Shown: in pieces, positions 1-64,000 of the stretch | How positions within the stretch are numbered: position 1 is the first letter of the stretch | How the letters are laid out: every line of letters starts with the position of its first letter | Assembly: GCA_019670725.1 (NCBI GenBank) | Contig: AP024629.1 | Coordinates: 124,001-188,000, forward strand | DNA: 64,000 nt | Source: Alphaproteobacteria bacterium SO-S41 | GTDB lineage: Bacteria > Pseudomonadota > Alphaproteobacteria > Micropepsales > Micropepsaceae | Direction: 5' to 3' | Notes under the pieces: model-generated | Database searches by the model: none | What the model was told of the DNA's origin: nothing | What the model saw: the letters and a program-made list of their open reading frames with translations, nothing else | Program-made: the position numbers and the translations under genes

Positions 1-919
1 CATTGCCCTTGTCGATGGTCAGCTTGAAGTCGCCGATCGGCCCCGCCCAGGTATTGGCGGTGGTCAGCACGTAGTCGACATAATAGGCGGTGCCTACGCT
101 GTACTGGTCGGCGCCTTCGCCTTCCAGACGCAGCGCGTTCAGGATCGCCTTCCCGGTGCCGGTATCGATGCAATATTTCTTGGTGAGCTCGGCCTGCCAG
201 GTATCGTCTGACGTCGGCTTGCCCTTCCAGATGAAGATGCCGCCCGGGAACGCGCCGTCATAGCTGTGCGCGATCTTCACGTCCTTGCCGTGCGGGAAGG
301 TCTGCGTCCAGTGATAGCGCTCGATGATCGACCACAGCGGATAGCCGCCATTGTCGTCGAACCCGGCATAGCCGAGCTTCGTCAGATCGTCCTTCGCGGC
401 CTGCGGCAGCTTGACGAGCGCCGCCGAGACTTTCGCGAAGTCGAGCGACAGAGGGATCTTGTACTTGGTCAGCACTGCGGTGATGTCGGTGCCGGGATCG
501 TTGTAGCCCCGCGACGCCGGCGGCTCGGTCTCGCCATAGGGCGCTTCCATGACGGCGATGCGGTCGGTCTTCACCGCGACCGCCTTGCCGTCCACGGTTG
601 CCGTGAAGTTGACGATGTTTTCCTTGTCGAGCTGCTCGCGGTCGATCGCGAAGTCCGACTCGTTGATCGAGCCCAGATTGATCGGCGGCAGCGGGAAGAT
701 CACCTCGCCCGTCAGGTCTTCATCGCCGCTGTGGCGGAAGACATAGGCAACCTTGATCTTCTCGAGGCTGAGATAGAGGTCTTCCGACAGCATCTGCACG
801 ACGCCGGTCTGGTCGAACTGCAGACCGGTGGCGGTGAGCCCGCCGAACCCGTCATTGGCAAAAGCAGGCGCGGCGAGAACGGCGGCGAGCGCGGTGACGG
901 CAACGATACGCTTGATCAT
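1..919 (-). CDS. DUF4424 domain secreted protein (3' end cut by window)
   Basis: Open from an ATG at 919 to the window edge, so about 306 residues are visible and the C-terminus is missing. It starts with a clear signal peptide (MIKRIVAVTALAAVL..., cleavage near AFA-ND), so it is exported. The mature part begins NDGFGGLTATGL and continues like the next gene upstream on the same strand (925-2037), with which it shares the block around KYCID and the segment VDYVLTTANTWAGPIGDFKLT. This is the DUF4424 family, whose function is unknown. It lies only 5 bp downstream of its paralogue and is surely co-transcribed with it. Confidence 0.8.
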   Translation of the reverse strand, partial: MIKRIVAVTALAAVLAAPAFANDGFGGLTATGLQFDQTGVVQMLSEDLYLSLEKIKVAYVFRHSGDEDLTGEVIFPLPPINLGSINESDFAIDREQLDKENIVNFTATVDGKAVAVKTDRIAVMEAPYGETEPPASRGYNDPGTDITAVLTKYKIPLSLDFAKVSAALVKLPQAAKDDLTKLGYAGFDDNGGYPLWSIIERYHWTQTFPHGKDVKIAHSYDGAFPGGIFIWKGKPTSDDTWQAELTKKYCIDTGTGKAILNALRLEGEGADQYSVGTAYYVDYVLTTANTWAGPIGDFKLTIDKGN

Positions 920-924
920 GGTGC

Positions 925-2037
925 TTATTCTTCCTTGTAGCCGCGGCCGGCGGTGACGACCATGATCTCGAGGTCCTTCTCGGGCGTGTAGTTGTCCTTC
1001 TCGGCCGTGAAGGTGGTGGGGCCGCTCTTGGCGATGCCGTCAAAGCAGACCGAAAGCGTGTTCTTCGCGTCGCCCTTGTCGAGCGTCAGCTTGAACTTGC
1101 CGATCGGGCCCTTCCAGGTATGCGCGGTCGTCAGCACGTACTGGATGTTATAGATCGAGCCGGGGCGATTGCCGTCGGCATCGGCGGGCAACGTCTCCTT
1201 GATCGCCTCACCTGTGGCGTCGTCGATGCAGTATTTCTTCTTGTCGTCGGCGTTGGGATCGGTGTCCCAGTCCTTGGTCGGCTTCGTCCAGTCGTACCAG
1301 TAAAAGAGCCCGCCATTCGGGAAGGTCTTGTAGGTGTGCGAGATCTTCATCTCGGCGCCTGCCGGGAAGGTCTGGTCCCAGTAGTGGCGGATGCCGATGG
1401 TCCAGCCGACCAGCCAACGCATTTCGGGACCGTTGGAGGCTTCCTCGTCCTTCTGGACGAGGCCCTTGTCGGTCAGGATCTTGATCTTGTCGGCGGGCAG
1501 CTTGTCGAGCGCCGCCATGACGGTTTCGGGATCGAGCGACAGGGGCACGCCCATGCCGGTCAGGAGTTCGGTGATGTCCTCGCCGGGCGCGTCATATTCC
1601 TTGCTGGCGGGCGGCGGCACGTAAGGCGCGTTCGGATCGGCCTGCTCGGGTTCCGGGATCGGCGCATAGGCGCGGCGGTCGGTCTTCAGTGCCACAGGCT
1701 TGCCATCGACGGTCGCGGTGAAGTCGAGCGGGTTTTCCTTGTCGAGATCGGCCGGCTTCATATTGGTCGGCGAGAAGGTGAACAGGCTGACCGCGATTGG
1801 CGGCATCGGGAAGGCGATCGTGCCCGAGACGTCGGCGGCGCTGGTGTTCTTGAAGACGTAGTCGACGCTGATCTGGTCGATCCCGATCTTCAGGTCTTCC
1901 GACTGCATCGCGATGTCGTCGGTCTTGGAGAACTCGAGGCCGGTCGCGGTGATGCCCGCAAAGCCGTCATTGGCGGCGGCGGGCAGGGCAAGGATGGCGG
2001 CCGCAGCAGTGGCGGCGAGCAGCAGGCGCTTCAGCAT
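925..2037 (-). CDS. DUF4424 domain secreted protein
   Basis: 370 residues. I place the start at the ATG at 2037 because it gives a textbook signal peptide (MLKRLLLAATAAAAILALPAAA) followed by NDGFAGITATGL; a longer in-frame extension upstream looks non-coding. The protein has the DUF4424 layout: an N-terminal beta-rich half, an acidic proline-rich segment (PEPEQADPNAPYVPPP), a KKYCIDDATG segment and a C-terminal TWKGPIGKFKLTLDKG block. Its function is unknown; export to the periplasm or surface is inferred from the signal peptide. It is a tandem paralogue of the gene ending at the window edge, from which it is separated by 5 bp. Confidence 0.82.
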   Translation of the reverse strand: MLKRLLLAATAAAAILALPAAANDGFAGITATGLEFSKTDDIAMQSEDLKIGIDQISVDYVFKNTSAADVSGTIAFPMPPIAVSLFTFSPTNMKPADLDKENPLDFTATVDGKPVALKTDRRAYAPIPEPEQADPNAPYVPPPASKEYDAPGEDITELLTGMGVPLSLDPETVMAALDKLPADKIKILTDKGLVQKDEEASNGPEMRWLVGWTIGIRHYWDQTFPAGAEMKISHTYKTFPNGGLFYWYDWTKPTKDWDTDPNADDKKKYCIDDATGEAIKETLPADADGNRPGSIYNIQYVLTTAHTWKGPIGKFKLTLDKGDAKNTLSVCFDGIAKSGPTTFTAEKDNYTPEKDLEIMVVTAGRGYKEE

Positions 2038-2150
2038 CGGTGGTATCCCCGGATGGACGCGCGGAACCGCGCGCGGCAAGACTACGACGCAGCCCCTCGC
2101 CGCGTCACTCGTCTTTCACCCATGGCGACAAAATGCGGCGGCGAGAAGGC

Positions 2151-2804
2151 CTATTCGACGGTTTCGCCGGCATAGACGCCCCAGATCTGGGTGCGCGAGA
2201 CATAGCCGTCGATCGCCTGGGCCTTCACCTCGCAGAACGCGCCGCCGCAGGTTTCCAGCCGGGCGATCACGCCGGGCTGGGCGTAGGCGATGATCGCGGC
2301 GTCGGGCGCCGGGGATTCGCGCAAGGGGATATTGGCCTCGCCGGTCATCAGGACCGAGCGCTTGCCGTCGAGCATGCCCTTGTGGACCCAGCCGACGACG
2401 CCGTCGGCGTCGCGGATGCGGCGCCAGACATCGTATTCGGCGATCACTTCGACGGGCAGGCCGCGGCGGACATAGACCCATTCGACCTTGTGGCCGGAGG
2501 ACGGGCCCTCGCGGAGATACACCTCGCCGGATTTCAGCGAGACATAGCGCGGCACGGGCAGGCCGCTGTCGCCGATCCGGGTTTCCGGCGGCGTCTCGGG
2601 CTGAAGCTCGGCTTCGGGATGGACCGCGGCCAGCACGGTCGGCTCGGACCCAGGTTCCGGCGCGGGCGCCAGTGCCGTTACGGCATGACCGCCGAGATCG
2701 GGCTTGGGCAGCGGCAAGGGGGTCTGCTCCTCGGCGCGCAACGGCACGAGACCGCCGGCGGCAATGAGGGCACACATGGAAAGGAAACGGACGAAACGCT
2801 GCAC
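2151..2804 (-). CDS. secreted SH3-like domain protein
   Basis: About 217 residues from a GTG at 2804, chosen because it gives VQRFVRFLSMCALIAAGG, a usable signal peptide ending near LRA-EE; an ATG at 2777 is the alternative. A proline-rich linker is followed by two bacterial SH3-like segments: residues around PRYVSLKSGEVYLREGPS with WVYVRRGLPVEVIAEYDVWRRI, then a second one ending in DGYVSRTQIWGVY. These VYLREGPS / GWVHKGML motifs are typical of SH3_4/DUF1058 proteins that sit in the envelope, often near peptidoglycan. The ligand is unknown. It is divergent from the 2-hydroxyacid dehydrogenase gene, with about 200 bp between the starts. Confidence 0.75.
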   Translation of the reverse strand: MQRFVRFLSMCALIAAGGLVPLRAEEQTPLPLPKPDLGGHAVTALAPAPEPGSEPTVLAAVHPEAELQPETPPETRIGDSGLPVPRYVSLKSGEVYLREGPSSGHKVEWVYVRRGLPVEVIAEYDVWRRIRDADGVVGWVHKGMLDGKRSVLMTGEANIPLRESPAPDAAIIAYAQPGVIARLETCGGAFCEVKAQAIDGYVSRTQIWGVYAGETVE

Positions 2805-3005
2805 GGTCTCTGGCGCTGCTCGAGGACACCCCTGTGCATCTGGCCTTCGCCCTTCTGGCTTACGCGGCCCGTTCTGGGCCAAGCTTCCGACGCACCGCCA
2901 CAAGATGCGCGCCCACAGTTAATGGGGCGTTGACCGTCGGCGCGCTTTGCGGGGCTTCGCGCCTTTGCTAGAGCTTCAGTCTCGCCTTTGCCTTGGGGTT
3001 GTGTC

Positions 3006-3986
3006 TTGAAGAAGCCGCTCGTCATCGTCACACGCAAGCTGCCCGACATTGTCGAGACGCGGATGCGCGAGCTGTTCGACACCCGCCTCAACCCCGACGA
3101 CCGCGCACTGACCCAGGCCGAACTGGTCGAGGCGATGAAACAGGCCGAGGTGCTGGTTCCCACCGTCAGCGACCGGCTGGATTCGCGCACCCTCGTGCAG
3201 GCCGGACCGAACCTGAAGCTGATCGCCAATTTCGGCGCGGGCGTCGACCATATCGACGTGGAAACCGCCCGCCAGCGCGGCATCGCCGTCACCAACACGC
3301 CGGGCGTCCTCACCGAGGACACCGCCGACATGACGATGGCGCTCATCCTCGCCGTCCCGCGCCGCATGGTGGAGGGCACGGAAATGCTCATGAAGGGCGA
3401 CTTCAAGGGCTGGTCGCCGACCTGGATGCTGGGGAAGCGGATCTGGGGCAAGCGGCTCGGCATCATCGGCATGGGCCGGATCGGCCAGGCCGTCGCCCGC
3501 CGTGCCAAGGCGTTCGGCCTGCAGATCCACTATCACAACCGCAAGCCCGTGCCGCAGGCGACCGAGCGCGAGCTGGAAGCGACCTATTGGGAATCGCTCG
3601 ACCAGATGCTGGCGCGGGTCGACATCGTCTCGGTCAACTGCCCGCACACGCCCGCGACCTATCACCTGCTTTCGGCGCGCCGCCTCAAGGCGATGAAGCC
3701 GTCGGCCTATATCGTCAACACCGCGCGCGGCGAGGTGATTGACGAGAACGCGCTGGCGCGGATGCTGGAATCCGGTGAGCTCGCCGGGGCCGGGCTCGAC
3801 GTCTTCGAGCACGAGCCCGCCGTGAACCCCAAGCTGCTGAAGCTGAAGAACGTCGTGCTGCTGCCGCACATGGGTTCGGCGACGCTCGAGAGCCGCATCG
3901 ACATGGGCGAGAAGGTCATCGTCAACATCAAGACCTATGCCGACGGCCACCGTCCGCCGGACCGCGTGATTCCAGCGATGCTGTGA
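3006..3986 (+). CDS. D-2-hydroxyacid dehydrogenase (glyoxylate/hydroxypyruvate reductase-like)
   Basis: 326 residues from TTG at 3006, which has a GGGG ribosome-binding stretch about 7 bp upstream; another TTG at 2988 is possible, and no ATG fits. The fold is clear: an N-terminal substrate domain with NFGAGVDHIDV, a Rossmann motif GIIGMGRIGQAVARR near residues 155-170, the catalytic Arg in NTARGEVIDE, the Glu in DVFEHEPAVN and the His in LLPHMGSAT. Enzymes of this family reduce glyoxylate, hydroxypyruvate or other 2-keto acids with NAD(P)H in the cytoplasm. The precise substrate cannot be read from the sequence. It is likely monocistronic. Confidence 0.9.
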   Translation: MKKPLVIVTRKLPDIVETRMRELFDTRLNPDDRALTQAELVEAMKQAEVLVPTVSDRLDSRTLVQAGPNLKLIANFGAGVDHIDVETARQRGIAVTNTPGVLTEDTADMTMALILAVPRRMVEGTEMLMKGDFKGWSPTWMLGKRIWGKRLGIIGMGRIGQAVARRAKAFGLQIHYHNRKPVPQATERELEATYWESLDQMLARVDIVSVNCPHTPATYHLLSARRLKAMKPSAYIVNTARGEVIDENALARMLESGELAGAGLDVFEHEPAVNPKLLKLKNVVLLPHMGSATLESRIDMGEKVIVNIKTYADGHRPPDRVIPAML

Positions 3987-4034
3987 CACAGCGGACACGT
4001 CTCGACAGGGGGCTTCTGCGTTCCTAAGTCTTGA

Positions 4035-5132
4035 ATGATGAGGGGCTCTGCTTCGAAACCTGGCCGATGGATCATGCTGGCAGGCTTTGCAGCCGCGCTG
4101 GCCGTATCCGGCTGCGCCGGAAAGCCCGCCGTTCCCCTGGACACCCTGACCAGCGCGCCCTCGGTCGCGACCAGCCCCGAAGCACAGCTCCGCGATCTCC
4201 TCGCCGACGAGCAGCGGCTCAACGACGTTTTCGGCCGTCTCGTCACCAGCAATGTCGAGCTCTGCGACGGGCAGTTCGTGCCCTCGTTCGGCTTTCGCCT
4301 GTGGTCGCTGGAGGATTTCCAGGAGTCCAACCGCGCCGCCGCGCAAAACGCCTTCGGCCTGACCGACCGGCTGCAGGTCTATGCCGTCCCCGCCGGCCAG
4401 CCCGCCGCCGTCGCAGGCGTGAAGCCGGGCGATGTCCTGACCAAGGTCGAGAATCGCGCCATCGCCGAGGGCGAAGAGGGCCGCGTCCAGTATTCCGAAG
4501 GCGTCACCAGCGGCCTCCTCAAGCGCGGCCGCGTCGCCTTCACCTTCGAACGCGCCGGCAAGCCCTTCAAGGTGCGCCTCCATGCGCTGAAGGCGTGTCC
4601 CTATGCCGTCGCGCTCGCGGTCGGCGACGAGCCTAACGCGGCAACCGACGGCAAGACGATCTTCGTCTCCAGCGGCATGATGCAGTTCGCCAAGAACGAC
4701 CAGGATCTCGCCATCGTGCTCGGCCATGAACTGGCGCACGCCATCCGCAAGCACCCGCTGCGCAATGCGGGCAGCGATGAAGGCCCGCGCTCGACCGCCG
4801 GCCGCGTCGTCGGCGCGGTCACCGATGTCGCCGCGGGGATCGGCGGCGCCGCCTATTCGATGGTCGGGGGCATGCCGGAATCGCGGCGCAACTCGATCGC
4901 TTTCGAGAAGGAGGCCGATTATGTCGGGCTCTATCTCGCGGCCCGCGCCGGTTACGACATTTCCTACGCCGCGCGCATCTGGCAACGGCTGGACGATGAA
5001 TATTCCGGCTCGTCCAGCGACCATCCGACCTCAAGCGATCGCTATGACGCGATGAACCGCACCGCCGCCGAGATCGCCGACAAGCGCGAGGCGAGCGAGC
5101 CGCTGCTCCCGAGCGACCTGCCCGCCTCGTAG
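4035..5132 (+). CDS. M48 family metalloprotease with PDZ-like domain, lipoprotein
   Basis: 365 residues. The N-terminus has a lipobox LAVSGC (Cys27), so the protein is probably anchored in the outer membrane facing the periplasm. A PDZ-like segment (PAGQPAAVAGVKPGDVLTKV, about 118-140) precedes the peptidase domain, which carries the zinc motif HELAH at residues 231-235 and the downstream third ligand region EKEADYVGLYLAARAGYD. The combination matches M48 (Oma1/BepA/LoiP-like) proteases used in envelope quality control. The ATG at 4038 is an equally possible start. It converges on the TonB receptor gene with only 8 bp between stop codons. Confidence 0.88.
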   Translation: MMRGSASKPGRWIMLAGFAAALAVSGCAGKPAVPLDTLTSAPSVATSPEAQLRDLLADEQRLNDVFGRLVTSNVELCDGQFVPSFGFRLWSLEDFQESNRAAAQNAFGLTDRLQVYAVPAGQPAAVAGVKPGDVLTKVENRAIAEGEEGRVQYSEGVTSGLLKRGRVAFTFERAGKPFKVRLHALKACPYAVALAVGDEPNAATDGKTIFVSSGMMQFAKNDQDLAIVLGHELAHAIRKHPLRNAGSDEGPRSTAGRVVGAVTDVAAGIGGAAYSMVGGMPESRRNSIAFEKEADYVGLYLAARAGYDISYAARIWQRLDDEYSGSSSDHPTSSDRYDAMNRTAAEIADKREASEPLLPSDLPAS

Positions 5133-5140
5133 GCCCCCGC

Positions 5141-7630
5141 CTAGAACTTCGCCGCGATCTCGACGCCCGCCGTGCGGCCGGGGCCGCGGATGAAGGTCGG
5201 GATCGTGAAGCTGTCGCCGACATTGCCGGCATCCAGCAGGTATTCCTGGTCCGCGATGTTGTTGACGAAGCCCGTCACCGTCCAGCCGCCATCCTCGGTC
5301 TCGTAGCTGAGGCGCACGTTGAAGAGGCCATAGGCCTTCTGGAACTCGTCCACCGCCCGGTCGCGCAAACCCGGCAGGACCGCCGGCTGAAGATCGAGGC
5401 GGTCGTTGTTGTCGTCGAAGAAGACTTCGGACTGCCACGAATAGGTCGGCGTCAGCGCGATGATGCCGAAGCCGGCGATCGGGACCTCGAAGGTGAAGCC
5501 GGCCGAGACCGTGTGATCGGGCGACAAGCGGAAATGATTGCCCTCGCGCGCGCCGGTTTCGAAACGGGCGTGGTTGTAGCCATAGGTGCCGAAGAGGGTC
5601 AGCTCATCGCTCGCCCGCCACTGCACCGCGCTCTCGAAACCGTAAGCCGTGGCGGCGCCCGCGTTCAGCGTGCGGATCGAGCCGCCGACGAACTGCGTCG
5701 TCTGGAAGTCGTTGTAATCATAATAATAGAACGAGCCTTCCGCATCGAGCGTGCCGTCGAGCAGGCCCGCCGCACGGGCGCCGATCTCATAGGAATCGAC
5801 GGTTTCCGCCGGCAAGGTTTCGATCGCCGCTGAACTGCCCGGCAGGTTGCCGGGGCTGATCGCGATTACCTCGGGCGTACGGCCCCGCGCATAGGACGCC
5901 CACAGCGAGACGTTGTCGCTCGCCTGATAGCGCGCGGTGAGGCGCCAGGTGAAACCGTCGAACGTATCGTTCTTTGAGAGCAGCGCCTGAGGCTGGGTGA
6001 AGAGGCCGACCGGCGGATCGGGAATGGCGGGATTGGCGATGGCGGTGATGATGCCGTTCGCCTGCGCCTGCAGCGCGAGGGCGAGCGGGATATTGCCGGC
6101 GCTCGCGGCCGCAGCGGCCTGCTGGCCGAGGCTCTGGGCGACGAGCAGGCCGCCGAGCGCGCTCGGCGTGCGGGTGTTCGCGGCCGCCAGCGTGCTGGTC
6201 TTATCATCGCGCGTGTAGCGCACGCCGCCGTTCAGCTCGAACCGGTCGGTGACCTTCCAGGTCACATCGCCGAAGACATCCCACGAGGTCGTCTCGCCGC
6301 GATTGATGGAATACTCGCCATGGAGCGGATCGAGCTGGGCATAGAGCGCGGCCGCCGCCGCGGGGCTGCCGGTAAGGCTTGTCAGGAAGCCGGTGCCGAT
6401 CGCCTGGACCTGGGCGAGCGATGGCGTCGCGGGTCCGGTGATGAGGCCGGTTGCAAAGGCCAGCGCATAACGCTCGTCATACTGCGTCGCCGAGCGCTGG
6501 GTGCCGTCCTCTTCGAAATACGAGACGCCGGCAAAACCCGTGACCGACCCGCCAGTGTCGAAGGCGAGGCGGAATTCCTGGCTGACCTGGTCGCCCTTGG
6601 CGTCCTCGGCCGCGATGATCAGCGGCATCGCCGACCCGTCGGCGTCGAACAGTTCCAGCGCGTTGAAGTGGCGCAGGCCCGTCACCGAGGTCAGCGTCAG
6701 CCCATTGTCGAAATCCCAGCTGCCCAGCAGCGTCGCGCTCTGGACGCGGCGGTTGAGGCCGATCTCGCGCCCGCCCTCGAAGCCCGCCGCCGACAGGTTC
6801 AGCGCAGCCGGGGTGAACGGGCTCAGCGTGCCGCCGACCGGCGCATAGGTGCCCGACTTGAATGCGGTGCCCGAGTTGCGGTCGACATGCTGGTTGAAGA
6901 TGAGGTCGAAGCGGATCTTGTCGGTCGGCTGCAGCGTCGTCGCGACGCGCCAGGCATCGACATTGACGCCGCCCAGCGCATCACCGCCGGAGAGATTGTC
7001 GACAAAACCTTCGCGCTGGCGATGCGTCGCGGCGGCGCGGATCGCGACCTTGCCCTCGACGATCGGCACGTTGATGACGCCCTCGGCGCGGAAGAAACCG
7101 CGATCGCCGACGCCGAGCGCACCCGAGCCGCTGAACGCGTCGGGGTCGGCCTTGTTCTGGATGACATTGACCGCGCCGATCAGCGCGCCGCGGCCGAACA
7201 GTGTCGCCTGCGGGCCGCGCGCGACCTCGATCCGCTCCAGATCATAGAGCTCCATATAGGTGCCGCGATTGCGCGAGGTGGAAACGCCGTCCTGGAAGAC
7301 CGCGATGCGCGGCTCGGACTGGGCGGAGCCGGAGTCCGACGTGATGCCGCGGATGACGAAGCCGGTATTGTTGGCGCTCTGCTCCTGGACCTCGAAGCCC
7401 GGGACGATCAGCGACAACTCGTCGAACTTGGTGATGCCGAAGCGCTCCAGCGTCGAGCCGGTGATCGCCGTGACGGCCATCGGGACTTCCAGCAGTTTCT
7501 GTTTGCGGAGCTGGACGGTGACGACGACTTCCTCGTCCGCCGCATCCACCGGCGGCGCGGCCTCTTGCGCCATCGCGCTCGCCGTCAGTCCCGCCATAAG
7601 CGCCAGAGCGCTGGTCGCCATAGTACGCAT
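5141..7630 (-). CDS. TonB-dependent outer membrane receptor
   Basis: 829 residues from ATG 7630, preceded by GGGGAA. There is a signal peptide (MRTMATSALALMAGLTASAMAQ), then a TonB-box-like stretch EEVVVTVQLRKQKLLEVPMA, the plug domain (VTAITGSTLERFGITKFDEL ... GFVIRGI ... VARGPQATLFGRGALIGAVNV, about 50-170) and a long beta-barrel ending in a C-terminal Phe (EIAAKF), the usual outer-membrane insertion signal. These receptors import siderophores, vitamins or carbohydrates using TonB energy. No neighbour points to a substrate: the nearest genes are a protease and a glycosylation cluster. Confidence 0.92.
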   Translation of the reverse strand: MRTMATSALALMAGLTASAMAQEAAPPVDAADEEVVVTVQLRKQKLLEVPMAVTAITGSTLERFGITKFDELSLIVPGFEVQEQSANNTGFVIRGITSDSGSAQSEPRIAVFQDGVSTSRNRGTYMELYDLERIEVARGPQATLFGRGALIGAVNVIQNKADPDAFSGSGALGVGDRGFFRAEGVINVPIVEGKVAIRAAATHRQREGFVDNLSGGDALGGVNVDAWRVATTLQPTDKIRFDLIFNQHVDRNSGTAFKSGTYAPVGGTLSPFTPAALNLSAAGFEGGREIGLNRRVQSATLLGSWDFDNGLTLTSVTGLRHFNALELFDADGSAMPLIIAAEDAKGDQVSQEFRLAFDTGGSVTGFAGVSYFEEDGTQRSATQYDERYALAFATGLITGPATPSLAQVQAIGTGFLTSLTGSPAAAAALYAQLDPLHGEYSINRGETTSWDVFGDVTWKVTDRFELNGGVRYTRDDKTSTLAAANTRTPSALGGLLVAQSLGQQAAAAASAGNIPLALALQAQANGIITAIANPAIPDPPVGLFTQPQALLSKNDTFDGFTWRLTARYQASDNVSLWASYARGRTPEVIAISPGNLPGSSAAIETLPAETVDSYEIGARAAGLLDGTLDAEGSFYYYDYNDFQTTQFVGGSIRTLNAGAATAYGFESAVQWRASDELTLFGTYGYNHARFETGAREGNHFRLSPDHTVSAGFTFEVPIAGFGIIALTPTYSWQSEVFFDDNNDRLDLQPAVLPGLRDRAVDEFQKAYGLFNVRLSYETEDGGWTVTGFVNNIADQEYLLDAGNVGDSFTIPTFIRGPGRTAGVEIAAKF

Positions 7631-7723
7631 CGCGAATTCCCCATGCTGCATTGCAGCGGGGGATATTGGTCATATGTGACAATGGGTTGACGACTTCGCG
7701 AGACCTTCGTGAGTGCCCCTGCG

Positions 7724-8140
7724 TCAGGTTTTTGGTGCGCTGCGGAAAACCAGGCGCGACGACGCCGCATAGTTGAAAACGAGCCCCGCGATCGACCCAC
7801 AACCTGCCGCGACATAGGGGCTCGCAAGCCAGCCTGTGCCCCAGCCGACCAGCGCGGCGTAGACGGCATAGTTGACGGCCAGCCCGATCGCATTGGCCGC
7901 GACGAAGCGCGCCCACTCCTTCAGCACGCCGCCGAGCCCATGCGCGCGCCGGTCGCCGAAGGTGAGGTACCGGTTCATCGCCCAGGTGAAGGTCACGGTC
8001 ACTGCGAACGAGACGAGCCGCGCGGCATAGACGCCGAGGTGCAACTGCTCCAGCGCCACCCACAGCACGGCGAGATCGACGCCGAAGCCGAGCGCGCCGA
8101 CGATGGCGAAACGCAGGAAAGGCGGCAGGCGGGCGATCAC
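7724..8140 (-). CDS. GtrA family membrane protein
   Basis: 138 residues from GTG 8140, 2 bp after the stop of the upstream glycosyltransferase; a GTG at 8191 would give a 17-residue extension that overlaps that gene. It has four predicted membrane helices and the GtrA pattern: RFAIVGALGFGVDLAVLWVAL, FAVTVTFTWAMNRYLTF, WARFVAANAIGLAVNYAVY and GLVFNYAASSRLVF. GtrA proteins are thought to help move undecaprenyl-linked sugars across the inner membrane. Placement directly after a GT2 dolichyl-phosphate-mannose-synthase-like enzyme supports this role. Confidence 0.85.
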   Translation of the reverse strand: MIARLPPFLRFAIVGALGFGVDLAVLWVALEQLHLGVYAARLVSFAVTVTFTWAMNRYLTFGDRRAHGLGGVLKEWARFVAANAIGLAVNYAVYAALVGWGTGWLASPYVAAGCGSIAGLVFNYAASSRLVFRSAPKT

Positions 8141-8142
8141 GC

Positions 8143-9057
8143 TCAGCCCGGCGGCGGCAGCGAGAGATAATGGAGCCGCTTCGTCTCCCACCTGACCCGC
8201 GTCACGCTGTCGAGGATGAAACCCGCGAGCAGCGAGAGCGCGGCCAGGATCATCAGGCTTGCGGCCAGCACCGCCGAGGGCACCGACTTCACCGAACTGA
8301 ACTCAGCGAACTCGATGAAGACGGGAATGGCGACGATGAGGCTGACGAGGGTCAGCAGCGCCGCGATGACGCCGAAAAACACCATCGGCCGCTCCTCGCG
8401 CACCAGCATCGCGATGGTCATCAGAATGCGCCAGCCGTCGCGATAGGTGCGCAGCTTCGAGACCGTCCCCTCGGGCCGTTCCTTGTACGCGGTGTCGACC
8501 TCGGCGACCGGCGTCATCATGCGCACCGCGTGGACAGTCAGCTCGGTCTCGATGCCGAAACCCGTCGCGGTGAACGGCACGGATTTGACGAAGCGCCGCG
8601 ACATCACGCGATAGCCGGTCAGCATGTCCTCGAAGGGCGCCGCGAAGAACCATCGCACCAGGCTGGTCAGCAGCCAGTTGCCGAAACGATGGCCCTTGCG
8701 ATAGGCGGCATCCGCCGTCTCGATCCGCTTGCCCGCGACCATGTCGAGCTGCTCGGCGGTGAGCCGCGCGATCATCGCGGGCGCGGCGGACGCATCATAG
8801 GTGTCGTCCCCGTCGGCCATGACGTACACGTCGGCATCGACGTCGGCGAACATGCGGCGCACGACATGGCCCTTGCCCTGCGCCATCTCGCGCCGCACCA
8901 CCGCGCCCGCGGCGAGCGCGACCTCCGCCGTGCGGTCCTTGGAGTTGTTGTCGTAGACATAGACGGTCGCGTCCGGCAGCGCGGCGCGGAAATCCGCGAC
9001 CGTTTTCGCGATCGCGCCCTCTTCGTTATAGCAGGGCAGCAGCACGGCGATCTTCAT
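8143..9057 (-). CDS. GT2 family glycosyltransferase, polyprenyl-phosphate sugar synthase-like
   Basis: 304 residues from ATG 9057, which overlaps the stop of the upstream gene (ATGA). The N-terminal GT-A domain begins MKIAVLLPCYNEEGAIAK and contains YDNNSKDRT and the metal-binding ADGDDTYDA; later ETELTVHAV and YKERPEGTVSKLRTY match the DPM1/GtrB/ArnC subgroup. Two C-terminal membrane helices (MVFFGVIAALLTLVSLIVAI and VLAASLMILAALSLLAGFIL) anchor it. It likely charges undecaprenyl phosphate with a sugar at the cytoplasmic face. It forms a tight operon with the GT-C-like gene upstream and GtrA downstream. Confidence 0.88.
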   Translation of the reverse strand: MKIAVLLPCYNEEGAIAKTVADFRAALPDATVYVYDNNSKDRTAEVALAAGAVVRREMAQGKGHVVRRMFADVDADVYVMADGDDTYDASAAPAMIARLTAEQLDMVAGKRIETADAAYRKGHRFGNWLLTSLVRWFFAAPFEDMLTGYRVMSRRFVKSVPFTATGFGIETELTVHAVRMMTPVAEVDTAYKERPEGTVSKLRTYRDGWRILMTIAMLVREERPMVFFGVIAALLTLVSLIVAIPVFIEFAEFSSVKSVPSAVLAASLMILAALSLLAGFILDSVTRVRWETKRLHYLSLPPPG

Positions 9058-10649
9058 GGGGAACCCGAAGCGATGACGCGGCACCAGCGGAAGCTGGGCG
9101 CGAGATTGGTTTTGACGTCGGCGCACTCGTCGGTGCGCTTGAGGCCGAGTTCGCTCAACGCGCGGTCGCCGCGTTCGGTTTCGGCCGGCAGGAACAGCGT
9201 GAAGAGATCGCCGCCCTCCGCGAGATGCGCTTCGACGCGCGCCATCATGCGGCCGAGAAACGGCGTGCGCGCACCGGGACCGACCAGGAAGCCGTCAACG
9301 CGCAGGAAGGCGATTTCCGGGGGGAAGGCCGGAATGACGAAGCCCATCGGCTCGACCCCGGTCATGACCGCGAGTGTCGCCTCCGGCCGCGCGATGGCGG
9401 GCACCGCGACCTCGACCATGGACGGCGTGAACGCGGTGCGGTTGCCCTTATAGAGCGAGGTCAGCGCGACGACCGCGATCAACGCTGCGGCGAGCGTGCC
9501 CCAGCGCAGCAGGCCGGGCAGCGGCAGCAGGCCGATCGCCGCGGCGATCAGCAGCGGGCCCAGCATCTCCAGCGGCGTGATGTAGCGATAGATCGCGAAC
9601 ACCGCGAGCCAACTGACATAGGCGGCGATGGCGAAAGCAAAGAGGATCCGCGCCGGACGGCGGGCGATCGGCGCCGTAGGCGAAGACGCTTTCACTGCCA
9701 TAACGAGCAGCGCGAGCGGCACCGCGACATAGGCGAAGGCGACACGCCAGTCGTTCACCTGCCAGTCCGACGACACGCGCCAGTCGAGCGCCGCGCGGAA
9801 GGGGAAGAGGATCGCGTCGCTGAAACTGCCGGGCAGGAAACGCGTGTCGCGATAGGAGGAATCGAGGATCAGCGACGAGCCGATGAGATCGTTGAAATAG
9901 GGGAAGAGCGGATTGCCGGTCTCGCGCCACAGGATGAAGAACCACCAGCCCGAGGCCAGCATCAGTGCAAAGAAAGCGGCGACGCCGCAGGTGAACACCA
10001 GCGCGATGCGTCGGCCATGCAGCGACGGCGCGACGGCGATCGCAGCGAGCACCGCAAGGCCGAAAGGCGCGGTCGGCAGCTTCAGACCCACCGCGAGGCC
10101 GGCGAGTACGCCGGCGATCACCGCCGTACGCCGTGCGCTCCGCCAATCGCCGGCATCCAGCGTCACCCGGTCGCGCACGATCAACCACAGCGCGGCGAGC
10201 ACGGGAATGCTGACGACATTGTCGTAATAGGTCGTGCCCGTGAGGATGACGGCATAACCGCCGCTGACGCCCAGCGCCGCGAGCACCACGGCGAGCGGTC
10301 GGCGCAGCGCTGTCTCGGGCGAGATCGCATCGCGGGCGATCAGATAGAGAAAGCTGAAATTCAGTCCCTGCACGAGCCCGAGAAACAACGCCGCGGCCCA
10401 GCCCGGTGCTGCATTGCCCACGACCCACAACGGCAGGTCGATCAGCGGATTGTAATAGGTCGCGTGATGCGCGACCGCGGCGTCGAACGCCATACGGCCG
10501 TGCAGCAGCGCGTAGGGATTATACCAATGGTAGTTGCGCAGATCCCACGAGGTGGACTGGCCGAGCCATAGCGACAGCAGGCCGATCGCGACGGGACCGA
10601 GGGCGAAGATCGCCCACTCGCCCCGCCGTGACTGCGCATCCGCCTGCAT
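9054..10649 (-). CDS. multi-pass membrane protein, GT-C-like glycosyltransferase candidate
   Basis: 531 residues with about ten hydrophobic helices. The N-terminal loop after helix 1 (SWDLRNYHWYNPYALLHGR) has an acidic residue and aromatics placed as in GT-C/DUF2029-type enzymes that use lipid-linked sugars. The C-terminal 100 residues are soluble. The product is uncharacterised; the assignment rests on topology and on its position as first gene of an operon with a GT2 enzyme and GtrA, where it would be the periplasmic transferase. Its stop codon overlaps the start of the GT2 gene (ATGA). Confidence 0.65.
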   Translation of the reverse strand: MQADAQSRRGEWAIFALGPVAIGLLSLWLGQSTSWDLRNYHWYNPYALLHGRMAFDAAVAHHATYYNPLIDLPLWVVGNAAPGWAAALFLGLVQGLNFSFLYLIARDAISPETALRRPLAVVLAALGVSGGYAVILTGTTYYDNVVSIPVLAALWLIVRDRVTLDAGDWRSARRTAVIAGVLAGLAVGLKLPTAPFGLAVLAAIAVAPSLHGRRIALVFTCGVAAFFALMLASGWWFFILWRETGNPLFPYFNDLIGSSLILDSSYRDTRFLPGSFSDAILFPFRAALDWRVSSDWQVNDWRVAFAYVAVPLALLVMAVKASSPTAPIARRPARILFAFAIAAYVSWLAVFAIYRYITPLEMLGPLLIAAAIGLLPLPGLLRWGTLAAALIAVVALTSLYKGNRTAFTPSMVEVAVPAIARPEATLAVMTGVEPMGFVIPAFPPEIAFLRVDGFLVGPGARTPFLGRMMARVEAHLAEGGDLFTLFLPAETERGDRALSELGLKRTDECADVKTNLAPSFRWCRVIASGSP

Positions 10650-10693
10650 AAGCCGGTTCTAGGCGAGCCGGCGCGCGGGCGCCAGCTTGTCGC

Positions 10694-11101
10694 CTAGTAG
10701 CGGACGCTGAAGAGGCCGTCCTTGCGGGCGGGCAGCTTCGGGTTCTTCATTGCGGCTTCGACGCGCTTGGCGACCAGCGGCATCGCCTGTCCGGCGGCCT
10801 GCCAGTCCTTCATGCCGGCCTGCCAGACGAGCGTCTCCCCCGTGATGTCGCCGGCATCGAGGCGCGCGATCACCTGCGCGTCCGTCAGCGGGCCGACCGG
10901 CGCGCCGTCGATCACGACATACCAGGAGGCGGCCGGCGCGACGCTGGTGGGCAGCGGCGGCGGCAGTTCGGTCCCGGCGGCCGGGCTCGGCTTGCTCAAG
11001 GGCGGCATGACGGCCGCCAGAGCGGCACTGGGCACCACGCCGCCGAACACGGCGGTCATGGAGGCGAAGGCAATGGCGCGGGTCATGGTCATCTTGGGCA
11101 T
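10694..11101 (-). CDS. secreted GYF_2 (DUF4339) domain protein
   Basis: 135 residues. A signal-like N-terminus (TRAIAFASMTAVFGGVVPSAALA) is followed by a proline-rich linker and a GYF_2 domain at about 59-110: SWYVVIDGAPVGPLTDAQV, ARLDAGDITGETLVWQAGMKDWQAA. This domain usually sits at the C-terminus of membrane or cytoplasmic proteins and binds unknown partners; here it is nearly the entire mature protein. The last segment (LPARKDGLFSVRY) is short and charged. The gene stands alone, followed by a repeat-rich intergenic region upstream at 11102-11394. Confidence 0.7.
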   Translation of the reverse strand: MPKMTMTRAIAFASMTAVFGGVVPSAALAAVMPPLSKPSPAAGTELPPPLPTSVAPAASWYVVIDGAPVGPLTDAQVIARLDAGDITGETLVWQAGMKDWQAAGQAMPLVAKRVEAAMKNPKLPARKDGLFSVRY

Positions 11102-11211
11102 CCCATCCAGGTCTTTGGATGAAACGCATTATCCCCAAAACTGTGCCCCAAATGGGGCGGAGGAATTGCGCGAAAAAGGCAGGCGATCAGAAGCTTCCCG
11201 CCTACCCGCGT

Positions 11212-11341
11212 TGTCATCGTCCGCGCAGGCGGGCCATCCACCCCTTTTGCCATTTACCCCCTTTTTCCTCATGGCCGGGCCTGACCCGGCCATCCATCGG
11301 CGGCGCCAAACATGGATGGCCGCCTCAAGGGCGGCCATGAG
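11212..11341. repeat. BIME-like cluster of palindromic repeats
   Basis: The 293-bp gap between the GYF_2 gene and moeB holds no gene but three short hairpins: 11212-11240 (CCGCGCAGGCGG core), 11268-11296 (CATGGCCGGGCC..GGCCATCC) and 11313-11341 (GGATGGCC..GGCCATGAG). The last two are head-to-head, as in bacterial interspersed mosaic elements. The first shares the TGTCAT...ATCCA ends of the copies near 13.4, 50.7, 54.8 and 57.7 kb. Confidence 0.7.
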
Positions 11342-11394
11342 GATTTAGAAGTGCACCTCAGCCGTGTGTGGTCCGCCTTCGCGGGCCATGACAG

Positions 11395-12159
11395 CTAGGC
11401 GTGAGCGCCCAAACCCCGGCAAACCGGGCATTCCGGGTCGCGGCGGAGGCGGACCTTGCGGGTTTCCGCCGAAAGCCCGTCGAACAGGACCAGCCGCCCT
11501 GCGAGGCTTTCGCCGAACCCCACGATCTCCTTCACGACCTCCAGCGCCGCCCAGGTGCCGACGACACCGGCCAGCGCGCCCACCACGCCCTGATCGGTGC
11601 AGGTCGCCGCGCCCTCCGGCGCCTCGGCGACGAAGCAGCGATAGCAGGGCAGCGTCTTGCCGTCGGGGCGGAAGACCGCGATCTGCCCGTCGAATTCGCC
11701 GATCGCCGCCGAGACCAGCGGCTTGCGGAGGGCCACGCAGGCATCACTCACCGCAAAGCGCGTTTCGAAATTGTCGCAGCCGTCCAGCACCAGATCGTAG
11801 CGCGCGATGATTTCCGCCGCGTTCGCAGCCGTCAGCCGCGCCGCGTGGGTTTCGATTGCCGTATCGGGGTTGAGCGCACTCAACCGCCGCTCCGCCGTTG
11901 CAGCCTTCGGCGCGCCGATCTCATCGGTGACATAGAGGATCTGGCGCTGCAGATTCGACAGCGAAACGATGTCGTCATCGACGATGCCCAAGGTTCCGAC
12001 CCCCGCCGCGGCGAGATAGAGCAGCGCGGGCGCTCCGAGGCCGCCCGCCCCGATCACCAGCACTTTGGCGTCCAGCAATTTGCGCTGCCCGACGCCGCCG
12101 ATTTCGCGGAGCAGGATATGGCGCTGGTAGCGCTCGAGCTGGGCGTCGGTGAGGGCCAT
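11395..12159 (-). CDS. moeB: ThiF/MoeB family sulfur-carrier adenylyltransferase
   Basis: 254 residues from ATG 12159 (MALTDAQLERYQRHILL), the usual MoeB N-terminus. It shows the nucleotide motif GAGGLG (38-43), the Asp of the DGCDNFETR segment (127-134), the conserved Cys187 in ATCTDQGVVGAL and the zinc pairs Cys172/Cys175 and Cys244/Cys247. MoeB activates the C-terminal glycine of MoaD for molybdopterin synthesis; the close homologue ThiF acts in thiamine synthesis. There is no rhodanese extension and no moa or thi gene nearby, so moeB is the best but not exclusive name. It is divergent from the SDR gene, 40 bp away. Confidence 0.85.
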   Translation of the reverse strand: MALTDAQLERYQRHILLREIGGVGQRKLLDAKVLVIGAGGLGAPALLYLAAAGVGTLGIVDDDIVSLSNLQRQILYVTDEIGAPKAATAERRLSALNPDTAIETHAARLTAANAAEIIARYDLVLDGCDNFETRFAVSDACVALRKPLVSAAIGEFDGQIAVFRPDGKTLPCYRCFVAEAPEGAATCTDQGVVGALAGVVGTWAALEVVKEIVGFGESLAGRLVLFDGLSAETRKVRLRRDPECPVCRGLGAHA

Positions 12160-12199
12160 GGGCTTGTAACATAGGGGCCGCCCGGCCGAATGTCGCGCC

Positions 12200-13090
12200 A
12201 TGGGCAAGCATCTCTTCATCTACGGTTTCGGCTATGTCGCGGCCGCGCTGAGCCGGCGGCTGACGGCCAAGGGCTGGCGCGTCAGCGGCACGCATCGCCG
12301 CCTCGACGGCGCGGAAGCCATCCGGGCGGCGGGCGCCGAACCCGTGCTCATCACCCCCGCCGGTCTGCGCAACGGGGAAAGCCTCCTGGACGACGTCACC
12401 CATATTCTCGGCAGCGCCCCGCCCACCGACTCCGGCGATCCCTTCATCGCGGTGCACGGCGCGGCGCTCGCGGCCTTGCCGGGCACCCTTGCCTGGCTCG
12501 GCTATCTCTCCACCACCGGCGTCTATGGTGACGCCGGCGGCGATTGGGTCGACGAGGCCGCGCCGCTCGCCCCCGTTCATGCCCGAGGCGCGCGGCGGGT
12601 CGCCGCCGAGGCGGCATGGGCGACCTTGGGCGAGGAGAGCGGCGCCCCCGCCGTCATCTTCCGTCTGCCTGGTATTTACGGCCCCGGCCGCAGCGCCTTC
12701 GACAATCTGCGCGCCGGCACCGCGAAACGGCTGGTGAAACCCGGCCAGGTCTTCAGCCGCATCCATGTCGCCGACATCGCCGCGGCGATCGAAGCCGCGC
12801 TGGCCCTGACTGAAGGCACCGTCCTCAACATCGCCGACGACGAGCCCGCCCCGCCCCAGGATGTCGTGACCTATGCCGCCGAACTGCTGGGCATCGCGCC
12901 GCCGCCCGAAATCCCCTTCGAGTCAGCGAAAGCCGGCCTCAGCGCCATGGCGCTGGAATTCTACGGCGCGAACCGGCGCATCGCGAACGGACGGATGAAA
13001 GAGGAGCTCGGCCTTACCCTCGCCTTCCCGACCTATCGCGAGGGCCTGAAGGCGATCCTGGTAGGGGAGGGAACCGCGGGCGGCCTTTAA
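12200..13090 (+). CDS. atypical extended SDR / NAD-dependent epimerase-like (YeeZ-type)
   Basis: 296 residues. The N-terminal Rossmann motif is GFGYVAAALSRRL rather than the classical GxxGxxG, and the active-site region reads LSTTGVYGDAGGDWVDEAAP with RGARRVAAE downstream in place of a normal YxxxK. This is the pattern of YeeZ-like extended SDRs, whose substrates are unknown. IFRLPGIYGPGRSAFDNL and SRIHVADIAAAI complete the family signature. It is transcribed divergently from moeB. Confidence 0.8.
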   Translation: MGKHLFIYGFGYVAAALSRRLTAKGWRVSGTHRRLDGAEAIRAAGAEPVLITPAGLRNGESLLDDVTHILGSAPPTDSGDPFIAVHGAALAALPGTLAWLGYLSTTGVYGDAGGDWVDEAAPLAPVHARGARRVAAEAAWATLGEESGAPAVIFRLPGIYGPGRSAFDNLRAGTAKRLVKPGQVFSRIHVADIAAAIEAALALTEGTVLNIADDEPAPPQDVVTYAAELLGIAPPPEIPFESAKAGLSAMALEFYGANRRIANGRMKEELGLTLAFPTYREGLKAILVGEGTAGGL

Positions 13091-13164
13091 CGTTGTTTCA
13101 CGAGTTTGCGTTAGCCTTGATCCTGGGCTGGAGACGCAGAAGCGCCAAGGCCAAGGAGAATCCC

Positions 13165-13329
13165 ATGTCGTCGGTTTGGACTTTGTTCGCCAAGACGCCC
13201 GAGGAAACCCAGATCGACACCGGCATGGCCGACGGCACCGTGGACGGCGAGTTCACCGTGTCCGCCCCCGAAGCGCTGCCCGCCCATGTCGAGGAATTCC
13301 TCAACCTGAAAGCCGCCAGCGCGTTCTGA
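13165..13329 (+). CDS. small conserved-looking hypothetical protein
   Basis: 54 residues from ATG 13165, which has AAGGAGAA 7 bp upstream, a very good ribosome-binding site and the main reason to call it. The product (MSSVWTLFAKTPEETQIDTG ... HVEEFLNLKAASAF) is acidic, with no signal or membrane segment. I do not recognise the family. It lies between the SDR gene and a palindromic repeat. Confidence 0.6.
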   Translation: MSSVWTLFAKTPEETQIDTGMADGTVDGEFTVSAPEALPAHVEEFLNLKAASAF

Positions 13330-13360
13330 CGTTCTGCGCGGTTATCCAGCCACCCTCACT

Positions 13361-13440
13361 GTCATGCCCGCGCAGGCGGGCATCCATCTTGTCGAGCGCC
13401 GGTGTCTGACGCCTGGATGCCTGCCTTCGCAGGCATGATA
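13361..13440. repeat. BIME-like paired palindrome
   Basis: Two inverted hairpins, 13361-13386 (CCCGCGCAGGCGGG core) and 13414-13440 (GCCTGCCTTCGCAGGC core), separated by 27 bp and bounded by GTCAT / ATGAT. The same two-hairpin layout recurs at 54813-54894 and 57682-57760. Confidence 0.75.
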
Positions 13441-13546
13441 GCATTCGGGTGTCCAAACCATCACTGGCGCGGCCTTTCAGACGGCCGATCAAAGCTGTAT
13501 ATATCCGCAAGCTCGTTCAGATGATCGACGCCCGTTAGGACAGCTC

Positions 13547-13768
13547 TTGGATCGGCTTGAATATCCAGTTGTGGTCGAACCGCTCTCCGCCGCTGACGGC
13601 GGCGGGTTCGCTGCTGTCGTGCCCGATCTGCCGGGCTGCATGAGCGACGGCGCAACGCCGGAAGAGGCGCTGGCCAACGTCCAGGACGCGATCCGCATCT
13701 GGCTGGAAACGGCCCGCGAGACCGGCCGAACTATTCCCGGCCCGTCGCGGCATCTGGCCCTCGCCTGA
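13547..13768 (+). CDS. HicB-like antitoxin domain protein (orphan)
   Basis: 73 residues from TTG 13547, with AGGA 6 bp upstream. The sequence LEYPVVVEPL...GGFAAVVPDLPGC, then ATPEEALANVQDAIRIWLE, is the partial RNase-H fold of the HicB N-terminal domain; HicB normally neutralises the HicA ribonuclease toxin. No HicA gene is present. Just upstream, one frame reads IRKLVQMIDA before a stop, faintly like the HicA start (SRxVIKxIEADG), which may be a decayed toxin, but that is weak. There is no C-terminal DNA-binding domain. Confidence 0.7.
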   Translation: MDRLEYPVVVEPLSAADGGGFAAVVPDLPGCMSDGATPEEALANVQDAIRIWLETARETGRTIPGPSRHLALA

Positions 13769-13863
13769 CGGGCGCTTTTCCGGCCTTTACCTTGACTTGA
13801 TGCGCTCTCGCAGAGAGTGTCCGCGCCCCGCCGCCATCGGCGGGCTATGAAAGGAATATCACC

Positions 13864-15864
13864 GTGTCCGCCGCTCCCTCCTCCGCCGAGATCCGCATCA
13901 CCCTGCCCGACGGCAGCGTGCGGACCACGACTGCGGGCTCGACGGGCGCGGATCTCGCGGCGTCGATCGGCCCCGGCCTCGCCAAGGCGGCGCTCGCCGT
14001 CGAGGTCGACGGCAAACTGCGCGATCTCGACTGGCCGCTCGCCGGCGACGCAAGCCTGCGCATCATCACGCGCAAGGACGAGGCCGACGCGCTCGATCTC
14101 ATCCGCCACGATACCGCGCACCTGATGGCGCAGGCGGTGCAGGAGCTCTTCCCCGGCACGCAGGTGACGATCGGCCCGAATATCGAGGACGGCTTCTTCT
14201 ACGACTTCGCGCGCGACGAGCCCTTCACGACCGACGATCTGCCGAAAATCGAAGCCCGCATGCACGAGCTGGTGAAGCAGAACCTGCCCACCAAGCGGAC
14301 GCTCATGCCCCGCGCCGAGGCGATCGCCCATTTCGAGGCGATGGGCGAAAAGTACAAGGCCGAGATCATCCGCGACCTCCCCGAGAGCGAGGACATCTCG
14401 GTCTACTACCACGGCAACTGGCACGACCTCTGCCGCGGCCCGCATCTCCCTTCCACGGGCGCGATCGGCTCGGCCTTCAAGCTGACCAAGATCTCCGGCG
14501 CCTATTGGCGGGGCGATGCCAAGAACGCCCAGCTCCAGCGCATCTACGGCACGGCGTGGCGCGACGAGAAGGAGCTGAAGGCCTATCTCACGCGCCTCGA
14601 AGAGGCCGAGAAGCGCGACCATCGCAAGATCGGCAAGGAGATGGATCTCTTCCATCTCCAGGCCGAGGCGCATGGCTCCGTCTTCTGGCACCCCAACGGC
14701 TTCGTCATCTATCGCGCGCTGGAAGCCTATATGCGCCGCCGCCTCGATGCGGCCGGCTATCTGGAGGTGAAGACGCCCCAGATCATGGACGCCCGCCAGT
14801 GGGAGCAGTCGGGCCACTGGGGCAAGTATCGCGAGAACATGTTCGTCATCCCCGACGAGATCCCCAACACCGAGGACGAGGGCGCGCTCGTCTCCGGCAA
14901 GGGCGACTGGATGGCGCTGAAGCCGATGAACTGCCCCGGCCATATCCTGATCTTCCGCCAGGGCATCAAGAGCTATCGCGACCTGCCGCTGCGCCTCGCG
15001 GAAATGGGCTGCTGCCACCGCAACGAGCCGCACGGCGCGCTGCACGGCCTCATGCGCGTGCGCCAGTTCACGCAGGACGACGCCCACATCTTCTGCCGCG
15101 AGGACCAGATCGTCGACGAGGTCGCGAAATTCTGCGACCTGCTCGACGTCATCTACAAGGATCTCGGTTTTTCCGAATACGCGATCAAGCTGGCGCTGCG
15201 GCCCGAGAAGCGCTTCGGCACCGACGAGATGTGGGACTGGTCGGAGCAGGCGCTGCGCGACGCCGTCGCCGCGACGGGCCGCGCGACGCCGGAATGGGGC
15301 TGGGCGGAACTCCCCGGCGAAGGCGCGTTCTATGCGCCCAAGCTGGAATTCCACCTGACCGATGCGATCGGGCGGACGTGGCAGGTCGGCACGATCCAGA
15401 CGGACACCGTGCTGCCCGAGCGGCTGGATGCGAGCTATATCGGCGAGGACAGCGCCAAGCATCGCCCGATCATGCTGCACCGCGCGATCCTCGGCTCCTA
15501 CGAGCGCTTCATCGGCATCCTGATCGAGCATTACGCCGGCAAGTTCCCGCTCTGGCTGGCGCCGGTGCAGGCGGTGGTCTCGACGATCGTCAGCGACGCG
15601 GACGATTACGCCAAGTCGGCGATGGCGAAGCTGCGCTCGGCGGGCATCCGCGTGGCGATCGATCTCAGGAACGAGAAGATCAACTACAAGGTCCGCGAAC
15701 ACTCGCTGGCCAAGGTGCCCATCATGCTCATCGCCGGCCGCCGCGAAGCCGAGGAAGGCAAGATCACCATCCGCCGTCTCGGCGTCGAAAAACAGGAAAC
15801 GATGACCCTGGATGCGGCCATCGAACTCCTGCGCACCGAAGCGCTGCCCCCGGACCTCAGATAG
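13864..15864 (+). CDS. thrS: threonyl-tRNA synthetase
   Basis: 666 residues from GTG 13864, with GAAAGGA 8-9 bp upstream. Domains in order: TGS (about 8-70, [14 protein letters not shown]), the editing/SAD domain with the [11 protein letters not shown] (HxxxH) and [12 protein letters not shown] motifs, the class II core with [39 protein letters not shown], motif 3 [13 protein letters not shown], and the C-terminal anticodon-binding domain. It charges tRNA(Thr) and edits Ser-tRNA(Thr). The full length matches the family. A strong hairpin follows the stop at 15888-15916. Confidence 0.97.
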
Positions 15865-15887
15865 CGACACCACGCGCGCCCATAACC

Positions 15888-15916
15888 CTTCTCCCCAGCC
15901 AAAGGCTGGGGAGAAG
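15888..15916. repeat. hairpin repeat downstream of thrS
   Basis: A perfect 13-bp inverted repeat: CTTCTCCCCAGCC, loop AAA, GGCTGGGGAGAAG. It has no U-run, so it looks more like a member of the dispersed CTCCCC-type palindromes of alphaproteobacteria than a classical terminator, although it may still stop thrS transcription. A related sequence lies on the other side of the Mrr gene (about 17033-17080). Confidence 0.65.
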
Positions 15917-16027
15917 ATGTCGCGCGCAGCGTGACAGATGAAGGCCTTGCGGGAATTCACGCGGGCGGCGAGAGTTGCTTGCAGTAAAGACAAGCTGTCT
16001 GTAGCTCGCCGCTCCCGTGAGGGATGA

Positions 16028-16960
16028 ATGACAATTCCCGACTATCAAACACTTATGCTGCCGTTGCTTCGGATTTCTGCCGAAGGCGAAACGCGCATTC
16101 CAGACATTGAGGGGCGTATAGCTGACGAATTTTCGCTGACTCTGAGCGAACGTGACGAGCTACTGCCCAGCGGGCGTCAAAAGATCCTTCACAATCGCAT
16201 CCATTGGTCCAAATTCTACTTGGCCAGAGCCGGCCTAATCGACCAGCCCAGCCGAGGGCGTTTTGTCATCAGTCAGGCCGGACGAGAATTGCTGAGCAAG
16301 AATCCAACACGAATCGACAACCGCTTATTGATGACCATTCCTGCGTTCCAGGAATTTTATCAGTCTTCCCGAACGAGTTCGACGGACAATACAAGAGTCG
16401 CTTCCGAACCGGCACTCGACGTTTTGGAGACCACCACACCAGAAGAGCAGATTGAGTCAGCGAGCCAAGCCCTATCGACGGCACTCGGAGTCGAATTGCT
16501 CGAACGCATAAGAAACAACAGCCCCTCGTTCTTCGAACAAGTCATCGTCAGCCTTCTGGTGGGAATGGGTTACGGCGGTTCGCATCGAAACGCCGCCCAG
16601 CAACTCGGAAGATCTGGTGACGGTGGAGTTGATGGCGTCATCAACGAGGATGTTTTGGGCTTAGATAGAGTCTACGTGCAAGCAAAGCGATACGCCGAAG
16701 GCTCGACCGTAGGACGCCCGGAAGTTCAGGCTTTCGTGGGCAGCCTTGTTGGGCTAGGCGCAACCAAAGGCGTGTTTGTAACGACCAGTTCGTTTAGCGG
16801 ACACGCTATTGAGTATGCGCGCCATCTATCTCAGCGGGTTGTACTGATTGACGGACTTCGTTTAACCGCCTTGATGATGCAGCATGGTGTAGGCGTCAGG
16901 GTAACGAGGACCATCGAATTCAAGCGGGTAGATGAGGACTTCTTCAACGAAGAAGAATAG
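16028..16960 (+). CDS. Mrr-type type IV restriction endonuclease
   Basis: 310 residues, with GAGGG upstream of the ATG. The N-terminal winged-helix Mrr_N domain (about 1-100: MTIPDYQTLMLPLLRISAEG ... NRIHWSKFYLARAGLI) is followed by the Mrr_cat nuclease domain from about residue 170: FFEQVIVSLLVGMGYGG, GRSGDGGVDGVI and VQAKRY, i.e. the D-(x)n-QAK catalytic motif of PD-(D/E)XK enzymes. Such enzymes cut modified DNA. Its base composition is visibly more AT-rich than every neighbour and CTCCCC-type palindromes lie on both sides, which suggests horizontal acquisition. No partner methylase is present, as expected for type IV. Confidence 0.88.
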   Translation: MTIPDYQTLMLPLLRISAEGETRIPDIEGRIADEFSLTLSERDELLPSGRQKILHNRIHWSKFYLARAGLIDQPSRGRFVISQAGRELLSKNPTRIDNRLLMTIPAFQEFYQSSRTSSTDNTRVASEPALDVLETTTPEEQIESASQALSTALGVELLERIRNNSPSFFEQVIVSLLVGMGYGGSHRNAAQQLGRSGDGGVDGVINEDVLGLDRVYVQAKRYAEGSTVGRPEVQAFVGSLVGLGATKGVFVTTSSFSGHAIEYARHLSQRVVLIDGLRLTALMMQHGVGVRVTRTIEFKRVDEDFFNEEE

Positions 16961-17122
16961 CGGTCGCTGCGCGCCTCCCTCCTCTCCACGCAAGCGGGGC
17001 GAGGGGTTTCCGTGCCACCCAAAACCCCTCTCCCGCCCTTCGCGGGGAGAAGTGGCCTCGCCGCACGCGAGGTCGATGAGGGGGGTAACCGCGCAACCGC
17101 CGTTAGGTTATGGTCACTGGCC
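16961..17122. other. repeat-bearing gap after Mrr gene
   Basis: No gene is visible between the Mrr stop and 17123. The segment from about 16975 to 17085 holds CTCTCC/CGGGG-type imperfect palindromes (e.g. CCCCTCTCCCGCC around 17032 with GGGGAGAAG after it, then CGATGAGGGG), matching the hairpin family seen at 15888-15916. Confidence 0.5.
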
Positions 17123-17296
17123 TCACGCCCGCCCCGCAGGCTCCGCCGTGGCGAGGTGTCGCTTTTCCAGCGTGTCGGCCAGCGCTTCTAGCTGGCGCAG
17201 CAGCGGCTCCAATTCCGCGAGCCAGCGCGCGACCTCACCGTTCAAGTCTTCGTCCCGCTTGGCCCGCCCGCGCCCCGCGCTCTCTTTTCTCCGCAT
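17123..17296 (-). CDS. small charged coiled-coil hypothetical protein
   Basis: 57 residues from ATG 17296, which has AGGAAGG about 9 bp upstream. The product is very basic at first (MRRKESAGRGRAKRDEDL) and then forms a leucine-rich amphipathic helix (ARWLAELEPLLRQLEALADT). I do not recognise it. It is divergent from the 17400 operon and could share the palindromic control region at 17339-17370, which is the only contextual support. It could be spurious. Confidence 0.4.
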   Translation of the reverse strand: MRRKESAGRGRAKRDEDLNGEVARWLAELEPLLRQLEALADTLEKRHLATAEPAGRA

Positions 17297-17338
17297 CGCT
17301 TCGCGCCTTCCTTCCACGCCCTGTCACTACCTAGGAAC

Positions 17339-17373
17339 ATAGTCTTGACATTTATCATGTCAAGGACTATCTT
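17339..17373 (+). promoter_or_regulatory. sigma70-like promoter overlapped by a near-perfect palindrome
   Basis: The palindrome reads ATAGTCTTGACAT, TTATC, ATGTCAAGGACTAT; the arms match over 13 bases with one insertion. It overlaps a consensus -35 (TTGACA, 17345-17350) with a 17-bp spacer to TATCTT (17368-17373). The start codon at 17400 follows about 27 bp later. This arrangement suggests a strong promoter blocked by a dimeric repressor. Confidence 0.65.
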
Positions 17374-17399
17374 CCTGTTTGTAGCTGAGGGAGAACGAC

Positions 17400-17669
17400 A
17401 TGAAGCCAATTTCCACCGCACCATCCGACCCCACCCCGCCCGCCAATGCGGCGGAGGCGACCGACCGTCTGGGCGCGCTGTTCGCGGAATGCGAGCGCAG
17501 CGCGCGGCGCTATTTCGCGCGGGCCGAGGCGGACGGTCTCGACTTCGACATGCGTTGCGCCTTTGCCGGCGTCGCCAACCGCATGGTCCGCGCCGCCGCC
17601 ATCGTCGCGGTGCAGATGGCCCGCACCAATGGCGAGACCGTCCACCGCATCATCGTCGAAAGGGCCTGA
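17400..17669 (+). CDS. hypothetical protein, accessory operon gene 1
   Basis: 89 residues with GAGGGAGAA upstream. The sequence is alpha-helical (ATDRLGALFAECERSARRYF, MRCAFAGVANRMVRAAAIVA) without signal peptide or membrane segment. I do not recognise a named family. It is followed after 2 bp by the 17672 gene, so the two are co-transcribed from the promoter at 17339-17373. The pair has the look of small genes found near prophage remnants, but no phage structural gene is nearby. Confidence 0.6.
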   Translation: MKPISTAPSDPTPPANAAEATDRLGALFAECERSARRYFARAEADGLDFDMRCAFAGVANRMVRAAAIVAVQMARTNGETVHRIIVERA

Positions 17670-17671
17670 CC

Positions 17672-18352
17672 ATGCCCCGCACTTACAAGCCCACCGGCAA
17701 GCGTCGCGGCGCCCCCGATGGCAACGCCAATGCGCTGAAGCACGGCGTCCATTCCGCGATCGAACAGGCCGAATTGCTGCGCGCCAATTCCGCCTCCCGC
17801 GCGGCCAGGGCGCTGGAACAGGCGATGAAGCTGGAAGATCGCCGCCGCGCCCTCGCCGCAGCCGAGGTGGACACGTCGGCCGAGGCGATCGTGAAGAAAA
17901 TCCCCGCCTATGATCCGGCCATCACGTCGATGTTCCAGGCGGTCAAGGACAGCCCCAACATGCGCGGCGTCATGATCGACATGGTGCGCGAGAAGGCGGG
18001 CCTCAACTGGTTCTTCGCCTTCGGCCCCGACGGCGCGCCCGATTGGGCCTTCGAATGGGCGAACGTCCAGCCGAATGCCCATCAAAGCCCCGCCTTCACC
18101 GAGGGCGACGATCTTGCGCCCGGCGTCCCGGGGGAGGGGTACACCCCCCAGAAAAATCCCGGATCAATTCCACCCCGCAGGACCAAGGTGGACATGTTCC
18201 TGAGCAGCTTCCCGCAATACTGTGATGCGCCGGCGGTGACCGACGAGATGGCGGCGGCGTTCCTGCGCTGTTGCCCGGAATTCCTGGTCGCCCGCCTCGC
18301 CCGCGCCATGCTGCAGAAAATCGTCGTTGAGCGCCTGCCTCGCACCTTCTGA
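17672..18352 (+). CDS. hypothetical protein with GAPDGNxNALKHG motif, carrying an embedded repeat
   Basis: 226 residues. The N-terminus (PRTYKPTGKRRGAPDGNANALKHGVHS) has the GAPxGNxNALKHG motif seen in many short proteins of phage or mobile origin. The central part is alanine-rich and helical (AARALEQAMKLEDRRRALAAAE). Residues about 152-170 (PGEGYTPQKNPGSIPPRR) are encoded by a copy of a dispersed ~50-bp element (18127-18181) inserted in frame, so this stretch is probably not part of the ancestral protein. The end (LRCCPEFLVARLARAMLQ) is helical. Function unknown. Confidence 0.6.
   Translation: MPRTYKPTGKRRGAPDGNANALKHGVHSAIEQAELLRANSASRAARALEQAMKLEDRRRALAAAEVDTSAEAIVKKIPAYDPAITSMFQAVKDSPNMRGVMIDMVREKAGLNWFFAFGPDGAPDWAFEWANVQPNAHQSPAFTEGDDLAPGVPGEGYTPQKNPGSIPPRRTKVDMFLSSFPQYCDAPAVTDEMAAAFLRCCPEFLVARLARAMLQKIVVERLPRTF
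18127..18181 (+). repeat. dispersed ~50-bp element, copy A (inside a coding sequence)
   Basis: Contains a GGGGTACACCCC hairpin, an AAAAAT run and the block GGATCAATTCCACCCCGC. The same order of blocks occurs at 42451-42503 on the same strand and, inverted, at 48461-48513. This copy lies in frame within the 17672-18352 gene. Confidence 0.8.
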
Positions 18353-18460
18353 CCGGGAACCATCCGCTATTTCGCGGGTTGTCCCCTATTGGTCCCGTAT
18401 GCATCGGGCCCATCGGGGTTTAGTAAAGCGGTCGTGCGCCGGGAGAGGGTTTCGAGGCGT

Positions 18461-19006
18461 ATGAGCGAGCGGCGTTTCTGGCTGCGGGACAAGACCGCGC
18501 CATCGCATCGGGCATTGGAGGGCATGGTCGGCCCGCTCGACACGATTCCGGCTTACAGCCATTTTGTCGAAGGCCTCTATCGCGGCCGGCAACCCGTGGA
18601 AAGCTGGCTCAAAAACCTCGCCTGGCCCGAACTCTTCAAAGACTGGCGGCCGATCCTGATCGGTCCAGCGCTTGCCAAGGACCTCGCCGATCTCGACCGG
18701 CCCCTTCCACCGCTCGCCCCCTTCACCCCGCCCGGCGCGACGGTCAGCGACCTCCTCGGCGTCCTCTATGTCCTGGAAGGCTCCAGCCTCGGCGCCCGGG
18801 TCGTGCTGCGCCAGGCGCTGGCGCTCGGTCTTGATGCCGGGTTTGGCGCGCGGCATCTGGCGCTTCAGGCCTCGGACGGCGGCTGGCCGCATTTTGTGCG
18901 CCTGCTGGACAGCGCCGACCATCCCGACATGGAGCGGGTCGGCCGCGCCGCGGTCGCCACCTTCGACGCCATGCATCAGGCGATGAGCGGCCATGTCGTC
19001 GCCTGA
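18461..19006 (+). CDS. bphO: biliverdin-producing heme oxygenase
   Basis: 181 residues from ATG 18461 (MSERRFWLRDKTAPSHRALE). His16 is placed as the proximal heme ligand; LGVLYVLEGSSLGARVVL is the distal-helix motif with the glycine-rich kink, as in BphO/HmuO proteins. It oxidises heme to biliverdin IX-alpha, carbon monoxide and iron. It overlaps the bacteriophytochrome gene by 14 bp, so it supplies that photoreceptor's chromophore. A longer in-frame start at 18389 is unlikely because the extension has no family match. Confidence 0.92.
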   Translation: MSERRFWLRDKTAPSHRALEGMVGPLDTIPAYSHFVEGLYRGRQPVESWLKNLAWPELFKDWRPILIGPALAKDLADLDRPLPPLAPFTPPGATVSDLLGVLYVLEGSSLGARVVLRQALALGLDAGFGARHLALQASDGGWPHFVRLLDSADHPDMERVGRAAVATFDAMHQAMSGHVVA

Positions 19007-21548
19007 GCCCGTCGATCTCACCAATTGCGACCGCGAGCCGATCCATATTCCCGGCGGCATCCAGCCGCACGGCACGCTGCTCGTTTGCGACCCCACCTGC
19101 ACCACGCTGCTGCGCCATGCCGCCAACGCGCCGGCGCTACTGGGCCTTGGTGATGCGGCGCTGAACGGGTCGCCGCTGGTGGCGGTACTCGGCCCCGACG
19201 TCGTCCACACCATCCGCAACGCCCTCGCACGCTCGCAGGACCCTTCCCGTCCCGCGCTCATCTTCGCGCTGCAGGCGGGGCCTCAGAACCGCGCCTTCGA
19301 CGTCTCGGTCCACCGCTTCAAGGGCAATGCGATCCTGGAATTCGAACCGGTGCCGGACAGCGATCACGGCTCGGCGCTGGAGCTGACGCGGACGCTGACG
19401 GGGCGGCTCGGCCGTATCTCCAATATCGAGGATCTCGTCCATGCCGCGGCGCGGCTGACCCGCAGCCTGCTTGGCTATGACCGCGTGATGATCTACCGCT
19501 TCGGCCATGACGGCGCGGGTCAGGTGATCGCGGAATCGCGCCAGGCGACACTGGAGCCGTTCATCGGGCAATTTTTTCCGGCCAGCGATATCCCGCAACA
19601 GGCGCGGGCGCTGTATCTGAAAAACACGATCCGCGTCATTTCCGATGCGAACTTCCAGCCCGTGCCCCTCGTGCCCGTGCTCGATGCCGGCGGCGAGCCG
19701 CTGGACCTCTCGCACGCGCATCTCCGCAGCGTCTCGCCGATCCATTGCGAGTATCTGCGCAATATGAGCGTCGCGGCCTCGATGTCGGTCTCGATCATCG
19801 TCGGCGGCGAACTCTGGGGCCTCATCGCCTGCCACCACTACAAGCCGCGGGTCCTCAGCCTCGTCAAACGCATGGCGGCCGAGATGTTCGGCGAGTTCTT
19901 CTCGTTGCATCTCGAAGCGCTGACCGTGCGCCACAAGCTCGATTCCGCTTCGCGCGCTCGTCATACGCTGGACCGTCTGCTGCGTCAGGCCTCGCGCGAG
20001 ACGGATGCGCTGTCGCTGCTGCAGGATCATCTCGGTGATCTCATGCAGCTGCTGCCCTGCGACGGCATAGGCCTGTTCGTCGAGGGCTCATGGCACGCGC
20101 GCGGCACGACGCCGCCAGCGCAAGCCATCCCCGCGCTTGCGACCTTTGCCGGCGCGCGGGCCGACGGACGAGTCTGGGCGACCAATACCCTGTCGACCGA
20201 TTTCGAGGCGGCGGAGGCCTATCGCGCCGAGGCCTCGGGCGTGCTCGCCATCCCGTTGTCGCAACTGCCGCGCGACTATCTTTTCTTCTTCCGCCGCGAG
20301 GTCATCCACACCGTGGAATGGGGCGGCAACCCCGAAAAGACCTACGAGACCGGTCCGCTCGGCGACCGGTTGACGCCGCGCAAGAGCTTCGCGATCTGGA
20401 AACAGACTGTCGAGCGCCAGTCCGCGCCCTGGACCGAAGCCGATCGCGAGATCGCGGAAGCGGCGCGCGGCGCGCTGGTCGAAACCGTGCTGCGCCAGAA
20501 CGAACTCCTCGCCGACGAGCGCAGCAAGGCGGATCTCCGCCAGAAGATGCTGAACGAGGAGCTGAACCACCGGGTCAAGAACATCCTCGCCCTCATCAAG
20601 TCGCTGGTCTCGCAGGATGTCGCGCCCGATCGGTCGCTCGACGATTACGTCCGCTCGCTGAAGGGCCGCATCCAGGCGCTCTCCGTCGCCCATGACCAGG
20701 TCGTGCGCAGCGATGGTGGGGGCCGGCTGGAGGATTTGCTGAAGGCCGAACTCCTGCCTTACCGCGAGGCGGCCTCTGTCGCGCTGGGCGGGCCGCCGGT
20801 CGCGCTCGACGCGCGCGCCTTCTCGGTCATGGCATTGGTGCTGCACGAGCTGGCGACCAACGCCGCGAAGTATGGCGCGCTGTCGGCCGCCGCGGGACGC
20901 CTCACCGTGACCTGGCAGATGACCGCCGACGGCGCCTGCGCGATCGATTGGCGCGAGGCCGGCGGTCCCGCCGTGCGCCCACCCTCGCGCCAGGGCTTCG
21001 GCTCAGTTCTCATCAACCGCAGCGTTCCCTTCGATCTCGGCGGTGAAAGCAATGTTACCTACGGCGCCGAAGGCGTCAGCGCCCGTATCGTCATCCCCGC
21101 GCGCTTCGTTTCGCTCCGCGGCGCCGACGCCGTCTCCGCTGAGGTGAAACGCGCCGATACCCTCGCATCCGACCGCAGCCTCGCGGGTCTCTCGATCCTG
21201 CTCGTCGAGGACCAATTGCTCATCGCGCTCGATGCGGAAACCGCACTGCAAGCGCACGGCGTTGTGCGGGTGGAAACTGCGGGTTCGACGCCGGATGCGC
21301 TGCGCCGCCTTGCCGCGTTCACCCCGGATGCGGCGGTGCTCGACGTCAATCTCGGCGCCCACACCTCGATCCCCGTCGCCGAGGAACTGGCGCGGCGCGG
21401 CATCCCCTTCATCTTCGCGACCGGCTACGGCGACAGCATCACCATCCCCGCCAACTTCCGGAACCGCCCCGTCGCCCGCAAACCCTATGACGGCGAGACG
21501 CTCGTGCACCTGCTCTCCGTCGCCCTGGCGGGACGCCCTCCGTCTTGA
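18993..21548 (+). CDS. bphP: bacteriophytochrome with HWE histidine kinase and C-terminal receiver
   Basis: 851 residues. PAS-2 (about 15-120) with the biliverdin-binding Cys12 in LTNCDREPIHIPG; GAF (about 140-310) with PASDIP (196-201) and HLRSVSPIHCEYLRNM; PHY (about 325-500) with the PRKSF tongue motif at 462-466; HWE-type kinase with phospho-acceptor His526 in NEELNHRVKN, N box HELATNAAKYGALS (618-631) and W653-R-E; receiver domain (about 732-845) with acidic pocket ED, Asp784 and Lys830. It is a red/far-red light sensor kinase; the HWE plus fused REC architecture suggests phosphotransfer inside the protein or a phosphate sink. The output partner is not in the window. Confidence 0.95.
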   Translation: MSSPEPVDLTNCDREPIHIPGGIQPHGTLLVCDPTCTTLLRHAANAPALLGLGDAALNGSPLVAVLGPDVVHTIRNALARSQDPSRPALIFALQAGPQNRAFDVSVHRFKGNAILEFEPVPDSDHGSALELTRTLTGRLGRISNIEDLVHAAARLTRSLLGYDRVMIYRFGHDGAGQVIAESRQATLEPFIGQFFPASDIPQQARALYLKNTIRVISDANFQPVPLVPVLDAGGEPLDLSHAHLRSVSPIHCEYLRNMSVAASMSVSIIVGGELWGLIACHHYKPRVLSLVKRMAAEMFGEFFSLHLEALTVRHKLDSASRARHTLDRLLRQASRETDALSLLQDHLGDLMQLLPCDGIGLFVEGSWHARGTTPPAQAIPALATFAGARADGRVWATNTLSTDFEAAEAYRAEASGVLAIPLSQLPRDYLFFFRREVIHTVEWGGNPEKTYETGPLGDRLTPRKSFAIWKQTVERQSAPWTEADREIAEAARGALVETVLRQNELLADERSKADLRQKMLNEELNHRVKNILALIKSLVSQDVAPDRSLDDYVRSLKGRIQALSVAHDQVVRSDGGGRLEDLLKAELLPYREAASVALGGPPVALDARAFSVMALVLHELATNAAKYGALSAAAGRLTVTWQMTADGACAIDWREAGGPAVRPPSRQGFGSVLINRSVPFDLGGESNVTYGAEGVSARIVIPARFVSLRGADAVSAEVKRADTLASDRSLAGLSILLVEDQLLIALDAETALQAHGVVRVETAGSTPDALRRLAAFTPDAAVLDVNLGAHTSIPVAEELARRGIPFIFATGYGDSITIPANFRNRPVARKPYDGETLVHLLSVALAGRPPS

Positions 21549-21620
21549 CGCTGCGCCACGGGTTGTCTCGCCGCGCCTGACCGGCGACGATGGGGCCAAG
21601 AAAATCCGGGAGAGGCGTTC

Positions 21621-22721
21621 ATGAGCACGTTCACGGCCGAGGACCGCGCCGCCATGGCCGAGTCCGTCCGCCGCCTGCTGGCCGACAAGGGCGACGAGGC
21701 CGCGCTCCGCCGCGCGATGGAGACCCCGTCCGGCTACGACGCCGCTTTGTGGGCCGAACTCGTCGAACTCGGCGTCGCCGGCCTCATCATCGACCCTGCC
21801 TATGACGGCCTTGGCGGCGGCCCGGTCGAACTCGAACTCATCATGGAAGAAGCGGGCGCTGCCCTCCTCGCCGCACCCCTCTTCGCCAGCGGCGTCATGG
21901 CCGCCGCGCTGATTTCCGCCAGCGGCGATGAAGGCGCGAAGGAACGCCTGCTGCCCGGCCTCGCCCGCGGCCGCATCGCGACCGTCGCCCTCACCGGCGA
22001 CGCCGGCACCTGGACGCCGGACGGCGTCACGGTCGGCGCGCATTCCCACGGCGCCCGCGCCTTTCTCGACGGCACCGCCTCGTTCGTGCTGCACGGCGCC
22101 GCTGCGGACGTCCTTCTCGTCGTCGCTCGGGTCGATGGCGGCTTCGGCATCTTTGAGGTCGCCAAGGGCACGCCGGGCCTTGAAATCACGACCCTCCCCA
22201 GCTTCGACCGCACGCTGCGCCTCACGAAGCTCGACTTCCATCACGTGCCCGCCACGCGGCTCGGCATCGCCGGCTGGGATGCAGTCGAAGCCATGCTGAA
22301 GATCGCGCTCGTGGCGCTGGCCGGCGAACAGGCCGGCGGCGCGCGGCGCGTGCTCGACATGACCGTGCAGTACGCCAAGACCCGCATCCAGTTCGGCCGC
22401 GCAATCGGCAGCTTCCAGGCGATCAAGCACATGGCCGCCGATCTGCTGCTGGAAGCGGAGAACGCAACATCAGCCGCGCGCCATGCTGCGCAGCAATTGG
22501 CCGGCGGCGGCGAGGCCGACGAGGCCGTGTATCTCGCCGCCTTCGCCTGCGCCGACGCCTATTCGAAGATCGCGGCCGACGCGATCCAGATGCATGGCGG
22601 CATCGCCTTCACTTGGGCGCATCCCGCCCATCTCTATCTCCGCCGCGCGCGGGCGGATGCGCAATTGCTGGGCGCGCCGCCCTATCACCGCGAACGCTAC
22701 CTCCAGGCGATGGGAGCTTAA
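21621..22721 (+). CDS. acyl-CoA dehydrogenase family protein (short partner subunit)
   Basis: 366 residues, with GGGAGAGG before the ATG. It has the family C-terminal motif YAKTRIQFGRAIGSFQAIKHMAAD and ends KIAADAIQMHGGIAFTWAHP...YLRRARAD. The middle beta domain is reduced: the substrate/FAD motif seen in its partner (YSEPGAGSDL) is absent. Such short subunits (for example FadE28/ChsE-type) pair with a full subunit in alpha2beta2 enzymes that oxidise bulky CoA thioesters. The partner begins 4 bp downstream, which supports this reading. Substrate unknown. Confidence 0.85.
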   Translation: MSTFTAEDRAAMAESVRRLLADKGDEAALRRAMETPSGYDAALWAELVELGVAGLIIDPAYDGLGGGPVELELIMEEAGAALLAAPLFASGVMAAALISASGDEGAKERLLPGLARGRIATVALTGDAGTWTPDGVTVGAHSHGARAFLDGTASFVLHGAAADVLLVVARVDGGFGIFEVAKGTPGLEITTLPSFDRTLRLTKLDFHHVPATRLGIAGWDAVEAMLKIALVALAGEQAGGARRVLDMTVQYAKTRIQFGRAIGSFQAIKHMAADLLLEAENATSAARHAAQQLAGGGEADEAVYLAAFACADAYSKIAADAIQMHGGIAFTWAHPAHLYLRRARADAQLLGAPPYHRERYLQAMGA

Positions 22722-22725
22722 GGCC

Positions 22726-23913
22726 ATGACCGACGAAGAGCTCCGCACCGAAGTCCGCGCCTGGTTGGCGGCCAACTGGAAAAACGACCTCCCCGCTCGC
22801 GCCGACCAATGGACGGTCGGACCCGAGCAGCGCGCGTGGCTGGCGAAAGTCGTCGAGGCCCGCTGGGCCGTGAACCGTTGGCCGTCAGAATGGTGCGGCC
22901 GCGATCTCAGCGACGCGCAGGCGAAGATCATCGAACGCGAATTCGCCGCCGTGAAGGCGCCGGGCGCGGGCCAAGACCGCACCCATCTCTACGCCATCAC
23001 GGCGCTGACCTTCGGCACCGATGTCATGAAGGCGGCGCTGCTGAAGGGCATGCTGACCGGCGAGATCAATATGTGCCTGCTCTATTCCGAGCCGGGCGCG
23101 GGCTCTGATCTTGCGGGCATCCGCACCCGCGCGACGCGCGACGGCGAGGAATTCGTCGTCAACGGCCAGAAGGTCTGGACGTCGGGCGCCGCCACCGCCG
23201 ACTACGGCATGCTGATCGCGCGCACCGACTGGGATGTGCCCAAGCATAACGGCATCTCGTTCTTCTTCCTGTCGATGAAGCAGCCGGGCGTCGAAGTGCG
23301 CCCGCTGCGCCAAGTGACCGACGAGTCCCATTTCAACGAGGTCTTCATCACCGACGCCCGGGTCTCCGCCGACTTCCTGCTCGGCGGCCTCAACAATGGC
23401 TGGCGCGTGCTGCAAACCGCGCTCGCCTATGAGCGCTCGGTCATGGGCGACGGCGCGCGCGGGCCCCGCCGCGCGGGCGACGGGGCGGCGAACGATCTCG
23501 TCGCGCTCGCGCGCGAGGCCGGGAAGCTGGACGATCCGGTCCTGCGCCAGGACCTCGCGAAGGTGCTGAGCTATCGCCGGCTGAACGCGCTCAACAATGC
23601 CCGCGCCAAGGCTGACCTCGCGCAAGGCACCTCGTCCTCGATCATGTCGCTCGGCAAGCTCGCTATGTCGCGCATCCTCCATGAGGAGGCGCGCCTCCGC
23701 ACCGCGCTGCTCGGCGCAGGTTCCTTGCTGGACGGCGAAGCCTTTCCGCGCGCCGACGATGCGAACTTCCTCACGCTCAACGCCTATTTCACCTCGATCG
23801 GTGGGGGTACCGACCAGATCCAGCGCAACATTATCGGCGAGCGCGTCCTCAGCCTCCCCAAGGAGCCCGAGATCGACCGCACCATCCCCTTCCGCGATGT
23901 GCGGGCGGGCTAG
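22726..23913 (+). CDS. acyl-CoA dehydrogenase family protein (FAD-binding partner subunit)
   Basis: 395 residues from ATG 22726. It carries NMCLLYSEPGAGSDLAGIRTRA and NGQKVWTSGA for FAD and substrate binding, and at the C-terminus SIGGGTDQIQRNIIGERVLSLP, the FAD-diphosphate motif. The position usually occupied by the Glu in GGxxEIQRN is Asp-Gln here, as in several heteromeric acyl-CoA dehydrogenases where the base lies elsewhere. It is translationally linked to the shorter subunit upstream (4-bp gap) and to the halohydrin dehalogenase-like gene downstream (3-bp gap). Confidence 0.88.
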   Translation: MTDEELRTEVRAWLAANWKNDLPARADQWTVGPEQRAWLAKVVEARWAVNRWPSEWCGRDLSDAQAKIIEREFAAVKAPGAGQDRTHLYAITALTFGTDVMKAALLKGMLTGEINMCLLYSEPGAGSDLAGIRTRATRDGEEFVVNGQKVWTSGAATADYGMLIARTDWDVPKHNGISFFFLSMKQPGVEVRPLRQVTDESHFNEVFITDARVSADFLLGGLNNGWRVLQTALAYERSVMGDGARGPRRAGDGAANDLVALAREAGKLDDPVLRQDLAKVLSYRRLNALNNARAKADLAQGTSSSIMSLGKLAMSRILHEEARLRTALLGAGSLLDGEAFPRADDANFLTLNAYFTSIGGGTDQIQRNIIGERVLSLPKEPEIDRTIPFRDVRAG

Positions 23914-23916
23914 GCG

Positions 23917-24606
23917 ATGACCGCCGTCGCCCTCCTCACCGACGCCGCCTCCTTCATCGGCCCCGCCGTCGCGGCGCGACTGCGCGCCGGTGGCGGACGC
24001 GTAGTCGAGGCGGATGCGTCGTTTGCCGACAACGGCGACGCAATCGCCCAAACCTCGCCCGAGGAGACCGTTGCCAAAGCCGCCGCACTCGGCGGGCGGC
24101 TGGACGCGCTGGTGATCTCCGCCGCCTATCCCGCACCGCGCACACCGGCGGAGTCTCTCTCCGCCGAAGCCACCCGGCCCTTCTTCGAAAAGCTGGCGAT
24201 CGAGCCGCTGGCGCTCGCCGCCGCTGCGATCCCGCATCTGAAACGCGCCGGTGGCGGGCGGATCGTGTTCGTGACCTCGGCCGGACCGCTGGGCGGGATT
24301 CCCGGCTTCGGCGCCTATGCGGCGGCGCGCTCGGCGATCACCGGGGCGGTCAAAAGCCTCGCGTTGGAACTCGCGCCCGACAACATCTCGGTCAACGCCG
24401 TCGCGCCCAACTACATCCAGACCGAGATGTACTATCCCAAGGCCTGGCTGGAGGACGCCCGCAAGCGCGACAGGCTGCTCGCCCGCATCCCCATGGGGCG
24501 GCTCGGCGAGGCCGAGGAGGCGGCGGAGGCTGTGGCCCTGCTGGCACAAGGGCGCGCAAGCTTCATCACCGGGCAGATTTTGAACATCTCCGGCGGGTCC
24601 TCGTGA
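23917..24606 (+). CDS. halohydrin dehalogenase candidate (SDR superfamily)
   Basis: 229 residues. It is an SDR fold but lacks both hallmarks of an NAD(P)H oxidoreductase: the glycine-rich TGxxxGxG is replaced by T8-x4-F13-x-G15, and the catalytic Lys is Arg (Y134-AAA-R138). Ser121 lies exactly 13 residues before Tyr134. These two signatures, T-x4-F-x-G and S-x12-Y-x3-R, are the published fingerprint of halohydrin dehalogenases, which expel halide from vicinal haloalcohols to form epoxides without cofactor. DASFAD near residue 33 and PNY at 164-166 also resemble HheA/HheC. The substrate is unknown; a degenerate SDR with another role is the alternative. It is the last gene of the acyl-CoA dehydrogenase operon. 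Confidence 0.78.
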   Translation: MTAVALLTDAASFIGPAVAARLRAGGGRVVEADASFADNGDAIAQTSPEETVAKAAALGGRLDALVISAAYPAPRTPAESLSAEATRPFFEKLAIEPLALAAAAIPHLKRAGGGRIVFVTSAGPLGGIPGFGAYAAARSAITGAVKSLALELAPDNISVNAVAPNYIQTEMYYPKAWLEDARKRDRLLARIPMGRLGEAEEAAEAVALLAQGRASFITGQILNISGGSS

Positions 24607-24799
24607 GGCATCGACCCTTCACAGGGGGCGATATCAGGACTACATCTTCCTCCGCGATACGGCCCGCACGGGGCCGAACGCGCCGGGTAACGACTGGGAG
24701 CAGCGCTTCACGCATGGATCGAGATGGATCGGCGACAGGCGACTTCTTCCCGCTCAGACATGAGCTTGCCCAGGCCTTTTCCATAAATACCGTGCGCTG

Positions 24800-24815
24800 A
24801 AGGAGAACTGCCCTG
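24800..24815 (+). promoter_or_regulatory. ribosome-binding site and CTG start of infC
   Basis: AAGGAGAA at 24800-24807 is a near-perfect Shine-Dalgarno, followed 5 bp later by CTG at 24813. An in-frame TGA at 24798-24800 excludes any earlier start, and no ATG, GTG or TTG occurs in frame before 24936, which would delete about 41 residues of the IF-3 N-domain. Confidence 0.75.
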
Positions 24816-25361
24816 CCGCCTCGTAGACCCAGCTTTGCCGGCCCGCCCCCCAAGAACGACGACGGTCCTCGCATCAACGGCGACATCACCGCTTTCGAAG
24901 TCCTCGTCATCGATGAGGCCGGCGAAAAACGCGGCGTGATGAGCCGGCGCGATGCGCTGCGCCTCGCCGAAGAGGAAGGCGTCGACCTGGTCGAGGTCTC
25001 GCCGATGGGCAAGCCGCCGGTCTGCCGCTTGATGGACTACGGCAAGTTCAAATACGAGCAGCAGAAAAAGGCCAACGAAGCCCGCAAGAAGCAGAAGATC
25101 ATCGAGATCAAGGAGATCAAGATGCGTCCGGGCATCGACGATCACGACTACGATGTGAAGATGCGCTCGGCGATCAAGTTCTTCGGCGAAGGCGACAAGG
25201 TGAAGTTCACGCTCCGCTTCCGCGGCCGCGAGATGGTGCACCAGTATCTCGGCATGGACGTGCTGGAGAAGATCAAGAAGCAGGTCGGCGAGATCGCCAA
25301 GGTCGAGCAGGAGCCGCGCCTTGAAGGCCGCCAGATGCAGATGGTGATGGCGCCGCGCTAA
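24813..25361 (+). CDS. infC: translation initiation factor IF-3
   Basis: 182 residues if translation begins at CTG 24813, giving the normal IF-3 length. The N-domain has [30 protein letters not shown] and [20 protein letters not shown]; the C-domain has [20 protein letters not shown] and [14 protein letters not shown]-3 binds the 30S subunit and rejects non-canonical start codons, and infC itself classically starts at a rare codon so that IF-3 represses its own translation; the CTG here fits that logic. A terminator follows at 25385. Confidence 0.95.
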
Positions 25362-25384
25362 GCGGACGCCACGCTCAAAACACG

Positions 25385-25409
25385 AAGGCCGCCTTTCGGC
25401 GGCCTTTTT
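25385..25409 (+). terminator. rho-independent terminator after infC
   Basis: Stem AAGGCCGCC / GGCGGCCTT with loop TTTC, followed by a T run (25405-25409). It ends infC transcription and may also act on the convergent gene at 25432-25815. Confidence 0.85.
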
Positions 25410-25431
25410 GTTTGGCTTCTAGTCGAAACGC

Positions 25432-25815
25432 TTACTGCTCGAGCGAGGCGTTCTGGACCTTGCCTTCCAGCAGGGCGACATCGGTCGTCGCCTGATGGAA
25501 CTGGGCGGTCGCGTTCATGACCATCTCCTCGGCTTCCGCGACGGCCTGCTGCTTGTCGGCCTCGGTCAGGGGCGCACAGTCTGAGTTCGAGGCGACCTCG
25601 CCGCAACGCAGCGTGTCGCCGTCCATGCTGTAGATGCCCTCGAAATGGCCGGCTTTCAGCTCTTTCAGGTACGAGGTCGCGTCCGCCAGATCCATCTTGG
25701 CGCCGCTGAGGTCGTTGCGGGCTTCCTTCAGCGTCTCGCCAGCCGATGCGACGCCACCGAGCAGCGCCAGAGCGGCAGCGACGAGGAGGGTGCGGGTGTG
25801 GGCGAAGCGGGGCAT
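25432..25815 (-). CDS. small secreted coiled-coil protein, CG-C motif family
   Basis: 127 residues from ATG 25815. Signal peptide FAHTRTLLVAAALALLGGVASAG, then a helical mature chain (ETLKEARNDLSGAKMDLADATSYLKEL). The segment DGDTLRCGEVASNSDCAPLTEADKQQ matches, in spacing of the two cysteines and in the following L/Y-T-x-x-DK, the segments of the proteins at 27875-28390 (KCGDPNRYPGCIPYTDAEKA) and 28394-29161 (KCGDVSDHAGCIALTAEDKA). I therefore place it in one paralogous family of unknown function; the cysteines likely form a disulfide in the periplasm. Confidence 0.72.
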   Translation of the reverse strand: MPRFAHTRTLLVAAALALLGGVASAGETLKEARNDLSGAKMDLADATSYLKELKAGHFEGIYSMDGDTLRCGEVASNSDCAPLTEADKQQAVAEAEEMVMNATAQFHQATTDVALLEGKVQNASLEQ

Positions 25816-25935
25816 GTCCGTGACCTGTGATGAAACTGACATTCCGATAACGCTCGACCGCGGTTTCGGATGCATCGTAGGTCACACTTTATTAGGAAGA
25901 TTACGGCGGGTTCATGTTCGCCCGGTGATCCGGGC

Positions 25936-26700
25936 CTAGATGTCGCTGATTTGCGCGACTTCCAGCCGGAAATCCCGCGCCAAGATCAGCCGGTATTCAG
26001 TCTCGTCGGCGATGGTCGAGGTGCGGATCCCCGCCGCATCGATGATCGTGAGCGTGCGGTCGACCAGCGAGAGCACGCGATCGGCCTCGGCCAGGTTCAC
26101 CATCGCATTGTTCACGAAAGGCGATTCCGGCGCGGTCTGGAGGAAGGCACAGGCCCGGACCATGGCGGCGGGATCAGAAAGTTCGGGATGGAAGTCGAAA
26201 CTGTCGGCGCCCGTGCCGGCCAGCGCGTGATAGCGCCACCAGCCGTCCACGATCCGCTCCAGCCGCAACTGGCGGAAACCCGCGCCGAACGGACCTTCGC
26301 GCAGCGGCGTCGGATCGAACGGCCCGCCCGCCCCGAAGCCGACATCGGCGACCCAGGGCTCTCCGAGATCCACCAGCAGAACCAGGTGATTGCCGATCCG
26401 GATATCACCGGCGACGGCCCGCAGCACGGCGCCGGCGAGGCGCGTTACGCGAAAGCCGATCGCCTCAAGCGCCAGCGCAAACACGCCATTCTGCTCGAAA
26501 CACCAACCGCCCCGGCGGCGCGTGACGATCTTGTCCCAGGCGGCCTGGGGATCGACGGTCAGGGGAATGCCGAGCTGCACGTCGAGATTTTCGTACGGCA
26601 CCGCGCTGCGATGCGCACGGTGCAGGCCGATCAGTGTTGCGGCATCCGGGCGGACCGGGCCGTCATAACCGATGCGGGCGAAATAGGCGGCGAGATCCAT
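25936..26700 (-). CDS. nat: arylamine N-acetyltransferase
   Basis: 254 residues. The catalytic triad is in place: Cys67 in RRGGWCFEQN, His105 in IGNHLVLLVDL and Asp119 in WVADVGFG; PYENLDVQLG near residue 35 is the other family block. NATs transfer acetyl (or another acyl) from CoA to arylamines, hydrazines or amine intermediates of secondary metabolism; the physiological substrate here is unknown. It lies alone among secreted proteins, on the same strand. Confidence 0.92.
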   Translation of the reverse strand: MDLAAYFARIGYDGPVRPDAATLIGLHRAHRSAVPYENLDVQLGIPLTVDPQAAWDKIVTRRRGGWCFEQNGVFALALEAIGFRVTRLAGAVLRAVAGDIRIGNHLVLLVDLGEPWVADVGFGAGGPFDPTPLREGPFGAGFRQLRLERIVDGWWRYHALAGTGADSFDFHPELSDPAAMVRACAFLQTAPESPFVNNAMVNLAEADRVLSLVDRTLTIIDAAGIRTSTIADETEYRLILARDFRLEVAQISDI

Positions 26701-26763
26701 CCGCGCAGTCTTGGCGCAATCAGAGCGCCGACGCCAATCCGCAGATGTCTGCGGTCGCTACGC

Positions 26764-27750
26764 CTAGCGGGCGGACAACAGCCATTTGCCGACCTGTTCG
26801 ACGGCGTCCATGGCGGCGTTCAAGCGGACTTTCATCGCCTCGTCGCCGTCGTTACGCGTGATCAACGCAGCGGGTTGCGCGAAGCCTCTGCCGGCGCTGC
26901 CGGCGAGAGCGGCGGCCGGACCCATGGTCTTGCGCGACAGTTTCCAAACGCGGATGGCCGGTGCGGCTTCTGGCACGGGGCTGAAACGCGCCGTCATGAC
27001 CGTGCCGATAGCGGCTTCGACATCCACGCGAAGGCTCGCTTTCACCGCCGGGCGCGGCGCCGTCATCAGATGAGCGGCCGCACGACCGCTGCGAAAGGCT
27101 TTGCCCGCCGTTAAAGCGGCATCGCGCGCTGCCTCCCGCGCGGCAGACATCTCGGCCCGCCGGCTCTCTGCAACCATTTCGGCGAACACAAGATCGACGC
27201 CGACTGCGACGCGGCGAAATTCGACTGCCAGACGGCGAACCACGGTCGAGGCTTTGTCGTTCTCAGCCTGCGCGATCATCCGCTGCCGTTCCGCGAACGC
27301 CGTGGTGAGCGTGCGGCGGGCTTCGGCGATGAGGCGACGCCCTTCGACGGCGATGTCATGCGCCGCCAGAACGATATCGCGGCTTGATCCGCGGTCGGCC
27401 TCAGCGAGCGCCGCTGTCGCAAAACGATTTCCCGCGATGGCGATCTTCACGAAAGTGCGCCGCGCCGCGCTGGCCAGGCGCTGCCCTTCGGCGGCGGCGA
27501 CAACCGCCACTCCGCGCACTTCCCGTTTGGCCCAGCGCACGCCGTCGTGCAGCGTCCGGTCGATGGCATTGATCTGCGCGGCGCGCTTGACGTCATAGGC
27601 GCGGGCTTGGGCGGTTTCCCAGGCCTCGACGGACATCCGCTCGATCCCGCTGGTGCGGAAACCGCGATCGTCCGCCTGCGCCCGCGCGCCCGTGGTGAAT
27701 AGGACGGCGGCAAGAACGGTCAGAATGAAGCGATGAATGAAGGCCGACAT
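26764..27750 (-). CDS. secreted alanine/arginine-rich hypothetical protein
   Basis: 328 residues with a signal peptide (MSAFIHRFILTVLAAVLFTTGARA-QA). The mature chain is mostly helix, rich in Ala, Arg and Glu (EGRRLIAEARRTLTTAFAERQRMIAQAE), and ends in a helical KVRLNAAMDAVEQVGKWLLSAR. It lacks the CGD...GC motif of its neighbours but resembles them in composition. I do not recognise a family. An envelope structural or binding role is only a guess. Confidence 0.6.
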   Translation of the reverse strand: MSAFIHRFILTVLAAVLFTTGARAQADDRGFRTSGIERMSVEAWETAQARAYDVKRAAQINAIDRTLHDGVRWAKREVRGVAVVAAAEGQRLASAARRTFVKIAIAGNRFATAALAEADRGSSRDIVLAAHDIAVEGRRLIAEARRTLTTAFAERQRMIAQAENDKASTVVRRLAVEFRRVAVGVDLVFAEMVAESRRAEMSAAREAARDAALTAGKAFRSGRAAAHLMTAPRPAVKASLRVDVEAAIGTVMTARFSPVPEAAPAIRVWKLSRKTMGPAAALAGSAGRGFAQPAALITRNDGDEAMKVRLNAAMDAVEQVGKWLLSAR

Positions 27751-27874
27751 GGATGGAACTCCCCAAGGCAGGCTTGAGTCCCATTCTCGCCACGATATGA
27801 CTAACAGTGTGTGAAGCGCCGCATCACGTCGCGGCGGCCGCGCGCGAAATTAGTCCGCGCCGCGCCGCACGCGT

Positions 27875-28390
27875 TCAGCGCGCCGACGCCAGCTCGCGTT
27901 CGGCTTCGGCGAGACCGCGCCGCGCTTCTTCCAGGCCGGCTTCGGCTTCCTTCAGCGACTGGCGCATCTCGGCGACCATCTCGGCCTTTTCCGCATCCGT
28001 ATAGGGAATGCAGCCGGGATAGCGGTTGGGGTCGCCGCATTTGACGACCTTGTCGTCCTCGATCGTCATGGTGCGCGAGAAATCGCCCGCTTCCATCTGC
28101 GCTAGGTCGCGCTTGGATTCCTCGAGGCCCTTCTCGGCGTCCTTCAGTCCCTCTCTCGCATCCGCCAGGCCGTCGACGGCATCGCGGTGTACTTCGATGG
28201 CGTCCCGGCGGGCCTCTTCGGCCGCGGCTTTCGCTTCCTCTGCAGCAGCCGCAGCTTCTTCCGCCGCGCCGTCATCGTGCGAGGCGCCGCGCTGGGTGAT
28301 GTGCACGGGACCTTTGGGCGTCTCGGCAAAGGCCGCGCCGCTCATCAAGGCCGCAACCACAAGACCGAGACAGAGGCTGCGGGCGATCAT
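27875..28390 (-). CDS. secreted coiled-coil protein, CG-C motif family
   Basis: 171 residues. Signal peptide MIARSLCLGLVVAALMSGAAFA, then the block KGPVHITQRG shared with the next gene upstream (KGPVHITGRG). Two long Ala/Glu helices (EEAAAAAEEAKAAAEEARRD and a C-terminal LKEAEAGLEEARRGLAEAER) flank the two-cysteine segment KCGDPNRYPGCIPYTDAEKA. It starts 3 bp after the stop of the 28394-29161 gene, so the two are a tandem duplicated pair. No known family; periplasmic location is inferred. Confidence 0.72.
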   Translation of the reverse strand: MIARSLCLGLVVAALMSGAAFAETPKGPVHITQRGASHDDGAAEEAAAAAEEAKAAAEEARRDAIEVHRDAVDGLADAREGLKDAEKGLEESKRDLAQMEAGDFSRTMTIEDDKVVKCGDPNRYPGCIPYTDAEKAEMVAEMRQSLKEAEAGLEEARRGLAEAERELASAR

Positions 28391-28393
28391 GGG

Positions 28394-29161
28394 TTACTCC
28401 GCATCGGCACGCGCGGCGGCGCTGAGGCCGGCCTGCGCGGCTTCCATCGCTTCGCCGGCGGCCTGCAGGGCCGCGCGCAGCTCTTTCGTCAGCCGCGCCT
28501 TGTCCTCGGCGGTCAGCGCGATGCAGCCGGCATGGTCCGACACGTCGCCGCATTTCATCACGCCCTTCGAGACGATGACGATGTCGGAGAAATCGCCCAT
28601 CTCGACCGACGCGAGCTGGGCTGCGGAGTGCATGATGTCGAGCTGCGCATCCGAGACATTGTGGAGCGCGCCGTCGATCTCGATCTGGATATTGCCGGTG
28701 ACGGCGTGCACCTCGACCATCGCGCGGGCGACGATCGCGCCCATCTCGCGATGCGCGGCACGGGCGATGTCGCGGGCCTTCCGCGCTTCGCGGCGGGCGG
28801 TGTCGCGCGCCTCGCGGGCCTCGGCGCGCGCGCCCTCGGCGGCTTCACGGGCCGCGGCGCGCGCTTCGGCAATGGCTTCACGGGCCTGGTCGGCCGCCTC
28901 GCGCGCGGCTTCCCTCGCCGCTTCGCGGCCTTCCTCGATCGCTTCTATGGCGCTTTGGCGGGCTTCGCGCATGGCCTCGCGGGCCTCCTCACGGCCCTCG
29001 CCGTGATCGTCCATGGCATCCCATTCGCTGGCGCTGATCAGCTCGACGCCGCGGCCGGTGATGTGGACGGGACCCTTGACCTCGGACGCGGCGACGCTGC
29101 CGGCGAGCAAGGCGGAAACGGCGACGGAAAGACCGAAAAGACGCAGGCGCGCGGCGGACAT
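28394..29161 (-). CDS. secreted coiled-coil protein, CG-C motif family, long form
   Basis: 255 residues from ATG 29161, with GGGGGAA upstream. Signal peptide ending VAA-SE, KGPVHITGRG, then roughly 85 residues (about 50-135) of very regular Ala-Arg-Glu sequence (EAREAMREARQSAIEAIEEG and so on) that must form a long single helix or coiled coil. A short globular part (GNIQIEIDGALHNVSDAQLD) precedes the cysteine motif KCGDVSDHAGCIALTAEDKA and a last helix. The DGALHNVSDAQLDIM segment resembles DUF-type beta hairpins but I cannot name it. It is the first gene of the pair. Confidence 0.72.
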   Translation of the reverse strand: MSAARLRLFGLSVAVSALLAGSVAASEVKGPVHITGRGVELISASEWDAMDDHGEGREEAREAMREARQSAIEAIEEGREAAREAAREAADQAREAIAEARAAAREAAEGARAEAREARDTARREARKARDIARAAHREMGAIVARAMVEVHAVTGNIQIEIDGALHNVSDAQLDIMHSAAQLASVEMGDFSDIVIVSKGVMKCGDVSDHAGCIALTAEDKARLTKELRAALQAAGEAMEAAQAGLSAAARADAE

Positions 29162-29259
29162 GGCGGATTCCCCCAAGTGGAGCCCCATCACGCCATGGTT
29201 TCCCCCGCTTCGCGTGCAACGCACGTCACACTGCGTGCGAGTTTCGTGACAGGCGCCCC

Positions 29260-30792
29260 TCAGGGGACCTTGCCGATCGCGGGCCGGACCCCGGCGGCCG
29301 GCCAGGCCTTGAAGTCCAGCGTCTGCAGCATCGTCGCGAGCCGGCGGACCTTCTGCAGCGGATTGTCGTAATAGCGCCAGGGCACGAGGATGTCGGGCTC
29401 GATGCCGGCCAGCTCGTTGGCGCCGTTGTCGCGGGTCCAGACGCAGTCAGGAACATGGAGTTCCGCCCGGCTTTCATCCAGCGTGACCGGCGTGTCGCCG
29501 CTCGCCATCCAGCCGCAGCCCGCGCCATAGCTCGGCTCGCCGATCAGCACCGCCGCCCCGTTATCCTTCAAAAGCGCCGCGAAATGTTCCGCGGCGCTCG
29601 CCGAGCCCTCGTCGAGCACGACATAGAGCGGACCCTGCCAGAGGCCTTCCTGATAAGCATAGAGCGAGGAGAAGAAGAGCGCCGCGGCCGAATTAAGATG
29701 GGCGTATTGCCCGGGCGCCGCGTAGTCGAAAATTCCGGTCGCATAGAGCATCGCGGGCGCGACGAGCGAACAGGTGGGCGTCTTGCCCTGCCAGACGCCG
29801 CTGCGGTCGCAGCTCTGCATCGCCTCGGCGAGCGCGCTGGTCGTCGTCGCGCGCGCCGTTTCCAGCGCGGTGCGTTCCTCCGGCGTGATCGCGCCGCTGG
29901 CGAGGTCGGTTTCGATCAGGCCGAGATTGGCCTGCAGCGCCTCGCGCCACGGCGCGGTGCGGGTGAAGGCGAGATGCGGCGCCTTCAACTTCACCGCCGT
30001 CAGCATCCGCGCGACCGGATCGAGCCACAGCGAGCCGCCGCCGTTCTGGGTGATGTCGACGGCCAGCGCCGTGACGTCCTCGTCCTTCAGCCGCCCGATC
30101 TGGCGTCCCACCGCCTCGGTCAGGAGATCGGCGGCCTTCTGGGCGATCGCCGCGCCGCATTCGGTACCGCATTCGCCGTCCTCGGGCAGGCCGACCGCGG
30201 CCACCGCCTGCGGGCAGTACTGGTAATAGCCCCACTCATAGAAGCTGGGGATGCGCAGCACGCCCAATTTGCCGCCGGGCAGGTCGAGCACCGAGATAGG
30301 GAAGACCGCACTGTCGGGGGTCTCGATCGACCGCCCGCCGACCTTGTCGAAGGGTAGGCCGTCGGGCTGTTCCTCTTCCTCGTAGCCGAGGCCCTTGCAG
30401 ATCGAGGCGGTGCCCCAAGGCAGCGCCGTATCCGCCTTCTCGTCCGGAAACATCAGCGAGATATGGCCGTCGCCGAAGCGGCTGATGAAGTCGCGCAGCA
30501 CGGCGCGCGCGCCCTCATCGCTGCCGGCATTGCGCAGATCGGCGTCCGCATCGCTGGCGAGCTGGACGAGGTCGAGACCGCGCTCGCGGATGCTCCATTC
30601 CAGATTGGGCGCCTGTTCGGCGAGGATGCGCTTGATCTGGGCCAGGTCATGCAGCCACGGAACGGGGCTGTAGGCGGTGTCGGCGGCAGCGGCCGGGGCC
30701 GAAGCCGTATCGTCGCTGCCCCACGACGTTTCAGCGACGGCGGGCGGAACGGCGATGAGAAAAGCGGCAAGCGCGGCGGCGATCCGGATCAT
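29260..30792 (-). CDS. secreted S41 family peptidase
   Basis: 510 residues with signal peptide MIRIAAALAAFLIAVPPAVA. An N-terminal helical domain with FGDGHISLMFPDE is followed by the S41 core: ALAVDITQNGGGSLWLDPVA, the nucleophile region VVLDEGSASAAEHFAALLKDNG (Ser in GSAS) and GEPSYGAGCG. The Lys expected after the Ser in CTP enzymes is at ALLKD. There is no PDZ domain, so it resembles tricorn-like/IRBP-type S41 proteins more than CtpA. It probably digests peptides in the periplasm. Several cysteines (CGTEC, CSLV, GCGW, DCVW) suggest disulfides. Confidence 0.85.
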   Translation of the reverse strand: MIRIAAALAAFLIAVPPAVAETSWGSDDTASAPAAAADTAYSPVPWLHDLAQIKRILAEQAPNLEWSIRERGLDLVQLASDADADLRNAGSDEGARAVLRDFISRFGDGHISLMFPDEKADTALPWGTASICKGLGYEEEEQPDGLPFDKVGGRSIETPDSAVFPISVLDLPGGKLGVLRIPSFYEWGYYQYCPQAVAAVGLPEDGECGTECGAAIAQKAADLLTEAVGRQIGRLKDEDVTALAVDITQNGGGSLWLDPVARMLTAVKLKAPHLAFTRTAPWREALQANLGLIETDLASGAITPEERTALETARATTTSALAEAMQSCDRSGVWQGKTPTCSLVAPAMLYATGIFDYAAPGQYAHLNSAAALFFSSLYAYQEGLWQGPLYVVLDEGSASAAEHFAALLKDNGAAVLIGEPSYGAGCGWMASGDTPVTLDESRAELHVPDCVWTRDNGANELAGIEPDILVPWRYYDNPLQKVRRLATMLQTLDFKAWPAAGVRPAIGKVP

Positions 30793-30840
30793 GGGCGCAT
30801 TTAGTCCGCCGAGGGCCTGTGCCGCCAGTCCGCAATCGGA

Positions 30841-31431
30841 TCAGGGTTTAGGAATTGCGCCGCCGATCGCATCCTTGGCGGTGCCCGAAAGATCCTGCGC
30901 GGGGCCGAGCGGGTTGGTTTCCTTGTTGCGCTCCTCGGTGCGCGGGGTACCCGACCACAATTTGTAGACGACGACATCGTCGACCAGCAGCAGCAGCATC
31001 GAGGCCGACCAGCCGGTTTCCTCGGTCTCGCGCTGGAAGCCGAGCACGTCGAGCGAGATATGGCCGGTGCGCTGGGTCGCGCTCGCCTCGGGCGCCATGA
31101 CATAGCCGACACAGGCCGTCTTCGCGCCGATACAGCCCTGCACCGCCGGATCGAGATCGGCCAGCGTCACCGTGTCGGTCGGCATGAAGACGCGCATCAC
31201 CTCGACATAATTGATGACCCGCAGGTTCGGCGTCGTCTTCGGATCGATGCCCAGCTCGCGCAGCTTGGCGCTGTCGGTGACGCCGGGCTCGATGATCTTG
31301 TAGGCGATCTCCGCGATCTCATAGGTCGGGAACGGCCCCGCCTTTTCGCGGTCCGTGCTGGGCAGGATGTCGCTGGCGCAGGCGGCAAGGCCGAGCGTCG
31401 CGGCGAGAAGCGCTGAGACCGGGCGGATCAT
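30841..31431 (-). CDS. lipoprotein of unknown function
   Basis: 196 residues with the lipobox LGLAAC (Cys18). The mature protein has a mixed alpha/beta look: YEIAEIAYKIIEPGVTDSAK, a disulfide-prone pair in GCIGAKTACVGYVM and WSASMLLLLVDDVVVYKLWSG. I do not recognise it. The gene lies between the S41 protease (48 bp downstream) and bfr, all on the minus strand. Confidence 0.65.
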   Translation of the reverse strand: MIRPVSALLAATLGLAACASDILPSTDREKAGPFPTYEIAEIAYKIIEPGVTDSAKLRELGIDPKTTPNLRVINYVEVMRVFMPTDTVTLADLDPAVQGCIGAKTACVGYVMAPEASATQRTGHISLDVLGFQRETEETGWSASMLLLLVDDVVVYKLWSGTPRTEERNKETNPLGPAQDLSGTAKDAIGGAIPKP

Positions 31432-31498
31432 GGCGCCCCTATAACAGGGGCGCGATGGCGGAATGAAGGCGAAAGACCTTAACAGTCCTTAAGGCGCC

Positions 31499-31981
31499 TC
31501 AGTCCTCGTTCGCGGGATAGGCCTGGAGCTGCAGGTAGTTGTCGAGGCCGACGGAATCGAGGATCGAGAGCTGGGTCTCAAGGAAGTCGATATGCTCTTC
31601 GGTGTCCGACAGGATTTCCTTCGCGATGTCGCGCGTGACGTAATCCTTCGCCTGCTCGGCAAGCTGGATCGCCTCGACCAGCGTGGTGCGGCCGCGGCGT
31701 TCGAGATCGAGATCGGCGCTGAGGCCTTCCGGCACGGTCTCGCCGACCGAGAGCTTGCCGAGATCCTGCAGGTTAGGCAGGCCTTCCAGGAAAAGGATGC
31801 GCTTGATCAACTTGTCGGCGTGCTTCATCTCGCCGATCGACTCCTCGTAGATCTTCTTGCCGAGCTTGCGAAAGCCCCAGTTGTCGTACATGCGGGCATG
31901 CAGGAAGTACTGGTTGATGCTCGTCAATTCGTTGACGAGGATGGCGTTCAGCTTGGCGATAATCGCGGGTTCGCCCTTCAT
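31499..31981 (-). CDS. bfr: bacterioferritin
   Basis: 160 residues, exactly the family length. Ferroxidase ligands Glu18, Glu51 and His54 and the heme ligand Met52 (in GEMKHADKL) are all present, with the second half-site in [14 protein letters not shown]. It stores iron as a 24-mer with heme at the dimer interfaces. It is downstream of bfd on the same strand (139-bp gap), the usual store/release pair. Confidence 0.97.
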
Positions 31982-32064
31982 GGGAGCAGCCTTTCAGAAC
32001 GCGGAATCGGCAGGAATCTCGAAGCTCATAGTGCAGCAAGCCGCGTCATAGCCAAAGGCCGGAA

Positions 32065-32084
32065 AGCCGCTTTTTTGCGCGGCT
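32065..32084 (-). terminator. hairpin between bfd and bfr
   Basis: On the minus strand AGCCGC, loop GCAAAAAA, GCGGCT, then TTTCC. The stem is only 6 bp and the T run is short, so this is at best an attenuating terminator after bfd. Confidence 0.35.
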
Positions 32085-32120
32085 GACTTGCAGGAACAAA
32101 GAAAGTTCTGAGAGCGCGTC

Positions 32121-32321
32121 TTACTCCGCCGCGAGGGCGCAGGACGAGGTGTTGGCGGCGTCGAGCATGCGGCGGATATCGACCTTGCAGCGGCCGCATT
32201 TCGGGGCGACGCCACAGGCGGCATAGACGGCATCCACGGTCGGCGCACCGGAGCCGATGACGGCATCGACCGCGACGGTCATGTCGCGCATCCGGACGCC
32301 ATTGCAATTGCAGACGAACAT
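32121..32321 (-). CDS. bfd: bacterioferritin-associated ferredoxin
   Basis: 66 residues. Four cysteines, Cys4, Cys6, Cys42 and Cys45, are placed as in Bfd (CxC near the N-terminus and CGRC in PKCGRCKVDIRRML) to bind a [2Fe-2S] cluster. Bfd passes electrons to bacterioferritin to release stored iron. It lies immediately upstream of bfr. A Fur-box-like palindrome lies 70-84 bp upstream of its start (32391-32405), consistent with induction in low iron. Confidence 0.93.
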   Translation of the reverse strand: MFVCNCNGVRMRDMTVAVDAVIGSGAPTVDAVYAACGVAPKCGRCKVDIRRMLDAANTSSCALAAE

Positions 32322-32390
32322 GCCGCTCTCACACTAAGCGGCCGCCCAAAGGGTGCGACCGCGTCGCAAATTCTATACGGAGCGCGAGCC

Positions 32391-32405
32391 TGCGAGTCAA
32401 TCGCA
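32391..32405. promoter_or_regulatory. candidate Fur-type operator
   Basis: TGCGAGT-C-AATCGCA, a 7-1-7 inverted repeat with one mismatch, in the divergent region between bfd and the TIR-TPR gene. The layout resembles the TGCnAnT-type iron-regulator boxes of alphaproteobacteria. It could act on bfd, on 32477, or both. Confidence 0.4.
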
Positions 32406-32476
32406 CACGCAGGAGAGGCACAATGTCGCCGTTTCCTCCCCGATTTCGGCGTTAGTCTGGTCCCCTAGGGGATTTC

Positions 32477-34315
32477 ATGAGCGAGACGTCATGCGGCCCG
32501 GCGGCCTTCCGCTACCGCGCCTTCATCAGCTACAGCCATCGCGACGCCGCCTGGGCGGACTGGCTGCACAAGGCCGTCGAACGCTACCGGGTGCCCCGCG
32601 CGCTGGTCGGCAAGACGACGGCGCAGGGCATCGTGCCGGCCCGGCTGACCCCGCTCTTCCGCGACCGCGAGGAACTGCCCGCGGCGACCGACCTCTCGAC
32701 CGTCATCACCGCGGCGCTGGAGAGCGCCTCGCATCTCGTGGTGCTCTGCTCGCCCCGCGCGGCACAGTCCAAATGGGTGAACGAGGAAATCCTCGCCTTC
32801 AAGCGGCTCGGCCGCGCCGACCGCATCGTCGCGATCATTGTCGAGGGCGAACCGAACAGCGGCGATCCCGCGACCGAATGCTTCCCGCCCGCCCTCAAGG
32901 TGACACTGGAGGGCACACCCACCGAACCCGTTGCCGCCGACGCGCGCGAGAGCGGTGACGGCAAGGACAACGCCAAGCTGAAGCTGATCGCCGGCCTGCT
33001 CGGCGTCGGGCTGGACGATTTAAAGCGCCGCGAAGCCCAGGCCCAACGCCGCCGCACTCTCTTCGCCTACGGCCTCACCGGCGTCTTCGCCTTGCTCGCC
33101 GTCGCCGCCGTCTTCTTCGCCTTCCGCGCCGAGGAACAACGCGCCCGGGCCGAGGCGGGGGAGACCGAGGCCCTCGCCCAGCGCGACCGCGCCAATGCCG
33201 CCGTCGGTGCTGCGCGCGACCAGGCCGAGTTCATGGTCACGGAATTCGCGGGCAAATTGCGCACCGCGCCCGGCGCACAGTTCGGCGTCCTCAGCGAGAT
33301 CCTGAAGTCTTCGATCGGCTTGCTTGAGAATCTGGGCAAGACCAGCCCGCCGGGCACGGCCGAATTGGGTGTTCTGGCCCTCGGGCGGCTCGCGCTCGCC
33401 AATGCAATGAACCATCTCGGCGATTTCGACGGCGCGGCCGGCGAGATCGACCGCGTTCTGGCGATCCAGGACGACATCGCCCCGCGGCCCGATGCGCCGG
33501 ACACGCTGACGGTCGAACGCGCGCTGGCGCTGGATCTGCGCGGCGATGCCAGGCGGCGCAGCGCGCCGGACAAGGCGCTGGCCGACTACCAGACCGCGCG
33601 GGCGCTGCGCGCCAAGGCATTGGAGGCTCACCCCCGCGACCTCACCTATCTGGAGATGATGGTGCGGAGCGATGAAAAGATCGCCTGGGCGCACATCCTG
33701 CTGAACGACGCCAAGCAGTCGGCCGTCGCGTACCAAGCCGCGCTCGACGGCGCGAAGGCGCTGGCGGGCTCGTGGGCCACGGAGGACTGGCCCCAGCGCC
33801 TGCTGGTGCCGCGCATCACCTATGGCTTCGGCTATCTCCACGCGCTGATCGGCGAGAAGCTGACGGCGGAAGACCAGCTTTTTACCGCGATGGAGACTCT
33901 GAAGGGGCTTTGGCAGGAGTTCCCGCGAAATACCGAGATCTATGCCGAGCTCGGCACCGCCACGGACCGCTATGCGTCCCATCTGGAAGCGGACGGCGAT
34001 CCGGTTGCAGAGACCGCTTACAAGCGGGCGCTGGGGGTCGCGGACGAGCTGCACGACCTCGACCCCGGCAATTTCCAGTGGAGCGAAGACCTCTATCGCC
34101 GCCACGCCATGCTGTCGGTCATGGCGGCCGACGCCAAGCGGCCGGGGCTCGCGCTCTACCATGTGCGCCGGGCGATTGGCGTGCTGGAGGAAAACCCCGG
34201 CCTTACCGAACGGAGCCCCGAATGGCGCGAGGATTTGGCGGGGTTTCGCACCTTCGAGCAGAAATTGATCGCGGAGGGCGCGACCGAAACGCCGCCGGAG
34301 ACGAAGCAGCAGTAA
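32477..34315 (+). CDS. TIR domain - transmembrane - TPR-like protein
   Basis: 612 residues. An N-terminal TIR domain (about 10-150) begins FRYRAFISYSHRDAAWADWL, includes FRDREELPAATDLS and has S98-K-W100-V-N-E-E104, where Glu104 occupies the position of the NADase glutamate. A charged segment and one membrane helix (about 195-217, LFAYGLTGVFALLAVAAVFF) lead to a helical C-terminal half (230-590) with TPR-like helix pairs, likely in the periplasm because the TIR side has positive residues (KRREAQAQRRR). Function unknown: it could be a signalling adaptor, NADase or scaffold. Two further TIR-TM proteins occur at 60-63 kb. Confidence 0.85.
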   Translation: MSETSCGPAAFRYRAFISYSHRDAAWADWLHKAVERYRVPRALVGKTTAQGIVPARLTPLFRDREELPAATDLSTVITAALESASHLVVLCSPRAAQSKWVNEEILAFKRLGRADRIVAIIVEGEPNSGDPATECFPPALKVTLEGTPTEPVAADARESGDGKDNAKLKLIAGLLGVGLDDLKRREAQAQRRRTLFAYGLTGVFALLAVAAVFFAFRAEEQRARAEAGETEALAQRDRANAAVGAARDQAEFMVTEFAGKLRTAPGAQFGVLSEILKSSIGLLENLGKTSPPGTAELGVLALGRLALANAMNHLGDFDGAAGEIDRVLAIQDDIAPRPDAPDTLTVERALALDLRGDARRRSAPDKALADYQTARALRAKALEAHPRDLTYLEMMVRSDEKIAWAHILLNDAKQSAVAYQAALDGAKALAGSWATEDWPQRLLVPRITYGFGYLHALIGEKLTAEDQLFTAMETLKGLWQEFPRNTEIYAELGTATDRYASHLEADGDPVAETAYKRALGVADELHDLDPGNFQWSEDLYRRHAMLSVMAADAKRPGLALYHVRRAIGVLEENPGLTERSPEWREDLAGFRTFEQKLIAEGATETPPETKQQ

Positions 34316-34395
34316 CCATGCTGCCGTTATCGGCGCGCAACGCCGGGCGTTCTGGTGTGAAATGGGGTGAACGGGTTTCCCGAAATGAGAGTCAA

Positions 34396-34992
34396 ATGAC
34401 CGTCCTTCGCCTCCTCGCCAAATCGCTTCTCGTGGCGCCGCTGACGCTGGCTTTGGGCGGCTGCATTGTCGCCTCGCGTACCGAAACGAGCCACGGCAGC
34501 CGCGTCGTGCCCGCTGAGGAAGCCGCGCGGGCTGATGACGGTCCGCAACTGATGGCGCCGCCCGAAGTCGGCGACCAGCGCCCCGCTCCGCGCCCGGCGG
34601 CGCGGCCTGCGCCGAAGCCGGCCCCGCGTGTCGCCGCCGCCGACACCGGCCCGGAATTGATGGCACCACCCGAAGTGCCCGGCGAAGAACCCACCGCCCG
34701 TCCGGCACGCCGGATTGAGCCAGCACCCGAACCCGCCCGGCGCGCGCCCGTTGGGTCCAGCGCCTATGACCAGGCGGTCGGCTGTGCTGCGGCCATGACC
34801 GCGCTCCTGAACTCGCAGACCTATGCGATGTCGCAGAAGGAAGCCGATGCAATGATGAACGCGGCGGTCGCCTGGCGCGCCGTCGCCCAGTCGATCAGCG
34901 GCAAGGCCGATGCGGACATCGCCGCCCGCGCCCGCCAACTGAGCGACCTCTCTGCCGCGCATACCGCGGCGGCCTGCCCGCCCGCGCCCTAG
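34396..34992 (+). CDS. lipoprotein with duplicated GPxLMAPPEV motif
   Basis: 198 residues from ATG 34396. The lipobox LALGGC puts the lipid on Cys23. A proline/arginine-rich linker carries two copies of D-x-G-P-x-LMAPPEV (DDGPQLMAPPEV and DTGPELMAPPEV). The C-terminal 75 residues are helical with two cysteines (AVGCAAAMTALL and TAAACPPAP). No family recognised. It lies 80 bp downstream of the TIR-TPR gene on the same strand, so the two may be co-transcribed. Confidence 0.65.
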   Translation: MTVLRLLAKSLLVAPLTLALGGCIVASRTETSHGSRVVPAEEAARADDGPQLMAPPEVGDQRPAPRPAARPAPKPAPRVAAADTGPELMAPPEVPGEEPTARPARRIEPAPEPARRAPVGSSAYDQAVGCAAAMTALLNSQTYAMSQKEADAMMNAAVAWRAVAQSISGKADADIAARARQLSDLSAAHTAAACPPAP

Positions 34993-35073
34993 AACCCGCG
35001 CCGAGATCGGTTGTCGCTGACGGCGGCGCGGGATAGAGAACCCCGCGCCTTCCGCGCCCCGAAAGCCGATTTC

Positions 35074-36558
35074 ATGTCCCGCCTCACCCCCCGTCTCGTC
35101 AAAGGCTTCAAGGATGCGGGCGCCGCATCCCTGCATGCCCGGCGGCGGATGATCGAGACGGTGCGCGGAGTCTACGAATCTTTCGGCTTCGAGGCGCTGG
35201 AGACCCCGGCGGTCGAATATGTCGAGACGCTCGGCAAGTTCCTGCCCGAAAGCGATCAGCCCGACGCCGGCATCTTCGCGCTGCAGGACGGCGACGAGCA
35301 GTGGATCGCGCTGCGCTACGACCTGACCGCGCCGCTCTCGCGCTATGTCGCGCAGAACATCCAGGCGCTGCCGATGCCATTCCGGCGCTACCAGATCGGC
35401 TCGGTCTTCCGGAACGAGAAGCCCGGTCCCGGCCGCTTCCGCGAGTTTACCCAGTTCGATGTCGATACGGTTGGGTCAGCCTCGATGGTCGCCGATGCCG
35501 AAAACTGCGCCGTGCTGGCGCGCTCGCTGGATGCGCTGGGCCTCGCCGGCCAGTTCCGCATCGCCATGAACAACCGCAAGGTGCTGGACGGCGTGCTGGA
35601 ACGCGCCGGCCTCGGCCAGCCCGACGCCGATCCGCAGGCGATGACCGCGCTCAGGGCCATCGACAAGTTCGACAAGTTCGGCGTCGACGGCGTCAAGCTG
35701 CTGCTCACCACCGGCCGCAAGGACGAGAGCGGCGATTTCACCAAGGGTGCGGGCCTCAGCGCCGCGCAGGCCGACTCCATTCTCGCGTTCATGGCGTCCG
35801 GGCAGACGACGCGCGCAGCGACCTGCGGCGCGCTCGCCGATGCCGTGAAGGGCTCGGCGCGCGGCGAAGAGGGCGTGCGCGAGTTGCAGGAGATCGCGAG
35901 CCTGCTGGATGCGATGAACCTGCCCGAAGCCGCCGTCGCCTTCGATCCCGGCATCGTCCGCGGCCTCGCCTATTACACCGGCCCGGTGCTGGAGGCGCAG
36001 GTCACCTTCGAGATCAAGGACGAGGACGGCCGCGCGCGCCAGTTCGGTTCGGTCGCCGGCGGCGGGCGCTATGACGGCCTCGTCGGCCGCTTCCTCGACA
36101 AGGAACTGCCCGCGACCGGCGTCTCGATCGGCGTCGACCGGCTGATCGCCGCACTGGAAGCGGCGAACCGCATGGACAGCGCCAATGTCCACGGCCCCGT
36201 GCTCGTCGTCGCCTTCGATCGCACGCGCATGGCCGACTATGTCCGCATCGCCGAAGAGCTGCGCGCCGATGGAATCGCCGCCGAAATCTTCCTGGGCGAG
36301 GGCGGCATGAAGCCGCAACTGCGCTATGCCGACCGCAAGGGATCGCCCGTCGCGATCATCGCGGGCGGAGATGAATTCGCGGCAGGCACCGTGTCGGTGA
36401 AGGACCTCATTCTCGGCGCTGAGATCGCGGCCTCGACCAGCTCGGATGCAAGCCATACCGAATGGCGCGCCGCCGCGAAGGCGCGGGCGCAGGTGACCGT
36501 GCCGCGGGCTGAGCTCACCGCCAACGTTCGCCGCATGCTGGCGGGCGCGCAAAAATGA
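35074..36558 (+). CDS. hisS: histidyl-tRNA synthetase, alphaproteobacterial type
   Basis: 494 residues from ATG 35074 (MSRLTPRLVKGFKDAGAASL). Class II motif 2 reads FRNEKPGPGRFREFTQFDVD and the histidine-A region is RGLAYYTGPVLEAQVTFEI, in place of the usual RxLDYYTGTVFE; this is the divergent HisRS found in alphaproteobacteria that accept tRNA(His) without G-1. Motif 3 is GVSIGVDRLIAAL. The C-terminal anticodon-binding domain runs from about residue 370. Its stop overlaps the start of hisZ (ATGA), coupling tRNA charging with histidine synthesis genes. Confidence 0.95.
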   Translation: MSRLTPRLVKGFKDAGAASLHARRRMIETVRGVYESFGFEALETPAVEYVETLGKFLPESDQPDAGIFALQDGDEQWIALRYDLTAPLSRYVAQNIQALPMPFRRYQIGSVFRNEKPGPGRFREFTQFDVDTVGSASMVADAENCAVLARSLDALGLAGQFRIAMNNRKVLDGVLERAGLGQPDADPQAMTALRAIDKFDKFGVDGVKLLLTTGRKDESGDFTKGAGLSAAQADSILAFMASGQTTRAATCGALADAVKGSARGEEGVRELQEIASLLDAMNLPEAAVAFDPGIVRGLAYYTGPVLEAQVTFEIKDEDGRARQFGSVAGGGRYDGLVGRFLDKELPATGVSIGVDRLIAALEAANRMDSANVHGPVLVVAFDRTRMADYVRIAEELRADGIAAEIFLGEGGMKPQLRYADRKGSPVAIIAGGDEFAAGTVSVKDLILGAEIAASTSSDASHTEWRAAAKARAQVTVPRAELTANVRRMLAGAQK

Positions 36559-37661
36559 TCGACGCCGGCGCCGCGGCGCGGCTCGATGCCACCAGAAGCG
36601 CAGCCTCCGCCGTGTTCGCGGCGGCGGGCTATGCGCCTATCGAAACACCGATCTTCGCAGCGGCCGAAACCTTTCTCGAACGGCTCGGCGAACGCTTCCG
36701 CCGCCAGACCTGTTTCTTCGAGGACGGCACGGGGCACGAGATGTGCCTGCGCCCCGAGATCACCATTCCCGTCTGCCGCCAGGCACTCGACGCTGGCTAT
36801 ACCGGCGCCGAACCGCTGCGCCTGCGCTATGAAGGCCCGGTCTTCCGCCTCGCCGACGAGGGGATCGGCGCGCTGATCCAGAGCGCACAGGCCGGCGCCG
36901 AATTGCTGGGCGCCCCCGAACGCGCCGCGGCGGATGCCGAAGTCATCCACCTCGCCTGGCAGGCGCTCGAAGCCTGCGGCATCAAAGGCGCGCGGATTTC
37001 GCTGGGCGATGCCCGCGCTTTCAACGATCTGATCGCCGGACTCGATCTAAACGAGCGCCAGCGCGCGCGCCTGAAAGTCCTGTTCGAAGCGCATGGCTCC
37101 GCGCTCGCCGATCACCTGCCGCCCGAAAGCACGGAAGGTCCCGTGAAGGCGCTCGATCTCGATCTCGCCCGTGCCGAAGTCGCCTCTGAACTCGACGCCG
37201 AGGGGCTGACGCTGACCGGTGGGCGCACGATCGACGACATCGCGCGCCGTCTCGCCGACCGCGCCGCGCGTGCCCAGGCGCGCGCCATTCCGGCGGAAGC
37301 GCGCACGGCGCTTGCCGGTTTCTTCGCGCTGCAGGCACCAATGGAGAACGCCGCCGCCGTGCTTGACGCCTTCTTCGCGCGCAGCGGCGTCGCCAGCACC
37401 ACGCCCGCCCGCTTCGCCGCGCTGACGCTGGAGCTGGAACAGCGCGGCGTGCCGCTCGGCGCCATCGCCTTCGATACCGGCATCCACGCCCCGCTCGACT
37501 ATTACACCGGCCTCGAATTCCGCATCGAGGCGGGCGGCGCGCTGCTCGCCGGCGGCGGCCGCTATGACGCGCTGCTGGGCGAACTCAGCGCCACGCCCGG
37601 CCTCGCCATTCCCGCGGTCGGCTGCGCCCTCTTCCTCGACGACGTGGCGGCGCGGCGATGA
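36555..37661 (+). CDS. hisZ: ATP phosphoribosyltransferase regulatory subunit
   Basis: 368 residues. It is a HisRS catalytic-domain paralogue without the anticodon domain: IETPIFAAAETFLERLGERF, FEDGTGHEMCLRPEITIPVCR, and LDYYTGLEFRIEAGGALLAGGGRYDALLG, but lacking charging residues. HisZ binds the short HisG and transmits histidine feedback. It overlaps hisS upstream and hisG downstream by 4 bp each, so all three are translationally coupled. Confidence 0.93.
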   Translation: MIDAGAAARLDATRSAASAVFAAAGYAPIETPIFAAAETFLERLGERFRRQTCFFEDGTGHEMCLRPEITIPVCRQALDAGYTGAEPLRLRYEGPVFRLADEGIGALIQSAQAGAELLGAPERAAADAEVIHLAWQALEACGIKGARISLGDARAFNDLIAGLDLNERQRARLKVLFEAHGSALADHLPPESTEGPVKALDLDLARAEVASELDAEGLTLTGGRTIDDIARRLADRAARAQARAIPAEARTALAGFFALQAPMENAAAVLDAFFARSGVASTTPARFAALTLELEQRGVPLGAIAFDTGIHAPLDYYTGLEFRIEAGGALLAGGGRYDALLGELSATPGLAIPAVGCALFLDDVAARR

Positions 37662-38446
37662 GCGAGACGCTGTTCGCCATCCCCAGCAAGGGTCGTCTCA
37701 AGGACGATTGCTTCGCGCTGCTCGCCCGCGCCGGGCTCGAGGTCCAGCCGCCCGCCGACCGCTCCTATGAGACGACCATCCCGACCCTGCCTGGCCTAAA
37801 GATCGTGCTGGTCTCCGCCTCCGAGATCGCCGAGCGCATGGTGCGCGGCGAGTTCCATGCCGGGATCACAGGCGAGGACGTGCTGCGCGAATGCCTCGGC
37901 GCTCTTGGCGGCGCAGAGCGTCACGACGACGCCCAGGCGATCGGCGGCGACGGCCCGGTGCGCGCCGCGCGGCTCGGCTTCGGCCCCGCGCGGGTCGTGG
38001 TGGCGACGCCGCGCGCGTGGATCGACTGCGCGGGCATGGACGACCTCCGCGAGATCGCCGGCGAAATCCGCCAGCGCCAGAAGCGCCCCTTACGCGTCGC
38101 GACCAAATATGTCCGCCTGACCCGCGCCTTCTTCGCGCGCCATCTGGTGACGGACTATCGCATCCAGCTCTCGACCGGCGCGACCGAAGCCGCCCCCGCC
38201 AGCGGCCTTGCTGACCTCATCGTCGACATCACCACATCAGGCGCGACGCTGCGCGACAACAATCTGAAGATCCTCGACGACGGCGAAATCTTCGCCTCAG
38301 AAGCCTGCCTTTTCCTCGGCCCCAAGTCGGGCGCGCTCTGGTCGTCGCCGACACCGGAGATCGCCACCCTCGCGCGGGCCTTGACGGCGGCGGCCGGGCG
38401 CGCCGTCAATGGCGATATCGCGCTTTCACTTTCCGGTGCCGCATGA
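37658..38446 (+). CDS. hisG: ATP phosphoribosyltransferase, short form
   Basis: 262 residues: the catalytic part only, without the C-terminal regulatory domain of long HisG, in keeping with the HisZ next to it. It shows AIPSKGRLKDD at the start, GITGEDVL, RVATKYVRLTRAFF and GLADLIVDITTSGATLRDNNLKI. It catalyses the first step of histidine synthesis (ATP + PRPP to phosphoribosyl-ATP). An insert around RQRQKRPL is slightly longer than in many short HisG proteins. It overlaps the following metallo-hydrolase gene (ATGA). Confidence 0.94.
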   Translation: MSETLFAIPSKGRLKDDCFALLARAGLEVQPPADRSYETTIPTLPGLKIVLVSASEIAERMVRGEFHAGITGEDVLRECLGALGGAERHDDAQAIGGDGPVRAARLGFGPARVVVATPRAWIDCAGMDDLREIAGEIRQRQKRPLRVATKYVRLTRAFFARHLVTDYRIQLSTGATEAAPASGLADLIVDITTSGATLRDNNLKILDDGEIFASEACLFLGPKSGALWSSPTPEIATLARALTAAAGRAVNGDIALSLSGAA

Positions 38447-39138
38447 CCGAGCTTGCCCTCAATGCCGTGATCGTGCCGGTGACCGCCTATCAGCAGAACT
38501 GCACGCTGCTGTGGTGCACCAAGACGATGCGCGGCGCGTTCGTCGATCCCGGCGGCGATCTCGACCGGCTGAAGGCAGTGGCGGCCGACAAGGGCGTCAC
38601 CATCGAGAAGATCCTCGTGACACACGGCCATGGCGACCATTGCGGTCTTGTCGCCCTGCTTGCCGAACAGCTGAACGTGCCGATCGAAGGGCCACACCGC
38701 GACGACGCCTTCTGGATCGACAAGCTGGAAGACGCCGGCGCCCGCATGGGGCTGGTCGGCGCGCGGCCCTTCACGCCCGACCGCTGGCTGGAGCAGGGCG
38801 ACACCGTCACGGTCGGCGACCTGACGCTCGACGTCATCCACTGCCCCGGCCACACGCCCGGCCACGTCGTCTTCCACCACAAGGAGACACATCTGGCGCT
38901 GGTCGGCGACGTCCTCTTCCAGGGCTCGATCGGCCGCACGGATTTCCCCAAGGGGAATTACGACCAGCTCATCCGGTCGATCACCGAACGGCTGTGGCCG
39001 CTGGGCGGCGAGACCCAGTTCGTGCCCGGCCACGGGCCGATGTCGACCTTCAAGCGCGAGCGCCAGATGAACCCCTATGTCTGCGATCTCGCCCTCGGCA
39101 CGGGGACCGGCCGCGAGAACACCTCAGGCCCCGGCTGA
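38443..39138 (+). CDS. MBL-fold metallo-hydrolase (glyoxalase II-like)
   Basis: 231 residues. It carries the metal motif THGHGDHCGL, His in CPGHTPGHVVFHH, Asp in LVGDVLFQGSIGRTDFP and His in VPGHGPMSTF, as in YcbL/GloB-type thioesterases. The likely reaction is hydrolysis of a thioester such as S-lactoylglutathione, but the long C-terminal substrate domain of GloB is missing. It is the fourth gene of the hisS-hisZ-hisG unit by overlap; a functional link with histidine synthesis is not obvious. Confidence 0.85.
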   Translation: MTELALNAVIVPVTAYQQNCTLLWCTKTMRGAFVDPGGDLDRLKAVAADKGVTIEKILVTHGHGDHCGLVALLAEQLNVPIEGPHRDDAFWIDKLEDAGARMGLVGARPFTPDRWLEQGDTVTVGDLTLDVIHCPGHTPGHVVFHHKETHLALVGDVLFQGSIGRTDFPKGNYDQLIRSITERLWPLGGETQFVPGHGPMSTFKRERQMNPYVCDLALGTGTGRENTSGPG

Positions 39139-39188
39139 CGCGGGCGGACGCTGGCGGACCGCGAAAACGCGTGCTATCGGCGCGCATC

Positions 39189-39821
39189 ATGATCGAAGCT
39201 GTCATCTGGGATTTCGGAGGCGTTCTCACCTCCTCACCGTTCGAGGCATTCAACCGTTTCGAGAAGGAACGGGGGCTGCCGCTGGACATCATCCGCCGCA
39301 CGAATGCGGAAAACCATTTCGAGAACGCCTGGGCGAAGTTCGAACGCGCCGAGGTTGATCTCGCCCGATTCGACGAATTGTTCGCGGCGGAATCGAAGGC
39401 GCTGGGCGCCGAGGTGCGCGGGCGCGACGTGCTGCCGCTGCTCTCCGGTGATCTGCGCCCTGCCATGGTCGAGGCGCTGCGCCGCGTAAAGGCCAAGTTC
39501 AAGACCGGCTGCATCACCAACAACCTGCCCGCCAACCAGATGGGCTCCTCGACCGGGCGCTCGCTCTATGTCGCCGAGGTCATGGTGCTGTTCGATCACG
39601 TGATCGAATCCGCCAAGATCGGCCTCCGCAAGCCCGACCCGGCGATCTACAAGATGATGACCGACAAGCTCGGCGTCGACCCCAAGAACTGCGTCTATCT
39701 CGACGATCTCGGCGTGAACCTGAAGCCCGCGCGCGACATGGGCATGACGACGATCAAGGTGGTCGATCCCGACAAGGCGCTGGCCGAACTCGAAGCCGCC
39801 ACCGGCCTCTCCCTGACATGA
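39189..39821 (+). CDS. HAD-IA family hydrolase, epoxide-hydrolase N-domain type
   Basis: 210 residues from ATG 39189. Motif I is DFGGVLTSSP: the nucleophile Asp8 is present but the usual second Asp (general acid/base, D+2) is Gly10. Motif II Thr is in GCITNN, motif III is Lys in KIGLRKPDPAIY and motif IV is YLDDLGVNLKPA, all characteristic of the HAD subgroup related to the phosphatase domain of soluble epoxide hydrolase. The substrate is unknown, and the Gly at D+2 may mean weak or different chemistry. It overlaps dapB by 4 bp. Confidence 0.85.
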   Translation: MIEAVIWDFGGVLTSSPFEAFNRFEKERGLPLDIIRRTNAENHFENAWAKFERAEVDLARFDELFAAESKALGAEVRGRDVLPLLSGDLRPAMVEALRRVKAKFKTGCITNNLPANQMGSSTGRSLYVAEVMVLFDHVIESAKIGLRKPDPAIYKMMTDKLGVDPKNCVYLDDLGVNLKPARDMGMTTIKVVDPDKALAELEAATGLSLT

Positions 39822-40606
39822 CCGCCGCGCCCTGCCCCATCGTGGTCGCCGGCGCCGCCGGGCGCATGGGCCAGGCGGTGATCGCGGCGATCAAGGCCGA
39901 ACCGCGCGCCGTGCTGCACGCCGCGCTGGAATATGAGGGCCATCCCCGCCTCGGCGAGGATATGGGCGGCGTTCCCCTGACCTCCGACGCGCTCGCCGCG
40001 GTTCTCCATGCCGGGGCGATCATCGACTTCACGACGACCGCCACCACCGTCGCGCTCTCCGCGCTCGCGGCGCAGGCCCGCGTCGTCCATGTCATCGGTA
40101 CGACCGGCCTCACTGAGGTCGATCAGAAGAAGATCGTCGCGGCGTCGCGCCATGCGCCCATCGTGCAGTCCGGCAACTACTCGCTCGGCATCGCCTTGCT
40201 CGCGAAGCTCGTGCGCCAGGCCGCCGAAGTGATGGGACCGAGCGCCGATATCGAAATCGTCGAGATGCATCATCGCCACAAGGTCGATGCCCCCTCCGGC
40301 ACCGCGCTGATGCTGGGCGAGGCCGCCGCGGCGGGCCTGAACCGGACGCTGAGCGACATCCGCGTCCCCGCGCGCGAGGGCCATACCGGCGCGCGGCCCG
40401 ATGGCTTCATCGGCTTCGCGTCCCTGCGCGGTGGCTCCGTGGTCGGCGACCACACCGTCATCTTCGCCAGCGAGCACGAGCGCATCGAACTGATCCATAA
40501 GGCGGAATCGCGCTCGATGTTCGCGCGCGGCGCGCTGGCCGCGGCGCTCTGGGGTCAGGGCAAGGCGCCCGGCCTCTACGCCATGCGCGACGTGCTGGGC
40601 GACTAG
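39818..40606 (+). CDS. dapB: 4-hydroxy-tetrahydrodipicolinate reductase
   Basis: 262 residues. NAD(P)H motif VAGAAGRMGQAV, substrate-binding IIDFTTTATT, IGTTGL, and the catalytic EMHHRHKVDAPSGTAL with SGNYSLGI. It acts in the lysine/diaminopimelate pathway in the cytoplasm. Translationally coupled to the HAD gene (ATGA) and followed after 1 bp by the HPP/CBS gene. Confidence 0.96.
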   Translation: MTAAPCPIVVAGAAGRMGQAVIAAIKAEPRAVLHAALEYEGHPRLGEDMGGVPLTSDALAAVLHAGAIIDFTTTATTVALSALAAQARVVHVIGTTGLTEVDQKKIVAASRHAPIVQSGNYSLGIALLAKLVRQAAEVMGPSADIEIVEMHHRHKVDAPSGTALMLGEAAAAGLNRTLSDIRVPAREGHTGARPDGFIGFASLRGGSVVGDHTVIFASEHERIELIHKAESRSMFARGALAAALWGQGKAPGLYAMRDVLGD

Positions 40607-40607
40607 A

Positions 40608-41690
40608 TTGCCGGACGCGCGCTGGAACCGCCTCTTCGTGCCGATCCTGGCGGGCGCGACCCTGCGCGACCGGCTCATCGCCTGTCTCGGCGCGGCGCTC
40701 GGTGTCGGCCTCACCGGTTTCATCTGCGTGCTGGCGACCGGTCATGACGGCCACATCCCGGCGATTGCCGGTCCGATCGGCGCCTCTGCCTTGTTGCTCT
40801 TCGCCATTCCCGCCAGTCCGCTGGCGCAGCCCTGGCCGATCATCGCCGGCAATACGATTTCGGCCGCGATCGGCGTCATGACGGCGTTCCTGATCCACGA
40901 GCCCGCGCTCGCCGTCGGTGTCGCGGTCGGCCTCTCCATCGCCGCGATGTCGCTGACCCGCAGCCTGCACCCGCCGGGCGGCGCGATGGCGCTGACGGCG
41001 GCGCTGCTCGGACCGCCGGCGACAGCCGCCGCCTGGCTGTTCCCGATCATGCCGGTTCTGGCCAATTCCATCCTGCTGGTGGCGCTCGGCTGGGTCTTTC
41101 ACCGCTTCACCCGGCACAGCTATCCGCACGTCCCCGCGGACGCGCCGCAGAACCGGCATGGCACGGCGGATGCGCCCTCGCAGGTCCGCGTCGGCTTCAG
41201 CGCCAACGACATCGACGCCGCGCTCGCCGCCGCCGGCGAGACCTTCGACATCGACCGCGCCGATCTCGACCGCCTGCTGCGCCAGGTCGAGCGCAACGCG
41301 CTGAAGCGCACGCACGGCGCACTCACCTGCGATGCGATCATGTCGCGCGACGTGATCTCCGTACCCTTCGACGCCAGCGCCACGACCGCGCGCGACCTCC
41401 TCATCCGGCACAATGTGCGCTCGCTGCCGGTGATCGCGGCGGATGGACGGCTGGCAGGCACGGTCGGGCTCCGCGATCTCGTCCGGCGCGGCGACGCCAT
41501 CGCCGAGGTCATGACCCCCGCCGCGACCGCGCGGCCCGAAACGCCCGCCGTCGCGCTGGTCGGGCCGCTGACCGATGGGAAGACCCACGCCGTGATCGTC
41601 GTCGATCTCGCCGGCCGCGTCGCCGGGCTCATCTCGCAGACGGATCTGCTCGCCGCGCTCGCCCGCGCCCTCGCTGCGAAAGCCGCCTAG
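40608..41690 (+). CDS. HPP family membrane protein with CBS pair
   Basis: 360 residues, apparently from TTG 40608, immediately after the dapB stop; no ATG fits this N-terminus. Four membrane helices (about 20-160) include the family signature SLHPPGGAMALTAAL. Two CBS domains (about 245-355) follow: ALTCDAIMSRDVISVPFDAS and MTPAATARPETPAVA. HPP proteins have been linked to nitrite transport in plants and cyanobacteria; the CBS pair would sense an adenine nucleotide. The role here is unknown. It converges on the DUF2244 gene with a 4-bp overlap of the 3' ends. Confidence 0.88.
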   Translation: MPDARWNRLFVPILAGATLRDRLIACLGAALGVGLTGFICVLATGHDGHIPAIAGPIGASALLLFAIPASPLAQPWPIIAGNTISAAIGVMTAFLIHEPALAVGVAVGLSIAAMSLTRSLHPPGGAMALTAALLGPPATAAAWLFPIMPVLANSILLVALGWVFHRFTRHSYPHVPADAPQNRHGTADAPSQVRVGFSANDIDAALAAAGETFDIDRADLDRLLRQVERNALKRTHGALTCDAIMSRDVISVPFDASATTARDLLIRHNVRSLPVIAADGRLAGTVGLRDLVRRGDAIAEVMTPAATARPETPAVALVGPLTDGKTHAVIVVDLAGRVAGLISQTDLLAALARALAAKAA

Positions 41691-42166
41691 GCTGCGGTCA
41701 GCCGCCGCGCGCGTTCGCTGAGGGCCTTGTTCAGCGCGGCGGCGATGTCCTGGCGCTCGCCTTGGGTCAGGAACTCCGCCACCGCGACGCCCTTGCCGTT
41801 GGTGGTGATGGTCACCCGCCCCGCCCCGTGCGGCCGCTCGTGCAGGGCGACCCGGACCCACGCCGGTTCGAACGCCCAGTCCTTGGCCGCGCCGCCGGGA
41901 TCGACATGGGTGACGGTCAGCGCGTCGCCGCTGAGACGGATATGTTCGGCCAGACGCCCGCTGCGATAATTGAGCGCAAAGGCGAACGCGAGACCGGCAA
42001 TGTCGAGCCCCAGAAACGGCAGGATCGGCCAGCCGCCCGACGCCGCCAGCCGCAACGCGACGACCAGGTTCAGCGCGGTCAGCAAGGACAGCAGCAGCAC
42101 GAAGCCGCGCCGGTCGAGCGAGCGGCTGGGGCGCAGCGTGGCGTCGAAATAGACGGCGTCGGACAT
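41687..42166 (-). CDS. DUF2244 membrane protein
   Basis: 159 residues. Two adjacent membrane helices (about 22-65: FVLLLSLLTALNLVVALRLA and WPILPFLGLDIAGLAFAFAL) are followed by a soluble part with VTHVDPGG, WAFEPAWVRVAL and GERQDIAAALNKAL, the DUF2244 pattern. The family is almost limited to alphaproteobacteria and has no known role; it is frequently a neighbour of nth, as here. Confidence 0.85.
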   Translation of the reverse strand: MSDAVYFDATLRPSRSLDRRGFVLLLSLLTALNLVVALRLAASGGWPILPFLGLDIAGLAFAFALNYRSGRLAEHIRLSGDALTVTHVDPGGAAKDWAFEPAWVRVALHERPHGAGRVTITTNGKGVAVAEFLTQGERQDIAAALNKALSERARRLTAA

Positions 42167-42601
42167 CGCGCCTCTATAATCCCGATCCGCCCCCGCGCGC
42201 CACGCCGCACATCAAGCCGCCCGCCTGGATGGACGGTTATAGGTTTATTATCCTCACAAGCTGTGTTATGTCTTGCCTGTGAGGTCTGGTGAAGGCGGCG
42301 TGACGGTGGGATCGGAATTGACGGGCGGAAACGGGCGAGGCGTTTGTACGGGCAAGCGGCCTTCGCATACCCGCTCGCCGGCGCCCCTCATGGCAATGGG
42401 CGACGTTCGAATGGGCTGGTCTGGCCCAACGCCGCCCGATGCCTCATCCCGACCGGGGGGATACACCCCCATCAAAAATCCTGGATCAATTCCACCCCGC
42501 CAGACCCGGGAAAGCGCGGTTTGCGACGTTCGAATATCCCGGCGGGTGAAGAGATCCCGGTTTTCCGCCGTTTCAGGCCTTCGTCCGCGGGATCTCTCGC
42601 C
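42167..42601. other. intergenic region between DUF2244 gene and nth
   Basis: 435 bp with no convincing gene. It contains an inverted repeat CCTCACA (42252-42258) / TGTGAGG (42278-42284) with a 19-bp spacer, and copy B of the dispersed element (42451-42503). The start of nth has no clear ribosome-binding site. Promoters for the divergent genes must lie here but I see no strong consensus. Confidence 0.5.
42451..42503 (+). repeat. dispersed ~50-bp element, copy B
   Basis: Blocks in order: a GGGGGATACACCCCC hairpin, CAAAAATCC and TGGATCAATTCCACCCCGC. Nearly identical to copy A at 18127-18181; intergenic here, about 100 bp before nth. Confidence 0.8.
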
Positions 42602-43243
42602 ATGCTGAAGCCGCCTCAGATCGAGGCATTCTTCGCCCGGCTCGCCGCCGCGAACCCCGAACCCAAGGGCGAGCTGGAGCACACGAACCCCTACACGCTG
42701 CTCGTTGCGGTGGTGCTGTCGGCGCAGGCGACGGACAAGGGCGTCAACAAGGCGACCGGGCCGCTCTTCGCCATCGCCGACACGCCCCGGAAAATGTTGG
42801 CGCTCGGCGAGGACACCGTCCGCAATTACATCAAGACGATCGGCCTCTTCCGCACCAAGGCGAAGAACGTCATCGCGCTCTCGCAGCAACTGATCGACGT
42901 CTATGGCGGCGAGGTGCCGCGCGACCGCGCGGCGATGGAGACGCTGCCGGGCGTCGGACGCAAGACCGCCAATGTCGTCGCGTCCATGGCGTTCGGCGAA
43001 GCGACCATCGCGGTCGACACCCATGTCTTCCGCGTCGCCAACCGCACCGGCCTCGCGCCTGGCAAGGACGTCGTCGCCGTGGAAAAGCGCCTGCTGCGGC
43101 GGATCCCGAAACACTACCTCTTCCACGCCCATCACTGGCTGATCCTGCACGGCCGTTACACCTGCCTCGCGCGCAGCCCACGCTGTCCGGTATGCCCGGT
43201 CACCGATCTCTGCGAATTCAAGCACAAGACGAAAGCCGCTTGA
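42602..43243 (+). CDS. nth: endonuclease III
   Basis: 213 residues from ATG 42602. Helix-hairpin-helix LPGVGRKTA with the catalytic Lys, catalytic Asp in VDTHVFRVANRT, and the [4Fe-4S] ligands in C-x6-C-x2-C-x5-C at the end (CLARSPRC, CPVC, PVTDLC). It is a DNA glycosylase/AP lyase removing oxidised pyrimidines. A longer reading frame upstream runs through a repeat and is not expected to be translated. Confidence 0.95.
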   Translation: MLKPPQIEAFFARLAAANPEPKGELEHTNPYTLLVAVVLSAQATDKGVNKATGPLFAIADTPRKMLALGEDTVRNYIKTIGLFRTKAKNVIALSQQLIDVYGGEVPRDRAAMETLPGVGRKTANVVASMAFGEATIAVDTHVFRVANRTGLAPGKDVVAVEKRLLRRIPKHYLFHAHHWLILHGRYTCLARSPRCPVCPVTDLCEFKHKTKAA

Positions 43244-43295
43244 CCAGACCTGCGCCAGACCCGAAGAGAGCCCCGCGCAATTTCCGGAAGGCCCA

Positions 43296-44294
43296 ATGAC
43301 CACTGCCCGTTTCGACGTCGCCGGCATCGGCAACGCCATCGTTGACGTGATCGCCCGCACGGATGACGCCTTCCTTACCCGCCACGGCATCGCCAAGGGC
43401 GCGATGACGCTGATCGACGGGCATCGCGCCAAGGTGCTGGAAGATTCGCTTTCCGAAACGACCGTTTTGCCCGGCGGTTCGGCCGCCAACACGATCGCGG
43501 GCCTCGCCTCGCTGGGCGGCGCCGGCGCGTTCATCGGCCGCGTGCATGACGACTGGCTGGGCGAAAGCTTCGCCGGCGGCACCAAGGCGATCGGTGTCCA
43601 TTTCGACACGCCCTTCGCCAAGGACGGCGCCCCGACCGCGCGTTCGGTCATCATGGTCTCGCCCGACGGCCAGCGCTCGATGAACACCTATCTCGGCGCC
43701 TCCGTCGAACTCGACGAGGCCGATGTCGACGCCAAGCTGATCGGCGATGCCAAGATCCTCTATGTCGAAGGCTATCTCTGGGACACCGAGGCGCTGAAGG
43801 GCGCGGTGCGCAAGGCCATCGCTGCCGCCAAGGCCGCGAACCGCCTCGTCGCCTTCACGCTGTCGGATGCGTTCTGCGTCGGGCGCTTCCGCGCCGAATT
43901 CGTCGAGCTGATCGACAATGGCGATGTCGATATCGTCTTCGCCAACGAAACCGAGCTGACCTCGCTCTACGAGACGACCAGCTTCGATGAAGCCTTCCAG
44001 AACGCGCGCGCGACCGGACGGCTCTTCGCGATCACCCGCTCGGAAAAGGGCGCGGTCATCTGCCAGGGCGCGGCTGTCCACCTGATCGACGCCACGCCTG
44101 ACGTCGCCGTCGTCGATACGACCGGCGCGGGCGACCAGTTTGCGGCAGGCTTCCTCTACGGCGTTGCGAAAGGTCTGCCGCTGGCGGTCAGCGGGAAGCT
44201 GGGCGTGCTGGCGGCGGGCGAGGTGATCGCCCATATCGGGCCGCGGCCGCAGGTCTCGCTGAAGGACCTCGCGCGCTCGGCCGGGCTGATCTAG
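43296..44294 (+). CDS. PfkB family sugar kinase, adenosine kinase-like
   Basis: 332 residues. N-terminal GIGNAIVDVIAR, the signature LPGGSAANTIAGLASLGG and the C-terminal DTTGAGDQFAAGFLYG with the catalytic Asp. In alphaproteobacteria this subgroup is annotated as adenosine kinase; ribokinase-like activity on other nucleosides or sugars cannot be excluded. It is convergent with hisE, with the last 4 bp overlapping. Confidence 0.88.
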   Translation: MTTARFDVAGIGNAIVDVIARTDDAFLTRHGIAKGAMTLIDGHRAKVLEDSLSETTVLPGGSAANTIAGLASLGGAGAFIGRVHDDWLGESFAGGTKAIGVHFDTPFAKDGAPTARSVIMVSPDGQRSMNTYLGASVELDEADVDAKLIGDAKILYVEGYLWDTEALKGAVRKAIAAAKAANRLVAFTLSDAFCVGRFRAEFVELIDNGDVDIVFANETELTSLYETTSFDEAFQNARATGRLFAITRSEKGAVICQGAAVHLIDATPDVAVVDTTGAGDQFAAGFLYGVAKGLPLAVSGKLGVLAAGEVIAHIGPRPQVSLKDLARSAGLI

Positions 44295-44689
44295 CCCTTC
44301 TTCTTGGCCTTGGTCTTGGCTTTCGCTTTGACCTTCGACTTCGCCTTGGGCCCGCGCGTCAGCGCGATAGCGGGCTTGCGGTTCGCCTTTTCATCCAGTC
44401 CCGACTGGCCGCGCCGCTTGATGAGCTGGCGATAGACCTGCTGCGGCGTCGCACCCCGCGCCGCGATCAGGACCAGCAGGTGGTAGAGCACGTCGGCGCA
44501 CTCCGCGACGAAGTGCGGGTTGTCCTCCACCAGCGACGCGATGATTGCCTCGGTCGCCTCTTCGCCCAGCTTCTTGGCGATCTTCGGCGGGCCGCCCTGC
44601 AGGAGTTTGGCGGTATAGGATTTCTCGGGGTCCGAACGCTTGCGCGACTTGATTTCGGTGAACAGCGTATCGAGCGGGTGCTTGGCCAT
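44291..44689 (-). CDS. hisE: phosphoribosyl-ATP pyrophosphatase with Lys-rich tail
   Basis: 132 residues from ATG 44689. The core (1-100) is normal HisE: LDTLFTEIKSRK, SYTAKLLQGG, KKLGEEATEAIIA with the metal-binding glutamates and ECADVLYHLLVLI. The last 25-30 residues are an unusual tail of alternating Lys and Ala (KSKVKAKAKTKAKKKG), absent from typical HisE of about 105 residues. It performs the second step of histidine synthesis. There is no HisI fusion. It is separated from hisF by the CYTH-CHAD gene. Confidence 0.92.
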   Translation of the reverse strand: MAKHPLDTLFTEIKSRKRSDPEKSYTAKLLQGGPPKIAKKLGEEATEAIIASLVEDNPHFVAECADVLYHLLVLIAARGATPQQVYRQLIKRRGQSGLDEKANRKPAIALTRGPKAKSKVKAKAKTKAKKKG

Positions 44690-44741
44690 CAAACGGGTGG
44701 TTTCTTCAATAAAAGCAGGCGATTCGCGCCACTATAATCCT

Positions 44742-46265
44742 CTAGCGCCAAAATGCGCCCTCCGCTGCAAAGGCCGCCCAGCAGGCGCGTGCCTCGCCCC
44801 AAGCCAACGCCCCGCGATGCGCAGCCCAGCCGGAGACGAAAAGCGCTGCGCGCTGCAAGGCATCCTTGTTCTTGGCGGGTCCCGCCCCGATCGCGCGCTT
44901 GAGGATGGCATCGACGGAAACGGCGTCGTTGAAACCGCCTAGCGCGTCCTGCAGCGCGGCCAGCACCTTGATCCCGGCCTTCGCGGCCTTGCGCGGAAAG
45001 AGCCCCGCAAAGAAGTCGGCGGCATAGCGCAGTTTCTTCAGGGCGAGCCGCAGCTCATGCCGCGCTTCGATATCCAGCGTCTCGAGATCGGGACCGGCCG
45101 CCGCGAGCACAGCCTCGAAGCGCTGCTCGAGCTGCGCCGTCGCGAAGTCCAGCAACGGCGGCGCGCCGAGGTCAGGCAGATCGTGGCGGAGCGTCCAGGC
45201 GGTTTCGGCGAGATCCAGCAGCAGCAGCGTCGCGCGTGGGCTGGACGTCGCGGCGATCGCCTCGTGCCAGGCGGTGCGGCGTGCGGTCGTGAGGACACGG
45301 CCGAGCAGGCGCATGTCCTCCGCCATGTCCGCCGGTGCGGCGGCGGCCTTCAGCAACCCACCGGTCATCACGTCGAGATCGCGGGCCGGGCCCAGCACGC
45401 CCGCGAGCCAGCCGGCATCGCGCCGCAGGGGCTTCCGCCGATCGGAGGGCAGCACGTCCTTGAAGACGGCAAGCGCGGCGCGCAGCCGGCGCAGGGCGAC
45501 GCGGAGCTGGTGGACGCCTTCGGGCAGGCGATGCGCCGTCACGACGGGCAGGTTGGCGGCGGCCTGGGCGGCGCAGGAATCGAGGATCGCGGCGCTGGCA
45601 GCGCTCGGCGTCATCGTGGGATCGAGCGCGACATCAGCAGCCTTCACCGACTTGGCCGCATGGCCGCCGGAGAGCGCGAAGCCGCGCGACGCCTTGGTCG
45701 CGAAGCCGACGCTGACACCGGGCAGCGCGCCTAGCTCGCGGGCGAGGGCGAAGAGCGGCGCGACCGAGCCTGCCTTGACCTCGATCTCCAGCTCGCAAAG
45801 CGCCTGGGTGCGGCGGCCGGCGCGGACGAGGCCCTGGTCGAGCGCCAGTTCGAGCACGCTGTCGCCATCGGTCAGCAGCGCGACGCGGCGCTCGATCTCG
45901 CTGGCGAAAAGGCGGGCGAGGCCGCCCTTCTTCGCGCGCTTGATGAGCGGCTTGAGGCCGCTTTCAGCGGCAAGCACGAGATCGGGATCGGCGACCGGGA
46001 TCGGCCATTCCCACTCGCCGCGTTCGGCAAGCAGGCCGCCCTCGCCCGCCGTCTTCACCGCCTGGACAAAGCGCGTGCCGTCCTGGCGGACGCGGAGGAA
46101 GATGCCGTGCGCGCGCAGCGCGCCTTTGGGCGTGTCGTAATAGGTGGTGACAAGCTGGCGCGCGGGCTTGAAGCGGATCTTGCGGGCGCGCAGCGGTGCG
46201 GCTTTCAGCACGCTGGCGAGCGCTTCGGGCGCGATGGCCAGTTTCAGTTCGATCTCGTCGCTCAC
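44742..46265 (-). CDS. CYTH-CHAD domain protein (inorganic triphosphatase-like)
   Basis: 507 residues from GTG 46265 (VSDEIELKLAI). The CYTH domain (1-200) has the EIELK signature, TTYYDTP and LRVRQDG; the CHAD domain (about 220-500) has conserved basic helices (HQLRVALRRLRAAL, RHELRLALKKLRYAADFF). CYTH domains hydrolyse triphosphates; CHAD domains bind polyphosphate. A role in polyphosphate granules is expected from the family. It lies between hisE and hisF on the minus strand. Confidence 0.9.
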   Translation of the reverse strand: MSDEIELKLAIAPEALASVLKAAPLRARKIRFKPARQLVTTYYDTPKGALRAHGIFLRVRQDGTRFVQAVKTAGEGGLLAERGEWEWPIPVADPDLVLAAESGLKPLIKRAKKGGLARLFASEIERRVALLTDGDSVLELALDQGLVRAGRRTQALCELEIEVKAGSVAPLFALARELGALPGVSVGFATKASRGFALSGGHAAKSVKAADVALDPTMTPSAASAAILDSCAAQAAANLPVVTAHRLPEGVHQLRVALRRLRAALAVFKDVLPSDRRKPLRRDAGWLAGVLGPARDLDVMTGGLLKAAAAPADMAEDMRLLGRVLTTARRTAWHEAIAATSSPRATLLLLDLAETAWTLRHDLPDLGAPPLLDFATAQLEQRFEAVLAAAGPDLETLDIEARHELRLALKKLRYAADFFAGLFPRKAAKAGIKVLAALQDALGGFNDAVSVDAILKRAIGAGPAKNKDALQRAALFVSGWAAHRGALAWGEARACWAAFAAEGAFWR

Positions 46266-46357
46266 GCGGCGTTCCGTGACAATTTCATGACGGGCGGGAC
46301 GCTAGACGACGCGGCGCCCAGAAATCTATCGCGTGAGCATAATTTTCTTTGGATCGC

Positions 46358-47116
46358 TCAGCGACGGACTGGAAGGCCTGCGCCGGCCAGCACGCCCTTC
46401 GCTTCGGCGATCGTATGTGTGCCGAAATGAAAGATCGAGGCGGCGAGCACGGCGCTCGCATGGCCGTCGCGCACGCCCGCGACGAGATCATCCAGCGTGC
46501 CGACGCCGCCAGAGGCAATCACGGGAATGCGGATCGAATCGGCGATGGCGCGCGTCAAAGCGAGGTCGTAGCCGGACTTGGTGCCGTCCTTGTCCATCGA
46601 GGTCAGCAGGATCTCGCCGGCCCCGAGGCTTTCGACCTCGCGCGCATAGGCGACGGCATCGAGGCCGGTCGGATTACGGCCGCCATGGGTGAAGATTTCC
46701 CATTTGCCCTCGCCCACCCGCTTGGCGTCGATCGCCACCACCACGCATTGGCTGCCGAAGCGGCGCGCGGCGTCGCCGACGAATTCGCGGCGTTTCACGG
46801 CGGCGGTGTTGATCGAGACCTTGTCGGCGCCGGCCAGCAGCAGCTTGCGGATATCGTCCACCTCGGTCACGCCGCCACCGACGGTGAGCGGCATGAAACA
46901 GGCATCGGCGGTGCGCGCGACGATGTCGAGCAGCGTGCCCCTGCCCTCGTGGCTGGCGGTGATGTCGAGGAAGCAGAGTTCGTCGGCGCCGGCGGCATCA
47001 TAGGCGCGCGCCGCTTCGACGGGGTCGCCGGCGTCGCGCAGGCCTTCGAAGTTCACGCCCTTGACGACGCGGCCGTCCTTGACGTCGAGACAGGGAATAA
47101 TGCGAACCGCAAGCAT
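46358..47116 (-). CDS. hisF: imidazole glycerol phosphate synthase cyclase subunit
   Basis: 252 residues from ATG 47116 ([20 protein letters not shown]). Catalytic Asp11 and the second Asp in [11 protein letters not shown] are present, with [14 protein letters not shown] and [16 protein letters not shown]. It works with HisH to make IGP and AICAR. A longer in-frame reading upstream lacks family similarity. It is separated from hisA-hisH by two plus-strand genes. Confidence 0.96.
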
Positions 47117-47209
47117 GGGTCCTGATAGCTGCCGATCGCGCTTGACGCAAAGCCCCGCTGAGCGCGAACCTGACGGTGCCGTCATAAAAACCAGACCGGG
47201 AGAGACATC

Positions 47210-48295
47210 ATGAAAGCCGCCGTGCTGCGCGAAGTGCGCAAGCCGCTGACCATCGAAGAGGTCCAGATCAACAAGCCCGGCCCGCGCGAGGTGCTGATCC
47301 GCACCGCCGCCGCCGGCGTCTGCCATTCCGACCTGCATTTCGCCGAAGGGCTCTACCCCTACCCGCTGCCCGCCGTGATCGGCCATGAATCTGCGGGGAT
47401 CGTGGAGCAGGTCGGTTCGGAAGTGCGCAGCGTGAAGGTCGGCGACCATGTCGTCACCTGCCTCTCGGCGTTCTGCGGCCGCTGCGAGCATTGCATCACC
47501 GGGCACCTGTCGCGCTGCGTCAGCCCCGACACCAAGCGCGAGGCCGGCGACGAGCCGCGGCTGATCGAGACCCAGGGGCCGATGAACCAGTTTCTGAACC
47601 TATCGTCCTTCGCCGAGATGATGCTGATCCACGAGAATGCCTGCGTCGCGATCCGCAAGGACATGCCGCTGGATCTCGCGGCGCTGATCGGCTGTTCGGT
47701 CATCACCGGCTATGGCGCGGTGACGCATACCTCGGGCGTGCGGCCGGGCGAGACGGTCGCCGTCATCGGCTGCGGCGGCATCGGGCTGGCGGCGATCAAT
47801 GCGGCGGCGATTGCGGGTGCCGGGCGCATCATCGCGATCGACATGGTGGGATCGAAGCTGAACCTCGCCAAGCATTTCGGCGCGACGGATGTCGTCAATC
47901 CCAAGGACGGCGATCCCGTGAAGCAGGTGCAGGACCTGACCAATGGCGGCGTGCACCACTCGTTCGAGGCCGTCGGCCTGAAGCAGACGGCCGAGCAGTC
48001 CTTCCGCATGCTGACGCGCGGCGGCACGGCCAACATTATCGGCATGATCCCGGTCGGCGTGCATATCGAGCTGCACGGGGCGGAGTTCCTGGGCGAAAAG
48101 CGCATCCAGGGCTCGGTCATGGGCTCCAACCGCTTCCCGGTCGACATGCCGCGCCTTGTCGATTTCTACATGTCGGGCAAGCTGAAGCTGAATGAGATGG
48201 TCTCGCAGCGCGTGAAGCTGGCGCAGGTCAACGAGGCGCTGCAGGAGCTGAAGAGCGGCGAACTCGCGCGCTCCGTCATCATGTTCGACGCCTGA
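47210..48295 (+). CDS. zinc-dependent alcohol dehydrogenase (MDR family)
   Basis: 361 residues, with GGGAGAGA before the ATG. Catalytic zinc ligands Cys38 (GVCHSDLH), His ([10 protein letters not shown]) and a later Cys; structural zinc cysteines in [15 protein letters not shown]; Rossmann motif [15 protein letters not shown]. The pattern is that of class III/mycothiol-like alcohol dehydrogenases. The substrate is unknown. It interrupts the his cluster in the opposite orientation. Confidence 0.9.
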
Positions 48296-48650
48296 CGGCG
48301 CGTCACTAAATTTCACGGTCGCGGCGTAAAGCATCTTCGTTTGACGGGCGTCGCGACCTTCGAAAGCGAACCATTCCCCGTCAATGCGCCCGTCGCCGGT
48401 CACGGCGATGCGACGGGGACGCAGCCGCGCCATTTTTGCGCGACTCTTCCGGCCCATGCGCGGGGTGAAATTGATCTGGGAATTTTTTAGGGGTCTCCCC
48501 CTCTCCCCGCCCGATCCTTTTCAGATTGCTTGCAGCTCATCCTTTCGTCCCATGCCATCGCCCTCCCCTGACCCGATATAGGAATAATATCCGGAGTGAC
48601 AAGAGGCGCCCCAAACTGATTGGCTGAGGCGGTTATTCCGGGGATCGCCG
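48296..48650. other. intergenic region with inverted copy of dispersed element
   Basis: 355 bp without a convincing gene. It contains copy C of the dispersed element (48461-48513, opposite orientation) and CT-rich sequence after it. A minus-strand reading from 48457 (MGRKSRAKMARLRP...) runs into the alcohol dehydrogenase gene and is not credible as a gene. Confidence 0.5.
48461..48513 (-). repeat. dispersed ~50-bp element, copy C (inverted)
   Basis: Read on the minus strand: GGGGGAGACCCC hairpin, AAAAAATTCCC, AGATCAATTTCACCCCGCG. The block order equals that of copies A and B, with a few substitutions. Confidence 0.75.
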
Positions 48651-49235
48651 ATGCGCCTGATCGCTCTTGCCGCCTTGTTGGCCTACGCCGTTACCGCCCG
48701 CGCCGCAGCGCCGGCGGAATTCCCCCATGTCGCCGATACCTCGTTCGTCGAGGCGAATGGCGATCGCAGCATCCAGCTTTCGATCATCATCGCCGCGCCA
48801 CCGGAGAAGGTCTTCGCCGCCTTCGCCACGATCGAGGGCTGGAAAAGCTGGGCGGTGCCGTTCGCCTTGGGCGAGCCACGGGTCGGCGGGGTCATCGAGA
48901 CGAGCTATGACCCCGCCGCCAAGGCGGGTGATCCCGGCAACATCCAGAACCAGATCGCCGCCTGGATCCCCAACCGGCTGGTCGTGCTGAAGAACCTGAA
49001 AGCCCCAGCGGGGTTTGAGCATGCCGATCTCTTCGCCAAGACCGCGACCATCATCGAATTGGCGCCGGAGGGTGCGGGCACGAAAGTGACGCTGTCAGGC
49101 GTCGGGTTCGGCGCGGGGCCGGGCTTCGACGCGCTCTATGCGGGTTTCAGCTGGGGCAATGCCTACGGCCTCGAAAACCTGAAGCGCGCGGTCGAGGACG
49201 GACCGATCGACTGGGCCAAAGCGCTGAAGGAGTAG
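48651..49235 (+). CDS. secreted SRPBCC (START-like) domain protein
   Basis: 194 residues. Signal peptide MRLIALAALLAYAVTARA, then a START-like fold: IQLSIIIAAPPEKVFAAFAT, WKSWAVPFAL, VGGVIETSYDP and ATIIELAPEGAGTKVTLSGVGF, ending with a long helix (YGLENLKRAVED). Such domains bind hydrophobic ligands; an exported version suggests periplasmic lipid binding. The ligand is unknown. It converges on hisA with 15 bp between the stop codons. Confidence 0.8.
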   Translation: MRLIALAALLAYAVTARAAAPAEFPHVADTSFVEANGDRSIQLSIIIAAPPEKVFAAFATIEGWKSWAVPFALGEPRVGGVIETSYDPAAKAGDPGNIQNQIAAWIPNRLVVLKNLKAPAGFEHADLFAKTATIIELAPEGAGTKVTLSGVGFGAGPGFDALYAGFSWGNAYGLENLKRAVEDGPIDWAKALKE

Positions 49236-49250
49236 CCGCGACGCGCAGAA

Positions 49251-49982
49251 TTACCTGCCGCGCGCCAGGTTCAACGCCTCGCGCGGGCTGATGCGGCCAT
49301 CATAGAGGGCGCGGCCGCAGATCGCGCCGGCGATTTCGCCGGTGGCGATCGAGGCGCGGATGTCGTCGAGCGAGCCGAGGCCGCCCGAGGCGATGACCGG
49401 CGTGCCGGGCACGGCGCGGGCGACGCGCAGGGTCTGTTCGATATTGAGGCCGGTGCCCGTGCCGTCGCGGCCGACATCGGTGAAGATAATGGCGGCGACG
49501 CCGGCGTCCTGGAATTTCGCGGCGAGTTCGGCGGCATCGAGCTCGGATTCCTCGGCCCAGCCTTCGACGGCGACCTTGAAGTTCTTGGCGTCGATCCCGA
49601 CGGCGATCTTGCCGGGGAAAGCGAGGGCCATTTCCTGAACCAGGCGCGGATTGTGGGCCGCGACCGTGCCGAGGATGACGCGGCTGACCCCGGCGTCCAG
49701 CCAGAATTCGATCTGGCGGCGGTCGCGAATGCCGCCGCCGAGCTGAACCGGCAGGGAGACCGCCTTCAGGATCGCCTGCACCGCCTCGCCGTTGACCGCC
49801 CGCCCCGCAAAGGCGCCGTTGAGATCGACGACATGGAGCCATTCGAACCCCGCCGCCTGCCACGCCGCCGCCTGCGCCGCGGGCTTCAGCTCGAACACCG
49901 TCGCGGTCAGCATGTCGCCGCGCACGAGGCGGACGCATTGCCCGTCCTTCAGGTCGATGGCGGGGTAGAGGGTGAAGCTCAT
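49251..49982 (-). CDS. hisA: ProFAR isomerase
   Basis: 243 residues from ATG 49982, which overlaps the hisH stop (ATGA). Catalytic Asp10 in [14 protein letters not shown] and the second Asp in [15 protein letters not shown], with [16 protein letters not shown] and [13 protein letters not shown]. It performs the fourth step of histidine synthesis in the order hisB-hisH-hisA. Confidence 0.96.
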
Positions 49983-50623
49983 GGCCGCCATGTCAGGAAG
50001 TTGGCGAGGAGTTTCAGGCCGGCGGCCTGGCTTTTCTCGGGATGGAACTGGGTGCCGGCGATGTTGTCGCGGCCGACGACGGCCGGGAACGCGCCGCCAT
50101 AGTCGGCGGTCGCGATGACCTCAGCGGGCGCGGCGCCGGTCAGGGCGTAGGAGTGGACGAAATAGACGCTGGCACCCGCGACCCCGGCGAGGACGGGGTG
50201 CGGGTTCGTCGTGGTGATCTCGTTCCAGCCCATATGCGGGATTTTCAGCGCGGCATCGGTAGGGGCGAGCGGGGCGATCTCGCCCTTCAGCCAGCCGAGG
50301 CCCTGGTGGCGGCCGAACTCGACGCCCCATTCGGCCATGAGCTGCATGCCGACGCAGATGCCGAGGAACGGGCGGCCTTCGCCGATGGCGGAGTGAGTGA
50401 TCGCGTCCTTGAGCCCCTCGACCGCCATGAGCCCGTCCATGCACGCCGCGAAGGCGCCGACGCCGGGCAGGACGAGACGGTCCGCATTCGAAACGATGTC
50501 GGCGTCGCTGGTGACGACGACATGCGTGTTGAGGCCCGCGTCGGTGGCTGCGCGCTCCAGCGCCTTGGCGGCGGAGCGGAGATTGCCGGAGCCGTAGTCG
50601 ATGACCGCGACGGTTTCTGCCAT
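49979..50623 (-). CDS. hisH: imidazole glycerol phosphate synthase glutaminase subunit
   Basis: 214 residues from ATG 50623 ([17 protein letters not shown]). Glutaminase triad: Cys in [10 protein letters not shown], His and Glu in [16 protein letters not shown] forms the oxyanion strand. It supplies ammonia to HisF. Coupled to hisA by a 4-bp overlap; separated from hisB by 78 bp that hold a palindromic repeat. Confidence 0.96.
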
Positions 50624-50668
50624 GGCTGGGTTCAATCCATTTCACCGGTCAGCGTCAGTCCTGACAGG

Positions 50669-50695
50669 TGGATGTCCGCCTGCGCGGGCATGACA
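50669..50695. repeat. single BIME-like palindrome between hisH and hisB
   Basis: One hairpin (GTCCGCCTGCGCGGGC core) with the ATGACA end, equivalent to the second half of the paired copies at 54813-54894 and 57682-57760. It lies inside the his operon and may affect mRNA processing or stability. Confidence 0.65.
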
Positions 50696-50701
50696 AGAGA
50701 G

Positions 50702-51289
50702 CTAGAGCACGCCTTTGGTGGACGCATAGGCATCGCCGAGCCGCGTGTCGGGTTCGACCGCGCGGCGGAGCGCGCGGGCGAAAGCCTTGAAGCAGCTTTC
50801 GACGATGTGGTGGTTGTTCTCGCCGTAGAGGTTTTCCACGTGCAGCGTGATGCCGGCATTCTGCGCCACGGCCTGGAACCACTCCTTGAAGAGTTCGGTG
50901 TCCATCTCGCCCAGCTTGGGCTTGGTGAAGTTCACCTTCCAGATGAGATAGGGCCGGTTCGAAACGTCGAGCGCGCAGCGCGTCAGCGTCTCGTCCATGG
51001 GGATCGTCGCCTCGCCGAAACGATTGATGCCCTTGAAGTCGCCCAGCGCCTTGGCGATCGCCTGGCCGATCACGATGCCGGTGTCTTCGGTCGTGTGGTG
51101 GAAGTCGATGTGGAGATCGCCCTGGGCGCGGACCTTCATGTCGAGCATCGCGTGGCGCGCGAAGCTTTCCAGCATGTGGTCGAGGAAACCGATGCCGGTG
51201 TCGATGTCGTAATCGCCGGTGCCGTCGAGATCGAGCGAGACCATGATTTCGGTCTCGCGCGTCTTACGCTCGATCATTGCGGTGCGCAT
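50702..51289 (-). CDS. hisB: imidazoleglycerol-phosphate dehydratase
   Basis: 195 residues from ATG 51289 ([17 protein letters not shown]). Metal-binding motifs [12 protein letters not shown] and [14 protein letters not shown], and later [18 protein letters not shown]. It is the dehydratase only, without the phosphatase domain of enteric HisB. It is the first gene of hisB-hisH-hisA and divergent from hslV with about 160 bp between the starts. Confidence 0.96.
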
Positions 51290-51450
51290 GGGGTCAGTCC
51301 TGTCAGCCGTCGCGGAGGTGATTAGGCCGCGGCCGGGCGATCCGCAATGCGCCGTTGCCTCAAGAGTCGCCGGTAAACGCAAACTTGACGTAAACGGGCA
51401 GGGGCATCACATGCCCAGCCAGCCCACCGGTCCGGAGCGACATACAACCC

Positions 51451-52020
51451 ATGCGTGACTCATTCTCGGCGTCCGACGACAAGGCCAACTGGCACGGCAC
51501 GACCATCGTGTCGGTACGCAAGGGCGGCAAGGTGGTCATCGCCGGCGACGGTCAGGTCTCGATGGGGCAGACCATCATCAAGGGCAATGCGCGCAAGGTG
51601 CGCCGGCTCGGCAAGGGCGACGTGATCGTCGGCTTTGCGGGGGCGACGGCGGATGCCTTCACGCTGTTCGAGCGGCTGGAGGCGAAGCTGGAAACCTATC
51701 CCGGCAACCTCACCCGGGCCTGCGTCGAGCTCGCCAAGGACTGGCGGACCGACCGGTATCTGCGCCGGCTGGAGGCGCTGATGGTGGTGGCCGACAAATC
51801 GGTCTCGCTGCTGCTGACGGGGCAGGGCGATGTGCTGGAGCCCGAGGACGGGGTGATCGGGATCGGCAGCGGCGGGAACTATGCGCTGGCTGCGGCGCGG
51901 GCGCTGGTCGATCAGGACCTGCCCGCCGAGGCGATCGCCCGCCGTGCCATGGAAATCGCGGCCAGGATCTGCGTCTACACCAACGGGAACGTCACGCTGG
52001 AAGCGCTCGACGCGGTTTGA
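51451..52020 (+). CDS. hslV: ATP-dependent protease proteolytic subunit HslV
   Basis: 189 residues. The nucleophile is Thr17 after removal of a 16-residue propeptide ([21 protein letters not shown]); Lys and Asp of the proteasome-type active site follow. It forms the double hexameric chamber with HslU. The partner gene is not adjacent: four toxin-antitoxin genes lie between (52142-53428). Confidence 0.96.
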
Positions 52021-52105
52021 CTTTGCGTTAACTCGGCCGTGAGTCAGCGTCACGAATCGCCCCGGATTTCCGCGACAGTTTTTTGATGTTTTCACGACCG
52101 TGGGT

Positions 52106-52128
52106 ACGGGCTTACAACATCCGTACAT
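52106..52128. promoter_or_regulatory. candidate operator of the first AbrB-Doc module
   Basis: Inverted repeat GTACGG / CCGTAC with an 11-bp spacer, 14 bp before the antitoxin start. Antitoxins of the AbrB/MazE fold usually bind such sites to repress their own operon. Confidence 0.45.
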
Positions 52129-52141
52129 ACGGGGGATTCGC

Positions 52142-52366
52142 ATGCATACGCTGAAGATTGTCCAGGTGGGCAACTCGCTGGGGGTTGTCCTGCCCAAGGA
52201 AGCACTGGCGGAATTGAGGGCCGGGAAGGGCGATGCGCTCTACCTGACCTCGGCGCCCGACGGGATGCGGCTGACCCCCTACAGCCCCAAATTCGCGGCG
52301 CAGATGGATGTCGCCGAGAGCGTGCTGCGCCGCCGCCGCAATGCGCTGCGCGTCCTCGCGGACTAA
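52142..52366 (+). CDS. AbrB/MazE-family antitoxin, module 1
   Basis: 74 residues from ATG 52142. Swapped-hairpin DNA-binding fold: LKIVQVGNSLGVVLPKEALAELRAGKGDAL, then a C-terminal acidic-to-basic helix (FAAQMDVAESVLRRRRNALRVL) expected to wrap the toxin. It is about 60% like the module 2 antitoxin. The toxin gene starts 2 bp downstream. Confidence 0.85.
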   Translation: MHTLKIVQVGNSLGVVLPKEALAELRAGKGDALYLTSAPDGMRLTPYSPKFAAQMDVAESVLRRRRNALRVLAD

Positions 52367-52368
52367 CC

Positions 52369-52755
52369 ATGAGCATCGTCTGGCTGGAGCGCGACGTGCT
52401 GCTGGCGCTGCACGACGCGGTGGTCGCGACCCATGGCGGCGCGCCGGGAATCGCCGATTATATGGGGCTGGAAATGGTGCGGGCCCGGCCGATGGATCTG
52501 GCCGGCCGGCATACGCCGTCGGTGCCCGAATTGGCCGCCGCCCAGCTCTGCGGCTTCCTGCTGAAACGGCCCTTTCGTAGCGGCAACAAGCGCACGGCGG
52601 CCGTGGCGTTGGAGGCCTTTCTCGGTCTCAACGGCTATGAGCTGGCGGTGCCGGAGGAGGATCTGGCTTATGCCGTCCGCATGGCCGCGGCGGGCGAGTG
52701 GACCCCGGCGGCGCTGGCGGAATGGATCAACCAGGGCGTGCGGCGCGTCGCTTAG
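52369..52755 (+). CDS. Doc-like Fic protein with degenerate active site, module 1
   Basis: 128 residues. It aligns end to end with the module 2 toxin, including position 67-75, but the Fic motif reads R67-P-F-R-S71-G-N-K-R instead of H-P-F-x-D-G-N-K-R. Both the catalytic His and the metal-binding Asp are lost, so AMPylation or phosphorylation of a target (Doc phosphorylates EF-Tu) should be impossible. The reading frame is otherwise intact, which suggests either recent inactivation or a retained non-catalytic role. Confidence 0.82.
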   Translation: MSIVWLERDVLLALHDAVVATHGGAPGIADYMGLEMVRARPMDLAGRHTPSVPELAAAQLCGFLLKRPFRSGNKRTAAVALEAFLGLNGYELAVPEEDLAYAVRMAAAGEWTPAALAEWINQGVRRVA

Positions 52756-52769
52756 GTGGTTTTACTTGT

Positions 52770-52809
52770 GTTAGAACGGGTGGCTGTGTAATTTTACACC
52801 CGTTCTAAC
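52770..52809. promoter_or_regulatory. large palindromic operator of AbrB-Doc module 2
   Basis: A perfect 13-bp inverted repeat GTTAGAACGGGTG / CACCCGTTCTAAC (52770-52782 and 52797-52809) encloses a second palindrome GTGTAA-TT-TTACAC. It ends 14 bp before the antitoxin ATG and is the obvious autoregulatory site; it could also terminate module 1 transcripts. Confidence 0.75.
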
Positions 52810-52823
52810 CGCGTGAGACTGTC

Positions 52824-53048
52824 ATGACCCAGCTTAAAGTGACTCAGATCGGCAATTCACTGGGCGTCATCCTGCCCAAGGATGTCGCGGCCAAATTGAA
52901 GGTGGAAAAAGGCGACACGCTGTTCGCCACCGAAACCGCCGATGGCATCGCCCTGTCGCCTTACGACAAAGCCTTCGACGACCAGATGACGGTCATGCGG
53001 CAGGTCATGAAGAAGCGCCGCGCAGCGCTGCGCGAGCTCGCCAAGTGA
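52824..53048 (+). CDS. AbrB/MazE-family antitoxin, module 2
   Basis: 74 residues. LKVTQIGNSLGVILPKDVAAKLKVEKGDTL is the AbrB-type DNA-binding hairpin; the C-terminal helix (FDDQMTVMRQVMKKRRAALREL) should neutralise the toxin. It overlaps the toxin start (GTGA), the usual translational coupling. Likely represses its own operon through the palindrome at 52770-52809. Confidence 0.88.
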   Translation: MTQLKVTQIGNSLGVILPKDVAAKLKVEKGDTLFATETADGIALSPYDKAFDDQMTVMRQVMKKRRAALRELAK

Positions 53049-53428
53049 CCTGGACGTGGCTGAACAAGCGCGCACTGATCGCGGCGCATGATGAGCAGAT
53101 CGCCGAGCATGGTGGGGCCAGCGGCCTGCGCGATGACGGGTTGCTGGACTCGGCTCTGGCCCGGCCTGAAAACCTGGCGGCATATGGGGAGCCGGACGTG
53201 TTCGAGCTGGCTGCGGCTTATGCCTTCGGGCTGGCGCGAAACCATCCCTTTGTGGACGGCAACAAGCGGATCGCGGGTATCGCTGCGGAAACCTTTCTAG
53301 CGCTGCACGGCTTCAGCCTGGAGGCCGACGACGCCGATTTCGTGCTGACGATCCTGAGCCTTGCTGCCGGGGACCTGGCCGAGGTCGAGCTGGCGGACTG
53401 GCTGCGCCTCAAGTCGCAGGCGCCATAG
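53045..53428 (+). CDS. Doc family toxin (death-on-curing), module 2
   Basis: 127 residues from GTG 53045. The complete Fic motif H67-P-F-V-D71-G-N-K-R75 is present, with the N-terminal LIAAHDEQIAEHGGASGLRDDGLLDSALARP typical of Doc. Family members phosphorylate EF-Tu and stop translation. An intact site and coupling to the antitoxin indicate an active module. hslU begins 38 bp downstream. Confidence 0.9.
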   Translation: MTWTWLNKRALIAAHDEQIAEHGGASGLRDDGLLDSALARPENLAAYGEPDVFELAAAYAFGLARNHPFVDGNKRIAGIAAETFLALHGFSLEADDADFVLTILSLAAGDLAEVELADWLRLKSQAP

Positions 53429-53466
53429 GCTTCCGTCGAAGGCGACGACCCCCTATCTGATGGGCC

Positions 53467-54777
53467 ATGACCCATTTCTCCCCCCGCGAGATCGTTTCGG
53501 AGCTTGATCGCTATATCGTTGGCCAGAGCGAGGCGAAGCGTGCCGTCGCGATCGCCCTGCGCAATCGCTGGCGCCGGCAGCAGCTGCCGGAGGCGCTGCG
53601 CCAAGAGGTGACGCCGAAGAACATCCTGATGATCGGGCCCACTGGCTGCGGCAAGACGGAGATCTCGCGGCGGCTGGCGCGCCTCGCCGAGGCGCCGTTC
53701 CTGAAGGTCGAGGCGACCAAGTTCACCGAGGTCGGCTATGTCGGCCGCGACGTCGAGCAGATCGTGCGCGACCTCGTGGAGATCGCGATCGGCCAGGTCC
53801 GCGAAACCCGCCGCAAGGATGTGCGGGTGCGGGCCGAACGAGCGGCGGAGGAACGCGTGCTGGAGGCGCTGGTCGGCGCCAACGCGTCCGAGGCGACCAA
53901 GGAAAGCTTCCGCAAAAAGCTGCGGGCTGGCGAGATGGACGACAAGGAGATCGAACTGGACCTCGCGCAGTCCGGCGGGGGCGGCATGCCGCTGTTCGAC
54001 ATTCCCGGCCAGCCCGGGTCGTCGGTCGGCCTCATCAACCTGCAGGAGACGCTCGGCAAGGCCTTCGGCGGCAACCGCAAGAAACGCCGGATCACGGTGA
54101 AGGAGAGCCATCCGCTGCTGATCGCCGAGGAAAGCGACAAGCTGCTCGATAATGACGAAGTGACCCGCGACGCGGTGAAGCTGACCGAGAATGACGGGAT
54201 CGTCTTCCTGGACGAGATCGACAAGATCTGCGCCCGCTCCGAGGCGCGGGGCGCGGATGTCAGCCGTGAGGGCGTGCAGCGCGATCTGCTGCCTCTGATC
54301 GAGGGCACGACGGTCACGACCAAGCACGGGCCGGTGAAAACCGACCATATTCTCTTCATCGCTTCGGGAGCGTTCCATTTCGCGAAGCCATCGGACCTAT
54401 TGCCGGAGCTGCAGGGGCGGCTGCCGATCCGCGTCGAGTTGGCGGGGCTGACGCGCGACGACATGCGGCGCATTCTGACTGAGCCGGAAGCGAGCCTCGT
54501 CACCCAGTACAGGGCGATGCTGGCGACCGAGAACGTGACGCTCGACTTCACGGAAGACGGCGTCGATGCGCTGGCCGATGTCGCGGCCGAGGTGAATGCG
54601 AGCGTCGAGAATATCGGCGCGCGCCGTCTGCAGACCGTGCTGGAGCGGGTGCTGGAGGAGGTGAGCTTCACCGCCGCCGACAAGACGGGCGAGACCGTCG
54701 TCATCGACGGCGCCTATGTGCGCGACAAGGTCGGCGCGCTCGCCAAGAACACGGACCTGTCGAAGTTCATTTTGTAG
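53467..54777 (+). CDS. hslU: ATP-dependent protease ATPase subunit HslU
   Basis: 436 residues. Walker A GPTGCGKT (57-64), Walker [10 protein letters not shown], the GYVGRDVE pore motif and the C-terminal LSKFIL that inserts into HslV to activate it. The I domain (about 110-240) is normal. It unfolds substrates for HslV. In most relatives it directly follows hslV; here two toxin-antitoxin modules separate them. Confidence 0.97.
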
Positions 54778-54812
54778 CGGGCGGCTCGACGTCGCTTACC
54801 CCCATTTTCAAT

Positions 54813-54894
54813 TGTCATTCCCGCGCAAGCGGGAATCCACCGCGCTGCGTGCGGTGCCCGACGCGCATGGATGCCTGCCTTCGCAGGCATGACA
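54813..54894. repeat. BIME-like paired palindrome after hslU
   Basis: Hairpins 54813-54839 (TTCCCGCGCAAGCGGGAA core) and 54868-54894 (GCCTGCCTTCGCAGGC core) in inverted orientation, bounded by TGTCAT and ATGACA. Same structure as 13361-13440 and 57682-57760. Confidence 0.8.
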
Positions 54895-54943
54895 AGGGTG
54901 GGGAGACCCTTCCGCGTCCCCGCGAAACGTGATGGGCTGGGAC

Positions 54944-56686
54944 ATGTTGCGCCGCGCCCTGCTTCTCTCCGCCCTTCTCCTCACCGCCTGCGGCGAGGCC
55001 GCGAAGACGCCGGGCGACACCGCCGCTGCACCAGCCGCCCCCGTCATCGAGGCCAAGCCCGCGCCCGACTGGAAGAGGGGCGCGATGGTCGCTGCCGCCA
55101 ATCCGCTGGCAGTCGAGGCGGGGCTTGCCGTGCTGCGCAAAGGCGGTTCGGCGGTCGATGCGGCGATTGCGGTGCAGACCGTGCTGGGGCTCGTCGAGCC
55201 GCAATCCTCCGGCCTCGGCGGCGGGGCGTTCCTGATTCACTACGACGCCGCGACCGGCGACGTCACCGCCTATGACGGCCGCGAGACGGCGCCCGCGGGC
55301 GCAACGCCGACCATGTTCCTGAATGCGGACGGGACGGCGGAGAATTTCCTCGCCGCCGTGCAGAGCGGCGATGCGGTGGGGACACCGGGCCTCATGTCGC
55401 TGCTGGCGCTGGCGCATGGGGATCACGGCAAACTGCCGCTCGGCGACGATGTCGCGGCGGCCGTGAAGCTGGCGGCCGACGGGTTTCCGGTGCCGGCGCG
55501 GATGGCGACGGTCATCCAGATGGCGGCAGGTTATGGCCCGATGCTGCCGGATGCTGCGGCCTATCTGATGCCGGACGGCGCACCGCTGGCGGCCGGTACG
55601 GTGATCAAGAACGCCGCCTATGCCGACACGTTGACGCGCTTCGCGGCGGAAGGGCCGAAGGGGTTCTATGAAGGCCCCGTCGCCGAGGCGATCGTCGCCG
55701 CCGTGCATCGCGGCAACAGGCCGGGGACGCTGAGCCTTGAGGATCTGAAGGGCTACAGCGCGCGGCGGCTGGAGCCGCTGTGCCGGACCTATCGCGCCGA
55801 TCTCGTCTGCGGCATGGGGCCGCCGTCGTCGGGCGGGCTTGGCGTGCTGGCGGCCCTTGGCATGCTGTCGCATTTCGACATGGCGGCGAACGGGCCGACC
55901 ACGGCGACGGGCTGGAACCTCTTCATCGAGGCGTCGCGCCTCGCTTATGCCGACCGCGACCTTTATGCCGCCGACGATCGTTTCGTCGCGGTGCCCATCG
56001 AGGGCATGCTCGACCCCGCCTATCTCGCCGACCGCGCCAAGTTGATCGTGCCCGACCATGCGATGGCGGACGCCCCGGCGGGTACGCCGCCCGGCGCGCC
56101 GAAGCGGGCGGCCGACCTGTCGGGCCGCTGGACCGGGACCAGCCATTTCGTCGTCGTCGACGCCAAAGGCAATGTCGTCTCGATGACGACGACGATCGAA
56201 GGGCCGTTCGGCGCGCAGCGCATGGCGGGCGGCTTCTTCCTCAACAACCAGATGACGGATTTTTCCTTCCTGCCGGTCGATGCGAAGGGCGTTGCCATCG
56301 CGAACGCCGTCGCACCGGGCAAGAAGCCGCGCTCGTCGATGGCGCCGACCATCATCTTCCGCGACGGACATTTCCGCCTCGCGGTCGGCTCGCCCGGCGG
56401 CAATGCGATTATCGCCTATGTGCTGAAAAGCATCGTCGGCATGGAGGATTGGGGCCTCAGCCCGCAGGACGCCGTCGCGCTGCCCAATGTCGTCGCGCGC
56501 GGCAAGCCGATCATCGAGGCGAGTTTCGATCCGGCGCTGCGCGCGCAGCTCGCCGCGATGGGCCAGCAGATCAGCGATGCGCGGGCCGGCGAGGCGTCGG
56601 GCCTGCACGCCGTGATGGTGATGCCCGACGGGCATCTCGCCGGCGGCGCCGATCCGCGCCGCGAGGGTGTGGCCGCCGCCCCCTGA
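54944..56686 (+). CDS. ggt: gamma-glutamyltransferase, lipoprotein
   Basis: 580 residues from ATG 54944 (54932 is also possible). Lipobox LLTAC near residue 17. The large subunit has VDAAIAVQTVLGLVEPQSSGLGGGAFLI; the autocleavage/nucleophile Thr is in TGTSHFVVVDAKGNVVSMT, and the small subunit has GGFFLNNQMTDFSF, SSMAPTIIF and GSPGGNAI. It hydrolyses or transfers gamma-glutamyl groups, mainly of glutathione, in the periplasm. The acidic linker after the lipidated Cys is normal. Confidence 0.92.
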   Translation: MLRRALLLSALLLTACGEAAKTPGDTAAAPAAPVIEAKPAPDWKRGAMVAAANPLAVEAGLAVLRKGGSAVDAAIAVQTVLGLVEPQSSGLGGGAFLIHYDAATGDVTAYDGRETAPAGATPTMFLNADGTAENFLAAVQSGDAVGTPGLMSLLALAHGDHGKLPLGDDVAAAVKLAADGFPVPARMATVIQMAAGYGPMLPDAAAYLMPDGAPLAAGTVIKNAAYADTLTRFAAEGPKGFYEGPVAEAIVAAVHRGNRPGTLSLEDLKGYSARRLEPLCRTYRADLVCGMGPPSSGGLGVLAALGMLSHFDMAANGPTTATGWNLFIEASRLAYADRDLYAADDRFVAVPIEGMLDPAYLADRAKLIVPDHAMADAPAGTPPGAPKRAADLSGRWTGTSHFVVVDAKGNVVSMTTTIEGPFGAQRMAGGFFLNNQMTDFSFLPVDAKGVAIANAVAPGKKPRSSMAPTIIFRDGHFRLAVGSPGGNAIIAYVLKSIVGMEDWGLSPQDAVALPNVVARGKPIIEASFDPALRAQLAAMGQQISDARAGEASGLHAVMVMPDGHLAGGADPRREGVAAAP

Positions 56687-56742
56687 CTCCGGCGTCAAGC
56701 GCGGTCTATAAAAGCCGCCAGACGATCCCATCGGAGACCGCC

Positions 56743-57150
56743 ATGATCGCGTTTGCCCTGGCCGCTGCGGCGACACTTGCGTCGCTGGATGCGAGCGCGT
56801 TCGACAACAAGGCCTGCAAGACCTTCCTGACGGGGACCTGGGACATGGCGGTCGCGACCGACAGCGCGCGCGGGGCGGGGCGGATCGCGACGCGGGCCAG
56901 CTATGGCGCGAACGGCGCGTTTGCCGCGACAGTCCGGGTCGAACCCGCGGACCTCGCGCCGACCGAGATGGCGCTGTCGGGAAGCTGGAGCGCAGCGCCA
57001 GGCCCCAGCACCGATAGCTGCCGGACGGACGTCACCGTCGACGGCCACGCCCCCGTTTCCGCGACGTTGATCGTGCTCGACGGCAATACGGTGCGCGACA
57101 CCAATGGCGGTGTCGCCACCCGCGTCACCGTGACGGCCACCGCCCCCTGA
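56743..57150 (+). CDS. small secreted protein, FDN-x2-CKxFLxGTW family, copy 1
   Basis: 135 residues from ATG 56743. Signal peptide MIAFALAAAATLASLDASA, then FDNKACKTFLTGTWDMAV. The rest is beta-rich with two cysteines and ends DTNGGVATRVTVTATAP. It is a paralogue of the next gene (FDNTTCKEFLAGTWEMS; SxxxGTWDAGPGPSxDxC). I do not recognise a named family; the GTW start and beta content are reminiscent of small lipocalin-like folds, but this is only a guess. Confidence 0.7.
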   Translation: MIAFALAAAATLASLDASAFDNKACKTFLTGTWDMAVATDSARGAGRIATRASYGANGAFAATVRVEPADLAPTEMALSGSWSAAPGPSTDSCRTDVTVDGHAPVSATLIVLDGNTVRDTNGGVATRVTVTATAP

Positions 57151-57246
57151 CGCCGCGCGAGGGGATCGGCTAGAACGTCGCCGCCCCGGGTTTCCCCACA
57201 GGACGCCGCCGGCCGGGGCCGCGCGTCCACCAAGCTGGAAACATCC

Positions 57247-57642
57247 ATGAAGAAGCTGCTTCTCGGCGCCGTCGCGGCGTTCGCCCTCGCCGCGCCCGCC
57301 GCGGCGTTCGACAATACGACCTGCAAGGAATTCCTGGCCGGCACCTGGGAGATGTCGATCGACCAGGACGCGGGCGGGCAGAAGGCCCATATCGACGTCC
57401 ATTCCGTCTACAATGAGGACGGCACGTTCGCGCAGACCATGAAGGTCACGGTCGGCGGCGCGGCGCAGCCGGACAACAGCCGCAAGGGCACGTGGGACGC
57501 CGGCCCAGGCCCGAGCGCGGATACCTGCGAAGCGACGCTGACGCCCGAGGGCTCGCCTGCCGACAAGGTCGTGCTGACCGTGGTCGACGACAATTCCGTT
57601 AAAGGCCCTGAAGGCCACATCTCGACCCGCGCCGCCGAGTAG
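57247..57642 (+). CDS. small secreted protein, FDN-x2-CKxFLxGTW family, copy 2
   Basis: 131 residues. Signal peptide MKKLLLGAVAAFALAAPAAA, then FDNTTCKEFLAGTWEMSIDQ and a beta-rich body (VHSVYNEDGTFAQTMKVTV, GTWDAGPGPSADTCEATLTP). The two cysteines align with those of copy 1, likely a disulfide. Tandem duplicate of the preceding gene, 96 bp apart. Function unknown. Confidence 0.72.
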   Translation: MKKLLLGAVAAFALAAPAAAFDNTTCKEFLAGTWEMSIDQDAGGQKAHIDVHSVYNEDGTFAQTMKVTVGGAAQPDNSRKGTWDAGPGPSADTCEATLTPEGSPADKVVLTVVDDNSVKGPEGHISTRAAE

Positions 57643-57681
57643 GGCGAGGCGTCTGGTCCGCCTTTGCTTTGATCTCCTGGA

Positions 57682-57760
57682 TGTCATTCCCGCGCAGGCG
57701 GGAAGCCACTTGGACGCTACCGCGCTTGAACGATGGATGCCTGCCTGCGCAGGCATGACA
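57682..57760. repeat. BIME-like paired palindrome
   Basis: Hairpins 57682-57708 (TTCCCGCGCAGGCGGGAA core) and 57734-57760 (GCCTGCCTGCGCAGGC core), inverted, bounded by TGTCAT / ATGACA. Third full copy in the window. Confidence 0.8.
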
Positions 57761-57803
57761 GGGTTGGGCTTGTCTTAAAGTCCAACGCGATCTTCAAAAC
57801 GAA

Positions 57804-57838
57804 AAAGGCCCGCGCCATCGGCGCGGGCCTTTCTTTTT
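57804..57838. terminator. strong terminator, likely bidirectional
   Basis: Stem AAAGGCCCGCGCC / GGCGCGGGCCTTT (13 bp) with loop ATC, followed by TCTTTTTT on the plus strand and preceded by an A-rich run that serves the minus strand. It lies between converging genes (57247-57642 and 57857-59902). Confidence 0.88.
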
Positions 57839-57856
57839 TGACGGTGAGCGCGCGGC

Positions 57857-59902
57857 TTACCAGATGTGAACGCGCTTCTCCGGGGCGATGTAGAGCTTCG
57901 CATCGGGCTGCACCGAGAACGCGGCGTACCATTCGTCCACGTTCGGCACCACGCCGTTGGTGCGGTATTGCGGCGGGCTGTGCGGGTCCGACAGGACCTG
58001 GTTGCGCAGCGACTCGTCGCGCTGGATCGAGCGCCACACCTGGGCGAAGCCCAGATAGAAGCGCTGCTCGCCCGTGAAGCCGTCGAGCACCGGCGGGGTC
58101 TTGCCGTCCAGCGAGGTCAGATAGGCCTCGTGCGCGACCGAGATGCCGCCGAGATCGCCGATGTTTTCGCCCATGGTGAGGTCGCCATTGACGTGGATGC
58201 CCGGCAGCGGCTCGAAGGCCGAGTACTGGGCGCCCAGCGCCTTGGTGCGCTCCTTGAAGCGGGCTTCATCTTCCGGCGTCCACCAGTTGCGGAGGTTGCC
58301 GGTGGCGTCGAACTTCGCGCCCTGGTCGTCGAAGCCATGGCCCATTTCATGGCCGATGACCGCGCCGATCGCGCCGTAGTTGATCGCCGGGTCGGCGCCC
58401 ATGTCGAAGAACGGCGCCTGGAGGATCGCGGCCGGGAACACGATCTCGTTGAAGATCGGGTTGTAATAGGCGTTGACCGTCTGGGGCGGCATGAACCACT
58501 CGTCCTTGTCGGTCGGCTTGTTCAGGCGCGCCACATCGCGGCGCCATTCATAGGCCGACGCGCGCTTGAGGTTGCCGAGGGCATCGCCCGCCTTCACCTC
58601 GAAGTCCGAATAGTCGCGCCACGTGTCGGGATAGCCGATCTTGACGCGGAAGGCGGCGAGCTTGGCGAGCGCCTGCTTCTTCGTCTCGGGGCTCATCCAG
58701 TCGAGCGCCGAGATGCGCTTGCCGTAGGCGGCGCGCAGGTTCTCGACCAGCTTCAGCATCTCCGACTTCGCTTCGGCGCTGAAGTAACGACCGACATAAA
58801 GCTCGCCGACGGCTTCGCCGAGCGTGCCGTTGACAGCCTGAATGCCGCGCTTCCAGCGCTGGCGCTTTTCCTTGGCGCCGGAAATCTTGCTGGAGAAGGC
58901 GAAGGCCTGGTCGTCAAACGCCGCCGGCAGCACCGCGGCATAGGTCTGCAGGTAGTGGAAGGTCATATAGGCCTTCCAGGTACCGACCGGGGTCTTCGAG
59001 AAGAGGGCGGCGAGCTTCTGCACCGCGTCCTTCTCGTTGACGATGAAGCGCTCGAAACCGCCGGGCAGGGTCATCGCGTCGAACGTCGCATCCCACGGGA
59101 AGCTGGGCGCGAAGGTCTTGAGCTGAGCCCGGGTCATCGGGTTGTAGGTCGCGTTCGGATCGCGGCGCTTGGCGAGTTCCCAGCTGTCCTTGGCGATCTG
59201 GGTCTCGACGGCGAGAATCGCCTTCGCGGCCTGCTTCGGCTGCGGATAGCCGGCGAGGGTCAGCATCTTCTCGATATGCGCGAGATAGGCGGCGCGGATG
59301 TCGGCGAACTGCTTGTCCTTGCGCAGATAATAGTCGCGGTCGGGCAGGCCGAGACCGGACTGCGTGACGTCGATCGTGTAGGCGTCGGGGTTCTTGGAAT
59401 CGAGACCGACGCCGAGGCCGACCGGGCCGCCGGGGAGGCCGGGCTGGGCCATCAGGACGGCGATGTCGGTGAGGGTCTTGGCATCGGCAATGGCGTCGAG
59501 ATCGGGCTTGGCGGGCGCGAGGCCGGCGGCTTCGATCGCGGTAGTGTCGACGAAGGCGTTATAGAAGTCGCCGACCTTCTGGCCCGCGGAGCCCGGCTCG
59601 TGGGTCTGCTTGGCGCTTTCCTCGATGGTCGCGCGGACGTCGGCTTCCGACTTGTCACGCAGCGCGTCGAACGAGCCGTAGCGCGACTTGTCGGCCGGCA
59701 TCACGGTCGTCTTGATCCAGGTGCCGTTGACGTATTTGAAGAAGTCGTCGCCGGGACGGACGGTGGTGTCCATCGTGGCGGTATCGAAGCCCCAGGTGCC
59801 GATCGTCGGCTTGACCGGAGCGGTCGAGGCGGACTGCATATTGGCGCAGGCTGCCAGAACAAGGAACGACGCGGCGAAGGCCGCGCGGCGAATGGACAAC
59901 AT
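57857..59902 (-). CDS. M13 family metallopeptidase (PepO/neprilysin-like), lipoprotein
   Basis: 681 residues. Lipobox LVLAAC near residue 19. The N-terminal domain has PGDDFFKYVNGTWIKTT; the zinc motif is HEMGH in AVIGHEMGHGFDDQGAKFD, the third ligand Glu is in GENIGDLGGISVA, and the C-terminal substrate Arg/His segment is QYRTNGVVPNVDEWYAAF. VNAYYNPIFNEIVFPAAILQ completes the S1' region. It is an envelope oligopeptidase of full family length. Confidence 0.94.
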   Translation of the reverse strand: MLSIRRAAFAASFLVLAACANMQSASTAPVKPTIGTWGFDTATMDTTVRPGDDFFKYVNGTWIKTTVMPADKSRYGSFDALRDKSEADVRATIEESAKQTHEPGSAGQKVGDFYNAFVDTTAIEAAGLAPAKPDLDAIADAKTLTDIAVLMAQPGLPGGPVGLGVGLDSKNPDAYTIDVTQSGLGLPDRDYYLRKDKQFADIRAAYLAHIEKMLTLAGYPQPKQAAKAILAVETQIAKDSWELAKRRDPNATYNPMTRAQLKTFAPSFPWDATFDAMTLPGGFERFIVNEKDAVQKLAALFSKTPVGTWKAYMTFHYLQTYAAVLPAAFDDQAFAFSSKISGAKEKRQRWKRGIQAVNGTLGEAVGELYVGRYFSAEAKSEMLKLVENLRAAYGKRISALDWMSPETKKQALAKLAAFRVKIGYPDTWRDYSDFEVKAGDALGNLKRASAYEWRRDVARLNKPTDKDEWFMPPQTVNAYYNPIFNEIVFPAAILQAPFFDMGADPAINYGAIGAVIGHEMGHGFDDQGAKFDATGNLRNWWTPEDEARFKERTKALGAQYSAFEPLPGIHVNGDLTMGENIGDLGGISVAHEAYLTSLDGKTPPVLDGFTGEQRFYLGFAQVWRSIQRDESLRNQVLSDPHSPPQYRTNGVVPNVDEWYAAFSVQPDAKLYIAPEKRVHIW

Positions 59903-60010
59903 CTGTTTGGGATCCCCCGAGCGAGTTTGGACAACCGTCTAGACCCGTCCCGACGGGAATCAAAGCCCATCGCTCCGTGCACAGATCACACTGGCGCGAG
60001 AATCCTGACG

Positions 60011-61804
60011 CTAGGGCGGGGCGGGATCCGGGGCGGCGGGCGCGGGGTCGCCGGCCGGTTCTGCCTCGGGTTCTGCCTCCGGTTCGGCCTCCGGTTGGGC
60101 TTCGGGCGCGGGCGGGGCCTCGGGCTCTGCCTCGGCCGCGGGCGCCTCGCCCGGTTCCGCCGCGGGCTCGGGCGTGGCGCCGGGCGGCGGCAGCGCATCG
60201 CCGTCGGTGACTTCGAAAGTCGCGCGGCCACGCACGGTCTTGTCGCCGGTGGAATCGTCGAAATAGGCCCGGAGCTCGTAGCTGCCCTCGTCCTGCGGCG
60301 CGCGCAGATCGGCGGTGCCCGCCGTCTTTCCGGCGGTATTGACGTAGCTGATATAGGCCGTGTCGTCCGAGCCCGCCTTGGCGATCGAGATCCAGTCGCG
60401 GGCATTGCCGGGCATCCCGGAGAAATCGACATCCATCGGCGCGCCAGGGGCATAGGAGTCGCCGTCGGGCATCAGCGCCACAGAGTCGGCGGGCGTCACC
60501 TCGAACGGGAGGCGCGCGCGGATGGTCTTGTCGCCGGAGGTGTCGTCGAAATAGGCGCGAACCTCGTATTTGCCGGGCTGCATCACCGGCTTCAGGGCCA
60601 GCGTCGCGGTCTTGCCGCCTTTGACATAGGCGAAGGTCAGATAGGCGTCAGGGGCCGCGTCGGCCTTGGCGATGGCGACCCAGTCCTGCGGCGTGCCCAG
60701 CATGCCGCTGACGGTCACCGTGATGGGCTGGCCCTCGGCATAGCTGGTGCGGTCGAGCGTGAGGGTCGGCGCCGGGAAGGGCTTCACCTCGAAGGCCTGG
60801 CGGGCGCGGACCGTCTTGTCGCCGGAGGTGTCGTCGAAATAGACGCGCACCTCGTACTGACCGGCCTTCATGATGCGCTTCAGCAGAACCGCGCCGTTGG
60901 TCTGGCCGGAAATGTAGACATAGGAGAGGAAGGCGGTGTCGGGCGTGCCCGCTGCGGCGAGCGCCACCCAGTCCTTGTCGTTACCGGGCAGGCCGGCGAC
61001 GGTGACGAGGACCTGGTCGCCCTCCACGTAAGACGGCTTGTCCAGCGTGACCGTGGTTTCACCGGTGGGCTGTTTGGCCGGCGGCTTGGCTGGCGTCGGC
61101 GCGGGACCTGGTTTGGCGGGTTCGGGATCGGGACGCGCCGGCGGCTTGGCGGGCGGCGCGGAGGCGACCGGCGAGCCCGTCGCCGTGTCGCTCGTGGCCG
61201 GCTGGGGCGGCCGTGTGAAGAGGAAATAGGCGCCGAGTACGAGGGCGATCGCGAGCGCGGCGCCGCCGAAAGCAATCAGCGCGCCGCCGCGCTTGCGGCG
61301 CTCGTCGCGGCGCGGCGGTTCGGGATCGGCGGACGGCGCGACGGGGGATGCGGCGATAGGCGAGGGCGGGGCGCTGGGCACGACGCCGAAACCGCCGAGG
61401 GCCGCGATGATCGCGGCTTCGGTGTCCGCCGTCGGCCGGTCATGGGCCTCGACCGTGTTGCGTGCCTGGAGCGTGAGCACAAAGCGATCGGGGAGGTCGT
61501 CAGGGAGTTTCAGCGGCTCGAGCAGGATCGGGATGATCGGCTTGCCCAGCGTGCGGGCGGTCGAAACCTCTTCCGAGCAGCGCTGCGAGGCGAGCGAGGC
61601 CTTGGAGACGAAGAAGAGCAGCGCCCGGCTGGCGCGGTATTTCCGCGCGATGATCTCTTCCCACAGCGCGCCGCCGGGAATGTCCTTGTCGAACCAGACG
61701 ACGATGCCGCGGGCCTTCAGGCCGGTGATGATGCGCTCGACCCGCGCCTGGTCATGGCGGGAATAGGAGACGGCGGCGTCGACACGCTCGGAGGAGGCAC
61801 TCAT
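60011..61804 (-). CDS. TIR domain - transmembrane - triple beta-sandwich repeat protein
   Basis: 597 residues. TIR domain (1-118): DAAVSYSRHDQARVERI, VWFDKDIPGGALWEE, and S73-Q-R-C76-S-E-E79, where Glu79 is at the NADase-glutamate position. A proline-rich linker and one membrane helix (about 174-196) lead to three ~92-residue repeats (251-340, 347-436, 442-532), each with SYxxGxxxxVxxxGxxGxxxDWVxIA and YEVRxYFDDxSGDKTxRxRxxFEV, probably Ig-like beta-sandwiches, then a Pro/Ala/Glu tail. The TIR would be cytoplasmic and the repeats periplasmic. Its start overlaps the stop of the next TIR gene (ATGA). Function unknown. Confidence 0.85.
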   Translation of the reverse strand: MSASSERVDAAVSYSRHDQARVERIITGLKARGIVVWFDKDIPGGALWEEIIARKYRASRALLFFVSKASLASQRCSEEVSTARTLGKPIIPILLEPLKLPDDLPDRFVLTLQARNTVEAHDRPTADTEAAIIAALGGFGVVPSAPPSPIAASPVAPSADPEPPRRDERRKRGGALIAFGGAALAIALVLGAYFLFTRPPQPATSDTATGSPVASAPPAKPPARPDPEPAKPGPAPTPAKPPAKQPTGETTVTLDKPSYVEGDQVLVTVAGLPGNDKDWVALAAAGTPDTAFLSYVYISGQTNGAVLLKRIMKAGQYEVRVYFDDTSGDKTVRARQAFEVKPFPAPTLTLDRTSYAEGQPITVTVSGMLGTPQDWVAIAKADAAPDAYLTFAYVKGGKTATLALKPVMQPGKYEVRAYFDDTSGDKTIRARLPFEVTPADSVALMPDGDSYAPGAPMDVDFSGMPGNARDWISIAKAGSDDTAYISYVNTAGKTAGTADLRAPQDEGSYELRAYFDDSTGDKTVRGRATFEVTDGDALPPPGATPEPAAEPGEAPAAEAEPEAPPAPEAQPEAEPEAEPEAEPAGDPAPAAPDPAPP

Positions 61805-63204
61805 GTTTTAGCGGGGCCCTCGGCGCCCAATCGTTTCAGGGCGTTCTCGGCACGCTCGCGCACTTCCAGATCCTCGTCCTGCGCGGCAGCGCGGCGGTAA
61901 TAGGTGATGGCGGCGCCGGTGTTCTGCGGGACGCCGGTGCCGCGCTCCAGCGCATCGGCATAATTCGCCATCGAACCGGGATAGCCCATGTCGGCGGCGC
62001 GGTGCCACAGCTCGGCCGCGCGCGTGTCGTCTTCCGGGACGCCGCGGCCGAGCGCATAGGCATTGGCGAGCGCGTTCATAGCGGGCGGATAGTTCTGGTC
62101 GGACGCCGCGGTCAGCCAGCGGATCGCCTTCACGTCGTCGAAGCCGACGAGTTCGCCCTTCTGGTAGAGGGTCGCGAGGTCGTATTGCGCGATGGCGCAA
62201 TTGCCCTCGGCGGCGCGGGTGATCGACTGTGCCGCGGCGGTGCCGTCGACGGTGGCGCCGCAACCGCGCTGCTGCAGCCAGCCCTTGTTGTAGAGCGCAC
62301 GCCAGCGGCCCTGGTCGGCCGCCTTGGTGCAGCTGGCATAGGCGGCGCTCATCGCATCGGGATTGCCGCCGCTGTTGCAGGCGTCGTTGGCGGAGAGGCA
62401 GTGCAGGGTCAGCGCGTCGAGATCGCCGCCCTCAGCGGCTTCGCGTAGTGCGGGCAGGCCGTTCTCCATGACGCCGCGCTGGAGCAGTTTCTTGGCGGAA
62501 ACACTGCACCACTCCGCTTCGGTGACCTGAAGCGCGCGCATGGAACTGCCGCCGATGACGCCCGAGGCGTAGAGGCCCGCGCCGGTCGCGAGCAGCGCGA
62601 CCACGGCGAGGAGGCCGCCATAGAGCAGGCCGCGCGAGCGCGCAGGCGCCGGCGGGCCGGCGATGGGGGTGGCCGCGGGGGATGGTGGTGATGGTGGCGG
62701 AGATATCGAAACAGTTTCTGCAGGCGGAACAAGGGGTTGAGCCGGTTTTGGCGTGGAATCGCCGTTCACGCCGAATGAGGCGAGGGCGAGCATCAGGGTC
62801 TCGACCGGGTCGCCTTCGACGCCGGGCCAGGCTTCGACGGTGTTGCGGGTCTGGAGTGTCAGGACCAGCCGGTCCGGCAGATCGTCGGGCATGCGGACGT
62901 GATCGACCAGGACCGGGATGATGGGCTTCCTCAGCGTGCGCGCCGCCGAGACCTCGTCGAAGCAGCGGTCGCTGGCGAGCGAGGCCTTGGAGGCGAAGAA
63001 CACGACCGCCTTGGCGCGGCGCATGTTGCGCGTGATGGTTTCTTCCCACAGCGCGCCGCCGGGGATGTTCTTGTCGAACCAGACCTTCACGCCCCGCGCC
63101 TTCAGCGCGTCGAGCAGCGGAATGACGGCGGCCGTGTCCTGGCGCGAGTAGGAGGCGGCGATATCGATGTCGTCGGCGGGATCGGCCGTCACGGTCTGGT
63201 CCAT
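61801..63204 (-). CDS. TIR domain - transmembrane - Sel1 repeat protein
   Basis: 467 residues from ATG 63204, 10 bp after the smr stop. TIR domain (about 12-125) closely like the downstream TIR gene: VWFDKNIPGGALWEETI, S78-D-R-C81-F-D-E84, RKPIIPVLVDHVRMPDDLPD. Membrane helix about 192-214 (LLYGGLLAVVALLATGAGLY). C-terminal Sel1-like repeats (about 330-450: AIRWLTAASDQNYPPAMNAL, ALGRGVPEDDTRAAELWHRA, GTGVPQNTGAAITYYRRAAA). Sel1 repeats mediate protein binding. It is translationally coupled to the other TIR gene, so the two very likely work in one complex. Confidence 0.87.
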   Translation of the reverse strand: MDQTVTADPADDIDIAASYSRQDTAAVIPLLDALKARGVKVWFDKNIPGGALWEETITRNMRRAKAVVFFASKASLASDRCFDEVSAARTLRKPIIPVLVDHVRMPDDLPDRLVLTLQTRNTVEAWPGVEGDPVETLMLALASFGVNGDSTPKPAQPLVPPAETVSISPPPSPPSPAATPIAGPPAPARSRGLLYGGLLAVVALLATGAGLYASGVIGGSSMRALQVTEAEWCSVSAKKLLQRGVMENGLPALREAAEGGDLDALTLHCLSANDACNSGGNPDAMSAAYASCTKAADQGRWRALYNKGWLQQRGCGATVDGTAAAQSITRAAEGNCAIAQYDLATLYQKGELVGFDDVKAIRWLTAASDQNYPPAMNALANAYALGRGVPEDDTRAAELWHRAADMGYPGSMANYADALERGTGVPQNTGAAITYYRRAAAQDEDLEVRERAENALKRLGAEGPAKT

Positions 63205-63214
63205 CTGGTGCCGG

Positions 63215-63763
63215 TCAGGCGGACCGGCGGCGGCGCAGATAAACATAGATCGCCCCCGCCCCGCCATGGCGTGCGTGCGCGGGCGAAAGGGCGGCGATCC
63301 AGGATGCGAGGGGCGCCTCGCGCAGCCACATCGGGACGAGGCGCTTCAGCGCGCCGCCTTCGCCCTCGCCTTTGCCGGTGATGACGAGGACGACGCGTTT
63401 GTTCGACCCTCGTGCGGCCGCGATGAAATCGTTGAGGGCGGCATGGGCGGGATCGAGGGTCAGGCCGTGGAGGTCGATCCGGCCCTCGATCTCCAACTCG
63501 CCCTTGCGCAGCCGGGTCGCGCGCTTGCCGTCGAGGCCGGTGAGATCGAAGGGGTCCGGCGCCGGTCGCAAGGCCGTGGCAGGCTCGGGTTTTGCGGCGG
63601 GTTTCAGCACCACAGTGCGGCGCTTGGCCGGCTTGGCGGCATTGGGCTGGGCCGCAGGGGCGGGGGGAACCACCGGCGTCGAGACGCGGCGGCGGCGCGG
63701 CTTCACGCCCGCCGCGACGTGATCCCAGAGTTCCTTCTCCTCAGGCGTCAGGCGTCGCGTCAT
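63215..63763 (-). CDS. Smr domain protein
   Basis: 182 residues. A basic proline-rich N-terminus is followed by the Smr domain (about 90-180): EGRIDLHGLTLDPAHAALNDF (the DLHG motif), VVLVITGKGEGEGGALKRLVPMWL (the GKG motif) and AHARHGGAGAIYVYL. Smr domains nick or cut nucleic acids; alphaproteobacterial stand-alone copies are uncharacterised. It overlaps mltA by 4 bp, the conserved alphaproteobacterial order mltA-smr. Confidence 0.9.
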   Translation of the reverse strand: MTRRLTPEEKELWDHVAAGVKPRRRRVSTPVVPPAPAAQPNAAKPAKRRTVVLKPAAKPEPATALRPAPDPFDLTGLDGKRATRLRKGELEIEGRIDLHGLTLDPAHAALNDFIAAARGSNKRVVLVITGKGEGEGGALKRLVPMWLREAPLASWIAALSPAHARHGGAGAIYVYLRRRRSA

Positions 63764-64000
63764 GCCGCCTTCGGCTTCAGGACATAGAAGCGTGCCGCGC
63801 CCTTGGTGGCCCCGGCGCGGAGTTCCGCCTCGCGGCCCCAGCCGAAGAAGAGGTCGCCCCGGACGACACCGCGAATGGCGCCGCCGGTATCCTGGGCGAT
63901 GCGGAGGCGGGCCATCGGCTCCTCGCCCGCGCCATGCGCCTTGGCGATGTCGGCGGTCACGAAGATCGGCAGGCCATAAGGGTAGATGCCGGGGTCGATC
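63760..64000 (-). CDS. mltA: membrane-bound lytic murein transglycosylase A, C-terminus (5' end outside)
   Basis: The last 79 residues are visible. LRIAQDTGGAIRGVVRGDLFFGWG is the 3D domain that carries the catalytic Asp region of MltA (DTGGAIxGxxRGD), and the preceding IYPYGLPIFVTADI also fits. The enzyme cleaves peptidoglycan to 1,6-anhydromuropeptides. The start lies beyond 64000. Confidence 0.88.
   Translation of the reverse strand, partial: IDPGIYPYGLPIFVTADIAKAHGAGEEPMARLRIAQDTGGAIRGVVRGDLFFGWGREAELRAGATKGAARFYVLKPKAA

Follow-up and report, generated by a model that had tools for sequence, protein, structure and literature searches.

A gene on the forward strand (23917..24606) of the analysed window, a stretch of 64,000 nucleotides from an alphaproteobacterial genome, probably encodes a cofactor-independent enzyme of the halohydrin dehalogenase (HHDH) family, a reading to which we give a probability of about 0.8. 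The gene runs from an ATG at 23917 to a stop codon at 24604-24606 and its 229-residue product was characterized from the open reading frame (ORF), matches to PDB sequences, trees and an AlphaFold2 model. The motifs, the descent, the predicted fold, the conservation of catalytic residues and the loss of the cofactor motif were all observed here, and the chemistry would be that of HheC, by homology. It is well supported that the gene represents a new branch of the known HHDH family and not a new kind of enzyme. The preliminary description had proposed a candidate HHDH within the short-chain dehydrogenase/reductase (SDR) fold, a proposal that is well supported by motifs, profile search and trees, and more weakly by structure.

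The two published HHDH motifs, T-x4-F/Y-x-G and S-x12-Y-x3-R (PMC4989007, PMC11976700), are both present in exact form in the translation, as had been stated beforehand. Motif 1, T8-x4-F13-x-G15 (TDAASFIG, residues 8-15; 23938..23961, +), was located by motif match and in a 36-sequence alignment, and is expected to form the nucleophile pocket, at the site where SDRs have their cofactor glycine motif. Motif 2, S121-x12-Y134-x3-R138 (24277..24330, +), contains the catalytic Ser-Tyr-Arg. According to PMC4989007, 19 diverse motif-positive enzymes were confirmed to be active. A pattern scan of the window protein for the classical SDR motifs T/S-G/A-x3-G/A-x-G and S-x10-14-Y-x3-K gave no match, in agreement with the claimed lack of an NAD(P)H-binding glycine motif, and NNAG is absent from the translation. 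Two further resemblances proposed earlier were also found: DASFAD, which begins at D33 and is literally identical to a stretch of HheA, and P164-N165-Y166 (24406..24414, +). The latter corresponds in HheC to a loop (P175 to L178) that, according to PMC11976700, is part of the lining of the nucleophile pocket. Two other features separate the window protein from some of the solved HHDHs: a shortened connection after strand 2 (residues 33-41; 24013..24039, +), seen in the alignments and in the strands of the model, and S68-A69 (24118..24123, +), aligned where the A and C types carry "ND". The short form and the missing ND were considered as an argument against HHDH membership, which was dropped because HheD2, HheD8 and HheB show both traits.

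We then asked how often these motifs occur in the other SDR-like ORFs encoded by this genome. A genome search returned 50 SDR-like places besides the window gene, 47 of which were taken as separate loci (one of the other three sits within L004). For each locus, we retained the ORF that blastp matched best with the window protein, which provided 46 ORFs, L075 having no match. Motif 2 occurs in none of these 46 ORFs. The motif-1 string is found somewhere in four of them, all of which also carry the SDR glycine motif. Both HHDH motifs together are thus found in none of the 46 other scored ORFs, while the classical glycine-rich motif and the S-x10-14-Y-x3-K motif are each present in 36.

We then searched the PDB sequences for relatives. 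With the single sequence as query, 6a41 was the top match (1.5e-35), followed by the HheA entries and then by HheD2 and HheC mixed with SDRs; DHRS4 and other SDRs outscored HheC. We also used a profile of eight sequences, including the window protein itself. With this profile, which addressed a check proposed in the preliminary description, the top 12 PDB chains were all dehalogenases, from 6a41 (213.6 bits) through the HheC and HheA entries to 7b73 and 8xxb (HheD8, 143.3 bits), and the best classical SDR reached 124.5 bits. HheB and HheG-type chains ranked under several classical SDRs in the same search. The entries 7b73 and 8xxb are HheD2 and HheD8 by their titles and are labelled "Short-chain dehydrogenase/reductase SDR" in the PDB sequence file, so that searches by name miss them. 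The window protein shares 32-38% identity with the seven solved HHDH sequences compared.

Phylogenetic trees were built from 23 HHDH-like sequences (seven derived from the PDB, the other 16 belonging to the window clade or to related Alphaproteobacteria) and 34 SDRs of the genome itself. Of 40 fetched SDR places, 27 entered the tree after a filter on classical motifs and length, so that this set leans to classical SDRs. From the HHDH-like set, L037 (partial), L029 (a near copy of L025), L023, L025, L031, L032 and L033 were dropped. The 23 HHDH rows, which include the solved types A, B, C and D, are split from the 34 SDRs at 100/99. The same split was recovered at 96/88 after removal of the columns of motif 1, the ND region, motif 2 and the PNY loop. 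The B and D types share a branch of their own. The sister of the window clade (13 rows, 100/99) is a group made of the A and C types, 6a41 and L034-L036 (98/90). The window clade therefore lies within a group bounded by the solved B/D and A/C types, in a tree for which no root was inferred and from which HheE, HheF and HheG sequences are absent. A tree that put the protein firmly with NAD(P)H-binding SDRs had been named in the preliminary description as the outcome that would speak against it; the window protein groups instead with the solved HHDHs. Common descent with the verified HHDH types A-D is well supported.

An AlphaFold2 model computed from the 36-sequence alignment has a pLDDT of 94.0 and a pTM of 0.92. 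In this model, the strand at residues 28-33 leads straight into the strand at residues 42-44, with no helix between them. In the SDR fold, the segment that is lacking here forms a helix. Foldseek placed 6a41 and two HheA entries on top, with human DHRS4 fourth. By VIA-align, ranks 1-8 were all dehalogenases, with 6a41 first (Z 32.0, rmsd 1.8, 229 residues aligned) and the HheC entries at Z 30.0-30.9 (rmsd 1.7-1.8), and SDRs followed closely, the first classical one at Z 29.9 (rmsd 1.9). As this SDR is about one Z unit or less under every HheC row, structure alone separates the two groups weakly. With an earlier model (pLDDT 85.9), SDRs were tied with dehalogenases by VIA-align Z. The structure prediction suggested beforehand thus supports an overall HHDH fold for the modelled protein, though the fold alone is not decisive.

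Conservation was examined in the alignment of 36 sequences, window protein included, from which L023, L029, L031, L037 and L113 were left out. Six positions are invariant in 36/36 sequences: S121, Y134, R138, N165, Y172 and P174. Position 166 is Y or F in all 36, T8 is found in all 35 sequences having this position, and position 13 is always aromatic (F in 31, Y in three, W in two). Tryptophan at this position was observed in L103:6304-7038 (TFASHWAG) and L104:6240-7019 (TSATHWAG). Position 15 is more variable, with G in 25 sequences, N in nine and A in two. The alanine occurs in two of the five genus members (L017 and L018). The asparagine occurs in all 12 Hyphomonadaceae-type sequences sampled, nine of which are rows of the alignment; in these loci (L020-L027, L029 and L031-L033), F-A-N-P replaces F-x-G. 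At the ND site, the window clade shows SA, AA, PA and similar pairs; Asp80 is important in HheC. Pairwise dN/dS of the window gene against the other four genus members is 0.19-0.26, values that are rough since 43-54% of synonymous sites differ, and the window gene is under constraint. According to PMC11976700, HheC loses activity drastically upon the G14A substitution; the members with Ala or Asn are of interest for this reason. Since close relatives lack the motif-1 glycine, the window branch may be changing function.

The gene was found in all five genomes of the genus. At the family level, a match at E <= 1e-30 was obtained for 8 of 96 genomes, and a search at the level of the order returned this same set of 96. 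In the class Alphaproteobacteria, where we searched genomes at least 80% complete and scored at most seven candidates per genome, 26 of 386 have a match at E <= 1e-40, including the genome under study and G011, of the same genus. These enzymes had been described as rare, a term that should be softened in view of these 26 genomes. A scan of genome contigs gave 22 loci, 12 of them Hyphomonadaceae-type with Asn at position 15, as well as one partial match in Myxococcota. Among viral contigs, 60 stretches fit the pattern and none of them is a relative. The 44 plasmid records are all below 60% identity, the first being a "haloalcohol dehalogenase" of Microbacterium (34.7%). The literature searched (one library) pointed to no earlier account of the window clade.

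Finally, we looked at the genes surrounding the candidate. In the window, it lies between thrS (13864..15864, +) and infC (24936..25361, +; its true start may be further upstream). It directly follows two genes that match acyl-CoA dehydrogenases in Pfam: dehydrogenase 1 (21621..22721, +), with an IpdE2/PimD-like NCBIfam match far below cut-off, and dehydrogenase 2 (22702..23913, +), with a PimC-like match also far below cut-off, which ends 3 bases 5' of the gene. The downstream neighbour infC is constant, as it adjoins the gene at six loci, i.e. in the five genus genomes and at L019 (genome G010, of another genus). At L019, thrS, the gene and infC follow one another and no further gene was called in the intervals. 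This arrangement suggests that the gene was the first to enter the thrS-infC gap, further genes arriving afterwards. In the window, the interval between thrS and infC also holds an Mrr-type restriction endonuclease (16028-16960) and, at 18389-21548, a small ORF with a weak heme oxygenase match below cut-off (E 0.007) and, just 3' of it, a bacteriophytochrome (PAS-GAF-PHY, HWE kinase and response regulator). Beyond infC, three charged, Ala-rich proteins with signal-like starts are encoded on the reverse strand (25432-25875, 27875-28390 and 28394-29224); they have in common a C-terminal "(K/R)CG(D/E)...C...T..(D/E)K" stretch and no Pfam match, and the first has homologues in four other genus genomes (cluster c6). 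Further along, 32477-34315 encodes a TIR-domain protein of 612 aa, with TIR_2 and ThsB_TIR above cut-off and TPR below.

At the level of the class, we compared the neighbours of 22 loci (18 of the 24 matching genomes from outside the genus, plus L028 and L034-L036), with crude ORF calling over up to about 6-8 kb per side. The commonest neighbour cluster across these 22 loci (recJ) was present in five. Ten class-level neighbours were scanned and include MobA-like/XdhC, SIR2, alpha-amylase-family, ilvD and NDH-type proteins. Many Hyphomonadaceae-type relatives are located in a recurring cluster of TetR, RND, acyl-CoA dehydrogenase and APH+DUF6285 genes. In the surroundings of the Hyphomonadaceae-type gene we found genes for a TetR regulator, a hybrid histidine kinase, HlyD, an RND pump, an APH+DUF6285 protein, an acyl-CoA dehydrogenase and ketoacyl synthase III, not all of them in every locus. 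APH+DUF6285 has a parallel in the levulinate (lva) pathway.

The gene had been described as the last of an acyl-CoA dehydrogenase operon that would offer a metabolic setting, and an involvement in acyl-CoA catabolism, as a step together with the two upstream dehydrogenases, was considered on this basis. The three genes are on the same strand, the gap between the last two is only 3 bases in the window, and they occur together in three of the five genus members (the window, L016 and L030). However, this gap reaches about 620 bases in L030, and at L017, L018 and L019 the gene sits beside infC with the dehydrogenase pair absent. An orthologue of dehydrogenase 2 (82-83%) was found in two of the five other genomes searched; G013, G014 and G010, whose assemblies are 92, 88 and 74% complete, have only paralogues at 38-39%, and the locus of the gene has other neighbours there. 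As the pair is missing from two of the five genus genomes and from G010, where the gene is retained, and as infC is the constant neighbour, the operon was rejected as a setting, and a role in acyl-CoA catabolism is improbable. The possibility of an ordinary NAD(P)H-dependent SDR oxidoreductase draws on the shared fold and on Pfam, in which general SDR families match the window protein above their cut-offs (adh_short_C2, 4.5e-36); among 208 SDR-like NCBIfam models, the 25 best are all below their cut-offs. With the cofactor glycine motif, S-x10-14-Y-x3-K and NNAG all absent, and given the position in the tree, it is the least credible of the alternatives and can practically be set aside.

Hardly more credible is a catalytically dead SDR subunit that would act with a partner protein, as in BbsCD, of which the BbsC half is degenerate. 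The loss of the cofactor motif and the presence of BbsCD (7pcs) among the structural matches would fit such a subunit, but no SDR gene directly adjoins the window gene, and a dead site would not need the Ser, Tyr and Arg that are invariant in 36/36 sequences, whose identities with the window protein span 36-83%. A stronger competitor, which overlaps with the main reading, is an HHDH-derived enzyme that has kept the Ser-Tyr-Arg chemistry and acts on another natural substrate or leaving group, model halohydrins being poor substrates. The replacement of the motif-1 glycine by Ala in L017 and L018 and by Asn in the Hyphomonadaceae-type rows, the loss of ND and of 12 residues after strand 2, and the proximity of the Hyphomonadaceae-type gene to the hybrid histidine kinase, TetR, RND pump, acyl-CoA dehydrogenase and APH+DUF6285 genes all point in this direction. 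Conversely, the window protein keeps the full motif 1, and verified B and D HHDHs are also short and without ND. We regard this alternative as a genuine possibility with odds somewhat short of even. More tentatively, the window clade could be an HHDH subtype beyond A-G, present in several little-known alphaproteobacterial lineages and leaving halide chemistry: it has lost ND and 12 residues behind strand 2, and sister lineages have exchanged the motif-1 glycine for Ala or Asn with Ser-Tyr-Arg unchanged. In its native reaction, the HHDH mechanism would serve a different leaving group; in Hyphomonadaceae, the enzyme would take part in a regulated response together with an RND pump and acyl-CoA dehydrogenase/APH genes.

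As a cofactor-independent member of the HHDH family, the enzyme would use Ser121 to hold the hydroxyl of a vicinal halohydrin or a similar beta-substituted alcohol, and Tyr134, with its pKa lowered by Arg138, would take the proton. The resulting alkoxide would displace the neighbouring leaving group to give an epoxide, and in the reverse direction a small anion would open the epoxide. Motif 1 (T8, F13 and G15) and the P164-N165-Y166-I167 loop would form the anion pocket, at the site that receives the nicotinamide cofactor in classical SDRs. The neighbouring genes do not identify the natural substrate; our guess would be a stand-alone role, perhaps in handling reactive epoxides or halohydrins. 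HHDHs are useful for the synthesis of chiral alcohols and their natural roles are largely open. The window member is complete, present in all five genus genomes and matched just by generic SDR models in Pfam and NCBIfam. The two-motif filter as published would overlook the Asn and Ala members, and the lineage offers a natural series, from an intact motif 1 to the Ala and Asn variants, that would allow the roles of the glycine and of the ND element to be tested.

Among the known systems, the closest to the window protein by both sequence and structure is 6a41 (a "dehalogenation enzyme" in the PDB; 37.5% identity), which carries both HHDH motifs but differs by 12 extra residues after strand 2 and by the presence of ND; no paper describing 6A41 was found in the literature searched. 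HheA and HheA2 (1zmo, 4z9f) share the motifs and the DASFAD stretch and belong to the sister clade (38.0% identity to 1zmo), but have 12 more residues after strand 2, ND and two extra residues near position 75. HheD2, HheD8 (7b73, 8xxb) and HheB (4zd6) resemble the window protein in being short after strand 2 and without ND, and HheD2 also shares with it a PAP.T stretch; they differ by their low identity (32-34%) and their position on a separate branch at 100/99. The B and D types are verified HHDHs according to PMC4989007. HheC (1pwx, 5kwe), the template for the mechanism, shares the motifs and is close in structure (5kwe: Z 30.9, rmsd 1.7, 32.7% identity), but is 12 residues longer after strand 2 and has ND. 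It also has, as reported in PMC4989007, a C-terminal extension containing Trp249, which has no counterpart in the window protein. Whereas the HheC gene shares an operon with an epoxide hydrolase gene according to PMC11976700, the sole match to the epoxide hydrolase N-terminal family (EHN) in the genome studied here lies about 0.96 Mb from the window gene.
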